The notes under the pieces were generated by a model. That model saw nothing but the letters and a program-made list of their open reading frames with translations, ran no database searches and had not been told where the DNA came from. A DNA stretch of 39,592 nucleotides from positions 1 through 39,592 of IMG/VR virus record IMGVR_UViG_3300046454_000439; one strand, given 5' to 3'. Positions 1 through 39,592 of the stretch are shown here, piece after piece; position 1 is the first letter of the stretch, and the number at the start of each line of letters is the position of its first letter. Source of the DNA: a virus. The position numbers and the translations under genes are program-made.

Positions 1-2
1 AT

Positions 3-938
3 GACGAGGCTATCCGTCTTGCCGCAGAGCGTGAGGACGGGTGCGCCATCAAGCCCTGTGGCGATGTAACAGACAAAAGCCTGTCGTTCGTCGCCAAGAC
101 CCCGCGCGAGGCCGTCTGGCGGCTCCAGCGGTGGAAGCGGCAGGGGAAGGTGTTTCCGCAAGGCTTCATCCTCCAGGATTTAGTCAAGGGCGTCGAGTTC
201 GCGGTCGGCGGCTGGATCGGCCCCGGCGGCTTCGCTTCGGGGTGGGAGGAGAATTTCGAGGAGAAGCGACTCTTCGCCGGCGGCGTTGGTCCCAACTGCG
301 GTGAAGCGGGCACGGTGATGCGGCTCGTCACCAAGTCCAAACTGGCTGAAAAAGTCTTGAGCCCGTTCGAGGACCGCCTCGTATCTCTGGGGTACGTCGG
401 CAATGTCGATGTCAACTGTATCGTCGATGACGATGGTAATCCTTGGCCCCTGGAGTTCACCTGTCGCTTTGGCTACCCTGCCTTCAACCTTGAACTGGCA
501 CTTCATCGCGGCGATCCCATCGAGTTTCTGGCCGGGCTCGCGGCAGGGAAGCCGCCCAAGAGCCGGGCGTTGAACGAGATTGCGGTCGGCGTCGTCATGG
601 CGCTGCCGCCGTACCCGTACCGGGAGAATACCGAGGAAACGGTCGGCGCGCCGATCTGGGGCGTTACCCCCGGTATCGAGGACAACCTGCATTTCTGCAT
701 GGCGCAGCGCGGCCAGTGGGACGGTGAGCCGACGCTGATGACGGCGGGCTCGTACACGCTGGTCTCGACAGGCACCGGGGAGAGCGTCGTCGAGGCCCGC
801 ACCAAAGCGTATCGCGTGTTGGACCGGCTCACGATCCCGGCGAGTCCGTTCTTTAGGAATGACATTGGCTCGCGGCTCCGGTCGCAGCTGGACAAGCTAC
901 AGGCCAACGGCTACGCGACCGGGATGCGCTACGCCTAG
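3..938 (+). CDS. PurD-like ATP-grasp ligase, 5' end cut by the window edge
   Basis: The reading frame is open from base 3, so the true start lies upstream and 311 codons remain. The protein resembles the ATP-grasp half of phosphoribosylamine-glycine ligase (PurD). I see an IKP...DKSLSF stretch like the PurD ATP-binding lysine region. GVGPNCGEAGTV matches the GPNTGGMGAY signature. LEFTCRFGYPAFNLEL matches the metal-binding E-x-N-x-RFGDPE loop, with Cys in place of Asn and Tyr in place of Asp. Known PurD joins glycine to phosphoribosylamine. These changes in the metal loop and the phage setting leave substrate and product open: purine synthesis, a nucleotide or DNA-modification ligase, or a peptide ligase. 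It converges on the minus-strand gene at 935 with a 4-bp overlap. Confidence 0.8.
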   Translation, partial: DEAIRLAAEREDGCAIKPCGDVTDKSLSFVAKTPREAVWRLQRWKRQGKVFPQGFILQDLVKGVEFAVGGWIGPGGFASGWEENFEEKRLFAGGVGPNCGEAGTVMRLVTKSKLAEKVLSPFEDRLVSLGYVGNVDVNCIVDDDGNPWPLEFTCRFGYPAFNLELALHRGDPIEFLAGLAAGKPPKSRALNEIAVGVVMALPPYPYRENTEETVGAPIWGVTPGIEDNLHFCMAQRGQWDGEPTLMTAGSYTLVSTGTGESVVEARTKAYRVLDRLTIPASPFFRNDIGSRLRSQLDKLQANGYATGMRYA

Positions 939-1465
939 CACTCTGCCGCCTCCCGTTTCCGTCCGTCGATCACCAGGGCCACCGCATCCCACTCGCCCCC
1001 GTTAAGCGCCGAGCGCGGGGCGCGGTGGTTGACCAGCGTGACCCACCCCGGCGTCAACACCTGCCACTCCGTCCCGGCGAACAGCGTCGCCTGCGGGTTC
1101 CACCGCAGCGCCAGGTAGGCCCGCGAGAACCGGGTGCCGTAGGCGCTGTCATCGAGCTCCCACCGGCCGCGATATCCGGCAGGGTAGAGTTCGAGCCAGA
1201 CCCGGCCGAACTCCTGCCCTTCGCCAAGCCGCTCGATGCGGTCGAGCAGCGTCTTCATCTCAGGCCACTTGCCGCTCCTGACCCCGGCGCGCTTGTAGAA
1301 GCCAAAGCCCGCCTCGTCGTCGGGATCGTCGGCGTTCTCCGGCGCGCCGCGCACCGGCAGCAGGGACATGCCGTCTTCCTGCCGGCGGAACGAGCCCCAG
1401 CGGGTGCGCAGCGAGGCCGCGACCTCGAACGGGTCGAGGTAGGTCACGGGGGCAAAGTTCGCCAT
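935..1465 (-). CDS. Cupin-like protein resembling aspartyl/asparaginyl hydroxylases, metal site altered
   Basis: 176 residues. The second half (about 87-168) follows the double-stranded beta-helix pattern of aspartyl/asparaginyl beta-hydroxylases: a GRVWLELYPAGY strand, then RAYLALRWNP, then a TEW..LTPG turn, then VNHRAPRSALNGG and ALVIDGR. Those enzymes are Fe(II)/2-oxoglutarate oxygenases with an HxD...H iron site. Here the first pair reads WELD (E103, D105). The distal His (usually PHSVxN) is Arg in PRSALN, although a His lies four residues earlier. The fold call is reasonable by eye. The change of iron ligands suggests a non-catalytic or altered binding protein. It is the last gene of the leftward early operon, with 3 bp between it and the previous gene. 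Confidence 0.5.
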   Translation of the reverse strand: MANFAPVTYLDPFEVAASLRTRWGSFRRQEDGMSLLPVRGAPENADDPDDEAGFGFYKRAGVRSGKWPEMKTLLDRIERLGEGQEFGRVWLELYPAGYRGRWELDDSAYGTRFSRAYLALRWNPQATLFAGTEWQVLTPGWVTLVNHRAPRSALNGGEWDAVALVIDGRKREAAEC

Positions 1466-1468
1466 GCG

Positions 1469-1897
1469 CTACGCCGGGTCCGCAGGATCGGCTGTCATCC
1501 CATATATTCGCGCTTGGGCCTGTTCGCTGAAAGCGCGGGCGCAATCGGGACACCCGGGAGAGAGCCACCCGTGTACCGGGCAGCCCGCAGCGGGTTGCAG
1601 CCCCGTGTTATCGCTATTGCCTGGCGGTCTCTCGCTCGGCACCAGCGAGACGACGGGAGCCTTGCGCGGCTCGCCGGTCTCGATGGTCTTAAGCGCCCAG
1701 CGCAGCCAGTCCGCCGGCATCTCGACGCAGCCGACGCCTTGCAGCTCCTGCGTCGGAACCTCCATGCGGCACACCCCCAGCATGGTCATGGCGGCAGCGG
1801 CCTCCGCGCTCGGTGCCGCCAGCGTGTTGAGGATCAGCGGTCCGCCGCCGGCAAAGGAAAGCGTCACCGCCCAGACGCGCATGGTTTGCTCGGTCAT
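1469..1897 (-). CDS. Hypothetical protein with C-terminal Cys/His cluster
   Basis: 142 residues, not recognised. An Ala-rich N-terminal part is followed by a C-terminal cluster CPVHGWLSPGCPDC (C106, H109, C116, C119), which could hold a zinc ion. Its ATG shares ATGA with the stop of the preceding minus-strand gene, so it is probably translationally coupled to it. Confidence 0.6.
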   Translation of the reverse strand: MTEQTMRVWAVTLSFAGGGPLILNTLAAPSAEAAAAMTMLGVCRMEVPTQELQGVGCVEMPADWLRWALKTIETGEPRKAPVVSLVPSERPPGNSDNTGLQPAAGCPVHGWLSPGCPDCARAFSEQAQARIYGMTADPADPA

Positions 1898-2238
1898 GGC
1901 TCACCCCGCGCCTTGGCGAGGACGGCACGCAGTCGTTTGCAACGCTCATAGTCGTCCGGGAATTCCTCGCGGAAATCATCGTCGTCACGGCCCGAACGCG
2001 ACGACGCGCTGGCGATCAATCCGGCCTCAGTCTCATCAAGCAGCTCAACCAAACCCGCGTAAAGCTCCGGCGCGGCGGCGATCAGACGGGCGTTGGCTTC
2101 AAGCGGCCAGTCTATTTCTGAATGGCCTCGGAGATAAGCAAGCTGCCAGGGGATGCCCCGCGCATGGATGCACCAATCGCCCGGCGGGTAGGTTTGGGAT
2201 GCGTGCCAAGGCCCCGGCGTCCATTTCGGCTCTGTCAT
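1894..2238 (-). CDS. Conserved phage hypothetical protein (ANARLIAAAPEL type)
   Basis: 114 residues. It carries the W-T-P-G-P-W N-terminus and the ANARLIAAAPELYAGL segment seen in many small phage proteins of unknown function, usually found in early or recombination operons. The C-terminus is strongly acidic (SGRDDDDFREEFPDD). A good ribosome-binding site (GGAGGCGAGC) directly precedes the ATG. It lies 10 bp downstream of the ERF-type gene. Confidence 0.75.
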   Translation of the reverse strand: MTEPKWTPGPWHASQTYPPGDWCIHARGIPWQLAYLRGHSEIDWPLEANARLIAAAPELYAGLVELLDETEAGLIASASSRSGRDDDDFREEFPDDYERCKRLRAVLAKARGEP

Positions 2239-2248
2239 GCTCGCCTCC

Positions 2249-3034
2249 TTAGATCGGCAGTGGCGCGGTTTCGTCGGCCTGCATCTTCAATAAGCCGCTC
2301 TGCCGCCCGATGCGCCGCCGCAAGTCCTCCATCGCCTCCGTCGCGGCAGCCTCGCCGCTGGCCTCGACGATCAGCTTGTGGCACTCGACCCAGCTGGGCG
2401 ACTTCGGCAGGTTCTCCAACTCGGGCAGCGTCATCAGTTGCGGGATCGCGGCGGCGATCTCCTTCCACCGCTCCCGCGCGCTCTCATCGGCGCTGGCCTG
2501 GCCGTTCGGGGCGCTTGGGGCCACCGTTCGGGCTTCCGGCGCTGTACGGCCGCGAGACGCCGCCGCTGGGATATTCTGGACCGGGCGGCCGACCGCCGCC
2601 TCGCCGTCGTCATCGTCATCGTCCGGAGCCACCCCTGCCATCGCGGCCAGCGCGTACCGGCGCAGGTAGGTCACGACCGAGCCGACGCCCTGTGCGTCGA
2701 ACTTGGTCGGCTGGACGTAAATCGTGCTCTCGATCCACTGGCCGGACGAATGGCCGAGCAGGGTTACGACGCCGATGTTCTGGCCGATGTTGACCGGCAT
2801 CTGGACGGGCGCGATACCATTCGCCGTCAGCGCCGCCCAGCACGCCTCCTTGACCGAGGCTAGATCGGCGTACCGGCTGCGGAAATGCGGGTTCTGCGCG
2901 TCCTTGATCGCGTTCTTGATCTCGGCCTGCGCCTTCGCCAGTGCCGCGAATATCTCGTTCGCCGGGGCGCTCCATCGGTGCGACAGCCCGGAAGGACTAA
3001 CCTCGCCGGTCGTGCGGTCGTAGTCGTCGCTCAT
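2249..3034 (-). CDS. erf: ERF-family single-strand annealing protein
   Basis: 261 residues. The first 150 match the ERF superfamily of phage single-strand annealing proteins: ALAKAQAEIKNAIKDAQNPH, FRSRYADLASV, IAPVQMP, VVTLLGHSSGQW and SVVTYLRRYALAAMAGVA followed by DDDDDD. After a Pro/Ala-rich linker (about 150-190) comes a small helical C-terminal domain. The family anneals complementary strands during phage recombination and repair. The frame is open further upstream (to 3304), but ATG at 3034 has a strong GGGGAGAGAAG site and shares ATGA with the upstream gene's stop, so I chose it. Together with the exonuclease at 4963-5901 it forms a two-component recombination system. Confidence 0.92.
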   Translation of the reverse strand: MSDDYDRTTGEVSPSGLSHRWSAPANEIFAALAKAQAEIKNAIKDAQNPHFRSRYADLASVKEACWAALTANGIAPVQMPVNIGQNIGVVTLLGHSSGQWIESTIYVQPTKFDAQGVGSVVTYLRRYALAAMAGVAPDDDDDDGEAAVGRPVQNIPAAASRGRTAPEARTVAPSAPNGQASADESARERWKEIAAAIPQLMTLPELENLPKSPSWVECHKLIVEASGEAAATEAMEDLRRRIGRQSGLLKMQADETAPLPI

Positions 3035-3429
3035 GTCTTCTCTCCCCAGGTTAAACCGTCGATAGCGTCCCCGTATTCGGGCCAGTCCACGCCCAACTCC
3101 CGCGCCACCATCGCCTCGATCAGCGTCGCGAAAGCGTGCTCCTTGCGGTAGGGCGCGTCGGGATGCTCGCCCGGCTCGCCCTCGTCGCCACTCGCTTCGT
3201 GCTCCTTGTCGAAGGCGGTCACAGCCTCCTCGCTGATGCCGCGGTGATGGCACAGCGCGGCCTCGACCATCTCGTGAATCGCGATCAGGAACTCGAAGCG
3301 CCAATCGCCGAGTTCGGAGACGCGCACAATGATCCGACCGTCATGGTCGATCAGCCAGTCGCCACATGTATCGTACCGTTGATCGGCGTGGCGGATCACA
3401 TCGACGCGGACGAGCGGGGTGGTTGTCAT
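3031..3429 (-). CDS. Hypothetical phage protein with HEMVEA motif
   Basis: 132 residues from ATG 3429. It contains FLIAIHEMVEAALCHHRGI, which recalls small phage proteins with an HExxE-like helix, and an acidic middle (EASGDEGEPGEHPD). No catalytic function can be claimed. An earlier in-frame start at 3441 exists. I prefer 3429 because it shares ATGA with the stop of the small gene at 3426-3602 and because the first eight codons are an exact copy of that gene's first eight codons. It couples by ATGA to the ERF gene. Confidence 0.75.
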   Translation of the reverse strand: MTTTPLVRVDVIRHADQRYDTCGDWLIDHDGRIIVRVSELGDWRFEFLIAIHEMVEAALCHHRGISEEAVTAFDKEHEASGDEGEPGEHPDAPYRKEHAFATLIEAMVARELGVDWPEYGDAIDGLTWGEKT

Positions 3430-3602
3430 GGGAGTAACCATTCAAAAAACAATATCAATAGGGCTATTGGGCCAAAAACCAGATATCGCAGTATCGTCTT
3501 AAGGTAAAAAAGTCCCACAACGGCTATAGCGCTTGCTGATATGCTGGCTAGCAGAACAGCCAAATAACACCAATAGGCGCGGACGAGCGGGGTGGTTGTC
3601 AT
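3406..3602 (-). repeat. 24-bp direct repeat covering two gene starts
   Basis: Bases 3406-3429 and 3579-3602 are identical over 24 bp. On the minus strand each copy encodes the same first eight residues, M-T-T-T-P-L-V-R, of two consecutive genes that are unrelated after that point. Confidence 0.95.
3426..3602 (-). CDS. Small two-helix membrane protein (58 aa)
   Basis: 58 residues, short enough to be missed by many gene callers. After M-T-T-T-P-L-V-R come two hydrophobic helices: about residues 10-34 (WCYLAVLLASISASAIAVVG and following) and 39-57 (RYLVFGPIALLILFFEWLL), separated by L-K-T. A GGGGGT stretch on the minus strand, 10-15 bases before the ATG, could serve as ribosome-binding site. 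Its TGA overlaps the ATG at 3429. The base composition is clearly more AT-rich than its neighbours, as is the next 650 bp upstream. Function unknown: holin-like, a superinfection-exclusion peptide or an inner-membrane toxin are all possible. Confidence 0.65.
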   Translation of the reverse strand: MTTTPLVRAYWCYLAVLLASISASAIAVVGLFYLKTILRYLVFGPIALLILFFEWLLP

Positions 3603-3608
3603 CTACTT

Positions 3609-3983
3609 CTACCCCCGCCTGGTCGCGATGGCGAAGTGCAGCTTGTGGCGCAGGGTATCGCGCTCCATTTCCAACTCCCGCAGCATTCCCTCGTAGTGCT
3701 GGGACTTTGCGGCGAGGGATGCGAGGGCGGCGTCGCGCTCTTTTCCGCAGCTTATATTTTCATCGGCCAGAATTATAAGACGTTCCCGCGCCAACTTGTA
3801 TTCGGCAGCTTGCGATTTATAGAGGCCCTCAAAGTCGTCGCGCTCCTGGGTGAGGCGGGCGATTTGTTTGACAAGGAAACAATAATCACAGCCTCGATCT
3901 TCGCTGTTGCCTGAATGTCTAATGCGAATTGAAGCCAATCGCGCTGCGGCCAGCCGCTCGGCGTCCTTCATAGGATTGACCAT
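3609..3983 (-). CDS. Hypothetical coiled-coil protein
   Basis: 124 residues, mostly charged helix with heptad character (QIARLTQERDDFEGLYKSQ, MLRELEMERDTLRHKLHF), so probably a coiled coil. An N-terminal DRGCDYCFL pair of cysteines is present. Start ATG 3983 overlaps the TAA of the previous gene (TAATG), favoured over an upstream start at 4007. The first 28 bp resemble the first 28 bp of the gene at 3983-4231. Confidence 0.65.
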   Translation of the reverse strand: MVNPMKDAERLAAARLASIRIRHSGNSEDRGCDYCFLVKQIARLTQERDDFEGLYKSQAAEYKLARERLIILADENISCGKERDAALASLAAKSQHYEGMLRELEMERDTLRHKLHFAIATRRG

Positions 3984-4231
3984 TATTCGGTGGCTCCCAT
4001 AGCCCATCTGGAGTCTGATTTCTTGTCACTTTTCCCAGAGATTAAGTCACGATTATACCAATAAGCGGCTAGTGCTTCTTCACGAGCTTTAAACGGGCCG
4101 CCGGGTGCGTTAAAGGGATACCATAAGTTGTCCATCCCTTTATAAATTTTTGTATTAGCTAACAAGCCACGCCCATATTCTATATCGTCGCGGACATTGT
4201 TTGACTCGGCGTCCTTCGTAGGTTCGCTCAT
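3983..4231 (-). CDS. Small hypothetical protein
   Basis: 82 residues, not recognised. It begins M-S-E-P-T-K-D-A-E, close to the M-V-N-P-M-K-D-A-E of the next gene. The body has KGMDNLWYPFNAPGGPFKAR and REEALAAYWYNRDL. The low GC matches the 3430-4340 island. Its ATG shares ATGA with the stop of the frame at 4228-4335. Confidence 0.6.
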   Translation of the reverse strand: MSEPTKDAESNNVRDDIEYGRGLLANTKIYKGMDNLWYPFNAPGGPFKAREEALAAYWYNRDLISGKSDKKSDSRWAMGATE

Positions 4232-4335
4232 TGCAATTCCTCTGCTTTAGCTAACCGACGCGCTTCCATTCGTTTCCAGGCAAGATAATCGCGTTCGTCT
4301 AATTTATCTTTTGCTTGTAATGTGCGCAGCTCGCA
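4228..4335 (-). pseudogene. In-frame extension past the amber codon
   Basis: 35 codons continue in the same frame as the 4336-4485 gene. They encode a basic, coiled-coil-like tail (ELRTLQAKDKLDERDYLAW, KRMEARRLAKAEELQ) with no good start codon of its own, and end in TGA overlapping ATG 4231. Helix plus charged tail is the architecture expected of a single 85-residue gene. The bases around the amber form CGCAC-TTA-GTGCG, a short inverted repeat with the stop codon spanning loop and stem. Confidence 0.5.
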
Positions 4336-4485
4336 CTAAGTGCGGCCATATCTCAACTCAAACAGAACTATGACAAATGCCGCAATCATCCCTAGCAAGA
4401 AGGGGATGAGGGGGTGACCGAACAAACCCGAAAGCGCATCGGGGAGTTTGCCATCCTCTTTATCTATCTTGCTTTCGATATTCAC
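4336..4485 (-). CDS. Small single-span membrane protein ending at an internal amber codon
   Basis: 49 residues from GTG 4485, with a GGAGG site 6-8 bases upstream. An acidic/basic N-terminus (N-I-E-S-K-I-D-K-E-D) is followed by one membrane helix (HPLIPFLLGMIAAFVIVLFE). It stops at TAG 4338-4336. The frame does not end there: the same frame continues open for 35 codons to a TGA that overlaps the next gene's ATG (see 4228-4335). The normal operon geometry belongs to the longer 85-codon frame, so the amber looks like a recent truncation or a readthrough site. Confidence 0.6.
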   Translation of the reverse strand: MNIESKIDKEDGKLPDALSGLFGHPLIPFLLGMIAAFVIVLFELRYGRT

Positions 4486-4515
4486 CCCTCGCCTCCGTCG
4501 CTGGTGTCGGGAGGG

Positions 4516-4758
4516 TCAGACATTGGCTGGCGTCCTCTTTCTGCCGTCGCGTAGCGCATCGAACGCCATCTGCGCGGCCTTCAGCATACCGTCGAGCAAG
4601 GGCTTCAACTCCCGATGCCCGTCTTCGTGCGCCTCGCAATAAATGCCCAGCGCCATCGCGAGGACGCCGATACCTTCGTGGTCGCGAAAGCCTGCATCCC
4701 AAAGCTCCGACGCGACCTTGTGCGCAACCGCGATGGTTGCTTTGGGGTCAGCCGGCAT
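4516..4758 (-). CDS. Small hypothetical helical protein
   Basis: 80 residues from ATG 4758, which overlaps the TGA of the KTSC gene (TGATG). A GTG at 4761 is a weaker alternative. Mostly helical (KATIAVAHKVASELWDAG, ELKPLLDGMLKAAQMAFDAL). Not recognised; part of the recombination operon. Confidence 0.65.
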   Translation of the reverse strand: MPADPKATIAVAHKVASELWDAGFRDHEGIGVLAMALGIYCEAHEDGHRELKPLLDGMLKAAQMAFDALRDGRKRTPANV

Positions 4759-4973
4759 CACGACACCTTCCGCGCCGGCAGCCGCCGCAGGTTCCTACTG
4801 ACGTAGCTCCCCGGCGACGTGGCGACCAGCAAATCCTGGTACGCGCTCTCCCCGGCGTCGGGGTATGCGTAGACCGAGCCAGAAGCGAACTCGACCAGCA
4901 GCTCGTTCGTCTCGTCATTCCAGCCGACCCGGCTCACGTTGCTGCTCGACACGTCTTTCCACTCAACAGTCAT
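4758..4973 (-). CDS. KTSC-domain protein
   Basis: 71 residues. The pattern SSSNVSRVGWNDETNELLVE, F-A-S-G-S-V-Y-A-Y-P, Y-Q-D-L-L-V-A-T-S-P-G-S-Y is the KTSC domain, a small fold found alone in phages and next to nucleic-acid enzymes; its function is unknown. ATG 4973 has a GGAGAAG site and overlaps the exonuclease's end by 11 bp. A start at 5009 would extend further into the exonuclease gene and is less likely. Confidence 0.85.
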   Translation of the reverse strand: MTVEWKDVSSSNVSRVGWNDETNELLVEFASGSVYAYPDAGESAYQDLLVATSPGSYVSRNLRRLPARKVS

Positions 4974-5901
4974 CGGTCTTCTCCATTGCGATCGTGACGC
5001 CCCGGCCATCGCGCTTGAAGCGCACCAGCCCCACGGCGCAGAGTCCCACGTCGTCCGGCACCAGCTCGGTCATCGCCTTGCGGGTGATTGCGTGCAGGTC
5101 GGAGGCGCCCTTGGTCTCGGCGAATTGGCGAGCGAGGCGCATAAACTCGCCGCTCCAGTTCGGCCGCTCGTCCATTGGGGTCTGGTCCAGCAGTATCTGC
5201 CGCAGCCTCGGCCGCGGTTTCGGTGCCTCGGCGCGCGGGTTCTGGTCCGCCGGCTCCTCGTCTCTTTCCAGATACCCGTAGAACTCGCGCTCAGCGGCGA
5301 TCAGGCGGGCTCGGAACAGCGGGTCCACAGGCTGCTCGACCAATTCCCACTTCTTGCCGGCGAAGATCGAGAGGCCCCACCAGTCCACCCCCATGACGAC
5401 CGCCTGGTGCGTCCCGGCCGGCGTGTAAAGCTGGATCATGTCGTCGCTGGCCCGCGCGATGTCCTTGGCGTCAAGCACCATCGGCTCGCCCTGCGCGGTG
5501 GTCGTCATCGCGTCCAGGTGTGCGCCCATGAATGGGTAATCCTTGCTGACCTGTAATTCGTCCTTACAGGGGTAGGTCACCGCCTGAAGGCCCTTCCATA
5601 CCGCCCGCAGCATCGGATTCCCGCTGTAGTAGGTCACGGGCCGGCCGGTGCGCTCCTGGCAGTAGGCCAGGTTCAGCGGCTCGGTGTACTGCCCCATCAG
5701 CCGGCGCAGGTCCATCTGCTCACGCGAGACGTTGCGCTTGATGTACCACTGGAGCCCGTCGTAGAAGTCGGCCTCCTGCTCCAGCCCCTTCTTGATGCGC
5801 CACAGCAGATTCCAGCGGCCATCGAGGATCAGCTGTGCATCCCCGGCGCACAGATACTTGCGGCGCGCTTCCAGTTGGTCAGCGGTCAATCCCAGGTCCA
5901 T
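4963..5901 (-). CDS. PD-(D/E)XK exonuclease (YqaJ/lambda-exo type)
   Basis: 312 residues. The nuclease core reads E83-R-T-G, then MGAHLDAM (D130) and MVLDAK (D144, K146), then a helix with QLYTPAGTHQAVVMGVD. This is the D...(D/E)xK order of phage recombination exonucleases that resect double-stranded ends for an annealing partner. The C-terminal third is an added domain with a Pro/Glu-rich linker near 215-235. GGGAGAGGGCG precedes the ATG. The partner is the ERF protein eight genes downstream in the same operon. Confidence 0.85.
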   Translation of the reverse strand: MDLGLTADQLEARRKYLCAGDAQLILDGRWNLLWRIKKGLEQEADFYDGLQWYIKRNVSREQMDLRRLMGQYTEPLNLAYCQERTGRPVTYYSGNPMLRAVWKGLQAVTYPCKDELQVSKDYPFMGAHLDAMTTTAQGEPMVLDAKDIARASDDMIQLYTPAGTHQAVVMGVDWWGLSIFAGKKWELVEQPVDPLFRARLIAAEREFYGYLERDEEPADQNPRAEAPKPRPRLRQILLDQTPMDERPNWSGEFMRLARQFAETKGASDLHAITRKAMTELVPDDVGLCAVGLVRFKRDGRGVTIAMEKTDDC

Positions 5902-6112
5902 CGCCCTCTCCCTGCAAAATCCGCTTGATGTCGGCCTCGGCCCGCTCGACCAGCCGCAGGATCACCGGGTCGGCACCCAGTGCCACCCCCTTGATGCTGG
6001 ACAGCGCCGCCTCGGCAGCCCCGAGCGCGCGGGAATAGCGCATCGACAGCCGGACGGCCCTAATAAGGGCCGAGGAGATGTCGTTGATTTGGTCAGGGGT
6101 ATGCTCGGTCAT
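5879..6112 (-). CDS. Small hypothetical helical protein
   Basis: 77 residues from ATG 6112, which shares ATGA with the zinc-ribbon gene's stop. Nearly all helix (INDISSALIRAVRLSMRYSR, VILRLVERAEADIKRILQ). It overlaps the start of the exonuclease by 23 bp. Not recognised. Confidence 0.65.
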   Translation of the reverse strand: MTEHTPDQINDISSALIRAVRLSMRYSRALGAAEAALSSIKGVALGADPVILRLVERAEADIKRILQGEGDGPGIDR

Positions 6113-6309
6113 GCGGGCCACCACTCGTGCCCGCAGTCCTCGTTGTCGCATATGGCCGTCGCGTTCTCGGCAAGCTCAATGTACTCGGTAAGCTCGACCG
6201 TCTCGTATTTGCCGTCGCGGAAAAGCGCCCACGCCGTGACGGGCAGCTTCACAGTTGGGCAGCCGCATTTCGGGCACTTCGCCGGCCCTGTCGGGCGGTC
6301 ACTCGCCAT
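6109..6309 (-). CDS. Zinc-ribbon protein
   Basis: 66 residues. An N-terminal C-P-K-C-G knuckle and a C-terminal C-D-N-E-D-C-G-H-E-W knuckle frame a short beta-rich middle, as in small phage zinc ribbons. Probably nucleic-acid or protein binding. ATG 6309 overlaps the previous gene's TGA (TGATG) and has GGGAGG upstream. Confidence 0.75.
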   Translation of the reverse strand: MASDRPTGPAKCPKCGCPTVKLPVTAWALFRDGKYETVELTEYIELAENATAICDNEDCGHEWWPA

Positions 6310-6467
6310 CACCGGGCCTCCCTCGTGAGGTCGGGCACCAGCGCCTCGACTGCGGCCAGGGTCAGCGTCAACTCCTTCTTGACGCCGGCCTTATTTTGCA
6401 GGTCACGCAGCTTGCGGTAGGCTAGCTCCAGCGCCTGCCGCTCTCGGTCCCTTTTGTCGACGACCAT
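6309..6467 (-). CDS. Small hypothetical protein, first gene of the leftward operon
   Basis: 52 residues: a basic helix (DKRDRERQALELAYRKLRDL) then K-A-G-V-K-K-E-L-T-L-T-L. The frame is open much further upstream, across the control region and the HTH gene. GGGAGG lies 7 bases before ATG 6467 and the promoter lies at 6495-6523, so this start is well supported. Not recognised. Confidence 0.65.
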   Translation of the reverse strand: MVVDKRDRERQALELAYRKLRDLQNKAGVKKELTLTLAAVEALVPDLTREAR

Positions 6468-6494
6468 CCACGTTCCTCCCAAAACCTGCATGTT

Positions 6495-6523
6495 TCTATA
6501 TAATCTTCGGATGGCATATGCAA
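6495..6523 (-). promoter_or_regulatory. Leftward early promoter candidate
   Basis: On the minus strand TTGCAT (6523-6518) and TATAGA (6500-6495) are separated by exactly 17 bp. The region is AT-rich in a GC-rich genome. Predicted transcription would start near 6488, about 20 bases before ATG 6467. The plus strand also reads a perfect TATAAT at 6499-6504 but lacks a matching -35. Confidence 0.6.
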
Positions 6524-6530
6524 GCTGCTT

Positions 6531-6545
6531 TTTACCGGCCGTAAA
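6531..6545. promoter_or_regulatory. Operator-like inverted repeat between divergent genes
   Basis: TTTAC-N5-GTAAA. It lies just outside the leftward -35 and where a rightward promoter for the HTH gene would have to sit, as expected for the target of a small Cro/CI-like repressor. Confidence 0.45.
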
Positions 6546-6563
6546 GCGTGCTACGCTGCGGCC

Positions 6564-6788
6564 ATGAAAACCGCCTTCTCCCGCTGGCTGGAGGCCAATG
6601 GTCTCAGCGTCTACCAGTTCGCCCGCGATGCCGGGCTTTCGATCCACCAAGTCTACCGGCTGGCGGGCACGCGGCAGTATGGCGACACGATCAGCCTCTC
6701 GGCGATCGACGCGGTGGCCGAGCTTACCGGGCTGCCGCCGCACAAGCTGGCAGCCGAGGCGATACGGGCGAGGGGCGAGAGACAATGA
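6564..6788 (+). CDS. Small HTH regulator (Cro/XRE-like)
   Basis: 74 residues. The first 45 form a helix-turn-helix: FSRWLEANGLSVYQFARDAG then LSIHQVYRLAG as recognition helix. A second helical part (SLSAIDAVAELTGLPPHKLA) is typical of XRE/Cro regulators. It stands alone at the head of the rightward operon, facing the leftward operon, so it is a candidate switch repressor acting at 6531-6545. No ribosome-binding site is visible before the ATG (GCGGCC). A TACGCT box at 6552-6557 would start transcription at or near the ATG, so the mRNA may be leaderless. Confidence 0.8.
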   Translation: MKTAFSRWLEANGLSVYQFARDAGLSIHQVYRLAGTRQYGDTISLSAIDAVAELTGLPPHKLAAEAIRARGERQ

Positions 6789-6985
6789 CGACATCAACAG
6801 AGGCTGCATGGCTGCTCATTATCATTGTCCACGGATGGGGTGCGGGCGTGGGCTCGGCCGGCAACGCCGTGGCGGTTGCGAGCTTCCACGACAAACTGGC
6901 ATGCGAGAGCGCCCGTGGCGCAATTCTTATTGCCGACGACAAATACATCGGCCGCGCTCCGGTTATGGTCTGTGTCCCGCAATGA
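6785..6985 (+). CDS. Small exported or membrane protein
   Basis: 66 residues from ATG 6785 (ATGA overlap). An N-terminal hydrophobic segment (AAWLLIIIVHGWGAGVGSAG) is followed by a short domain with two cysteines (L-A-C-E-S-A-R and V-M-V-C-V-P-Q at the end). This architecture is common among small phage periplasmic proteins, where the cysteines may pair. Function unknown. Confidence 0.65.
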   Translation: MTTSTEAAWLLIIIVHGWGAGVGSAGNAVAVASFHDKLACESARGAILIADDKYIGRAPVMVCVPQ

Positions 6986-7323
6986 TTAGCTTCACCCTGC
7001 CGGTGCCGCCCTCGGCCAACGCGCTGTTCACCTACCGCGCCGGCTCGCGGCAGCGCATCAAGACGGACGCCTACCGGCTATGGATCATCGCAGCCGGCTG
7101 GGCCATCTCCCGCGCCTCGACCGGCATCCTGCTGTACGCACCGGCAGCGGTGGAGATCACGCTACCCTTCAACCGACAGCGCGACATCGACAACGCGATC
7201 AAGCCGCTGTTGGATTTACTCGTGCGCCACCTGATCGTGAAAGACGACCGCTGGATTGACGACCTGCGGGTGCGCCGGGTGGCGACGACCGAGCCGTTGA
7301 CGGTCAGCGTGCGGCAGCTGTGA
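6982..7323 (+). CDS. rusA: RusA-like Holliday junction resolvase
   Basis: 113 residues. RusA features: FTLPVPPSANAL at the N-terminus, QRDIDNAIKPLLDLL (D68, D70) and KDDRWIDDLRVRR (D88, D89), which correspond to the catalytic aspartates of E. coli RusA. The enzyme cuts four-way junctions and completes the exonuclease/annealing recombination set. ATG 6982 shares ATGA with the previous stop. Confidence 0.88.
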   Translation: MISFTLPVPPSANALFTYRAGSRQRIKTDAYRLWIIAAGWAISRASTGILLYAPAAVEITLPFNRQRDIDNAIKPLLDLLVRHLIVKDDRWIDDLRVRRVATTEPLTVSVRQL

Positions 7324-7574
7324 CCGAGCCGACGCCGCTTGAAGCTGAGCTGCTGCGCGCTATCGCGCTGGCCTGGCACGAGCTGGGCCTCCGCTGCCCG
7401 GTCCGCGCCAGCGTCGCGCACGAGTACCTGGGCGATGTCATCCACTGGGCGGTCCAGTGCCGCACCGTCGAGCGGGAGTCGGCGATCGCCGCGGCCGAGT
7501 GGGTGGACGAGCGCGAGGGCGTGGTTTTCGACGAGACACAACGGATGCTCGCCGACTATCTTGCCGGGCGCTGA
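7320..7574 (+). CDS. Small hypothetical helical protein
   Basis: 84 residues from GTG 7320 (GTGA overlap with rusA). Helical, with ALAWHELGLRCPVRASVAHE and ERESAIAAAEWVDEREG. Not recognised. It sits between rusA and the RepA-like ATPase. Confidence 0.65.
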   Translation: MTEPTPLEAELLRAIALAWHELGLRCPVRASVAHEYLGDVIHWAVQCRTVERESAIAAAEWVDEREGVVFDETQRMLADYLAGR

Positions 7575-7641
7575 CCAAAGGGGCGGGTTGATTTAGGATA
7601 AATTCCGGCGGCTTAATCGCGAGAACATTCCTGGGGGAGGC

Positions 7642-8511
7642 ATGGCGTTAGCGCAACAGGACATCGGCCGGCTTCGGGCCGCCACCGAGCAGGACATTTT
7701 CAGCCCGATCGACCCCTCTATATGGGCGGGCAAGCTGCCACCGCGGCGGGATTGGATGGTCGAGAGTTGTTTTATCCGCGGCTCTGTCGGCATGGTCAAC
7801 GGCGATGGGGGCGTCGGAAAGTCGCTCCTGATGCAGCAGCTTTTAACCTGTGCCGTCATGGGCCGTGGGTTTCTGGGCCTCTCCTGCCAGCCGGGGCGGG
7901 GCCTTTTTCTTTCTTGCGAAGACGACAGCGACGAGCTGTGGCGGCGGCAGCACGACATCAATCGCGCGATGGGTCTCGAGATGGAAGACACAGCCGAGTC
8001 GGGGCTGTGGATCGACCCCAGGGTGGGGCGTGACAACGTGCTCTCCCGGCTATGCCAGGACCGTAAAAGCCCGCACTACTGGACCATGCAGCCGACGCAC
8101 CTGTTCACCCGGCTGATAGAGTTCTGCATAACCCATGGCATCAGCTACGTCGTCGTAGACACAGCGACACAGACCTTTGCCGGCAACCAGAATGACGAGC
8201 AGCAGGTGGTTCAGTTCATCAACCAGCTGCGCCGGCTCGCGGTGGCGATCCAGGGGCTGGTGCTGATAACGAAGCATCCCAGCATGGCCGGGCGGGCGCT
8301 GGGGACCGGCGAATCGGGCAGCGTGTCGTGGAACAACAGCGTGCGCAGCCGCATCTACATGCACAAGGACAAGGCGCGCGGGCTGATGATCGAATCGAAG
8401 AAGTCGAATTACGGCCCGGCCGATTTACAGCTTCCGATACGGTGGGAGCGCGGCGCCTACATGCTCAACCAGCCCGAGGTCGCGCAGCCCCGAGGCTACC
8501 GAGACGATTGA
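7642..8511 (+). CDS. RepA-like RecA-fold ATPase (AAA_25 type)
   Basis: 289 residues. Walker A GDGGVGKS (54-61), CEDDSDELWRRQHDIN after the second strand, Walker B YVVVDTATQTF (D173), and LVLITKHPSMAGRA with the sensor region. This is the RepA/RadA-like family of phage and plasmid hexameric helicases and loaders. It is probably the phage's replication helicase, since no DnaB-type helicase or polymerase is visible. GGGGGAGG precedes ATG 7642. Its end overlaps the convergent gene at 8496 by 16 bp. Confidence 0.85.
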   Translation: MALAQQDIGRLRAATEQDIFSPIDPSIWAGKLPPRRDWMVESCFIRGSVGMVNGDGGVGKSLLMQQLLTCAVMGRGFLGLSCQPGRGLFLSCEDDSDELWRRQHDINRAMGLEMEDTAESGLWIDPRVGRDNVLSRLCQDRKSPHYWTMQPTHLFTRLIEFCITHGISYVVVDTATQTFAGNQNDEQQVVQFINQLRRLAVAIQGLVLITKHPSMAGRALGTGESGSVSWNNSVRSRIYMHKDKARGLMIESKKSNYGPADLQLPIRWERGAYMLNQPEVAQPRGYRDD

Positions 8512-8771
8512 TCCTCGTAGGCCGAGTTGAGGCGGATCGCCGTAGCTACCGCGGCAAATGCTGAGTGGGTGGGAAGCGGTATCTGTTGCCCGTCGCTGGC
8601 GACCAGCACGAAGGCCGGGATCGGCATGCCGTTGGGCTTCGTCGGGAAATCGACGCGATAGGGTCCGGGCGGCAGCGGCGCCAGGTCCAGCGCGGCCTCG
8701 ATCGTGCGCCGGTCAAGCCGTTGCGCGCGACGCACCGCCCGCCGCCGCCGCCACCATCGCGCGATGCTCAT
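8496..8771 (-). CDS. Duplicated hypothetical protein A, copy 1
   Basis: 91 residues. A basic N-terminus (M-S-I-A-R-W-W-R-R-R-R) leads into DRRTIEAALDLAPLPPGPYR and PTKPNGMPIPAFVLVASDGQ. The first 80 or so residues are nearly identical to the gene at 9813-10148; the C-termini differ. Last gene of the second leftward operon. ATG 8771 shares ATGA with the previous stop. Confidence 0.7.
   Translation of the reverse strand: MSIARWWRRRRAVRRAQRLDRRTIEAALDLAPLPPGPYRVDFPTKPNGMPIPAFVLVASDGQQIPLPTHSAFAAVATAIRLNSAYEDQSSR
8538..8771 (-). repeat. Tandem duplication, flank A copy 1 (partner 9915-10148)
   Basis: By eye about nine in ten bases match between 8538-8771 and 9915-10148. Identity is longest in the middle and ends abruptly on the 3' side of the genes. 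Confidence 0.9.
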
Positions 8772-9040
8772 CGTTCCGCCGCGAGCGCGGCCGCGAGCGA
8801 GGAGAATTTCTCGACGGCTTGCCTGCCAATGAGAACCAGCGCCGCAGCATTGCGGGGCAGTTTCGAGAGCTGTCCTGCAATACGATCGGAATGCCACTGC
8901 TTAACCTCAACGTATAGGTCCATCGCCGGCAGGTAAAAATCCAGATTCGTTGGGTCGGACTGGGTTTGCTCCGGGCGCGTATATTCTACCCCGGCGCCCT
9001 CCATCAGGATGATAAATTGCTTTTCAAGGGGGCACGTCAT
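8768..9040 (-). CDS. Small PD-(D/E)XK-type nuclease
   Basis: 90 residues. LEKQFIILMEGAGVEYTRPE, then NLDFYLPAMDLYVEVKQWHS, shows the D...ExK catalytic spacing of small restriction-like endonucleases such as Vsr-like and phage nucleases. GGAGG precedes ATG 9040. It is the variable cargo in position 2 of duplication copy 1; copy 2 has a different 57-residue gene there. Possible roles are host DNA breakdown or gene mobility. Confidence 0.65.
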   Translation of the reverse strand: MTCPLEKQFIILMEGAGVEYTRPEQTQSDPTNLDFYLPAMDLYVEVKQWHSDRIAGQLSKLPRNAAALVLIGRQAVEKFSSLAAALAAER

Positions 9041-9062
9041 AGGTGCGTCCTCCAAACCCAGG

Positions 9063-9263
9063 TCAGGGCGGCCAGCGTCGCCACCCAGGCGGCACCCAGA
9101 GGCGGCCAGGTCGGCGCGGTCGGTGAGGGAGGGCCAGTATCCCAACAAGCAAGCCGCCCGCTATCGTGTGGAGGGCAGCCGCTGAGAGGCGGTCAGGCAC
9201 GGCGAGGGCGGCAATGCTGCCGCCCAACACCAGCGCCGCGAGAATGCCCTGCGCCTTGCTCAT
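9063..9263 (-). CDS. Membrane protein starting with the nuclease signal sequence; possible frameshift
   Basis: 66 residues as read. The first 23 residues are nearly the same as the signal sequence of the SNase at 10315-10800 (70-bp match, four differences), then the sequence diverges into a second hydrophobic helix (ALHTIAGGLLVGILAL) and an Arg/Pro-rich end. One other frame from about 9118 to 9037 would encode a third hydrophobic stretch (GAAWVATLAALTWVW) and stop exactly on the next gene's ATG (ATGA). A -1 shift would join them into a three-helix holin-like protein. Confidence 0.5.
   Translation of the reverse strand: MSKAQGILAALVLGGSIAALAVPDRLSAAALHTIAGGLLVGILALPHRPRRPGRLWVPPGWRRWPP
9194..9263 (-). 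repeat. 70-bp repeat of a signal-peptide coding start (partner 10731-10800)
   Basis: 66 of 70 bases match between the two copies. It covers the start codon and signal sequence of two otherwise different genes. Confidence 0.92.
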
Positions 9264-9553
9264 CCGGTCGTCACCCTATCTTCGGCCTCCAGCCGATCTG
9301 CAAGCGCCTCCAGTTCTGCAGCTGCCTTTGGATACGCTCTCGGGCGCATGCCGCGGGCAGCTAAATCTCGGAGCGTTGCCGCTTGGCGGCGCAATACCTC
9401 CCATTTGGCAGGCTGGGCCACCGGCTTAAGAACTACGCCAGAAAACAGCTTTCCCGCCTCTCGCTTCATGGCCGCGGCGCGCGCTCGCTTACTCATTCGG
9501 CCTGACGGGCTCAAAAGCGAATGGTCGATAGACGGCCAGGTGCAAGCTCTCAC
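9260..9553 (-). CDS. Small basic hypothetical protein
   Basis: 97 residues from GTG 9553, which forms GTGA with the upstream stop and follows GGAGAGAGAGG. An internal ATG at 9496 would give 78 residues, but it lacks a ribosome-binding site. Basic and helical (KRARAAAMKREAGK, WEVLRRQAATLRDLAARGMR). It occupies position 4 of duplication copy 1. The equivalent gene in copy 2 (10797-10976) is unrelated although the upstream ribosome-binding site is the same. Confidence 0.6.
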   Translation of the reverse strand: MRACTWPSIDHSLLSPSGRMSKRARAAAMKREAGKLFSGVVLKPVAQPAKWEVLRRQAATLRDLAARGMRPRAYPKAAAELEALADRLEAEDRVTTG

Positions 9554-9813
9554 AACAACGCCTCTCTCTCCAATTTGCCACACTCGCTCGCGGCCGCGCC
9601 CATCAGCCGGCGGATATCCTCGTCGGCTACCGTGAAGTCGTCTGCCGCCTCCTCGCACTCCGCGGCCAGCGTCAGCGCGCCGGCCTGGCGGAAGCGTGTC
9701 GCGGCCAGCATCAGCAATTCCGGCTGCTGCGTGGCACCTGCCTCCGACGCCCGGTAAAGCAGGGAGGCCCCGGCGGCGCATTGCCGCCAGCGTCCCTCGA
9801 CCTCGCGCGGCAT
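9550..9813 (-). CDS. Duplicated hypothetical protein C, copy 1
   Basis: 87 residues, all helix: RWRQCAAGASLLYRASE, LLMLAATRFRQAGALTLA, DDFTVADEDIRRLM. About nine in ten residues match the gene at 10973-11236. ATG 9813 overlaps the TGA of protein A copy 2 (TGATG). Function unknown. Confidence 0.7.
   Translation of the reverse strand: MPREVEGRWRQCAAGASLLYRASEAGATQQPELLMLAATRFRQAGALTLAAECEEAADDFTVADEDIRRLMGAAASECGKLEREALL
9553..9813 (-). repeat. Tandem duplication, flank C copy 1 (partner 10976-11236)
   Basis: The two stretches match at about nine in ten bases and include the ribosome-binding site for the next gene. Similarity stops at that gene's start codon. Confidence 0.9.
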
Positions 9814-10148
9814 CAGCAGAAATCCTTGTGTGCGCTGTCCCAAACCTGCATTGGGACATAATCAGGAAACGGCAGCCCGGGCTCGACGTAGCGGATTGCC
9901 GGGTCGGGGCCGAATTCCGTAGCGACCGCGGCGAAGGCCGAGTGGGTGGGTAGCGGTATCTGTTGCCCGTCGCTGGCGACCAGCACGAAGGCCGGGATCG
10001 GCATGCCGTTGGGCTTCGTCGGGAAATCGACGCGGTAGGGGCCCGGCGGCAGCGGCGCCAGGTCAAGCGCGGCCTCGATCGTGCGACGGTCCAGCCGCTG
10101 CGCGTGCCTCACCGCTCGACGGCGGCGCCACCAGCGTGCGATGCTCAT
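9813..10148 (-). CDS. Duplicated hypothetical protein A, copy 2
   Basis: 111 residues. Same M-S-I-A-R-W-W start and DGQQIPLPTHSAFAAVAT as copy 1, but with a longer C-terminus (DPAIRYVEPGLPFPDYVPMQ). ATG 10148 shares ATGA with the upstream gene. This copy may be the more complete version. Confidence 0.7.
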   Translation of the reverse strand: MSIARWWRRRRAVRHAQRLDRRTIEAALDLAPLPPGPYRVDFPTKPNGMPIPAFVLVASDGQQIPLPTHSAFAAVATEFGPDPAIRYVEPGLPFPDYVPMQVWDSAHKDFC

Positions 10149-10318
10149 CCCCATATCCAGAGATTCCAGCCACCCGCGCTGTCGTGTGTTATCTCGACGT
10201 AGGGAGCGGCCAGCGCCGCGAGCTTTTCGATATCTGCCGCAAAGGCGTCGCCCTCGGCTTTGGTGCCGTAGTGGCCCTGAAGGTACGCCACGCGGGGGTC
10301 TGGGTCGTAGTCCATCAT
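10145..10318 (-). CDS. Small hypothetical protein
   Basis: 57 residues beginning M-M-D-Y-D-P-D-P-R-V-A-Y-L-Q-G-H-Y-G. The rest is a helix and a Trp-rich end (GGWNLWIWG). ATG 10318 shares ATGA with the SNase stop. Position 2 cargo of duplication copy 2. Confidence 0.6.
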   Translation of the reverse strand: MMDYDPDPRVAYLQGHYGTKAEGDAFAADIEKLAALAAPYVEITHDSAGGWNLWIWG

Positions 10319-10800
10319 CGGCGCGCCCTCCTCCAATCTGCCGGCATCGTGAAGCTGGTCGCCCACATGCCCAGGCGTTCCTGCTGCGCTGCGGCCTCCT
10401 CGTCGCGGTAGAAGCCGTGGCTGTAGTGGCGGTAGTCTACAGCCAGCCCCAGAGCCACCATGCGCCGGCCAAGATCGCCGTCCACAGTATGGCACAGAGC
10501 CACAATGCGGCCGTACCTATCGCGATCTCGCGGGTTGCAGGTAACAGCATCATGGGCCGTCATCCTTCGTATCGCGGCAGTCGCGGCCTCACCGCACGCG
10601 AAGCTGCCGCAGGTCTGGTCGTGCTCGGGGGCGTCCATGCCCCATAGCCTGATGCGGCGGCCGGCCAGCTCGAGAGTGTCGCCGTCGATGGTGCGGGCGT
10701 AGCCGGTCAGCTCGCCTGCCGACATGACCTCAGGCACGGCGAGGGCGGCAATGCTGCCGCCCAACACCAGCGCCGCGAGGAGGCCTTGCGCTTTGCTCAT
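10315..10800 (-). CDS. Secreted thermonuclease-like nuclease (SNase family)
   Basis: 161 residues. A signal sequence (residues 1-23, GLLAALVLGGSIAALAV) precedes an SNase domain: TIDGDTLEL (D39, D41), IRLWGMDAPE (R51, D56, E59) and DRYGRIVA (R98), matching the metal ligands and the two catalytic arginines and glutamate of staphylococcal nuclease. Four cysteines could pair in the periplasm. It likely degrades nucleic acid in the periplasm, perhaps incoming DNA from competing phages or host DNA after lysis (inference). ATGA overlap at both ends. Confidence 0.88.
   Translation of the reverse strand: MSKAQGLLAALVLGGSIAALAVPEVMSAGELTGYARTIDGDTLELAGRRIRLWGMDAPEHDQTCGSFACGEAATAAIRRMTAHDAVTCNPRDRDRYGRIVALCHTVDGDLGRRMVALGLAVDYRHYSHGFYRDEEAAAQQERLGMWATSFTMPADWRRARR
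10731..10800 (-). repeat. 70-bp repeat of a signal-peptide coding start (partner 9194-9263)
   Basis: Second copy of the 70-bp match; here it belongs to the intact SNase gene. Confidence 0.92.
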
Positions 10801-10976
10801 GCGCTTGGCTGTCTATGTGGGGTTACCTTGACAGCCCCCCATTTACCCAGCGGGTTGCGCGTGTTCGCCGCTGCCGCCGCGTTTCTCGCGGCCTCCTCGG
10901 TGTCGTATTGCTTGCGGTCCAAAACCTCGAAGGATTGCGAGAAAATCTGCCAGCGTGGCTTCCCAGGATCGCTCAT
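10797..10976 (-). CDS. Small hypothetical protein
   Basis: 59 residues: W-Q-I-F-S-Q-S-F-E-V-L-D-R, then Y-D-T-E-E-A-A-R-N-A-A-A-A-A-N. It resembles small phage proteins that place a beta strand before an Ala-rich helix, but is not identified. ATG 10976 shares ATGA with protein C copy 2 and is preceded by GGAGAGAGAGG. Confidence 0.6.
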   Translation of the reverse strand: MSDPGKPRWQIFSQSFEVLDRKQYDTEEAARNAAAAANTRNPLGKWGAVKVTPHRQPSA

Positions 10977-11236
10977 GACAACGCCTCTCTCTCCAATTTG
11001 CCGCACTCGCCTGCGGCCGCGTCCATCAGCCGGCGGATATCCTCGTCGGCCACGGTGAAGTCGTCTGCCGCATCCTCGCACTCCGCAGCCAGCGTCAGCG
11101 CGCCTGCCTGGCGGAAGCGGATCGCGGCCAGCATCAGCAATTCCGGCTGCTGCGTGGCGCTGGCCTCCGCTGCCCGGTAGAGCAGGGAGGCCCCAGCGGC
11201 GCATTGCTTCCAGCGACCCTCGGCCATGCTCGGCAT
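10973..11236 (-). CDS. Duplicated hypothetical protein C, copy 2
   Basis: 87 residues, the same length as copy 1 (9550-9813) with about ten changes. ATG 11236 overlaps the TGA of the previous gene (TGATG). Function unknown. Confidence 0.7.
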   Translation of the reverse strand: MPSMAEGRWKQCAAGASLLYRAAEASATQQPELLMLAAIRFRQAGALTLAAECEDAADDFTVADEDIRRLMDAAAGECGKLEREALS

Positions 11237-11481
11237 CAGGCCGAACCCACCAAAGAGTTCGGCACATAGACGTAGCGGTAGATCGGATCGTGGCTGTTGC
11301 CCGTCAATTCGATCAGCAACTGCACGTCATCGACAGCCCACGCCACGCCCATCGGATCATCGACTAGGCGCAGTTTAGTGCCGGCCGGTATCGTGATCGT
11401 GGTTCGCAGCATCGGGCTTTGTGCCTCAAAAACCGTCGTTTGCCAGTCTTTGCATAGGACCGCTTCGGCGATGGTGGTCAT
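11236..11481 (-). CDS. Small hypothetical protein
   Basis: 81 residues: M-T-T-I-A-E-A-V-L-C then beta-rich (LRTTITIPAGTKLRLVDD, YRYVYVP). The Y-R-Y-V-Y-V-P end recalls the I-R-Y-V-E-P of protein A copy 2. It is headed by the repeated leader (11470-11499). Confidence 0.6.
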   Translation of the reverse strand: MTTIAEAVLCKDWQTTVFEAQSPMLRTTITIPAGTKLRLVDDPMGVAWAVDDVQLLIELTGNSHDPIYRYVYVPNSLVGSA

Positions 11482-11505
11482 TGTCTTCTCCCCAGGTTTG
11501 GCCGG

Positions 11506-11736
11506 CTACAGTCGCCAACCGCATTGCTTCAGCATCGTTTCCTTGGCCGCGATGCGCGATGGCAGCGGTTTCGCAGCCTTGCGCAACACGTCGAGGTAGT
11601 TGTTGGCGCTGTGTGCGTGGTAGCGCAGCACAGTGAGGCCGCTGTTGTCGAGCCTGTGCGCCTCGCTCGCCAGATCGCAAATGCCGTCAAGCTCTCGGTT
11701 CGCGGCCTCGATCATGCCTTTGGTGATGCGCGGCAT
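11506..11736 (-). CDS. Small hypothetical protein
   Basis: 76 residues from ATG 11736 (TGATG with the upstream stop). Helical and polar (ITKGMIEAANRELDGICDLA, ANNYLDVLRKAAKPLPSR). Not recognised. Confidence 0.6.
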   Translation of the reverse strand: MPRITKGMIEAANRELDGICDLASEAHRLDNSGLTVLRYHAHSANNYLDVLRKAAKPLPSRIAAKETMLKQCGWRL

Positions 11737-11933
11737 CACGGCAGCACCGAGATAAACGCTGGCTCCATCGTCATCTGCTCGACAGCGTACAACGCGCCTT
11801 CAGCGGCGGTGCTGCTATCGAAGCGCAGAGCTTCAAGCTCGTTTTCGGTGAAGTCGATGTCGGTGTCGAGCTTGCTGAGGAACAGCTTGCTCGATGCTGG
11901 GCCGATGGTGATCGCGTATGTGATGGTGGTCAT
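11736..11933 (-). CDS. Small hypothetical protein
   Basis: 65 residues beginning M-T-T-I-T-Y-A-I-T-I. It shares its ribosome-binding leader and first four codons with the gene at 11236-11481 and then differs. Not recognised. Confidence 0.6.
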   Translation of the reverse strand: MTTITYAITIGPASSKLFLSKLDTDIDFTENELEALRFDSSTAAEGALYAVEQMTMEPAFISVLP

Positions 11934-11960
11934 TGTCTTCTCCCCAGGTTTCGGTTGGAT

Positions 11961-12158
11961 TTAGCCGATTATGATTATCGGCTGGCCGCCGTCTTGCGCA
12001 ACGCGAAGGTTGTCGATGCCGCTGCTCAGCTCGGCGTGCGGAAACCAAGCAACCTCGCAATCAATGCCAAAGTGGCGATAACCGAATGCCTCAGCCAGAT
12101 CACGCGCGATCATTGCGCACGAAATCTTGCCGGTCTTGCGGTGGAAGGATACGAACAT
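11961..12158 (-). CDS. Small hypothetical protein
   Basis: 65 residues: FVSFHRKTGKISCAMIARDL, YRHFGIDCEVAWFP. Two cysteines. GAGG precedes ATG 12158. Not recognised. Confidence 0.6.
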   Translation of the reverse strand: MFVSFHRKTGKISCAMIARDLAEAFGYRHFGIDCEVAWFPHAELSSGIDNLRVAQDGGQPIIIIG

Positions 12159-12226
12159 GGTGGCCTCGCTCTGTTGGTGGACAGAGCATGCCAGATAGCC
12201 GCAGCCTTTACAAGCGGTAAAGTGAG

Positions 12227-12847
12227 CTACGGTGTATTTTCTTTTTTCGTCAGCTTTTCCAACAGCGTAGCAAGAACGTCGTCGCGCCTCACGCGGAATT
12301 GCCCCTCAGCCACCCGCACCGCAAGCCTATTGAGGGCGTTCGCCGCGTCGTTGCCCAGTCGCAACAGCTTATAGTCGAGCGGCGCCGCGTTGGCCTGCGC
12401 CTCGAGCATCTGCCCACGAGCCATGCGGATCGTGTCCCGCTGCAACATCAGCCCATCGCGCGACCCCTCGTCGAGCAGCTGCGAGTGACCATCAGACTGC
12501 AGCAGCACCAACCCCTCGCCGTCAACGACCTCGTCCCGCTCCAGCATCGCCTCAGCCACTACCAGAGACTTCTCCATCTTCTCCATTACCCTCGCAGCCT
12601 TCGGCAGCCGCCCACCATACCACGGTAAGCCCAGCCGCTTGAACAGCGCTTGCTTCGCAGCTCGAGACGCATTCATCGGGCCCACTGGCTGACCTCGGTA
12701 GCCGCCAGGATTGGTGCCGCCATGCATGCGGCATCGTCGCTTGCCAGGAGAGGGAATGCTGCGGCACGGAAGGCCAGAGCGTCTAGACTTGGCCCCGCAG
12801 CGTAGTAGAGATGATCTACGCCATGCCTTGAGATTGTCGTGAGGTAT
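12227..12847 (-). CDS. HGGxSTG-type phage protein with no canonical start codon
   Basis: The frame is open over 207 codons. Upstream of the first ATG (12727) it encodes a clear N-terminal Cys/His signature: R-C-G-A-K, then G-L-P-C-R-S, then K-R-R-C-R-M-H-G-G. This is the layout of the phage HGGxSTG family. That shows the real N-terminus lies upstream, yet no ATG, GTG or TTG exists in frame before the TGA at about 12848-12850. The best position is ATA 12847, one base from ATG, with GGGG seven bases before it. The remainder is helical (AAKQALFKRLGLPWYGG, KMEKSLVVAEAMLERDEVVD). Function unknown. If ATA is not used, the product starts at 12727 or 12676 and loses the cluster. Confidence 0.6.
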   Translation of the reverse strand: MPHDNLKAWRRSSLLRCGAKSRRSGLPCRSIPSPGKRRCRMHGGTNPGGYRGQPVGPMNASRAAKQALFKRLGLPWYGGRLPKAARVMEKMEKSLVVAEAMLERDEVVDGEGLVLLQSDGHSQLLDEGSRDGLMLQRDTIRMARGQMLEAQANAAPLDYKLLRLGNDAANALNRLAVRVAEGQFRVRRDDVLATLLEKLTKKENTP

Positions 12848-13029
12848 TCAACTACCCCATCGGTGGCTAGATGTTGAAGGTGTTATGTACGACAAGCTGG
12901 CCTTCGACTTGAGTTGTACTCGGCTCATACTACAAGTCTTGCTTCGAGGACGATCTTTGTAGTTGGAGTTAGTACCACGTTCGGGAAAACACCAGGCCGA
13001 GGGAGGGGTCGCGGGAAATCTAGATCACC

Positions 13030-13096
13030 TCTCCGAACCGCTGTCGATTTTCCGTTTCCAGGATCGTCTCCGAACCGCAACCGCTTTTCCGTTTCC
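13030..13096. repeat. Two 30-bp imperfect direct repeats
   Basis: 13030-13059 and 13067-13096 match at 26 of 30 bases, with a 37-bp period. Both begin T-C-T-C-C-G-A-A-C-C-G and end T-T-T-T-C-C-G-T-T-T-C-C; the changes sit in the middle. Iteron-like or operator pair. Confidence 0.85.
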
Positions 13097-13293
13097 GGTA
13101 TACACCACCCGGCGATTGCGGCCAAGCGTGTCGTGTGGTTGGGCATCGGAGCGTCGAAGGCCCAACCGCGTATCCATGCAAACATCTTGAGAAGCTGCGA
13201 GGGAGGAGAAGCGGTCGCTTCGCTAAGCTGCGCTCTGACGGAGCATGCGCAGTCCGCTCGCGCGTGCACATGCGTTAGAGTAGAACAGAAGGG

Positions 13294-13323
13294 ACTATAC
13301 CGTAACCCTATGGCCTGCTTCAA
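13294..13323 (-). promoter_or_regulatory. Leftward promoter candidate
   Basis: Minus strand TTGAAG (13323-13318), 18-bp spacer, TATAGT (13299-13294). It would drive the second leftward operon (12847 to 8496). Confidence 0.5.
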
Positions 13324-13344
13324 TTCTCTCCTCCACTACGCGCA

Positions 13345-13373
13345 TTGAAATTTGCGTCTGTGTGGTATAAGAT
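13345..13373 (+). promoter_or_regulatory. Rightward promoter candidate
   Basis: TTGAAA (13345-13350), 17-bp spacer, TAAGAT (13368-13373). It is about 25 bases upstream of the likely leader for the gene at 13405. Confidence 0.5.
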
Positions 13374-13404
13374 ATGCCTTGTCGCGCAAGATTTTGAGGG
13401 CAAT

Positions 13405-13839
13405 ATGAACCAGGGGCCTGATCTTCCTGTTCTGCGGGTCGTGGGGTTTTCCAAGAGGCGGAAGCATCCCTATCGGGCGGAGAGATTTATGATCGCGTCG
13501 TATCTGGGGCTGGAGGAGCTGCTGGCGCGCACCGGGGACCACTCGCTCGGCATGCAGGCGGTGCGCGTGCTGCTGGCGATGATGGCAGAGTGCGATTACG
13601 AGAACCGGGTGCGCGGCGGCCAGAAGGACCTGGCCCGCAAGCTGGGGATGAACCAGGCCCATGTCAGCCGGGCGATCCGCGACTTGATCGAGTGCGGCTT
13701 TGTCGAGAACCCGCACAACGACCGCGGCCGCTATCTCGTCAGCCCGAAGCTGTGCTGGAAAGGAGACGAGGACAGCCTGCGGCAGGCACTGTCCGAGCGG
13801 AACCTGCTAAGCGCCGAGGGCTACCTGCGGGCGGCGTAG
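13405..13839 (+). CDS. Winged-helix RepL-like DNA-binding protein
   Basis: 144 residues from ATG 13405, preceded by GAGGG. The middle is a winged helix: GGQKDLARKLGMNQAHVSRA then IRDLIECGFVEN, followed by a wing and RYLVSPKLCWKGD. The last motif, an aromatic, N/S-P and W-K-G, resembles plasmid RepL initiators, which end this domain with a NP...KG pattern. It could be a replication initiator acting on the repeats at 13030-13096 or a transcription regulator. It lies alone between divergent and convergent units and stops 1 bp from the end of the minus-strand gene at 13841. Confidence 0.65.
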   Translation: MNQGPDLPVLRVVGFSKRRKHPYRAERFMIASYLGLEELLARTGDHSLGMQAVRVLLAMMAECDYENRVRGGQKDLARKLGMNQAHVSRAIRDLIECGFVENPHNDRGRYLVSPKLCWKGDEDSLRQALSERNLLSAEGYLRAA

Positions 13840-13840
13840 C

Positions 13841-14134
13841 TCATTCGTCGAGCGCCTTCCCGATCAACTCGGACCACAACCATTGCCAGCGCCGGGTCGG
13901 GGGAGAGCCAGCCGGGAAAACCTCCCGCATGTGGGCTTCCATCTCTGCGGTAGGCTCCCGCATCGCCTCGATAGCCGCGCGGGCTGCGTCATGGAATGCC
14001 GATTGTTCGATGTCGGTTTCCCATGCCCCATCCCAGAATGCACCCTCCTCGCGGAACGCCGCGCTGATTGCGCGCGCCACCCGCTCGATCATCGAGAGGG
14101 CTTGCGTTTCGCGGGAGTTCGTCGTATCTGACAT
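13841..14134 (-). CDS. Conserved phage hypothetical protein
   Basis: 97 residues from ATG 14134 with GGAG upstream. MIERVARAISAAFREEG, then DAARAAIEAMREPTAEM, is a pattern seen in many small phage proteins of unknown role. A much longer upstream frame runs through the terminator and is not coding. Confidence 0.7.
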   Translation of the reverse strand: MSDTTNSRETQALSMIERVARAISAAFREEGAFWDGAWETDIEQSAFHDAARAAIEAMREPTAEMEAHMREVFPAGSPPTRRWQWLWSELIGKALDE

Positions 14135-14209
14135 GGATGCTCCGGTGCGTCCATCACCGTTGAGCTTCGAGACTAGCCGATAACCCCCAGGTGTCGCAAG
14201 TCTCTTGTG

Positions 14210-14250
14210 AAAGGCCCCGCCGGTCTCGCCCCCGGCGGGGCCTTTCCTGT
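14210..14250 (+). terminator. Strong hairpin terminator
   Basis: A perfect 14-bp stem, 14210-14223 (A-A-A-G-G-C-C-C-C-G-C-C-G-G) with 14232-14245, 8-base loop, followed by a T-rich run (TTTCCTGTTGT). It lies directly upstream of the late promoter candidate and would shield the late operon from readthrough. Confidence 0.8.
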
Positions 14251-14279
14251 TGTGCCTTCGGGAAATAACCGGGTATGAT
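14250..14279 (+). promoter_or_regulatory. Late rightward promoter candidate
   Basis: TTGTGC (14250-14255), 18-bp spacer, TATGAT (14274-14279). It is the first promoter-like site before about 25 kb of rightward late genes. Confidence 0.5.
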
Positions 14280-14308
14280 GCTACCGCATATGAACGGGAG
14301 AAACGCGC

Positions 14309-14539
14309 TTGGCTTCGCGATTGGAAATCACCTTTACCTTCGACGCCCCCGATGACGAGATGGCCCGCGCCAAGCTGATCGGTGCGCAGGTTGTGCACGA
14401 GGCGTCGGATAGCCTGCTGGCTGCACTGGAGAAGGTCGGCGCCAAGCCGACGATGGCGGCCAAGTTCGTCAAGTCCGTGCCGGCCCGCTCCAACTCGGGG
14501 CGCAAGCCGAAGGCGGTTACCATGCAGGCGGCGGAATAG
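14309..14539 (+). CDS. Small hypothetical protein, first late gene
   Basis: 76 residues from TTG 14309. GGGAG sits nine bases before it, and no in-frame ATG or GTG exists upstream. SRLEITFTFDAPDDEMARAK, then VVHEASDSLLAALEKVG; the C-terminus is basic. Not recognised. Confidence 0.6.
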   Translation: MASRLEITFTFDAPDDEMARAKLIGAQVVHEASDSLLAALEKVGAKPTMAAKFVKSVPARSNSGRKPKAVTMQAAE

Positions 14540-14542
14540 GCG

Positions 14543-14911
14543 ATGGGCAGCTTTATCGACAGGGTGGATATGCGGGGCGCGCTGGCGATCGTCATGGTCA
14601 CTGGCGTCATGGCGATGGGATTTTATCTCGCTGTCTGGCACGCCGACAGCGACATATTCAAGATGATGCTGGGAACCGTGATCGGCACCAGCCTGTCGCC
14701 GGCGATCAACTGGTATTTCGGTTCATCGAGCGGCAGCGCCATGAAAGACGAGGCGTTATCGAAGACAGCGACGGCGCAGAATCAGACGCTGGCGGCGCAA
14801 TCCGCTGCGCTGGCCGCCAGCGTGCCGGCTCCGACGACGGTCAGCACGGTCAACGCGAAGGAGGGGACGGCCGAGACAACGACCTCCCCGAGCCAGCCAA
14901 AGGAAGGGTGA
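14543..14911 (+). CDS. Phage membrane protein with two helices (holin candidate)
   Basis: 122 residues. Two hydrophobic segments, RGALAIVMVTGVMAMGFYLA and FKMMLGTVIGTSLSPAINWY, are followed by GSSSGSAMKDEALSK and a low-complexity Ala/Thr tail. Similar two-helix proteins near terminase genes are often called holins, but nothing in the sequence proves it. A second holin candidate lies beside the endolysin at 38297. Confidence 0.6.
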   Translation: MGSFIDRVDMRGALAIVMVTGVMAMGFYLAVWHADSDIFKMMLGTVIGTSLSPAINWYFGSSSGSAMKDEALSKTATAQNQTLAAQSAALAASVPAPTTVSTVNAKEGTAETTTSPSQPKEG

Positions 14912-15129
14912 TGCATCGGTTCGCATTTGCGCTGCCGCTGCTCCTGGCATCCTGCGCCGGGATACCGGAGGCCGATGTCGCGGGCTGCGCCCTCTCGATC
15001 GCGGCGTCCGGCCAGATGACGGCCGAGGGGTTGCTGATGGCGGCGGCGATCTCGCCGGCTTGCGAGAAGCTGGCGGTCGAGGGCGTGCAGGCTGCGGTGC
15101 GGCAGGCGATGCTGCGGGCGCCGCAATGA
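14911..15129 (+). CDS. Small lipoprotein
   Basis: 72 residues from ATG 14911, preceded by AAGGAAGGG and overlapping the previous stop (TGATG). Signal FAFALPLLLASC has a lipobox (L-A-S-C, lipid on C16). Two further cysteines (G-C-A-L-S, P-A-C-E-K) follow. Possible outer-membrane spanin or exclusion lipoprotein; unproven. Confidence 0.7.
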   Translation: MHRFAFALPLLLASCAGIPEADVAGCALSIAASGQMTAEGLLMAAAISPACEKLAVEGVQAAVRQAMLRAPQ

Positions 15130-15350
15130 CGCCGACGGTCTGGACCTGTGGCCACTGGCACAAGACCCGCGGCGAGGCGATCCGGTGCTTGGCCGGGCCG
15201 CAGACCGTGGGCTTCACCGAGGACGCGACGCTTGAACTGGGGGAGGCGAGGTTCCGTGAACAGATCAGACGCTCAATGCCAGGAGTGCGACCGTCGCGAA
15301 TACTGGATGGTGCCGTGGCCGCGGTTGTCGCCTATCCCGCTGGCGCGTGA
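15126..15350 (+). CDS. Small hypothetical protein
   Basis: 74 residues from ATG 15126 (ATGA). The N-terminus VWTCGHWHKTRGEAIRCL has two Cys and two His and could bind zinc. The last 31 codons overlap the next gene in another frame. One of the two may be shorter in reality. Confidence 0.5.
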   Translation: MTPTVWTCGHWHKTRGEAIRCLAGPQTVGFTEDATLELGEARFREQIRRSMPGVRPSRILDGAVAAVVAYPAGA

Positions 15351-15459
15351 CGCCTTCAAGCCCCACGAGCTGGCGCTGAAGCCGGACCTGCGCCGGCTGC
15401 CGCCGCGGCCCGTGATGGACGGCTACCGCTCCTCGGCGCTGCTGGCGATGGAGCGGTGA
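15256..15459 (+). CDS. Small hypothetical protein with CxxC
   Basis: 67 residues from GTG 15256, directly after a very strong ribosome-binding site (GGGGGAGGCGAGG). It starts with S-D-A-Q-C-Q-E-C-D-R-R and continues KPHELALKPDLRRLPPRPVM. Its frame is the better coding one after about 15256. It overlaps the previous gene by 95 bp and the next by one base. Confidence 0.6.
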   Translation: MNRSDAQCQECDRREYWMVPWPRLSPIPLARDAFKPHELALKPDLRRLPPRPVMDGYRSSALLAMER

Positions 15460-16295
15460 TGCGCATCATTCGGGTATTCCCGCGCAAGACCAGAGCCACA
15501 CCCGATGACGCCCTTGTTTATTGCGGCCCGCCGGATTTGCTGGCCTACGCGGACGAGGTTCACGTCTCTGTTACGTTCACTTGGGACAAGCCGCGCGCCG
15601 AGCGACTTGCGGAGGAATGGCGATGGGTCGCGCCGGTCAAGATCGGCGGGGTTGCCTACGGCGATTCCAGTCTGGAGTTCATCCCCGGTCGTTACATCAA
15701 GCCGGGGTACACGATAACCTCGCGCGGCTGCCCCGAGCGGTGCTGGTTTTGCAGCGTTTGGAAGAAGTGGCCGACCGTCAATCTGCTGCCGATCCATGAT
15801 GGCTGGAACGTCCTCGACGACAACCTGCTGGCCTGTCCGCGCGAGCATGTCGAAGCTGTGTTCGAGATGCTGCGACGCCAAAAGAGACGATGCGAGTTCA
15901 GCGGGGGCATCCAGCCGGCAAGGCTGGAGGATTGGCATGTCGATCTGTTTGCCAGCCTAAAGCCGCGGCCGAATATTTTCTTCGCGTATGACGATCCGGG
16001 CGGGACGAACGATACCCTTGAAAGCCTGGAGAGCGCCGCCAGCCGGTTGATTGCCGCCGGTTTCACCGCCGCATCTCACCGGCTGCGGTCTTTCGTTCTG
16101 ATCGGGTTCCCGAAAGATACGCGGGAGGCTGCGGAGGAACGGTTGACCTCACTGGTCCGCGTCGGCATTACGCCGTTCGCGATGCGCTGGCGGCCGGAGA
16201 ATGCGGCCGGAGAGCGCCGGGCACCGGGGCCGGAGTGGCAAGCCTTTCAGCGCAGCTGGTCGAGGCCCGCAATGATCCACGCAAGGGCGGCGTAA
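15459..16295 (+). CDS. Radical-SAM family protein
   Basis: 278 residues from ATG 15459 (TGATG). ITSRGCPERCWFCSV (C91, C95, C98) is the CxxxCxxC iron-sulfur motif of radical SAM enzymes, preceded by the usual strand and S-R-G. Downstream parts (FSGGIQPARLEDW, FAYDDPGGTN, FVLIGFPKDTREAAEER) follow the alternating barrel pattern. These enzymes use S-adenosylmethionine to start radical chemistry; phage members act in nucleotide or DNA modification and in other pathways. Substrate unknown here. It stands between the lipoprotein and TerL, and so is expressed late. Confidence 0.85.
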   Translation: MRIIRVFPRKTRATPDDALVYCGPPDLLAYADEVHVSVTFTWDKPRAERLAEEWRWVAPVKIGGVAYGDSSLEFIPGRYIKPGYTITSRGCPERCWFCSVWKKWPTVNLLPIHDGWNVLDDNLLACPREHVEAVFEMLRRQKRRCEFSGGIQPARLEDWHVDLFASLKPRPNIFFAYDDPGGTNDTLESLESAASRLIAAGFTAASHRLRSFVLIGFPKDTREAAEERLTSLVRVGITPFAMRWRPENAAGERRAPGPEWQAFQRSWSRPAMIHARAA

Positions 16296-16299
16296 TCTG

Positions 16300-16587
16300 A
16301 TGCGCCGCTGGCTCACCCGGCCTATCCTCCAAGAACTTTACCGCGTCCACGCAAAACTGGAGACGATCATGGCTGCAATCGACGACCTGAAGGCTTCCGT
16401 CGCCCGTGTCACCGAGCAGGACCAGGCGATCATCACGCTATGCACGACCCTCTCGCAGCAGCTGAAGGACGCGCTGGCGAGCAACGACACCGCGGCGATC
16501 GAGGGCATCGCGAACCAGCTGGGGGCGCAGGCCGATCAGGTGGCCGCGGCGGTCCAGGCCAACACGCCGCAGGCCCCGACGCCCTGA
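16300..16587 (+). CDS. Small coiled-coil phage protein
   Basis: 95 residues from ATG 16300, or 72 from ATG 16369, which has a better GGAG site. MAAIDDLKASVARVTEQDQA and the following repeats are helical. The C-terminus is Ala/Gln-rich (ADQVAAAVQANTPQAPTP). Common just before terminase or tail genes; role unknown. Confidence 0.65.
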   Translation: MRRWLTRPILQELYRVHAKLETIMAAIDDLKASVARVTEQDQAIITLCTTLSQQLKDALASNDTAAIEGIANQLGAQADQVAAAVQANTPQAPTP

Positions 16588-16590
16588 CGC

Positions 16591-18696
16591 ATGGCCGAAG
16601 GCGATACCAGGAGCGCCGAGCAGGCTGACGCGGAGACCCGCGCCCGCATCATCGGCATCCTGGTCTCCGACAAGTGGCAGGCTCACCAAACGATATTCGA
16701 GCATCGCCACCAGCACGGCGGGGTGCCGGTCGAGCCGGCCCCCTTCCACAAGGAACTGATTTCCGACTTCTGGTCCGACGACCGCTACTCGATCCGCATG
16801 GCCTTCCGCGGCTCGGCCAAATCGACGCTGGGCGAAGAAGACATCACCCTCGCCGCGTGCCTGCGGCAGTTCCACAATATCCTGGTGATCGGCTCGTCCG
16901 AGACCCGCGCTGCCGAGCGGCTGGCCGCAGTCGCCTACGAACTCGCCAACAACGAATACCTCACCCGCCTGTTCGGCGATCTGAAGGGCGCGGTGTGGAC
17001 CCAGACGAAGCTCGTCACCACCGGCAACGTCTGCATCCAGGCGATGGGGCGGGACCAGGATATCCGGGGGGTCAAGTATCTCGACTACCGGCCCGACCTG
17101 GTGTTCGTCGATGACGTGGAAAGCCCCGAATCGGTGCAGACCCCGGAGCAGCGCATCAAGACCCTGCGCTGGTTCCTGGCCGAGCTGCTGCCGGCCTGCG
17201 CGCCGAATGTGAAGGTGCGCATCCGGGCGACGCCGATGGACGCCGAATCGGTGCCGATGCGGCTGCAAAGGGAAAGCGGCTGGCCGACCAAGACGTACCC
17301 GGTGGAGTACATCGACGAGGCCGGCAAGCGGCAACCATCCTGGCCGGCGGCCTATCCCCTGACCTGGATCGACCGGCAGCGGCAGAACTACGCCGCGCTG
17401 GGCGAGCTTGGAGTGTGGGACCGGGAATATATGTGCAAAGCGGTGTCCGACGCCGACACCCCGTTCAAGCGAGAGATGATCCGCGTCTCGCCGAGGGAAA
17501 AGTCATGGCACGCCTGCTACGCCTTCATCGACCCGGCAAGAACCACCGGGCGGAACTCAGCATCGACGGGCTGGGCTGTCTGGTCGTGGATATCAAACCG
17601 CCTAGTCGTCTGGGCCGCCGGCGCGCAGATGCTGCTGCCCGACGAGATCGTGGCGCTGGCCTTCGATATCCACGAACGCTTCGATCCCGTCTGGATCGGC
17701 GTGGAGCTTGACGGCCTAGAGCAATGGCTGTTGCAGCCGCTGCGCCACGAGATGGCTCGCCGCGGCACGTCGATCCCGATTCGCGGCCTCCGCGCGCCGC
17801 GATCAAAGCTTGATTTCATCAAGGGGCTGCAACCCTATTTCCACAGCCGCGAGTGCGAGTTCGCGCAGCCCCTTCCCGAACTGACCGAGCAATTGCTGAA
17901 CTTCCCTCGCGGCCGCATCGACGCGCCGAACGCGCTTGCCTACGCGCTCCAGATGCGACCGGGCCTGCCGGTCTATGACGCCTTCAACGGCGCCGAGCAC
18001 ATCGTCCACGACCTTGACTACGACCACACCAAGCCGCTGTTCCTCGCCGCCAACGCAACGGGCGCGATGACGACGGCGGCGCTGGTGCAGCTGGCCGAGG
18101 GGCGCCTCTTGGTCTTGGCGGACTGGGTGATGGAAGGGAACCCCGGCGAGTGCGTCGATATCATCCACCGCGAGGCGACCTTGGCCGGCGAATCGGTGCG
18201 CGCCGGCATCCGGCCCGAGACGCGGCACTGGTCGGACATGCTGAAGCAGGCGGCGCCTATGCCCTATATGCGCTCCCGCGCGCCGACCTGGATTTACCCG
18301 CCGCACCACGCCGAGAGGTACACCAATGTCGGGCTGGTTCAAGCGATCGGGACTATACCGGCTGATCGCCGGATGGGCGGGGAGGAAGTCCGGGGCCAGC
18401 TTCAAATGCGCGACCTGCTTGGCCGTACAGCCGGCGGAATGTCCCTTGTCCAGATATCAGGACTGGCCTCGTGGACCTGCCGAGCCCTCTCCGGTGGTTA
18501 TAGTCGATCCCTGGTGCGAGGCCGGATACAGGACGCGGCGGAAGAAGGCCCCTACCGCCTCCTGGTGGAAGGCATCGAATCGTTTCTTGCGCTGAGCCAT
18601 GCGCGGCGCGAAGAAGAAGACGCGGATAATCAGCAGCCGACCGGCGTTGATCCTTTTGGGCGGGTCTATAAGACCGCCGTACCGATGAGGAACTGA
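16591..18696 (+). CDS. terL: Terminase large subunit, with an extra C-terminal domain
   Basis: 701 residues. ATPase: Walker A-like FRGSAKST (72-79), Walker B VFVDD (171-175), coupling motif IRAT (211-214). Nuclease (RNase H fold): AFIDPA (D314), GVELDG (E372, D374), GRIDAPNALAYAL (D444). The core of about 465 residues cuts and packages DNA. Residues about 466-701 add PLFLAANATGAMTTAALVQL, then GRLLVLADWVMEGNPGECV. That strand order looks like a second RNase H-like fold, possibly non-catalytic. Most podovirus TerL proteins are shorter (roughly 450-600). No convincing small-subunit gene is adjacent. Confidence 0.92.
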   Translation: MAEGDTRSAEQADAETRARIIGILVSDKWQAHQTIFEHRHQHGGVPVEPAPFHKELISDFWSDDRYSIRMAFRGSAKSTLGEEDITLAACLRQFHNILVIGSSETRAAERLAAVAYELANNEYLTRLFGDLKGAVWTQTKLVTTGNVCIQAMGRDQDIRGVKYLDYRPDLVFVDDVESPESVQTPEQRIKTLRWFLAELLPACAPNVKVRIRATPMDAESVPMRLQRESGWPTKTYPVEYIDEAGKRQPSWPAAYPLTWIDRQRQNYAALGELGVWDREYMCKAVSDADTPFKREMIRVSPREKSWHACYAFIDPARTTGRNSASTGWAVWSWISNRLVVWAAGAQMLLPDEIVALAFDIHERFDPVWIGVELDGLEQWLLQPLRHEMARRGTSIPIRGLRAPRSKLDFIKGLQPYFHSRECEFAQPLPELTEQLLNFPRGRIDAPNALAYALQMRPGLPVYDAFNGAEHIVHDLDYDHTKPLFLAANATGAMTTAALVQLAEGRLLVLADWVMEGNPGECVDIIHREATLAGESVRAGIRPETRHWSDMLKQAAPMPYMRSRAPTWIYPPHHAERYTNVGLVQAIGTIPADRRMGGEEVRGQLQMRDLLGRTAGGMSLVQISGLASWTCRALSGGYSRSLVRGRIQDAAEEGPYRLLVEGIESFLALSHARREEEDADNQQPTGVDPFGRVYKTAVPMRN

Positions 18697-18697
18697 G

Positions 18698-19348
18698 ATG
18701 GCCCGTTCGCAGGACAACCAGACCGACGCCTCGGAAGACATTCGCACCCCGGCGCAGGGAGCCGCTGGCGCCGACAAGGTGCTGCCGGCCGATCCCAAGG
18801 CCGATCCCCGGGCACTGGGCGCGCCGATGCCAGCGACAGCCAAGGGGCCGGGCGTGGCGTTCGCCGGGCCGGAGTGGATGCCGATGACGCAGGCCGACCG
18901 CGCCCGCCTCCAGGCGCTGCGCGACAAGGATGCGCTGACTGACTCGGAGCAAGCGGAATTCGATGGCCTGTCGGGCCGCGAAGCCTTCGACGCCAACCGC
19001 CCCGAGCAGAAGCCGATGGCGGTCGAGGACTACGACCGGCTGCGCCTGCTGCGCTCCCGCGCCGCCAACCCGCAACTGCCGAACCTCAGCGAAGACGAGG
19101 AGGGCGAGATGCAGACCCTCAGCCTCGTTGAGTCGGAGGCCGCCGGCCACGTCACGCCGCCGGCGCGCGAGAGTGTCGATGACATTCACCCGCACTTGCA
19201 GCTGTCGGACGAGCTTCTGGCCGCGATCGAGCATATCGTGTCGCTGATCCCGGCGCTGCGCGGCCTCTCCCCGCGCCTCACCTGGCTGCGCACCCGCATC
19301 GACGAGTTGAAGGGTCCGGTGCCGGAAGATCAGAAAAAGGTGGCTTGA
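18698..19348 (+). CDS. Hypothetical late protein
   Basis: 216 residues, acidic. A disordered N-terminus (1-60, Ala/Pro/Asp-rich) precedes two short helical repeats around ARLQALRDKDALTDSEQAEF and YDRLRLLRSRAAN, and a C-terminal helix pair (LLAAIEHIVSLIPALRGLSP). Not recognised. Between TerL and portal it may be a packaging or portal accessory protein. Confidence 0.65.
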   Translation: MARSQDNQTDASEDIRTPAQGAAGADKVLPADPKADPRALGAPMPATAKGPGVAFAGPEWMPMTQADRARLQALRDKDALTDSEQAEFDGLSGREAFDANRPEQKPMAVEDYDRLRLLRSRAANPQLPNLSEDEEGEMQTLSLVESEAAGHVTPPARESVDDIHPHLQLSDELLAAIEHIVSLIPALRGLSPRLTWLRTRIDELKGPVPEDQKKVA

Positions 19349-19375
19349 CAAGCCCCTTCGTGAGAATAAGGCGGC

Positions 19376-21595
19376 GTGAGTGACGCGCCGCCTGACGACA
19401 CGGTAGACACGCAAGAGGAGAGACGCGAGCCCGTAGACCGGGACCGCGACCTCCTATCGCGCCGCCCGCCCGGCGGCATGGACCCCAAATCCGGCATCCG
19501 GTCTTACCTCTCCAAACTGTTCAAAGACATCAACAAGGGGTTCGAGGATCAGGCCGACAGGGCCGACGATATCCTCGACTTCTGGGACTGCTACAACTGC
19601 GTCCCCAACCAGCATCGCTACTACAACGGCATCGCCGACATCTATTTCCCGCTGATCCACGACGCCATCGAGGCGCGGGTGACGCGCTTCGCCAACCAGC
19701 TGTTCCCGCAAGGCGGCCGCTACGTCGAGGCGACCGATTCGGACGGCAAGGGCCGGGACGCCCTGGTGGGGTTGTCGGACCACTATGTTCGGCAAGGCAA
19801 GATGAAGACGCAGGTGGTGATGCCGCTCCTGCGCAACGGCGACATCGAGGGGCAGTACAACCTCTACGTCGATTGGGCCGAGGTCGAGCGCCAGCTTGTT
19901 TCACGTGAAACACACGGCCCCCGCGATCCCGAGAGCGGCATGGAGATGCCGGGCGAGGAGATCGACGACATCACCGAGGAGGACGTGATCGACGGCTTCC
20001 CGGTGTTCGAGGTCTTGCACGATGCCGACGTGCTGATCTTGCCGGCGACCGCCGACTCCACCGATGAGGCGCTGATGGCCGGCGGCTCGGTGACGATCTT
20101 CCGACGCTGGTCCAAGGACAAGATCAAGGCGATGGCTCGGGCCGGCAACATCCGGCAGGACGAAGCCGATATCCTGAGCGAGGAGATGAGCCGGGCCGAG
20201 GACGGCAAGGTGCGGGACACCGAGGGTCACGTGCTGCGCCAGGTCGGCATTCGCAAGGGCGGCAAGGAGGCTGGGGTCTGGGAGACCTGGCACATGCTGC
20301 CGCTGAACGAGAACGGCCAATTTGCCGAGAAGGGCAAGCGCCGCCTCTGCCGCATCTTCTTCGGGCCGCAGAACGCCCAGCTCGGCGCCAAGCGCAATCC
20401 TTACTGGAACGACCGCTGCCCGATGCACTCCTGGCCGGTGCAGAAGATGTCGGGGGTCTTCAAGGGGCCGAGCCTCATTCGCTACGTCGCCTCGATGCAG
20501 TACGAGGCGAACGACGCGGTGAACGAGGGCGCTGACGCCGCCACCCTCTCGGCGATGCCGGTCGTGGTGGCCGACGCCGAGAAAGTCACGGGGCCGCTGG
20601 TCTACAATCTGGGCGCTATCTGGAATGCGCCCACGGACGCCATCAGCCTCTTGACCATCCCGGACCTGACGCCGCGGGCGCAAACCAGGGTGGGGATGGC
20701 GGCGGCGCAGATATTCCAGACGCTCGGGGTCAACCCCTCGATGCTGCCGCAGCAGACCCGCACCACGAAGCCCAACCAGGCGATGGTGGCGCAGGAGCAG
20801 GCGGTGGATCTCCTGACCACGGCCAACGCGGTCTCGATCGTCGAGGAAGGCATCCTGACCCCGGCGATCGAGTGGATGATCGACCTCGACTACCAGTTCC
20901 GCGACCGCGAGATCACGGTGCGGGCCTACGGCGAGGAAGGCCAGCGCGCCAAGATGGAGGCGGTGCCGCCGTTGCAAAACCGCAAGGGCATCAGCTTTGT
21001 CTGGCGCGGCGGTGAGCAGGTTCGGCAGAACGCGATGTTCGCGCAGCAGGGCGCGCAGATGCTCAACGTGATGATGAACCCGAGTTTGCAGCAGGTGCTG
21101 GCGGCCGCTGGCAAGAAGTTCGACCCGACCACGATCATCGAGCGCATGGTCTCGACCGCCTTTGGCCCCGAGGTCGCGCAGCGCACCATCATCGACCAGC
21201 GAGAGCAGCTGACCAACCCGCCGGAGATGGAAGACGAATGGATGCTGTCGGGGCTGGAGGCGCACGTCCACCCGCTCGACGACGACAACCGCCATATCCA
21301 GGCGCACTCGCGCTCGATCATGGAGACGGGCGACCCGACCGGCTTGATCGGGGCGCACCGGGCGCAGCACATGGCGCAGGCCGCGGCCAAGCAGCAGGCG
21401 ATGATGATGCAGCAGATGCGCCAGCAAATGCAGGGCGCGGGGGGCGGGCCGGGGGGCGGACCTCCGGGCGGTCAGCGCCCGACGCCGCCGGGGGCGATGC
21501 CGATGGGCGGGCGACCCGTCAAGGCGCCGCCGGGGCAAATCCACAGGGATCAGATGCCGCGAGCCGGCATCATCGCCATGCCGAGGAAAATGTGA
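19376..21595 (+). CDS. Portal protein (podovirus type)
   Basis: 739 residues from GTG 19376, preceded by TAAGG. The length and organisation fit podovirus portal proteins: DILDFWDCYNCVPNQHRYYN, then DIYFPLIHDAIEARVTRFAN, a central EYxx clip region, QYEANDAVNEGADAATLSAM, and a Gly/Pro/Gln/Met-rich tail (QQAMMMQQMRQQMQ). Twelve copies would form the ring at the packaging vertex. It follows TerL and a small gene, the usual order. Confidence 0.85.
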   Translation: MSDAPPDDTVDTQEERREPVDRDRDLLSRRPPGGMDPKSGIRSYLSKLFKDINKGFEDQADRADDILDFWDCYNCVPNQHRYYNGIADIYFPLIHDAIEARVTRFANQLFPQGGRYVEATDSDGKGRDALVGLSDHYVRQGKMKTQVVMPLLRNGDIEGQYNLYVDWAEVERQLVSRETHGPRDPESGMEMPGEEIDDITEEDVIDGFPVFEVLHDADVLILPATADSTDEALMAGGSVTIFRRWSKDKIKAMARAGNIRQDEADILSEEMSRAEDGKVRDTEGHVLRQVGIRKGGKEAGVWETWHMLPLNENGQFAEKGKRRLCRIFFGPQNAQLGAKRNPYWNDRCPMHSWPVQKMSGVFKGPSLIRYVASMQYEANDAVNEGADAATLSAMPVVVADAEKVTGPLVYNLGAIWNAPTDAISLLTIPDLTPRAQTRVGMAAAQIFQTLGVNPSMLPQQTRTTKPNQAMVAQEQAVDLLTTANAVSIVEEGILTPAIEWMIDLDYQFRDREITVRAYGEEGQRAKMEAVPPLQNRKGISFVWRGGEQVRQNAMFAQQGAQMLNVMMNPSLQQVLAAAGKKFDPTTIIERMVSTAFGPEVAQRTIIDQREQLTNPPEMEDEWMLSGLEAHVHPLDDDNRHIQAHSRSIMETGDPTGLIGAHRAQHMAQAAAKQQAMMMQQMRQQMQGAGGGPGGGPPGGQRPTPPGAMPMGGRPVKAPPGQIHRDQMPRAGIIAMPRKM

Positions 21596-22023
21596 TCGAG
21601 GAGCCTCTGACCGACGAGGATTGGGGGCCGGCGATGCAAAAGCTGGTGGACGATTACAACATCCAGCGTGCCCAGGCCGCAGCGAGGATGGCGCGTGATC
21701 CCTTTCTCATTGCCCGCAAGAACAATGAGCGACTGAGGGAGTTTCGTGCGGCCGAGGCCGCCAAGCGTCAGCAGGATGAATATCGCCGCCGCTGGGAAGC
21801 GGCGCAAAAAACCAAGGCGGAACGAGCCGAGATTTATGCCGAGCGCAGAGCCGTCGCCGCGATGTTCTCCAATCCGCGGGTGCGGCGCGCGATGGCGCTG
21901 ACGCTGCATCTCCAGGGCAAATCACACCGAGAGATCGGCGATGTCGTTGGATGCGGCAGCGATCGCGTGCGCGGATTAATCGCCACCGCGCAGCGTGAGC
22001 AGAGGCGCTGGCGCAAGATGTAG
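21592..22023 (+). CDS. Coiled-coil protein with C-terminal HTH
   Basis: 143 residues from GTG 21592 (GTGA with the portal stop). A long charged helix (LRSFRA-type, FRAAEAAKRQQDEYRRRWEA) leads to a C-terminal helix-turn-helix like those of sigma and LuxR regulators: ALTLHLQGKSHREIGDVVGC, then GSDRVRGLIATAQREQ. A DNA-binding protein inside the head operon could be a late regulator or an unusual small terminase subunit. Directly downstream are the palindromic repeats at 22062-22133. Confidence 0.65.
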   Translation: MIEEPLTDEDWGPAMQKLVDDYNIQRAQAAARMARDPFLIARKNNERLREFRAAEAAKRQQDEYRRRWEAAQKTKAERAEIYAERRAVAAMFSNPRVRRAMALTLHLQGKSHREIGDVVGCGSDRVRGLIATAQREQRRWRKM

Positions 22024-22061
22024 CTTGACGCACACTAGGGGTTGTGTCTTACCCTGATGCA

Positions 22062-22133
22062 CCGAGTTGCGGGCCGTAACCCGCACGCGCGCACGGCGAC
22101 AAGGTGCGTTCCGAGTTGCGGGCCGTAACCCGC
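22062..22133 (+). repeat. Two 23-bp direct repeats, each a palindrome
   Basis: 22062-22084 and 22111-22133 are identical 23-bp copies, 49 bp apart. Each holds GCGGG-CCGTAA-CCCGC, a 5-bp stem with 6-base loop. They fill the 122-bp gap before the scaffold gene, just downstream of the HTH gene. They could be protein-binding sites, RNA hairpins in the capsid transcript, or weak terminators. Confidence 0.9.
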
Positions 22134-22145
22134 TGGGGAGCAGCA

Positions 22146-22955
22146 ATGTCCGATATACCGAACCCGCCGCCTGGCGGGGAGGAGCCCGATCTTGAAATCG
22201 AAGATGATGTCGAAATCGGTTCACCCGGCGAAGGGGAAGATACCGGCGAAGATGGGGAAGGCCCCGGTGGTGAAGCCGGTGAGGCGGGGGAAAGCGCCGG
22301 GGATGAAGGCGAAGTAGAGCCGGAACCACGGCCCAGGCAAGGCCGCAAATCCGAAGCGCAGCGGTGGCGCGACCGCGCCGAGCGGGCGGAACGGGAAGCG
22401 GCGGAAGCCAGGGGTTACCGGCAGGCGACGGAGCAGTTCGGGGCGTACCGGCAACCGCAAGGCCCGAGCCCCGCGGAGTTGGAGAGGCAGCAGCAGCAGG
22501 AGGCGGAACGCCTCTCGATGTTGTCGCCGCAAGAAGTCAGCGCCTACTACTACAACAAGGGGCGCCAGGAATTACAGCAGACGCTGCTGATGCAGCAGCT
22601 GCAAACCGAGGACCGGATTGACAAACGAGACTTCGATCAACAGGCCAGAAGCTCCCGCGTCCACGGGCAATACAAGGATGCGGTTGAGCGCGAGCTTGTT
22701 CAGGAGCGGAACCGCGGCAATCTCCGCGTCACCCGCGAAGACATTCTTCACCGGCTCGTCGGGCGCGATGCGGTTGACCGGGCGGCTCGTGCCGCGCCGG
22801 CGCAACGCCGCGCCGCGCAAAGCCGCGTGGCAAGCCAGCAGACCAGACCGACCGGAGCGCGGGGAGACGGGGCAGCGGGGGCGCGGGGGAAGCCGGGCGA
22901 TCCCGCCTACGACGAAGCCCTCGCCATCGAAGGCATGCGCAAAGGGTATTTCTGA
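22146..22955 (+). CDS. Scaffolding-like protein
   Basis: 269 residues from ATG 22146, preceded by GGGGAG. The frame is open upstream across the repeats, but the repeats show that region is not coding. A very acidic N-terminus (15-60, Glu/Gly/Asp), then charged helices with Gln runs (SPAELERQQQQEAERLS, KGRQELQQTLLMQQLQ), and a basic C-terminus (RRAAQSRVASQQTRPTGARG). The position immediately before the capsid gene and the helical, charged make-up fit a scaffold. Confidence 0.75.
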   Translation: MSDIPNPPPGGEEPDLEIEDDVEIGSPGEGEDTGEDGEGPGGEAGEAGESAGDEGEVEPEPRPRQGRKSEAQRWRDRAERAEREAAEARGYRQATEQFGAYRQPQGPSPAELERQQQQEAERLSMLSPQEVSAYYYNKGRQELQQTLLMQQLQTEDRIDKRDFDQQARSSRVHGQYKDAVERELVQERNRGNLRVTREDILHRLVGRDAVDRAARAAPAQRRAAQSRVASQQTRPTGARGDGAAGARGKPGDPAYDEALAIEGMRKGYF

Positions 22956-22996
22956 GGCAGCGCCGGACGGCCGCTGCCCTTTGACGGAGGGGTAAT

Positions 22997-24343
22997 GTGG
23001 CCGTAACCGTGAATACCTCAAGCCAGTACGCTGGCGCAATCTCGCGGACCTTCGCGAGCAAGTCGCTCAAGAACGCGCAGCGTTTCATCGTCCTGACGCA
23101 GTTCGCCGACAAGCGGACGATGGACCACGGCCACGGCGTCACGTGGACCGCCAATCGCTGGCCGTACCTCTCGCTGCCGACCGGCCCGGTCTCCGAAGGC
23201 GTGCCGCCGACGCCGCAGCAGATGACCTTCCAGCAGGTCACGGGTATCGCGCTGCAATGGGCCGGGCGCCTCGTCTTCACCGATGTCGCGATGATTACCG
23301 TGCCGGAAGACCTGCTCGCCAAGGGCAGCGATCTTCTCGGCCAGCAGATCATGCAGACCAAGGAGCGCAACGGCTTGAACGCGCTGAATGCCGCCACCCA
23401 GGTCAACTACGTGAACTCGCGCGGCGCTCGCGCTTCCCTGGTGGCCGGCGACAACCTCGATCCCACGACCGTCACCCGGACCTACACCAACCTGAAGCGC
23501 ATCGGCGCTCCGATGTGGAACGGGCCGGACGGCGAGACCATCAACCGCGATATGGACTACAACAAGCGCCAGGCCGACATGCCGATCGGCCGCGCCGCGC
23601 ATCTCGTCGCGATCGGCGATCCGCTGACCATGCAGGATTTCCGCAACTCGCCGCTGGTGGTGCAGACCTACAGCTATTCCGACCCCAACAAGCTCTACGT
23701 GAACGAGCACGGCTACTGGGGCGGCATGGTGTTCTGCGAAAGCAACATGATGCCGAACTGGGTCGGCGTCGCGGCGGTGCAGGGCGCGAACTCGACGGGC
23801 TCCCTGACGACCGCGACCTACACGGTCCAGGTCACGGGGTGGGACAACCAGAATTTCTACGAGAGCCGCATCTACCAGGTCTCGAACGATATCTCGGTCA
23901 CGACCGGCGGCATCGACGTGACCGTGCCCTCGACCGCCGGCTTCACCTATGCCGTCTACATCGGGACGGGCTCCGGCTCGGCTCCGATGAACTTGGGCCT
24001 GACGACTTCCGGCCCGTCTTCCGGCCCCTACTCGGGGCAGGCGATCCAGATCGCGCCGGGCACGACGGTCACGATCACCGGCGTCGGCCTCTACCAGATT
24101 CCGCCCGCCGCGCCCGCGACTGGCGTGACTGTGTTCCGCACCTATGTCTTCGGCAAGGAAGCATTCGCGACCCTGAAGCTGGAGAATATCCAGTGGAACC
24201 GGCTGTATGAGGCTGACAAGTCCGACCCTCACAACCAATTACGCGTGGTTGGGTGGAAATATTTTGAGGGGTGGGTCATCCTCAACCAGCAGTTTATGGC
24301 CGCAATGGAAAGCACCGCTTCCTCGACCGGCGCATTCGGCTGA
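22997..24343 (+). CDS. Major capsid protein, N4-gp56-like, with an inserted beta domain
   Basis: 448 residues from GTG 22997 with GGAGGGG before it. N-terminal arm, then DHGHGVTWTANRWPYLSLPT, EGVPPTPQQMTFQQVTGIAL and RLVFTDVAMITVPEDLLAKG, typical of N4-gp56-like HK97-fold capsids. Residues about 265-375 (Gly/Thr/Ser/Tyr-rich, DISVTTGGIDVTVPSTAGFT) break the fold and look like a surface Ig- or jelly-roll-like insertion. The C-terminus (KEAFATLKLENIQWNRLYEA) returns to the core. Only one cysteine. Confidence 0.85.
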   Translation: MAVTVNTSSQYAGAISRTFASKSLKNAQRFIVLTQFADKRTMDHGHGVTWTANRWPYLSLPTGPVSEGVPPTPQQMTFQQVTGIALQWAGRLVFTDVAMITVPEDLLAKGSDLLGQQIMQTKERNGLNALNAATQVNYVNSRGARASLVAGDNLDPTTVTRTYTNLKRIGAPMWNGPDGETINRDMDYNKRQADMPIGRAAHLVAIGDPLTMQDFRNSPLVVQTYSYSDPNKLYVNEHGYWGGMVFCESNMMPNWVGVAAVQGANSTGSLTTATYTVQVTGWDNQNFYESRIYQVSNDISVTTGGIDVTVPSTAGFTYAVYIGTGSGSAPMNLGLTTSGPSSGPYSGQAIQIAPGTTVTITGVGLYQIPPAAPATGVTVFRTYVFGKEAFATLKLENIQWNRLYEADKSDPHNQLRVVGWKYFEGWVILNQQFMAAMESTASSTGAFG

Positions 24344-24365
24344 TCTGACTTAGGAGAATAGTTCA

Positions 24366-24701
24366 ATGGCAGCCTACAGCAGTCCGATTGCGCTTCGGGT
24401 CAAGGTGCTGGTGAGGGTCGAGGCGGTCGGCGCGGGCACTGGCCCCTCCGGTCTCGGCGGCCTCAACGCCGACGACCCGAGCTACGGGCAGAGCCTGTCG
24501 CCGGGTGCGGCCCCGCTGGCGCAGACCATCTACTATCAGGACGCGGAGCCGGTGCCGGGCACCGCCGGGTCGATCACGCTCGCCAACATCAAGACGGCGC
24601 TCGACGCTGCCTCGACGACGTTCGCGGGGTCGAGCGGCACGCCGATCATCAACGCGACGCAACTCGCGACGATCAACGGCTGGTTCACAGGCTCGCCCTA
24701 G
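24366..24701 (+). CDS. Hypothetical virion protein
   Basis: 111 residues with GGAGA before ATG 24366. Small, Gly/Ala/Thr/Ser-rich and beta-like, with TIYYQDAEPVPGTAG and ITLANIKTALDAASTTFAGS. Its place directly after the capsid gene suggests a capsid-decorating or head-completion protein. Confidence 0.55.
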   Translation: MAAYSSPIALRVKVLVRVEAVGAGTGPSGLGGLNADDPSYGQSLSPGAAPLAQTIYYQDAEPVPGTAGSITLANIKTALDAASTTFAGSSGTPIINATQLATINGWFTGSP

Positions 24702-24714
24702 CTAGGAGGCCCCC

Positions 24715-25029
24715 GTGGCCACAAAGACTCTGGGCACAGCGACGACCTCATCGTTGACGGCTGTTGCCTTCTCGCAGACGCCGAGCATCCTGTCGGACGC
24801 GGACCTCGCGACGATCAGCTACGGCATTCTGGACGACCAGAACGTGGCGCACCCGCACGCGGTCCTTGAGGGGATCGGCGGGCTGGTGCGGGAGGGCCGT
24901 CTCTTTGTGCCGAACCGCGGCTCGCTGCTGATCCTGCCGGGCGACTATATCGCCATCGATTCGACGACCGGGTGGCCGATCCTGGTCTCGGCGGCGGCGG
25001 CTGCGGGAGCGAGCTGGGTTCACTCGTGA
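24715..25029 (+). CDS. Hypothetical virion protein (decoration candidate)
   Basis: 104 residues from GTG 24715 after GGAGG. Beta-rich with LSDADLATISYGILDDQN and RGSLLILPGDYIAIDSTTGW. The size and position suit a small capsid cement or decoration protein; no sequence proof. Confidence 0.55.
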   Translation: MATKTLGTATTSSLTAVAFSQTPSILSDADLATISYGILDDQNVAHPHAVLEGIGGLVREGRLFVPNRGSLLILPGDYIAIDSTTGWPILVSAAAAAGASWVHS

Positions 25030-25712
25030 CCAGGCAGGAACGGAAACGCGAGGAGTTCCGCGAACGCGCGGCCGCACTTCGCGAAAAGCAAGGGAAGCCT
25101 ATGACTGACGAGACCCCGGCCGCGCCGGCGCCGGAAGACGATGCCCCGGCGATGCAGATGGTTGAGCACGAGCAGCCCGAGGTCGAGCCGGAAGTGTTCG
25201 ACGACGAGCCGCGCGAGCCCGAGACCCCGTATGAAATGTATCTGGCCTCCCTGCCCGACGAGGCCCGGGAGCTACTGGACGAGAAGGATTTGCGCGCCGC
25301 CTTCGATGCGGCCGAGCGCGAGGCCAAGGAGGAACGCCGCCGGCAGCTTACGGTCAAGGCCAAGGACCGGGCCAAGCGGGCGGCGCGGAAGGCGGCCGGC
25401 CTCTTGACCCAGGAGGAAATCGAGGCCGAGGTTCTGGCCGAGCGCATGGACAAGATGGTGAAGATCACCATCCAGATGCCCTTTGTCGGCGACACCGGCG
25501 GCATCGCGTCCGACGCGATCACGCTTGACGGCGTGCGGTATTTCCACGGCCAGACCTACACCGTCCCCTACGGGCGGGCACTCTCCATTCGCTCGATCCT
25601 CTACACGCTGCACCAGCACGAGCTGGATTTCGAGGGCCGTGGCAGGCTCAACGGCTTGCGCCGGCAGCAGGCGTCGGGCGTCAATATCGTCGATTTCAGG
25701 AAGATTGCATGA
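25026..25712 (+). CDS. Hypothetical head protein
   Basis: 228 residues from GTG 25026 (GTGA), or 203 from ATG 25101, which has AGGGAAG upstream. An acidic, Pro-rich N-terminus, then a long charged helix (DAAEREAKEERRRQLTVKA, KDRAKRAARKAAG), and a compact C-terminal part with VRYFHGQTYTVPYGRALSIR. Not recognised. Confidence 0.65.
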   Translation: MTRQERKREEFRERAAALREKQGKPMTDETPAAPAPEDDAPAMQMVEHEQPEVEPEVFDDEPREPETPYEMYLASLPDEARELLDEKDLRAAFDAAEREAKEERRRQLTVKAKDRAKRAARKAAGLLTQEEIEAEVLAERMDKMVKITIQMPFVGDTGGIASDAITLDGVRYFHGQTYTVPYGRALSIRSILYTLHQHELDFEGRGRLNGLRRQQASGVNIVDFRKIA

Positions 25713-26230
25713 GCGACCCAGTTTACAGCGTGCCGGCCATTGCGGTGCCGGGTCTCAAGATCGCGTACCAAATCCAGATCGGCGAAGGCCAGGCCATCGC
25801 CTACGAGGCCGCCGTCGATAGCACGCTCGGCCGCCGCGACCTCGACGAATTGCTGGACCGCATCGGCGGCGCGGCCGAGCGGCGCAAGGCGATGTACGAT
25901 CTGCCGTTCCACAAGGCCCGGCTGGCGCAGAACCTGGAACTGCTGCCACGCCTCCAGCGTGAGCTTGCCGAGGCGCAGGCCAAAGCTGCTGCCGCGCAGG
26001 TGCAGAAGCGGGGCGAGCGGGTGCGAGAAGTGCCGATGACGCCGCAGGACATGACGGCCATTGGCCAGATCGCGAACCGCATCTCGGAAACGGAGAAGAC
26101 GATCGCCAACGACTATCTGCGCATCCCGTATCTGGGGGCGCTGATTGAAGGCCGGCCGCCGCCGGACCTGTTTCCTGAGCTGAAGCCCGAGCGTGAGCAC
26201 CGGCCGCCGCGGATCATGGCGGCGGAATGA
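25709..26230 (+). CDS. Hypothetical head or tail-connector protein
   Basis: 173 residues, ATGA with the previous gene. IAYQIQIGEGQAIAYEAAVD, then long Ala/Glu/Arg helices (LPRLQRELAEAQAKAAAAQV) and GQIANRISETEKTIANDYLR. Probably a coiled structural or chaperone protein. Not recognised. Confidence 0.6.
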   Translation: MSDPVYSVPAIAVPGLKIAYQIQIGEGQAIAYEAAVDSTLGRRDLDELLDRIGGAAERRKAMYDLPFHKARLAQNLELLPRLQRELAEAQAKAAAAQVQKRGERVREVPMTPQDMTAIGQIANRISETEKTIANDYLRIPYLGALIEGRPPPDLFPELKPEREHRPPRIMAAE

Positions 26231-26236
26231 CGGCCG

Positions 26237-27262
26237 GTGCTCACAGCCGCCGAGATTCTTGAGGAAGCCACCTACCGCGCCAAGGTGCCGGGCTACAGCC
26301 CCACCTTCGGCCTGCGGAACCTGAACGCCGTTCTCTCGGATATCTGCCAGCACTACGACTACGCGCTGGCCCGCGGCGTCTTTAATTTCAGCTTCAACCC
26401 GTCTCTGGTCTCGCTGTTTGGTTGTGGCCCGATCAAATTGCCGCTGGACTACCTACGCACGTCCGGGTCGTCCGGGGCAACGGGTGCCAGCAAGTCGGTC
26501 TGGTATAAATACCCGGCCCCGAATTTGGCGACGGGATACCAGGTGATAGAGCTGACCCCGGTTGACCTCGCAGAATTTGACCAGTTCCCGCAATTCGCCC
26601 AAGGACGGTCGCTGCCGAATTTGTGGGCGACCGACATGGGCGCGCCCCTGACCGACCGCATCGTGCTCTCGACCACGGGAGACGTGAACGGCACCGACGC
26701 CAGCCTCTACAACCTCGTCTCGATCACCGGCCTCGTGGTGGGCCAGTCCGTCGCCGGTCAGGGCATCGAGCCCGGCTCGACGATCCTCGCCATCAACACG
26801 ACCACGAATCAGGTTGATATCTCGCAGACGACAACCGGCGCCATCAACAGCGCCAGCCTGTTCTTCGGCATCGCGCCAGTCGCCTATGTCTATCTGCCGC
26901 CGCTCGACGCCTACCCAGCGACGTGCCGCTACCAGCGCCAGATGCCGCCCATCGTCAGCATGGCGCAGGTGCCGTGGTTCCCCGACGAGGGCTATCTGAT
27001 CTCGGAACTGGCGGGTCGGCTGTGCGAGATTTCAGACGACGCGCGCTCGGTCTCGCTGCACGCTATCGCCGACCAGAAGATGCGCAAGTACAGCGAGAAA
27101 GCTGACGACAAGACGAATCGCGCGCAGCAGGTCCAGCTCGACCCTCGCAACTTCGGAGGAGGCACCCCCTACGGCCGGGCTAGAAACACAAAATGGGCAG
27201 GCTGGCTGGTATTGTTAACAATTAGCCTGGGTAGTATACTTAGCGCTCCTGTTTTCGGGTAG
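26237..27262 (+). CDS. Head-tail adaptor-like protein; 3' end altered by the HNH insertion
   Basis: 341 residues from GTG 26237. The first 100 residues (AAEILEEATYRAKVPGYSPT, FNFSFNPSLV) and the last (VPWFPDEGYLISELAGRLCE) resemble P22 gp4 or T7 gp11-type adaptors. Residues about 150-210 hold one beta module, GLVVGQSVAGQGIEPGSTIL, that also recurs in the next tail protein. The C-terminal stretch after N-T-K-W-A-G-W is a hydrophobic tail (LVLLTISLGSILSAPVF) made from bases that also hold the HNH promoter. It is therefore probably not the original end. Confidence 0.65.
   Translation: MLTAAEILEEATYRAKVPGYSPTFGLRNLNAVLSDICQHYDYALARGVFNFSFNPSLVSLFGCGPIKLPLDYLRTSGSSGATGASKSVWYKYPAPNLATGYQVIELTPVDLAEFDQFPQFAQGRSLPNLWATDMGAPLTDRIVLSTTGDVNGTDASLYNLVSITGLVVGQSVAGQGIEPGSTILAINTTTNQVDISQTTTGAINSASLFFGIAPVAYVYLPPLDAYPATCRYQRQMPPIVSMAQVPWFPDEGYLISELAGRLCEISDDARSVSLHAIADQKMRKYSEKADDKTNRAQQVQLDPRNFGGGTPYGRARNTKWAGWLVLLTISLGSILSAPVFG
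27212..27240 (+). promoter_or_regulatory. Promoter of the HNH gene
   Basis: TTGTTA (27212-27217), 17-bp spacer, TATACT (27235-27240). Good match and spacing, AT-rich, inside the end of the adaptor frame. Predicted start near 27247. Confidence 0.65.
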
Positions 27263-27266
27263 GAGC
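27245..27266 (+). promoter_or_regulatory. Hairpin over the HNH ribosome-binding site
   Basis: GCTCCT (27245-27250) pairs with AGGAGC (27261-27266), 10-base loop. The right arm contains the AGGAG site. A transcript from upstream has the whole stem; one started at about 27247 lacks part of the left arm. Confidence 0.6.
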
Positions 27267-27272
27267 ATGATT

Positions 27273-27890
27273 GTGCCTAGCAGTAAAGACCCCGAGGTAA
27301 ATCGTCGGAAAGCTAGAGAATGGCGGCTTGCCAACCCGGACAGGCACCGGGAAGCCAATCGCGAGTGGGAGACCATGAAGCGCGCCACCGACCCGGCATG
27401 GCGCGAAAAAAAGAAAAAGCAGACCCGGGCAAACGCAGCCAAACGAAGGGCGGCCAAACCGGAGTTGGTTGCTGGCTATCAAAAGGAATGGTTTGCCAAA
27501 CACCCGGACTACAATCGGGCCAAGTTGGCCGAATCTTACAAGAACAGGCCAGCGCTCCATATGCTTTGGCGGGCCAAAAGCCGGGCCGCCAAATTAGGCG
27601 TTCCTTTTTCCATCACGGCAGATGACGTTGTTATCCCGGAGCTATGCCCGGTGCTTGGCGTTCCTATGGAACTTGGGGGCAAAACTGTAAGGAAAACATC
27701 GCCCTCTCTTGACCGGGTAATTCCCTCTCTTGGCTACGTCCCCGGCAATGTTAAGGTGATATCAAATTACGCCAACATTATTAAGCAGGGCCACTCGCTA
27801 GAGGATTTGAGACAAAGAGCCCAAGCCCTTAGAGGGCAATTGGCTGGCGTCGAGGCAGTTATCGCCTATCTCGAACGCGAGACGGGCTGA
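27273..27890 (+). CDS. HNH homing endonuclease
   Basis: 205 residues from GTG 27273, seven bases after AGGAG. An ATG at 27267 is in frame but only one base from the site. A basic N-terminus with DNA-binding helices is followed by the HNH core: CPVLGVPMEL, then SLDRVIPSLGYVPGNVKVIS and NYANIIKQ. This is the common free-standing phage HNH type. Its GC is clearly lower than its neighbours', and it stands between two virion genes, so it is a recent mobile insertion. Confidence 0.88.
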   Translation: MPSSKDPEVNRRKAREWRLANPDRHREANREWETMKRATDPAWREKKKKQTRANAAKRRAAKPELVAGYQKEWFAKHPDYNRAKLAESYKNRPALHMLWRAKSRAAKLGVPFSITADDVVIPELCPVLGVPMELGGKTVRKTSPSLDRVIPSLGYVPGNVKVISNYANIIKQGHSLEDLRQRAQALRGQLAGVEAVIAYLERETG

Positions 27891-30520
27891 TGCCCAGCTC
27901 GCTGCGCAACCCGATACCGCTCACTTTCACAGCGAGAGGATTGAGCGACGCGACGGACGGATCGAATGTTCCGCGCGGCGCGATGCGGGTGCTGACCAAT
28001 CTGATCTCGAACCCGCGCAACACCGGGCAGATGATCTGCCGCCCCGCGGCGGTGCGCATCGAGGACTTGGCGACCTACTTCGACACGCCGACCCAGATCA
28101 CCGGCATGGAGGTCGTCGGCAACCTCGCCTACGGCATGGTCTCGACCGCGACCTACCCGGGCAAGGACGAGCCTTTCTGCTTCGATCTCGCGGCCAACGC
28201 CAACGTTGCGGTAACGGGCGTAACCGCCGCCTCGCTGCCAGCCTCGCCCGCGCTGACCGGGGAGTGGGAGCCGCCGATATTGCGGCACGTCGGTAGTCGG
28301 GTGGTCGTGACGCATCCCGGCTTTACCGACCCGGCCCGCAAATTCGGCTGGTTCGACATCTCCAGCTTCTCGACCACGATCACCGGGAACATGGACGAGC
28401 AGCGGGTCTTTGTCGGCGACACCGACAGCGCCCCTGCGATGGCCCCCTATATCGTCGGCCTGCCGCCCGGCACCTTGCCCGGCGCGGCCGATGTCGGCTT
28501 CACCGTGACGGGCGCCGGCGTCCAGGCCGGTAGCACGATCGAGGAAGTCACGCCGGTCTCGGTGGTGTTCGCAGGCGATATCACCGCCGCCTCGCCGAAC
28601 GTCGTCAACGTGGCGATCAACGGCACGCCGGACACGACCGGGATTTACGTCGGCCAGGCGGTGCAGGGGTCGGGGATCGCGGCCGGCACCCAGGTTGCCA
28701 CGATCAATCGTGCCGGGTTTGCGCTGACCTTGACGATCGACGCGACGGCCACGACCGCCGGGAACGCCATGTCGGCCTTGGGCAACCAGGTCAAGCTGTC
28801 GAAGGACACGACGGCGACGGCGGACGGCGTGACCTTCACGATGTTCAACCAGTACGCCGTCACCGGGAACCCGGATATCACCGGGTTGCAGCCAGGCATG
28901 CTCGTCACGGGTGGCGGCGCGCCCGCAAATACCAAGATCGTCTCGGTCGGCGCGACGCAGATCGTGACCAGCGGCACGACGGTCGTGGGCTCGAACGAAA
29001 TCGCCGTGCCGATCTACCCCAGCGGCATCTCCATCGGCATGACCGTGACCGGGGCCGGCATCCCGACAGGCTCGGTCGTGACCGGCACCACCGGCACGCT
29101 GACCACCAAGTTCATCATCATCTCCAACCCGGCGACCGCCTCCGGCACCACGGGCATCACTCTGACCGGCACGCAAATCCTGCTCGACCAGCCCGTGACG
29201 ACCCCCGCTCTTGGCGCGACCCTGACCGTCTCCGGCGGCACCAAGGCGGCGCCGCTATGGGGCTCAGGCGATACCGCGCCCATCAACCTGCCCTCGGCCC
29301 CGCTCGGTGTCGGCGCCTTCAACGGCCGGGCCTATTACGCGCTGGGCGAGGACGGCATCGGCTTCTCCGACGCGCTGCTGCCCTGCCAGATCACCAACGC
29401 GACGCAATTCCTGGTGCCGGACAACGGCCTCGCCGTGACGGCAATCGGGGAGTTGAAGGGCTATTCGACGACGCTTGGCTTTGTCGTGCGCGGCCTCGCG
29501 GCTTTCCAGTCCGATGTCGATATCCTCCAGATCACCGGCGACCCGACGACCGCCAACCTGACGCTAACCGATCTCTCCTGCGCCACCGGCACGCACGCGC
29601 CCTTGACGTTGGCCTCGACCACCAAGGGCCTCCTGTTCGTCTCGCCGCAAGGGCTGCGGCTGATGAGCCTGTCGGGCGAGATATCGGACCCTATCGGCCA
29701 GGATGGCAGCGGCATCGTCGGCCCGTTCCTCGACGTGACGAACCCGCCGCTTGCCGGCACCGCGCCGGCCTCGCGCATGGCCGCCGCCGCCAACGGCCGG
29801 ACCTATATCGTCGGCGTGCCGAAGACGGACGGGACCACCGCCTGCTACTGGTACGACATGATTCGCGGAGGGTGGACCGGGCCGCACAGCTGCGCTGTCA
29901 GCATGATCCGCACGTGGACGAGTTCGTTCGTCGCCATCCCGACCGCGACCGGGCAAACCACCACGCTGTTCCGTCTGGACGACACGCCGGTAGGTGATTC
30001 TACGTATGTCGAGTTCGGCGACCAGCTGACCTGGGAATGGGAGCCGTCGCTGATGCCCGACACCGGGCAGATGAGCGAGAACTGCATCATCGAAAGCTCG
30101 ATCATGGTGGCCTTGCCGCCGGGCGAGCAGGTGCAGATCGACTTCCTGAACGAGGTCGGCCAGAACCTGGACGGGGTGGCGGTCGCCGGCTATGTGATCC
30201 CGCAAGCCTATTGGGGCGACGGCACATGGGGCAACGATATCTGGGGCGGCACTTGGCTCGGCCCCGACCAGGGCACGATCCGGCAGCGGCAGATACCGTG
30301 GACGACGCCGCTGGTGTTCAAGCAGGGCACCGTCAATATCCGGGGCCTCTCGTCCTCCGGCATCGTTCTCGGCAACCTCTATCTGCGCTATCAGGTGCAG
30401 GGCTACTTGCTGGAGGTCCAGCAGTTCCCGGTGGCGCTGGGGGGTGGGGCCTTCCTGTTGGCGAATGACGGGATCACCATTCTGCGAAACAATACCGCCG
30501 TAAACCTGCGCCCGGATTGA
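27890..30520 (+). CDS. Tail hub / nozzle protein with inserted beta modules
   Basis: 876 residues; ATG 27890 overlaps the HNH stop. The ends look like a beta-propeller tail protein of the P22 gp10 / T7 gp12 sort: N-terminal TGSNVPRGAMRVLTNLISNP-like strand set, and FNGRAYYALGEDGIGFSDAL, GLLFVSPQGLRLMSLSGE, YWYDMIRGGWTGPHS later. Between about residues 195 and 450 are four copies of a short module: VGFTVTGAGVQAGSTIEEV, GIYVGQAVQGSGIAAGTQV, GLQPGMLVTGGGAPANTKIV, GISIGMTVTGAGIPTGSVV. The modules look like an insertion that could decorate the tail tip. Confidence 0.75.
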   Translation: MPSSLRNPIPLTFTARGLSDATDGSNVPRGAMRVLTNLISNPRNTGQMICRPAAVRIEDLATYFDTPTQITGMEVVGNLAYGMVSTATYPGKDEPFCFDLAANANVAVTGVTAASLPASPALTGEWEPPILRHVGSRVVVTHPGFTDPARKFGWFDISSFSTTITGNMDEQRVFVGDTDSAPAMAPYIVGLPPGTLPGAADVGFTVTGAGVQAGSTIEEVTPVSVVFAGDITAASPNVVNVAINGTPDTTGIYVGQAVQGSGIAAGTQVATINRAGFALTLTIDATATTAGNAMSALGNQVKLSKDTTATADGVTFTMFNQYAVTGNPDITGLQPGMLVTGGGAPANTKIVSVGATQIVTSGTTVVGSNEIAVPIYPSGISIGMTVTGAGIPTGSVVTGTTGTLTTKFIIISNPATASGTTGITLTGTQILLDQPVTTPALGATLTVSGGTKAAPLWGSGDTAPINLPSAPLGVGAFNGRAYYALGEDGIGFSDALLPCQITNATQFLVPDNGLAVTAIGELKGYSTTLGFVVRGLAAFQSDVDILQITGDPTTANLTLTDLSCATGTHAPLTLASTTKGLLFVSPQGLRLMSLSGEISDPIGQDGSGIVGPFLDVTNPPLAGTAPASRMAAAANGRTYIVGVPKTDGTTACYWYDMIRGGWTGPHSCAVSMIRTWTSSFVAIPTATGQTTTLFRLDDTPVGDSTYVEFGDQLTWEWEPSLMPDTGQMSENCIIESSIMVALPPGEQVQIDFLNEVGQNLDGVAVAGYVIPQAYWGDGTWGNDIWGGTWLGPDQGTIRQRQIPWTTPLVFKQGTVNIRGLSSSGIVLGNLYLRYQVQGYLLEVQQFPVALGGGAFLLANDGITILRNNTAVNLRPD

Positions 30521-30524
30521 GCCG

Positions 30525-30965
30525 ATGGCTGGCGAGACCTTTGCATACTTCCTATGGGAAGACCCGCTGACGACGGAGTTGCCGGCGCCGTCTTTGCCGA
30601 CCGACAGGATCGCCGTCGCCCGCGGACCCTCCGGCTCGGAAACGGCCTATTACGTCCAGCTTGGCGCTTTCCTGCCGGGGTCGGTCCAGTTTGCGCAGCC
30701 GGTCACGGGGGCGACAGTGGTGGCGACGGCCTCGGCATTGCAGCTTGAGCCGGCCGGGACGCTGGCGACCCTGACGGTAACGCTGCCGGCTGCCCCGGTG
30801 GACGGGCAGATATTCGAGCTTTCGACGACGGAGCAGCTTACGGCGCTGACGGTGCAGGGCGCGGCGGGCGAGACGGTGCGCGGCGGCTCCTACCTGCTCA
30901 ACGCCGACAGCGGCTCATCCTGGCGGTACAGAGAGGCAAGCGTGACATGGTTTGTACGATACTAA
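30525..30965 (+). CDS. Hypothetical tail protein
   Basis: 146 residues. LPTDRIAVARGPSGSETAYY, QFAQPVTGATVVATAS and a C-terminal region of short strands (SYLLNADSGSSWRYREASV). Beta-rich; likely part of the tail tip or spike base. Not recognised. Confidence 0.55.
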   Translation: MAGETFAYFLWEDPLTTELPAPSLPTDRIAVARGPSGSETAYYVQLGAFLPGSVQFAQPVTGATVVATASALQLEPAGTLATLTVTLPAAPVDGQIFELSTTEQLTALTVQGAAGETVRGGSYLLNADSGSSWRYREASVTWFVRY

Positions 30966-30977
30966 AGAGAGGATGAA

Positions 30978-31223
30978 ATGGCTGTTGATGCGAGCCGGAT
31001 CGCGGTCTCCCTAAGAACGGAGTCCGATATGAGCGACCCTCACGGCGATGGCTTTGTGAGGGCTACGTTAAGGATCGGCCCGCGATTCGGGTTCTCGATC
31101 TACGTCGACAAGACCGAGAATGCCTACGCAGATGCCAGCAAGTTGCTGTCGCTGATCGTGGCGGCGACGGTCGAGCGATACCCGGAGATCAGGGATGCCC
31201 TGACAGAAGAAGTGGGAGGCTGA
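30978..31223 (+). CDS. Small hypothetical protein
   Basis: 81 residues. GAGGA precedes ATG 30978. GFVRATLRIGPRFGFSIYVD and TENAYADASKLLSLIVAAT. Not recognised. Confidence 0.6.
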   Translation: MAVDASRIAVSLRTESDMSDPHGDGFVRATLRIGPRFGFSIYVDKTENAYADASKLLSLIVAATVERYPEIRDALTEEVGG

Positions 31224-31239
31224 CATCGCCATCAAACCC

Positions 31240-33228
31240 ATGCGCCCGGCCCTTGCTGCGGCATGTTTCCTCGCACTTTTGACCCTCGCCGGGGCAGCGC
31301 ACGCTACCTGCCCGGTGATCCCGTTCGTCTTCCGCAACGGCACCCCGATGGACGCGGGCCAGGTCAACCAGAACTTCGCCTCGATCCGCGATTGCGCCAA
31401 CGCCAGCACCGGCGACGTGCTCGGGCCGGGTGCCAGCGCCATCGGCAACGTCGCCACCTTCAGCGACACCGCCGGCCACCGCATTGCCGACAGCGGCGCG
31501 CCGCCGACCCTGATCGTGCCGACCAACGCGGCCCTGAAGGCGAAGTCCACGGTCGGGATCAAGGCGCTCCTGCGCAACGGCTTCCTGGCGCAAGGCGACG
31601 TCGCGCCCCTGATGTACGTCGCATCGAGCAGCCCGTGCACCCTCAACGCCGGGGCGGGCGACGACGGTTCGCAGGTCAAGTCATCCGACAGCCGCTGCTG
31701 GATCGCGCAGTTTGCCAATGGCGTCATCGACCCTCGGCAATTCGGCTGCGTCGGCGACGGCGTGACGGACGACACGGTTTGCTTCCAGGCCGCCATCGAC
31801 GCCGCCGCCTACAAGACGGTGCAGCTGGTCTCGGGGCACTATTACTGCATCACGGCAGCGACGATCACTTCGGCCATGACGCTGGCCGGGGCGAACCTCG
31901 GCGTCGTTCCGCCGGTCGGCAGCGGCGGTATCATCGCCTGCGCCAAGAACGCCAACCTGATCTCGGTCAATGCGGGCGGGGTGATTATCCGGGGGGTGGT
32001 TCTGAACGGCACCGGCGGCAATACCGGCGGCTACGCCTTCGGCTTCAATGCCAACGATATCAGGCTCGAAAACAGCCTTATCAACGGCTTCTGCAACTAC
32101 ATCATCAACGGCGGGTCGCACAACGTCGTCAACGGCAACACCTTTACCGACAACGTGAACCCGACCGATTCGACGGGGTGCTACGTCATCACTGATGGCA
32201 CGGCCTCGGTCCAGGCCATCGGCTCGGTCTACACCAACAACCTGATGACGACATGGGGGCCGGCGGCAACCCAGACCTACACGGCGGGATTCCTGTTCCA
32301 GAACTCGGGCGGCCCCTACATCTCGAAGAACGATGTCCAGCGCACGAATTTCGGGACGATCATCAAGCCGATCGCCGGTAAGGCCGTGGCCTTTGCCTTT
32401 TTCGATCAGACCGTGCTCGGCGACACGACCAACAGCGACGGCCTCCTGATCGACACGAATGCCGGGAGCCTCGTGCAGATCATCAAGATCAACAACTCCT
32501 ACATCGCCCGCAACGGCGACTGGGCGGGAACCGCCGGCTGGGCCAATCAGGCGCGGAACGCGACGATCCAGAACACCGGCGGCGGCGGCTCCATCGTCTC
32601 CGGCGTCCACATCATCGGGCTGGCGGGCAACACGGCATCGGACCAGAACATCTTTGTCGGAGGCACCGGCACGAACGATGTCACGATCGACAGCTCGACC
32701 CTGTGCTACGCCGGCCAGCGGGTGGCCGCGGCGAATATCTACATCGACGAATCGACGGTTGCGGTGAGGAACAACACGCTGGCCGATGCCTGCGATGGGG
32801 TGGGCTTCGTCAGCGCCACCACCAGCAACGTCTATTTCGGCAATGTCGGGGTGAACAACGTCATCATCACCGGCAACCAGTTTTTCGGCTCCAGCGTGTC
32901 GCCGATCGGCGGGTTCCACCCGACCAACTCGAACGAGCTTCAGATAAGCAACAACTGGCCCCTGGATAGCGAGGCCCAGACCCTCGCCTCGGCTGCGGTC
33001 GTCGACTTCGGGTTCTATCCGCTGATCCGCATCACGGGCGCGGTCGCCGTGACCAATCTTGAGGCTCCATGGCAGGCGCGCGACGTGCGGATTTTCGTGG
33101 TGGACGGGCTGACGTTCACGGCCGGCGGCGGTGGCACCAACCCGGTCTGCGCCGACAAGGCCGTGGCGGCTCTGACTTTCGTGACCGCGACCTTCGTGCC
33201 GACCGACCTCTGCTGGGCGATCCACTAA
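31240..33228 (+). CDS. Exported beta-helix tail spike (pectate-lyase fold)
   Basis: 662 residues. A classic Sec signal, positive M-R, hydrophobic ALAAACFLALLTLAG and A-H-A cleavage before T-C-P, is unusual for a virion protein. The mature N-terminus VNQNFASIRDCANASTGDVL and VLGPGASAIGNVATFSDTAG is typical of tail-fibre attachment. DPRQFGCVGDGVTDDTVCFQ begins a right-handed beta-helix of about 400 residues with repeated Asn/Gly turns (IINGGSHNVVNGNTFTDN). The mature protein has 14 cysteines. A C-terminal cap ends in D-L-C-W-A-I-H. Likely receptor-binding or glycan-cleaving. No ribosome-binding site is close to this ATG. Confidence 0.8.
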   Translation: MRPALAAACFLALLTLAGAAHATCPVIPFVFRNGTPMDAGQVNQNFASIRDCANASTGDVLGPGASAIGNVATFSDTAGHRIADSGAPPTLIVPTNAALKAKSTVGIKALLRNGFLAQGDVAPLMYVASSSPCTLNAGAGDDGSQVKSSDSRCWIAQFANGVIDPRQFGCVGDGVTDDTVCFQAAIDAAAYKTVQLVSGHYYCITAATITSAMTLAGANLGVVPPVGSGGIIACAKNANLISVNAGGVIIRGVVLNGTGGNTGGYAFGFNANDIRLENSLINGFCNYIINGGSHNVVNGNTFTDNVNPTDSTGCYVITDGTASVQAIGSVYTNNLMTTWGPAATQTYTAGFLFQNSGGPYISKNDVQRTNFGTIIKPIAGKAVAFAFFDQTVLGDTTNSDGLLIDTNAGSLVQIIKINNSYIARNGDWAGTAGWANQARNATIQNTGGGGSIVSGVHIIGLAGNTASDQNIFVGGTGTNDVTIDSSTLCYAGQRVAAANIYIDESTVAVRNNTLADACDGVGFVSATTSNVYFGNVGVNNVIITGNQFFGSSVSPIGGFHPTNSNELQISNNWPLDSEAQTLASAAVVDFGFYPLIRITGAVAVTNLEAPWQARDVRIFVVDGLTFTAGGGGTNPVCADKAVAALTFVTATFVPTDLCWAIH

Positions 33229-33237
33229 AAGAAACGA

Positions 33238-33261
33238 CGGGCCGAAGCCCGCCGAGTTTTT
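33238..33261 (+). terminator. Terminator after the tail spike
   Basis: CGGGC-CGAA-GCCCG hairpin followed by TTTTT. The 143 bp to the next gene holds nothing else that I recognise beyond the ribosome-binding site. Confidence 0.5.
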
Positions 33262-33371
33262 GCCACCACACCTTGAGAGTCCTCGGTCCCCCGACCAAGA
33301 CCGTCACTATACCTAGCGTGGCGCAATTTCGCAAGCCGTGCTAATAGGGCTTGACAGTTTCGGAGGGGATC

Positions 33372-33710
33372 ATGCGCAAGACCATCGCCGCACTCGCCTG
33401 CGGCATCCTGCTCGGCACCGCCGCGATGCAAATCTCTGCCGCTATCCCAACGGGTGGCGGGTCGTCCGGCCCGGTCGAGCCGACCGCGCCCGGCATCCTT
33501 GGCCGGGTCAACGATTATCTCGGCAACCTCGTCTCGGCCTCGGCCAACACGGGCGAGTTGCAGTTCTTCGCGACACAGACATGGACGGCGAACTCGAACG
33601 TCGCCACCACGATGACCTCACTCGGGCCGCAGGGATCGCACACCACGATTCAGAAGTGGTTCGTGGTCGTCGATAACACCGGCGTCGTCCGGTATATCCC
33701 GGCTTACTAA
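33372..33710 (+). CDS. Small secreted protein
   Basis: 112 residues from ATG 33372, preceded by GGAGGGG. Signal (K-T-I-A-A-L-A-C-G-I-L-L-G-T-A-A) with cleavage after S-A-A. The mature part is Gly/Ser/Pro-rich, then ELQFFATQTWTANSNVATTM and WFVVVDNTGVVRYIPAY. No mature cysteines. The last 93 bp overlap the minus-strand glycan gene. Function unknown; probably associated with the spike or fibre. Confidence 0.65.
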   Translation: MRKTIAALACGILLGTAAMQISAAIPTGGGSSGPVEPTAPGILGRVNDYLGNLVSASANTGELQFFATQTWTANSNVATTMTSLGPQGSHTTIQKWFVVVDNTGVVRYIPAY

Positions 33711-34517
33711 GCCGGCCAGGACGGCGAACAGGACCGCCCACATGGGCCAGGACGCCGAGAGAAAGAGGCCGGCCACGACCCAGGCGGCGAGGATCGCCCT
33801 GTCGTCGCGGCCGGCTAGTCGCCATACGGTGACGGCGAGCCACATGCCCGCCGCGGCGCCGATGATGCCGGTGGCGATCAGCCAGTCAAGCGGGACGGAA
33901 TAGAAATGGTTGAGCGGCCAGACCTCGACCCCGCGAATCCCCCATCCCGTCAGCGGGTGCTGGGCGGCGATCTTGAGGCCAAGGGTCCAGATGCCGATCC
34001 GCGCCTCTGGCCGCCACAGCAGGATTGCGGCAGCTATTGCGGCGATGATCCCCACGCAGGCGGCGATACGGGAACGCTGCCACAGCCAGACCGCGCCGCC
34101 CGCGCCGACCGCCAGCAGCGCGCCGCGGCTCTGGGTTACGGCTACGGTGACGAGGTTGCCCACAGCCAGATAGCGATAGCCGAAGCGCAGGCAGACAAAG
34201 GCCATGACGGCGGCGAATGCGCCGAGGTAGTCGGGGCTGGCGAACGGCCCGGGTGGCCGAAATGGGTATTCGAGCCGGGGCAGCTGTACATAGGCGCAAA
34301 TGGCCGCCCCTACGGAAACCCATATGAAGCCGGTCCATACGCGGTCTATCTGGGGCCGGTCCAGGGCGGACAGCACGAGAAACCAGCAACCCAAGGCCAT
34401 CGCGGGCATGAAGGTGCCGGACCCTCCGGCGACGGGGATGGCGGCGGCGACAAGGCAGGCTAGGACCGCCCAGGTCAGGCGGTTGCTGCGGCTGGCGGCA
34501 AGGGTCGCGCTCGTCAT
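33618..34517 (-). CDS. O-antigen ligase/polymerase-like membrane protein (Wzy/WaaL type)
   Basis: 299 residues with about nine to ten hydrophobic segments. The family pattern is visible: AVTQSRGALLAVGAGGAVWL, then a periplasmic part HPLTGWGIRGVEVWPLNHFY and LDWLIATGIIGAAAGMWLAV, as in O-antigen polymerases and ligases. It acts, if so, at the periplasmic face to link or polymerise O-antigen units. It is the only minus-strand gene in the late region, with AAGGA before ATG 34517, and its 3' end is antisense to the previous gene for 93 bp. Phages such as Pseudomonas D3 carry related genes that change host O-antigen after lysogeny; that role here is inference. Confidence 0.7.
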   Translation of the reverse strand: MTSATLAASRSNRLTWAVLACLVAAAIPVAGGSGTFMPAMALGCWFLVLSALDRPQIDRVWTGFIWVSVGAAICAYVQLPRLEYPFRPPGPFASPDYLGAFAAVMAFVCLRFGYRYLAVGNLVTVAVTQSRGALLAVGAGGAVWLWQRSRIAACVGIIAAIAAAILLWRPEARIGIWTLGLKIAAQHPLTGWGIRGVEVWPLNHFYSVPLDWLIATGIIGAAAGMWLAVTVWRLAGRDDRAILAAWVVAGLFLSASWPMWAVLFAVLAGLVSRDIPDDAGVIDDHEPLLNRGVRSLRPE

Positions 34518-34595
34518 CGGGTTCCTTGGCTTTGTGGCATTCGGGTTGACATGAACACGTCGGGCAACTTCGCCGGCACCATCGGGAGAAAGCGT

Positions 34596-34769
34596 ATGCC
34601 AAAGCGCACGCCGGGCGGCAAGAAAACGGCGGTGGCCGATGTCGAGAGCAAGCTGAAGCGCGAGTACCCCGGCAACAAGTCGGCGGTGTACGGCACGCTC
34701 AACAAGATCGGCCTCATGCGCGGCAACAAGACCACCGCGAAGGGGCGCAAGGCCGCGAGGAAAAAGTGA
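34596..34769 (+). CDS. Small basic conserved phage protein
   Basis: 57 residues from ATG 34596, which follows GGGAG; an upstream ATG at 34551 lacks a site. ESKLKREYPGNKSAVYGTLN, then G-L-M-R-G-N-K-T-T, is a pattern seen in small phage proteins of unknown role. Very basic, with Lys/Arg-rich ends, so possibly nucleic-acid binding. It has no signal and differs from its neighbours. Confidence 0.7.
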   Translation: MPKRTPGGKKTAVADVESKLKREYPGNKSAVYGTLNKIGLMRGNKTTAKGRKAARKK

Positions 34770-35212
34770 TGTTCGACGGCGCGCAGGACGATTGGGTGAT
34801 GGGCGACCCGCTGGGCGGCAAGCTGATCGAGTGGCGGTGGACGCGGCCGCTCGTGCTCGCCGCGGCGGTTGCCGCGCTGTCGATCGCGCTGGCGACCTCG
34901 GCCTTCGCTCAGGCGAGCGCGGCGCTGTCGCGCTGCGACCAGACGGTTACGACCGGCTCGGCCCCCGTGGTCTTCCCGACCGCGACCACCACAGGCCCGT
35001 CTGCGCCGCAGAACTACTTCATGATCTGCAACGCGCACGCCTCGAACACGCTCGGGGTCAACCTGACCGGGGGAACCGCCGCCATCGGCTCGGCCGGCAC
35101 GCTGACCTTGCAACCCGGCGGCTGCCTGTGGCGTGACAAGTTCCCGATTCCGCCTGCGGTCACGATCATCGGCTCGGCCAGCGGCACCACCACGGCATGT
35201 TGGTACAAATGA
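34769..35212 (+). CDS. Secreted or membrane-anchored small virion-type protein
   Basis: 147 residues from ATG 34769 (TGATG). A 29-residue cytoplasmic leader precedes a signal (LVLAAAVAALSIALATSAFA) with possible cleavage before Q-A-S-A. The mature part of about 100 residues has four cysteines and Thr/Gly-rich strands (LTGGTAAIGSAGTLTLQPGG), ending T-A-C-W-Y-K. Function unknown; it is coupled by ATGA to the fibre gene. Confidence 0.65.
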   Translation: MFDGAQDDWVMGDPLGGKLIEWRWTRPLVLAAAVAALSIALATSAFAQASAALSRCDQTVTTGSAPVVFPTATTTGPSAPQNYFMICNAHASNTLGVNLTGGTAAIGSAGTLTLQPGGCLWRDKFPIPPAVTIIGSASGTTTACWYK

Positions 35213-36273
35213 AGCGCCACGCTCTCGGACTTCTCCTGGCGTTGCTGCCGGTGGCAGCGGCGGCGCAGGTCTACAACCCGCCCAACGCCCTCGTGCCGGG
35301 CGGCGCCCTTTTTACCCTCGGCTCGACCGCGATCACCTACGGCAGCACCGTCACGACGGTCGCCGGCCTAACCCTCTCGGGCGGCACGCTGTCTGGCACG
35401 ACGACACTCCCCGGATCGGGGCAGATAACATCTGGCGGGTTATTGGGATTGGGTGTTACGCCGACAACTATTATCCACTTATCGGCGGCGGCCCCGAGAA
35501 TTAGCCTCAGAGATACCGGGCTTTCAGAAAGAACTGTTTATGCTAGGGCAGATAACAATGGCACCACTAATTTCGTAGCACTCGGCGTAAGGACTGGCGG
35601 AGATACTGCAAATCAAGACATGGTGTTGGCTGATGTGAACGGGGTCAGCATAGCCGGACCAAACAAACCAATAGCGAAATTGAATATTGGGACCACCGCA
35701 GGCACGGCGCGCATCTACAACCTTTTCACCGATGCCTCAAACAGCGAGTGGGCGTATCTCGGGTCGTGGGCCGCCAACGTATCGACATTCGGCACTGCGC
35801 ATAACGGCAGCGGCGTCGCCCGCGACGTTAGCCTTGTCTATGACGGAACGGAACGCATCCGTCTCGTAACGGGAGGCATCAATCTGCCGTCACTCCCGAG
35901 TGACGCGACCCATACCGACAATACCGTTTGCGCCGATACCAGTACGGGACTGCTTTATAAAGGATCTGGCGCTGTCGGTATTTGCCTTGGGACATCGAGC
36001 GCTCGCTTCAAGCACGACATATCGCCGTTGCGGCCCGGGCTCGCACAAATCATGGCACTTCAACCCGTCTCGTATCGCTACAATAAGGGCTACGGCGATG
36101 ACGGCGCTCGCGAGTTGTATGGGTTTACTGCCGAACAAGTAGCCGATGTTCTGCCGGAACTGGTTGGACACGACGCCGAGGGGCGCCCGAACAGCGTTGA
36201 TTGGGCGGGTATTGTGCCGGTGTTGGTTAAGGCGATCCAAGAATTGAAGGAATCGGAGAAAGCCGCTAGATGA
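35209..36273 (+). CDS. Exported tail fibre with S74 self-cleaving chaperone
   Basis: 354 residues from ATG 35209. Signal GLLLALLPVAAAA with cleavage before Q-V-Y-N. Thr/Gly-rich repeats follow, then a C-terminal peptidase-S74 intramolecular chaperone: SSARFKHDISPLRPG with a Ser/Lys pair (S263, K268), QPVSYRYNKGYG and LYGFTAEQVADVLPELV, then a trimerising helix. S74 domains help trimeric fibres fold and then cut themselves off. Two mature cysteines. The middle (35430-35980) is AT-rich, suggesting recent exchange. Confidence 0.88.
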   Translation: MKRHALGLLLALLPVAAAAQVYNPPNALVPGGALFTLGSTAITYGSTVTTVAGLTLSGGTLSGTTTLPGSGQITSGGLLGLGVTPTTIIHLSAAAPRISLRDTGLSERTVYARADNNGTTNFVALGVRTGGDTANQDMVLADVNGVSIAGPNKPIAKLNIGTTAGTARIYNLFTDASNSEWAYLGSWAANVSTFGTAHNGSGVARDVSLVYDGTERIRLVTGGINLPSLPSDATHTDNTVCADTSTGLLYKGSGAVGICLGTSSARFKHDISPLRPGLAQIMALQPVSYRYNKGYGDDGARELYGFTAEQVADVLPELVGHDAEGRPNSVDWAGIVPVLVKAIQELKESEKAAR

Positions 36274-38291
36274 AGGCATTCCTGCTCACGGGCCTGCTGC
36301 TGGCCGCGGCCGCCCCCGCGTGGGCGCAGAGCCATAGCGGCGGTGGGATGAACCCGGCGGCCTCGAATGCGACGCTGCCGACCGCCCAGGTCAACATGGG
36401 GATGGGGGCAATAGCACTACGCAGCGAGGTAAGCGTCACAGCCCCGCCGCCGGAGCTCGCCGCCGCCGCATGTAACTGGAACGGCACGACCGGCGCCGAC
36501 GACACCGCGGCTATTCAGGCGCTGGCGACGGCGTATCCAACCGCCACACTCGTTTTCCCCACCGGGCATCCCTGCTATTCCGCAACGGGGCTGGTGTTCA
36601 CCACGCCTGTTTTCTTGCAGGGGAGCGGCTCTCTCACGCCGGGCATCTCCTCGACTTCCCAGGGCGCCTCGATAGTCTGCGCGCAGGCCGTCGTGACTTG
36701 CGTTAAATACACTCCTGTCCTGCAAGCGCCGCCTATTCGTGACCTCAACATTCTTGGCGCTAACACTTCGCCACTTTCCGGTTCGACGTGCCTTCGTATG
36801 GAGCTTTCTTATAACGTCGTTCTCGACCGTGTGCGCTGCTCGAATTTCGACAACGGATTTTACTTCTACTCAACCGCCAGCGCCGGGATTTCCGTCCACG
36901 CCTCGAAGCTGTTTACCTGCAACATCACGGGGAATTACCTCGTTTTTGATGGCTGGCCGGAAGCATATATCGACAACAGCCGTTTCGGTTGCAACAGTGG
37001 CCCCAACCCCACAGCAAACGCTTACGTCAAAATTACGGGCGGCAACGCGACGAATGCTGCTGGCGGTCCCAACACCCTACATTTTAACAACAATCATTTC
37101 AATGGAGCGGCTAATTATTGGCTCTCGTTTGAGAGTCAGCTGCCGGCGTCGATAGCCGACATTGTCGAGTATAATTTCTATAATAATCATGTGGAAGGGG
37201 TTCATACCGCCTATATACACTCAGACTCGACGTGGCCGGTGGTTCAGCGTGTGCAACTTTCAGCAAACACACTGAATAGCGCGCAGCCACTTTTTTCCCT
37301 GGACGCCACTACGGCCCTCAAGCAATGGACGATCACGGGGAATATAATAGCGTGTACCAACATCACTGTGGCGCCGCCGCAAATTCGCCGGTTTGATTTT
37401 GTCGGCAATGAAGTGGGTTGCGGCGGGACTATCACGGGTCCGGGCGCAAGCACCATCGCCGCCGCGTCATTCTCTGGCAATACATTCTCTGGGAACGTGA
37501 CGCTGGATGGTGCATGGGGAAGTTTGTATTGGGCAAATTCGTTCGCCGAGGGCGGGACTCTCACCGATAGCGCGACCGGGACCAAGGCTGTGCTGCGAAC
37601 GAATGGCCCCTCTACGCTCACAGCGCCCTATAGTGGGGGGCAGCTTGTCCTCGGGTCTTCGGGACAATCCGGCTTAATTCAATTTGCGCGTGGCGCGGAC
37701 GGGCTAGTGAGGGGTTCTGTTGGATGGGCCGGGGCCAGCGAGGCTAATAGGTTTTTCACGACGGTAATCGGGGGCAGCAGCGTTGCCGGCCTGAATGCTG
37801 CCGATCCAACGGGGACTTCTCAGATCCAAGCCAATAGCGTCACCGGGCTGACGGTCGGCGTCGGCTACGGCAATCAAGCCGTAATCGGCACCACGGGGGT
37901 GGCCGGAAGGTTGGACCTGGCGCGGACAGGCGACGGTACTTGGGGCAGGCAATGGTTCGGGTACTGCGACCCGTCCGGCGCGACCGATGGCGCACTATGC
38001 GTCAACTCCAATGGCGGGTCGGCTGAGGTCCGTATCCAGGCGCAGAACACCGGCGGCCTCGTCAAGATACAGGTCGGCACGACCCCGACAACGATTGGCA
38101 TTTGGTCCGATCTTGGTCTCAATATCGTGCCTGTGGCTGTGGCGTCATTGGGCACTTGCAATGCCGGCGCAGAAGGAACATTCCGCCCCGTCAATAACAA
38201 CAACGGCGCGGTCTTTAACGCTGCCGTTGTGGCCGGAGGGACAGACCATATCGTTGCGTACTGCAACGGTACGGGGTGGGTGGTTCACTAG
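36270..38291 (+). CDS. Exported beta-helix tail spike, second copy
   Basis: 673 residues, ATGA with the fibre gene. Signal FLLTGLLLAAAAPAWA before Q-S-H. Near residue 70, AAACNWNGTTGADDTAAIQ begins a pectate-lyase-like beta-helix with N-x-F-x-G turns (HFNNNHFNGAANYWLSFES). C-terminal repeats and a cap (GTCNAGAEGTFRPVNNNNGA, ending A-Y-C-N-G-T-G-W-V-V-H) follow. The mature protein has 14 cysteines, as in the spike at 31240. AT-rich stretches in the middle again suggest exchange. Likely receptor recognition. Confidence 0.78.
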   Translation: MKAFLLTGLLLAAAAPAWAQSHSGGGMNPAASNATLPTAQVNMGMGAIALRSEVSVTAPPPELAAAACNWNGTTGADDTAAIQALATAYPTATLVFPTGHPCYSATGLVFTTPVFLQGSGSLTPGISSTSQGASIVCAQAVVTCVKYTPVLQAPPIRDLNILGANTSPLSGSTCLRMELSYNVVLDRVRCSNFDNGFYFYSTASAGISVHASKLFTCNITGNYLVFDGWPEAYIDNSRFGCNSGPNPTANAYVKITGGNATNAAGGPNTLHFNNNHFNGAANYWLSFESQLPASIADIVEYNFYNNHVEGVHTAYIHSDSTWPVVQRVQLSANTLNSAQPLFSLDATTALKQWTITGNIIACTNITVAPPQIRRFDFVGNEVGCGGTITGPGASTIAAASFSGNTFSGNVTLDGAWGSLYWANSFAEGGTLTDSATGTKAVLRTNGPSTLTAPYSGGQLVLGSSGQSGLIQFARGADGLVRGSVGWAGASEANRFFTTVIGGSSVAGLNAADPTGTSQIQANSVTGLTVGVGYGNQAVIGTTGVAGRLDLARTGDGTWGRQWFGYCDPSGATDGALCVNSNGGSAEVRIQAQNTGGLVKIQVGTTPTTIGIWSDLGLNIVPVAVASLGTCNAGAEGTFRPVNNNNGAVFNAAVVAGGTDHIVAYCNGTGWVVH

Positions 38292-38296
38292 GGCTG

Positions 38297-38695
38297 ATGC
38301 CGAACAGCGTCCTAGACCCCCTTTCGCAGCTGATCGGCGGCCTGTCGGCGCAGGTCCAGGGTCTCGCGTCGCAGATCACCGACTTGCGCGCCGAGGTCGT
38401 CACCAACCGCTCCAGTAATCAAATAAGGTGGGACGACCTAACCAAACAGATGGATTTGGTTCAGGCGGAATACCGTAATGTCAAGCACATGGAGCGCGGA
38501 CTTGAACAAGAGAAGTTGCTGATCGCCCAGCGGTTGCAGGGCATGGACAGCCGCCTTGACGCTATCGAGCGAATGATCCTGATCTGGCGCACCCGGTATT
38601 CGATGCTGCTGGCCGGCGGCGTGGCCTTGGGCACCTTCCTGGGCGGCATATTGCACGCTATCTTCGGCGTCTGGCTGGGAGCGGTATGGCACTGA
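38297..38695 (+). CDS. Coiled-coil membrane protein (holin candidate)
   Basis: 132 residues from ATG 38297 with AGGG before it. A long coiled coil (GGLSAQVQGLASQITDLRAE, LEQEKLLIAQRLQGMDSRLD) then membrane helix YSMLLAGGVALGTFLGGI and I-F-G-V-W-L-G. An adjacent downstream endolysin fits a holin or lysis regulator. Confidence 0.65.
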   Translation: MPNSVLDPLSQLIGGLSAQVQGLASQITDLRAEVVTNRSSNQIRWDDLTKQMDLVQAEYRNVKHMERGLEQEKLLIAQRLQGMDSRLDAIERMILIWRTRYSMLLAGGVALGTFLGGILHAIFGVWLGAVWH

Positions 38696-39231
38696 TGAAC
38701 ACATTCCAGATGGACCCGTGCACCGACATCATCCTGCACTTTATCCGGGGCGGGGTGCCGGACAACCCGATCGGCGAGGCGCGCAACAATTACAACGCCT
38801 ATTTCGGGCACCCGACATCGACGATCGCGCTCACCGAGATGAGCATGGGGCAAATCTACTCGTTCCAGTCATCCATGCTGATGCGCGATACCCGGTCGTC
38901 GGCGGTGGGTGCCTACCAGTTCCTGCGCGGCACGCTGCGACGGCTGGCGCAGCAGGCCAACCTGTCGCCCGGCATGCTGTTCACGCCCACCTTGCAGGAC
39001 ATGCTGGGGTGGGAATTGCTGGTCGGGCGCGGCTACAAGCTCTGGTGGAAGGGCGACATGGACGACGAGGGCTTCGCGCATCTCCTGTCCTGCGAGTGGG
39101 CCTCGCTGCCGGACCCGGAGAACGGCGGCAAGTCGCACTACGACGGCGACAGTGTAGGCAACCACGCCTCGACGACGTTGCGCGCGGTGTACGCGATGCT
39201 GGCCGAGGCTCGTGCCGCGAAGCCGAAGTGA
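38686..39231 (+). CDS. Endolysin (GH104/lambda-R-like glycosidase)
   Basis: 181 residues from ATG 38686 after GGGAG; ATG 38695 (TGATG) is an alternative. RNNYNAYFGHPTSTIALTEM, then SSAVGAYQFLRGTLRRLAQ, LFTPTLQDMLGWELLVGRG and EWASLPDPENGGKSHYDGD, the pattern of phage muramidases and transglycosylases related to lambda R. It has no signal peptide, so it depends on a holin to reach the cell wall. Confidence 0.82.
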   Translation: MALMNTFQMDPCTDIILHFIRGGVPDNPIGEARNNYNAYFGHPTSTIALTEMSMGQIYSFQSSMLMRDTRSSAVGAYQFLRGTLRRLAQQANLSPGMLFTPTLQDMLGWELLVGRGYKLWWKGDMDDEGFAHLLSCEWASLPDPENGGKSHYDGDSVGNHASTTLRAVYAMLAEARAAKPK

Positions 39232-39323
39232 CCCCCGAAGGCCGCCGGCTCCTGCTGGTGTGGACGATCGCGGGGATTTGCTTCCTCGCGCTGGTCGTGC
39301 TGATCTTCAGCGGCCAGTGGTAG
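39228..39323 (+). CDS. 31-residue single-helix membrane peptide
   Basis: GTG 39228 (GTGA with the endolysin stop). T-P-E-G-R-R, then one helix LLLVWTIAGICFLALVVLIF, then S-G-Q-W. The size and place suit a lysis accessory peptide, such as a pinholin or holin regulator. Below the length at which most gene callers report. Confidence 0.55.
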   Translation: MTPEGRRLLLVWTIAGICFLALVVLIFSGQW

Positions 39324-39592
39324 CCTGCGGCTGGGAACCTCTCGGCACGCTGCTGCTCGAACCCAACCTTCCCGACCTGATTCGCGCCTACTGGGCCGAG
39401 CTGTCGCCGCACAAGGGCAAGCTGATCCCGCTGCCGGATTGGGAGCGCATGGCCGAGATGGAGGCGGCGGGGGCCTTCAAGGTCTGGGCCTGCCGGGTCG
39501 ATGGCACGGTGGCCGGCTTCATCGCCTGGCAGTTCTCGACCCATCTCGCCTACAAATCGACGCTGCTCGCGATCGACTGCGGCCACTACCTG
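39317..39592 (+). CDS. GNAT-like acetyltransferase, 3' end cut by the window edge
   Basis: 92 codons open from GTG 39317 to the edge. WERMAEMEAAGAFKVWACRV, then DGTVAGFIAWQFSTHLAYKS and TLLAIDCGHYL, resembles the N-terminal strands of phage GNAT acetyltransferases. The acetyl-CoA loop is beyond the edge, so the call is tentative. It overlaps the previous gene by 7 bp. Confidence 0.6.
   Translation, partial: MVACGWEPLGTLLLEPNLPDLIRAYWAELSPHKGKLIPLPDWERMAEMEAAGAFKVWACRVDGTVAGFIAWQFSTHLAYKSTLLAIDCGHYL

Follow-up and report, generated by a model that had tools for sequence, protein, structure and literature searches.

How does a phage come to carry the same genes twice in tandem, with different genes between them in each copy? 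The question is raised by one early region of the window, the whole 39,592-base virus record, from an uncultured phage, analyzed here. All cassette genes lie on the minus strand, in the coding order C2 - X2 - SNase - Y2 - A2 - C1 - Z1 - W1 - nuclease-like gene - A1, and are followed by a convergent RepA-like AAA gene. A and C are referred to as frame genes and the genes between them as cargo. The features used below are:

11236–11481, minus strand: gene before C2, 57% amino acid identity to its L016 homolog
10973–11236, minus strand: C2, frame gene of the first-transcribed unit, 90% nucleotide identity to C1
10797–10976, minus strand: X2, 59-aa cargo gene (ORF), in ATGA overlap with C2
10315–10800, minus strand: SNase with signal peptide, 161 aa, Pfam SNase E 2.9e-13
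10145–10318, minus strand: Y2, 57-aa cargo gene (ORF)
9813–10148, minus strand: A2, frame gene, 111 aa, with 77 codons in common with A1 and then a foreign 34-residue tail
9817–9897, minus strand: proposed novel joint of the tandem, the foreign A2 tail running into C1
9550–9813, minus strand: C1, frame gene of the second unit, 92% nucleotide identity to C of L006
9260–9553, minus strand: Z1, cargo gene with a GTG start at 9553 or an ATG at 9496 (ORF within 9260–10066)
9063–9263, minus strand: W1, probable membrane protein of 66 aa, with its first 24 codons a copy of the SNase start
8768–9040, minus strand: PD-(D/E)XK-like cargo protein, 90 aa, a weak assignment with a D...EVK motif
8496–8771, minus strand: A1, frame gene with a native 3' end overlapping the end of RepA
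7642–8511, plus strand: RepA-like AAA gene, convergent, the slot boundary and the anchor for relatives (AAA_25 E 3.8e-25)
4963–5901, minus strand: RecE-like exonuclease, PHROG E 1.2e-11
2249–3034, minus strand: Erf-like single-strand annealing protein, PHROG E 2.7e-39

A machine search for direct repeats recovered C at 9549–9816 and 10972–11239 (268 nt, 90%), A at 8521–8772 and 9898–10149 (252 nt, 89%), and the signal-peptide start common to SNase and W1 at 9193–9266 and 10730–10803 (74 nt, 5 differences, 93%), all of them collinear. This confirms the order and coordinates of the tandem duplication of A, signal start, and C around unrelated genes that was described in the initial annotation, whose count of 66 matches in 70 bases for the signal start is consistent with our 5 differences in 74. 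One gene was missed in each copy: X2 (10797–10976), which lies between SNase and C2, and Z1 (9260–9553), which lies between W1 and C1. Between the repeats, the DNA of copy 1 has no significant match in copy 2, and the sole protein similarity among the cargos lies in the first 31 residues of SNase and W1. Chance similarity was rejected because matches of 250–268 nt at ∼90% are far beyond it. A transposon or composite element was also rejected: inverted repeats frame neither unit, and there is no transposase among the cassette genes. A search for sigma-70-like promoters and for terminators between the units, which does not cover hosts using other promoters, gave none above chance.

An assembly chimera of two co-occurring phage variants would also place two versions of a locus side by side, and one contig, 3300046718_000298, does stop at window position 11248, just beyond the start of C2. 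Against this, both cassettes lie within that same contig, every frame is open across the joint, and 3300046817_000787 covers the whole region at 100% identity, although the contigs may have a common study or assembler. These two contigs agree with the window at 99.9%–100% and carry the same tandem structure at 100% identity. Because the arrangement recurs in two other metagenome contigs, the tandem is not an assembly error, and we regard a chimera as highly improbable. Both contigs also include ∼7.0 kb absent from the window, located between its positions 39592 and 1; this puts the full genome near 46.6 kb. This missing segment encodes a 1231-residue protein (window ends 1/39592; L052) resembling a podovirus-type internal virion protein.

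C proteins have 84–87 residues and belong to no known family; neither Pfam nor PHROG has a match for A, W1, or Y2, those for C, X2, and Z1 are all below threshold, and the predicted fold of A (pLDDT 61) has no viral structure match at E ≤ 0.001. Purifying selection acts on both copies of A (dS 0.39, dN 0.012 between A1 and A2; p 2e-9) and of C (dS 0.27, dN 0.07 between C1 and C2; p 6e-4), and A, signal start, and C have diverged to a like extent between the copies (p 0.78 and 0.38). The pooled synonymous difference is 0.25 from copy to copy and 0.21 between the window and the sister strain L013 (p 0.34), a yardstick that lacks coverage of the cassette region. With copy divergence so close to strain divergence, the copies look like alleles of two strains or like a duplication of the same age. 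The homology of A1 and A2 ends after codon 77 and gives way to unrelated tails of 14 (A1) and 34 (A2) residues, so that the earlier statement that the repeats stop at gene starts is right for where they begin but not for A, whose homology ends inside the gene.

Relatives were found in IMG/VR via RepA, C, and A, and few are known. A search of 50,697 isolate-phage records matched neither the DNA of the region nor the A and C proteins, and pattern scans of bacterial genomes with C and with RepA gave no confirmed relatives. In L022, whose RepA is 67% identical, the slot reads C - membrane protein - A - RepA; in L026, C - D - RepA; in L027, C - D - beta-helix protein (opposite strand) - RepA; and in L016 and L015, C - gene - SNase - membrane protein - four genes - A. 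L045 has SNase - A plus a 23-bp remnant of C. The beta-helix protein of L027 (6917–8167), which has 416 residues and RTX-like glycine-rich repeats, replaces the end of gene D. Judged by these single-copy forms with differing cargo, the stretch from C to the replication gene RepA is variable; it is a hypervariable slot in which early genes are exchanged, bordered by the convergent AAA gene. The one-copy versions that the initial annotation proposed to seek in related phages therefore exist, with other cargo, and together with L006, which keeps C and W, they bear out its idea of conserved frame genes with exchangeable cargo. In whole-record searches of the relatives, C and A are doubled only in the virus of the window, where copy 1 occupies the position of the single copy: A1 overlaps the end of RepA as A of L022 does, and A2 does not. 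No relative yielded X2, Y2, Z1, or the nuclease-like gene, so that both parental alleles are seen only in part.

We think it probable that two alleles of this hypervariable slot were stacked in tandem by unequal recombination. In one cell, a phage carrying C-X-SNase-Y-A and a relative carrying C-Z-W-nuclease-A would have undergone an unequal crossover, fusing codon 77 of A in the former to the 3' end of whatever gene preceded C in the latter. Such a product would retain all start codons, and one event would suffice. The tandem's one new joint is the 81 bp from the end of the A homology to C1. These 81 bp have no match to the A1 tail and no convincing match beyond 10 bp to the C2 flank, and no homology is evident at the A2/C1 joint itself. 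Their translation is weakly like the end of the gene at 11236–11481, before C2 (10/25 residues, E 0.075); the L016 homolog of that gene is placed after C, not before. The predicted second donor, with a gene before C ending in the A2 tail (EFGPDPAIRYVEPGLPFPDYVPMQVWDSAHKDFC), was not found among the relatives. We infer the identities of the donors, and also that the 81-bp joint is donor flank.

A cousin phage, L016, has just such a stack: two alleles meet at a single joint, and the donor is readable. Its 290 bp of SNase (3740–3451, 92.8% to L045) are followed by ∼30 bp of new sequence and then by 74 bp (3419–3346) that are 94.6% identical to the L045 SNase start with its flank, and the membrane protein begins with that second start. 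A truncated first gene and the second allele's flank and start are what unequal crossover between alleles gives, and A2 - tail - C1 in the window has the same form. The L016 slot contains broken genes, with C (3977–4244) read in two frames and SNase truncated; downstream are 54 bp left over from the 3' end of SNase (2768–2821). Cargo exchange between conserved genes is also real. In L006, a different phage, C is 92% and W 97.6% identical to the window in nucleotides, the latter over the whole gene (dS 0.07), and the gene between them is unrelated to the window's; the C of L006 combines C1-like with C2-like sites as a mosaic.

That exchange bears on the history favored in the initial annotation, in which a single C-cargo-A unit doubled in situ and recombination in the conserved genes later replaced the cargo in one of the copies. 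Collinear and equally diverged copies, the swap of cargo between C and W in L006, and the mosaic C of L006 all speak for it, and an older duplication in situ fits the strain-level divergence too. It nevertheless requires a duplication plus gene replacement on both sides of the signal start, and it predicts matching DNA before C1 and C2, where we find no match. The upstream DNA of C1 and C2 being unlike, the copies being divergent at the strain level, the ancestral 3' end being present in A1 only, and L016 showing that stacking yields the same anatomy, we do not retain the claim of a single cassette in which only the cargo was exchanged, and consider duplication in place rather unlikely. A separate origin of the two copies, which the initial annotation had set against its own reading, may apply in part. 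A single slot holding all of the cargo could instead have been duplicated and then have lost complementary genes from each copy. The order of SNase before membrane protein inside one slot of L016 is what such an ancestor might look like, but L016 is itself a stack, the full cargo set occurs in no relative, and several deletions would be required that left the starts intact each time; we find this improbable. Stacking of two alleles by unequal crossover makes checkable predictions, as single-copy and stacked versions of the slot, the L016 joint included, can be compared base by base.

Each cassette repeat opens at a start codon, usually at a stop-start overlap. For C the overlap is TGATG, and three different genes precede it, two in the window and another in L006. 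The overlap is ATGA for A, W1, and SNase and GTGA for the W of L006. The 5' edges of the repeats lie 0–18 bp upstream of start codons and the 3' edges inside genes. Further repeated starts occur in the early region at 3400–3429/3573–3602 and 11458–11499/11910–11951. With gene starts and repeat families listed by hand, five of the six direct-repeat families in the early region begin 0–18 bp upstream of a start (chance per edge 0.047; five reached in 0/200,000 simulations), a statistic that counts against random edges and not against selection, which also preserves starts. It is conceivable, if doubtful, that stop-start overlaps (ATGA, GTGA, TGATG) and the codons following them serve as standard joints for swapping small genes and stacking alleles; if so, a lineage would accumulate accessory genes instead of replacing them. 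Selection for intact starts after random joining would give nearly the same picture.

Gene starts drew our attention elsewhere as well. The two additional repeated-start pairs are unrelated neighboring genes with a common start, up to 30 identical bases including the ATG, and one of these genes (3426–3602) is again a small hydrophobic protein. A radical-SAM gene (window 15456–16299) is absent in L013 (1490–1498), with an exact joint at TGATG; the gene carries the 8-bp repeat TGATGCGC at either end, and homology at this joint is 5–8 bp. The portal gene (window 19376–19396) and an unrelated 133-residue L013 gene (4569–4590) have their first 21 bases identical, as would result if a deletion had carried one gene's start over to its neighbor.

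PHROG matches identify an Erf-like annealing protein and a RecE-like exonuclease in this phage, a pair that is a candidate for having made the joint. Since no more than a few bases of homology are seen at the joints, illegitimate joining with selection as the filter is just as possible.

As to the cargo, SNase keeps the catalytic Arg-Glu-Arg positions when aligned with staphylococcal nuclease. The PD-(D/E)XK nuclease named in the initial annotation does have the D...EVK motif, but its match to a PHROG profile, Holliday junction resolvase, is weak (E 0.028), and its fold model is of low confidence (pLDDT 57) and all helical. Judged from their sequences, the slot's genes (SNase with signal peptide, a small membrane protein, a nuclease-like protein, and the relatives' beta-helix protein) look like optional host-interaction genes. 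A slot that gathers such probable host-interaction genes, among them a predicted exported nuclease, small membrane proteins, and a beta-helix protein, is a place to seek takeover or anti-competitor functions.

The tandem is phage mosaicism made unusually legible; the process is ordinary, and the clarity of the case is not. It illustrates one way in which viruses come to accumulate optional genes, and it addresses the old questions of how accessory genes are gained without loss of resident genes and why mosaic joints sit at gene boundaries. In T4-type phages, mobile regulatory cassettes shuffle small early genes in hypervariable regions. The shuffling of early genes is alike here, but no promoter or stem-loop element is seen between the units of the window. 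Cluster K mycobacteriophages have start-associated sequences, short repeats at gene starts that were suggested as possible recombination sites (PMC3203893). Short repeats likewise lie at gene starts in the window, but each of these is a particular gene start present in duplicate, and the start-associated element itself was rejected: its 13-bp consensus upstream of starts, GGGATAGGAGCCC, has 0 matches with up to 2 mismatches.

Mosaicism through Rad52-like recombinases (Redbeta, Erf, RecT; PMC3945230) is likewise gene exchange between related phages, and Erf of phage D3 is efficient at recombining diverged DNA (PMC3945230); the phage of the window, too, encodes an Erf-like protein together with an exonuclease. 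In contrast to those cases, two alleles stand in tandem in one genome, and homology at the joints amounts to a few bases at most. The model of illegitimate recombination plus selection in mycobacteriophages (cited in PMC3203893, PMC11242194) has joints at gene boundaries with little homology, as found here. The joints of the present locus differ in being anchored at starts, often with chimeric 3' tails, and the tandem has been kept, with both copies under selection.

Follow-up and report, generated by a model that had tools for sequence, protein, structure and literature searches.

The tail-fibre module

The window, a linear IMG/VR virus record taken over its full length of 39,592 bases, codes for a terminase, a head-tail adaptor-like portal, a capsid protein and tail genes. 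One of the latter (27890..30520, +) lies upstream of a tail-fibre module, and its homologues in relatives precede a spike that is either signal-bearing or signal-less. The module begins with spike 1 (31240..33228, +; 662 aa, 14 mature Cys), residues 54-660 of which were matched to the tail fibre family phrog_33320 with an E value of 9e-42, the body being homologous to the tail fibre of Bcep43 and Bcep781. A predicted signal peptide of 22 aa ending AHA/TC (31240..31305, +; the slash marks cleavage) is followed by an N-terminal attachment domain, TCPVIPFVFRNGTPMDAGQVNQNFASIRDCANAS (31306..31407, +), with Cys24 and Cys52, and by a second conserved domain, CTLNAGAGDDGSQVKSSDSRCW (31576..31797, +), with the pair Cys133/Cys153. 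Next come a 112-aa protein with a hydrophobic N-terminus and no mature Cys (33372..33710, +) and, antiparallel within the module, a membrane protein weakly like O-antigen ligase/polymerase (33618..34517, -; Wzy_C E 0.0054, below the family cutoff). They are followed by a 147-aa protein with four mature Cys (34769..35212, +; signal 34769-34909) and a fibre with the pair Cys241/Cys259 (35209..36273, +; signal 35209-35265) and a C-terminal Peptidase_S74 domain (PF13884; 35995..36165, +; 49.7 bits against a curated cutoff of 22). Spike 2 (36270..38291, +; signal 36270-36326; 673 aa, 14 mature Cys) has no family match, and only near-identical contigs were matched when phage records and viral contigs were searched for its relatives. 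An endolysin-like gene (38686..39231, +) lies directly 3' of the module. Single-sequence AlphaFold models of the two spikes had pLDDT values of 33 and 42, too poor for use of the fold, and a PDB fold search with these models gave no matches.

Contig L003 is near-identical to the window and has ~7 kb extra, lying between the window's last base (39592) and its first, which codes for three Cys-free proteins of ejection type (503, 389 and 1231 aa). There was no further spike in this extra stretch, and the rest of the phage genome held neither a signal-less spike nor any spike outside the module; this leaves the module's spikes and fibre as the only receptor-binding candidates.

Signal peptides and cysteine counts

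An earlier note on this DNA had claimed signal peptides for five products of the module. Inspection of open reading frames and starts found the five genes, their starts and their lengths as described, and the mature Cys counts given (14 and 14 in the spikes, 4 and 2 in the 34769 product and the S74 fibre, 1 in the capsid protein, 4 in the portal) were all exact. The signals were clear, of the Sec/signal peptidase I type, in the products of 31240, 34769, 35209 and 36270, whereas that of 33372 was only weak. Scoring was done with a home-made predictor, not SignalP, in which a signal peptidase I matrix drawn from 43 E. coli signals is combined with charge and hydrophobicity rules for the n-, h- and c-regions. 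The predicted signals were MRPALAAACFLALLTLAGAAHA/TC for spike 1 (matrix score 9.8), MKRHALGLLLALLPVAAAA/QV for the S74 fibre (8.6) and MKAFLLTGLLLAAAAPAWA/QS for spike 2 (17.1), and the 34769 product has a long n-region followed by ...LSIALATSAFA/QA, which reached 17.1 when scored from an internal start. All four have a basic n-region, a hydrophobic h-region and an A-x-A-like site. The 33372 product scored 2.55; among its homologues that of L109 has a good signal, that of L091 a hydrophobic N-terminus with no clear cleavage site and that of L148 no signal. Five other structural products (27890, 30525, 30978, 38276 and 38686) all scored negative. As controls, homologues of the tail gene and of the capsid gene were scored, and 3/152 and 1/99 of them were flagged, against a background of 205/3353 other ORFs of at least 150 aa.

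Stop-start overlaps with the preceding gene (TGATG at 34769, ATGA at 35209 and 36270) fix the signal-containing starts and thus place the signal within the translated frame. An ATGA overlap between signal start and upstream stop was likewise found at 48/96 signal starts of relatives.

Even Cys counts in five proteins are by themselves weak evidence, and the weight rests on comparative counts. Mature Cys number 14 both in spike 1 and in the Bcep43 fibre. Eight can be aligned between the two and form four pairs of neighbours (133/153, 285/314, 489/518 and 637/658), and those not common to the two lie mostly in twos as well. Cys density was dropped as a discriminator, being 1.09 per 100 aa in signal-bearing spikes and 0.94 in the tail gene.

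The attachment domain in relatives

After the predicted cleavage spike 1 would begin with TCPVIPFVFRNGTPMDAGQVNQNF. Distant relatives of the phage were located through homologues of the 27890 tail gene at 30-40% identity; a scan of 385 genomes of one class for such homologues gave one marginal match. In L010, L013, L015, L016 and L017 the protein behind the tail gene opens with the attachment motif and has no signal, whereas in L012 the motif is preceded by one. Profile scans over viral contigs and bacterial genomes yielded 158 distinct proteins with the domain: 118 signal-bearing, 38 with the Met start at the domain and two not classifiable. The classes were assigned by the predictor, with a hydrophobicity rule added for about 22 proteins that it missed. 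In the 118 the signal ends where the attachment domain starts. Where a tail gene was detectable the spike lay within 1.5 kb behind it in 99/110 cases, 70 of them signal-bearing and 29 Met-start. The domain is conserved at the N-terminus of proteins whose C-terminal part is variable, in the tail module before the lysis genes. No match was found in 50,697 cultured phage records with a short query of low sensitivity. Kuravirus SU10 (7z47) and gp47 (8vbx) were rejected as structural relatives of the domain, the matches being to a mid-fibre SGANSDITSL segment.

On the supported branches of the tail-gene tree there were at least 10 changes of the signal label. Because the tree tracks the phage backbone, and whole spikes may pass from one phage to another, the changes show that spikes were exchanged repeatedly at the locus, not that the signal was invented repeatedly. 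In genomes of rhizobia and Reyranella some signal-bearing attachment-domain proteins have large RHS/YD-like genes as neighbours, and no obvious phage genes adjoined them in the four loci inspected; the exported domain thus has a use in bacteria as well, outside virions.

The gene order of L091 indicates that export is a trait of the module as a whole rather than of a single gene. Its first spike is signal-less and is followed, in the order of the window, by homologues of 33372, of the antiparallel Wzy_C-like gene and of the 34769 product, and then by two more genes with signal-like starts. The 34769 product has four Cys and its L091 homologue two, the first and last being kept.

Coupling of cysteine pairs and signals

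One Cys of the attachment domain lies near the mature N-terminus and the other ~28 residues on, where it ends a predicted helix. Conserved signals and Cys had been proposed as the thing to look for in relatives, and both recur widely: 118/156 classified proteins have the signal and 82/118 of these the Cys pair, a share inflated by the use of signal- and Cys-bearing queries in scans for both domains. The other 36 signal-bearing proteins have neither Cys and none has a single one, while among the 38 Met-start proteins none has both and seven have one. The association of pair with signal is strong (Fisher 6e-16, or 7e-9 following 70% dereplication, with two cases reassigned after sequence inspection), and the query bias does not account for the absence of single Cys alongside a signal or of pairs in Met-start proteins. 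The 36 proteins with a signal and no pair imply that disulfides are not the sole reason for export.

With the attachment pair set aside, the remaining Cys (in proteins having any) were even in number in 66/80 signal-bearing against 9/23 Met-start proteins, and in 23/27 against 4/11 after clustering at 35% identity. In the tail gene, taken as a cytoplasmic control, parity was evenly divided (53 even, 49 odd). Among 10 independent pairs on the tail-gene tree the Cys pair follows the signal in 7-8 and the opposite was found in none (median p 0.0078).

An independent test came from the second domain of spike 1 (GDxGSQVKSxDxxCW), which is unrelated to the attachment domain and common to the Bcep43/Bcep781 tail fibre and Shewanella phage QDWS. 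It was scanned for in Cys-bearing and Cys-free forms, giving 58 scorable proteins. Automated scoring found signal and pair in 31, pair without signal in four, signal without pair in two and neither in 21. On inspection the four exceptions (Bcep43 past its A9 run, L215, L277 and L279) had signal-like starts, as did the Cys-free L254, so that the counts became 35, 0, 3 and 20 (Fisher 1e-12), the signals of L215, L279 and L254 being assigned by eye at low matrix scores. Cultured phages with neither signal nor pair in this domain were VSW-3, pphageT12, RHph_X2_24 and Entb_48. In both domains, then, Cys were gained or lost as pairs and solely alongside the signal.

Probable export and virion membership, and proposed docking

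Four points are supported by comparison of the sequences: signals are predicted, cleavage would fall at the attachment domain, Cys pairs go with the signal, and signal-bearing spikes interchange with signal-less ones at one locus. Export, disulfide formation and cleavage by signal peptidase I where the domain begins are accordingly to be read as predictions, but highly probable ones. It is also likely, with somewhat less assurance, that the proteins with export signals are the spikes of the virion, given the common slot, the common attachment domain and the lack of any other spike. The earlier note had supposed that receptor-binding proteins fold outside the cytoplasm and either become part of virions at lysis or work on host surface glycan before it. 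Its export and oxidative folding are strongly supported by the signal/Cys coupling in the two unrelated domains and by the parity controls; virion membership is supported indirectly.

The scheme proposed is as follows. The spikes and the S74 fibre would be the receptor-binding proteins of the phage, each made with a cleavable Sec signal peptide and exported to the periplasm. Signal peptidase I would trim them there, leaving the virion-attachment domain as the new N-terminus, and the spikes would be oxidised to a disulfide-bonded form, presumably by DsbA, and may assemble as trimers in the periplasm. They would then wait until the envelope is broken by holin, endolysin and spanin, and bind to tails that are already complete. 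That they join the virion at lysis or later is the most plausible reading, though an unproven one, because the phage has no signal-less spike and both forms interchange at one locus. Tailed phages assemble in the cytoplasm, and docking at lysis is thus an extra assumption. P22 tailspikes attach in vitro to particles that are otherwise complete, and late docking is therefore physically reasonable. For the full reading, that of exported, disulfide-bonded receptor-binding proteins which dock at lysis, we put the probability at roughly 0.6.

The proteins might instead be exported and disulfide-bonded but free and no part of the virion, acting as enzymes on surface glycan or blocking receptors after release ahead of lysis or in lysogeny. 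This would suit the Wzy_C-like gene within the module, in the window and at the same position in L091, the O-acyltransferase gene that adjoins the QDWS spike and the attachment-domain proteins beside RHS/YD-like genes in bacteria. It would, however, leave the phage without a receptor-binding protein, and an attachment domain identical in kind to that of signal-less spikes in the same slot is hard to explain without virion binding; we regard it as unlikely. A dual use, in which an internal start or slippage yields an exported and a cytoplasmic form from one gene and the cytoplasmic form alone enters virions, draws on the Bcep43 fibre gene, where ATG plus nine A precede a signal in another frame, the record joining two pieces, so that the signal-bearing product may be only part of the output. 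Between the signal and the domain of spike 1 no internal start is conserved, and the sole GTG there, at codon 26, lacks a ribosome site and would lose Cys24, which makes such a use improbable here. About equally doubtful is a hydrophobic N-terminus that serves not as a Sec signal but as a buried virion anchor or chaperone tag, with disulfides forming after release. The disulfide networks described for virions of Agrobacterium phages Milano and 7-7-1 lend it some colour, but the Ala-x-Ala sites that end at the domain start would go unexplained, and so would Cys pairs and even counts seen only alongside the signal. Chance or an annotation artefact (wrong starts, or a relic) could be argued from the weak 33372 signal and the long in-frame upstream extensions of 34769, but is very improbable with stop-start overlaps at the signal Met, more than 100 proteins whose diverged signals keep the n/h/c form, low control rates and comparative data that contradict it.

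Returning to exported spikes that dock at lysis, the odds lean slightly towards a widespread class of tailed phages with Sec-exported, disulfide-bonded periplasmic receptor-binding proteins, whose virions are completed when cytoplasm and periplasm mix at lysis. Phage assembly would then be split over two compartments and the particle finished outside the cytoplasm, and the rule of all-cytoplasmic assembly for tailed phages would fail in a large environmental group. Such phages would gain periplasmic disulfide chemistry, with spike folding dependent on Sec and Dsb, and the interval between rupture of the inner and outer membranes would acquire a use. Recombinant spikes of this type would be likely to go wrong, as would pipelines that read a signal peptide as marking a protein outside the virion. 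The signal and the two domain motifs provide a simple sequence marker, and since cultured Bcep781, Bcep43 and QDWS carry such spikes the reading is directly testable.

Comparison with known systems

In the open-licence papers searched, exported tail spikes were nowhere reported as a class, the sole precedent found being a 'possible signal peptide domain' note in the GenBank records of Bcep43 and Bcep781. The portions available of sources on gp38, Hankyphage, Circe, 7-7-1, Atu_ph07, Loki, rumen and B124-14 phages contained no statement on signal-bearing fibres. Structural proteins of the Milano and 7-7-1 virions are disulfide-cross-linked (PMC10811340; PMC12796354), and Cys alone are therefore insufficient as evidence; in the parts of these papers available the cross-linked proteins are those of capsid, sheath and neck, unlike the spikes and fibre here, and signal peptides or the periplasm have no mention.

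The 35209 fibre shares a C-terminal S74 domain, the endosialidase-type intramolecular chaperone, with other Peptidase_S74 fibres and differs in having a Sec signal and a Cys pair ahead of it. The signal-less spikes of L091 and of the five contigs L010, L013, L015, L016 and L017 have the N-terminal motif of spike 1 and its slot behind the tail gene, but their start codon is at the domain and they never have both Cys. The spike of Shewanella phage vB_Sb_QDWS (UEP18758.1) resembles spike 1 in its second domain, including the Cys pair there, in having eight Cys as four local pairs and in a predicted signal, MIKKILLTALLVPAMALA/QT, at an N-terminus missed in the record, where the annotated start is internal; its attachment domain is another one and its tail is of the baseplate type. 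The tail fibre of Bcep781 (gp49) and Bcep43 (gp48) has a homologous body (28.6% over 83% of spike 1), a signal peptide, 14 mature Cys and the four common Cys pairs. These two phages differ from the present one in a baseplate-type tail, with a baseplate wedge subunit in the record, and in another N-terminal domain; at the signal there is an A9 run, and the reading frame is a joined one.

Genes and genome form

The N-terminus of the second spike (window 36270-36400), NPAASNATLPTAQVNMGMG, is similar to the signal-bearing YPDASNAKLPDARVNIGAA of other phages (L221 and L228) and, judged from this likeness, is probably another type of attachment domain. Third-position GC is 0.64-0.67 in the genes for the S74 fibre and for spike 2 (window 35209-38291) against 0.8-0.9 in most of their neighbours, which suggests that the two genes were acquired recently. 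Also within the spike module, and antiparallel to it, is a gene on the minus strand (window 33618-34517) for a membrane protein weakly like O-antigen ligases/polymerases. Its position is conserved in the distant phage contig L091, where the counterpart (7753-8811) is again on the minus strand, and it is possibly a surface-modifying gene adjoining the receptor-binding proteins.

Elsewhere in the window a GARS_C (PurD C-terminal) domain (150-935) and a radical SAM protein (15456-16292) are encoded, possibly for nucleotide or DNA modification. An SNase-type nuclease with a predicted signal for export (10318-10800, minus strand) has a partial duplicate on the same strand (9063-9263) with a nearly identical signal peptide. 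A stretch of ~7 kb in the near-identical contig L003 (13324-20355 of L003), absent from the window, joins the window's two ends. The phage thus probably has a genome of ~46.6 kb that is either circular or circularly permuted.

Related proteins in bacteria and other phages

Proteins of ~300 aa with the attachment domain and a signal were found in rhizobial and Reyranella genomes (loci L180, L182, L187 and L190), with up to four in tandem, and neighbouring genes encode exported proteins of 1500-2000 aa and short YD-repeat-like proteins.

Among phages, the annotation of the related spike of Shewanella phage QDWS (OK094664; L203 4300-6641) omits the N-terminal third, including the signal; the annotated CDS begins at an internal Met and an ORF on the opposite strand has been called over the omitted part. 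An O-acyltransferase gene adjoins this spike. The record OP650936 (Hujiaoplasma phage zrk29-1) is equal in length to that of QDWS (47,902) and gave the same match in the search as QDWS did, so the two may be one phage under two host names.

The related spike genes of Burkholderia phages Bcep43 (gp48, L202 4631-4660) and Bcep781 (gp49, L204) have nine A directly after the start ATG, the signal peptide lies in a different frame from that ATG and two pieces are joined in the record, all of which suggests slippage. Such slippage could set the amount of spike that is given a signal.
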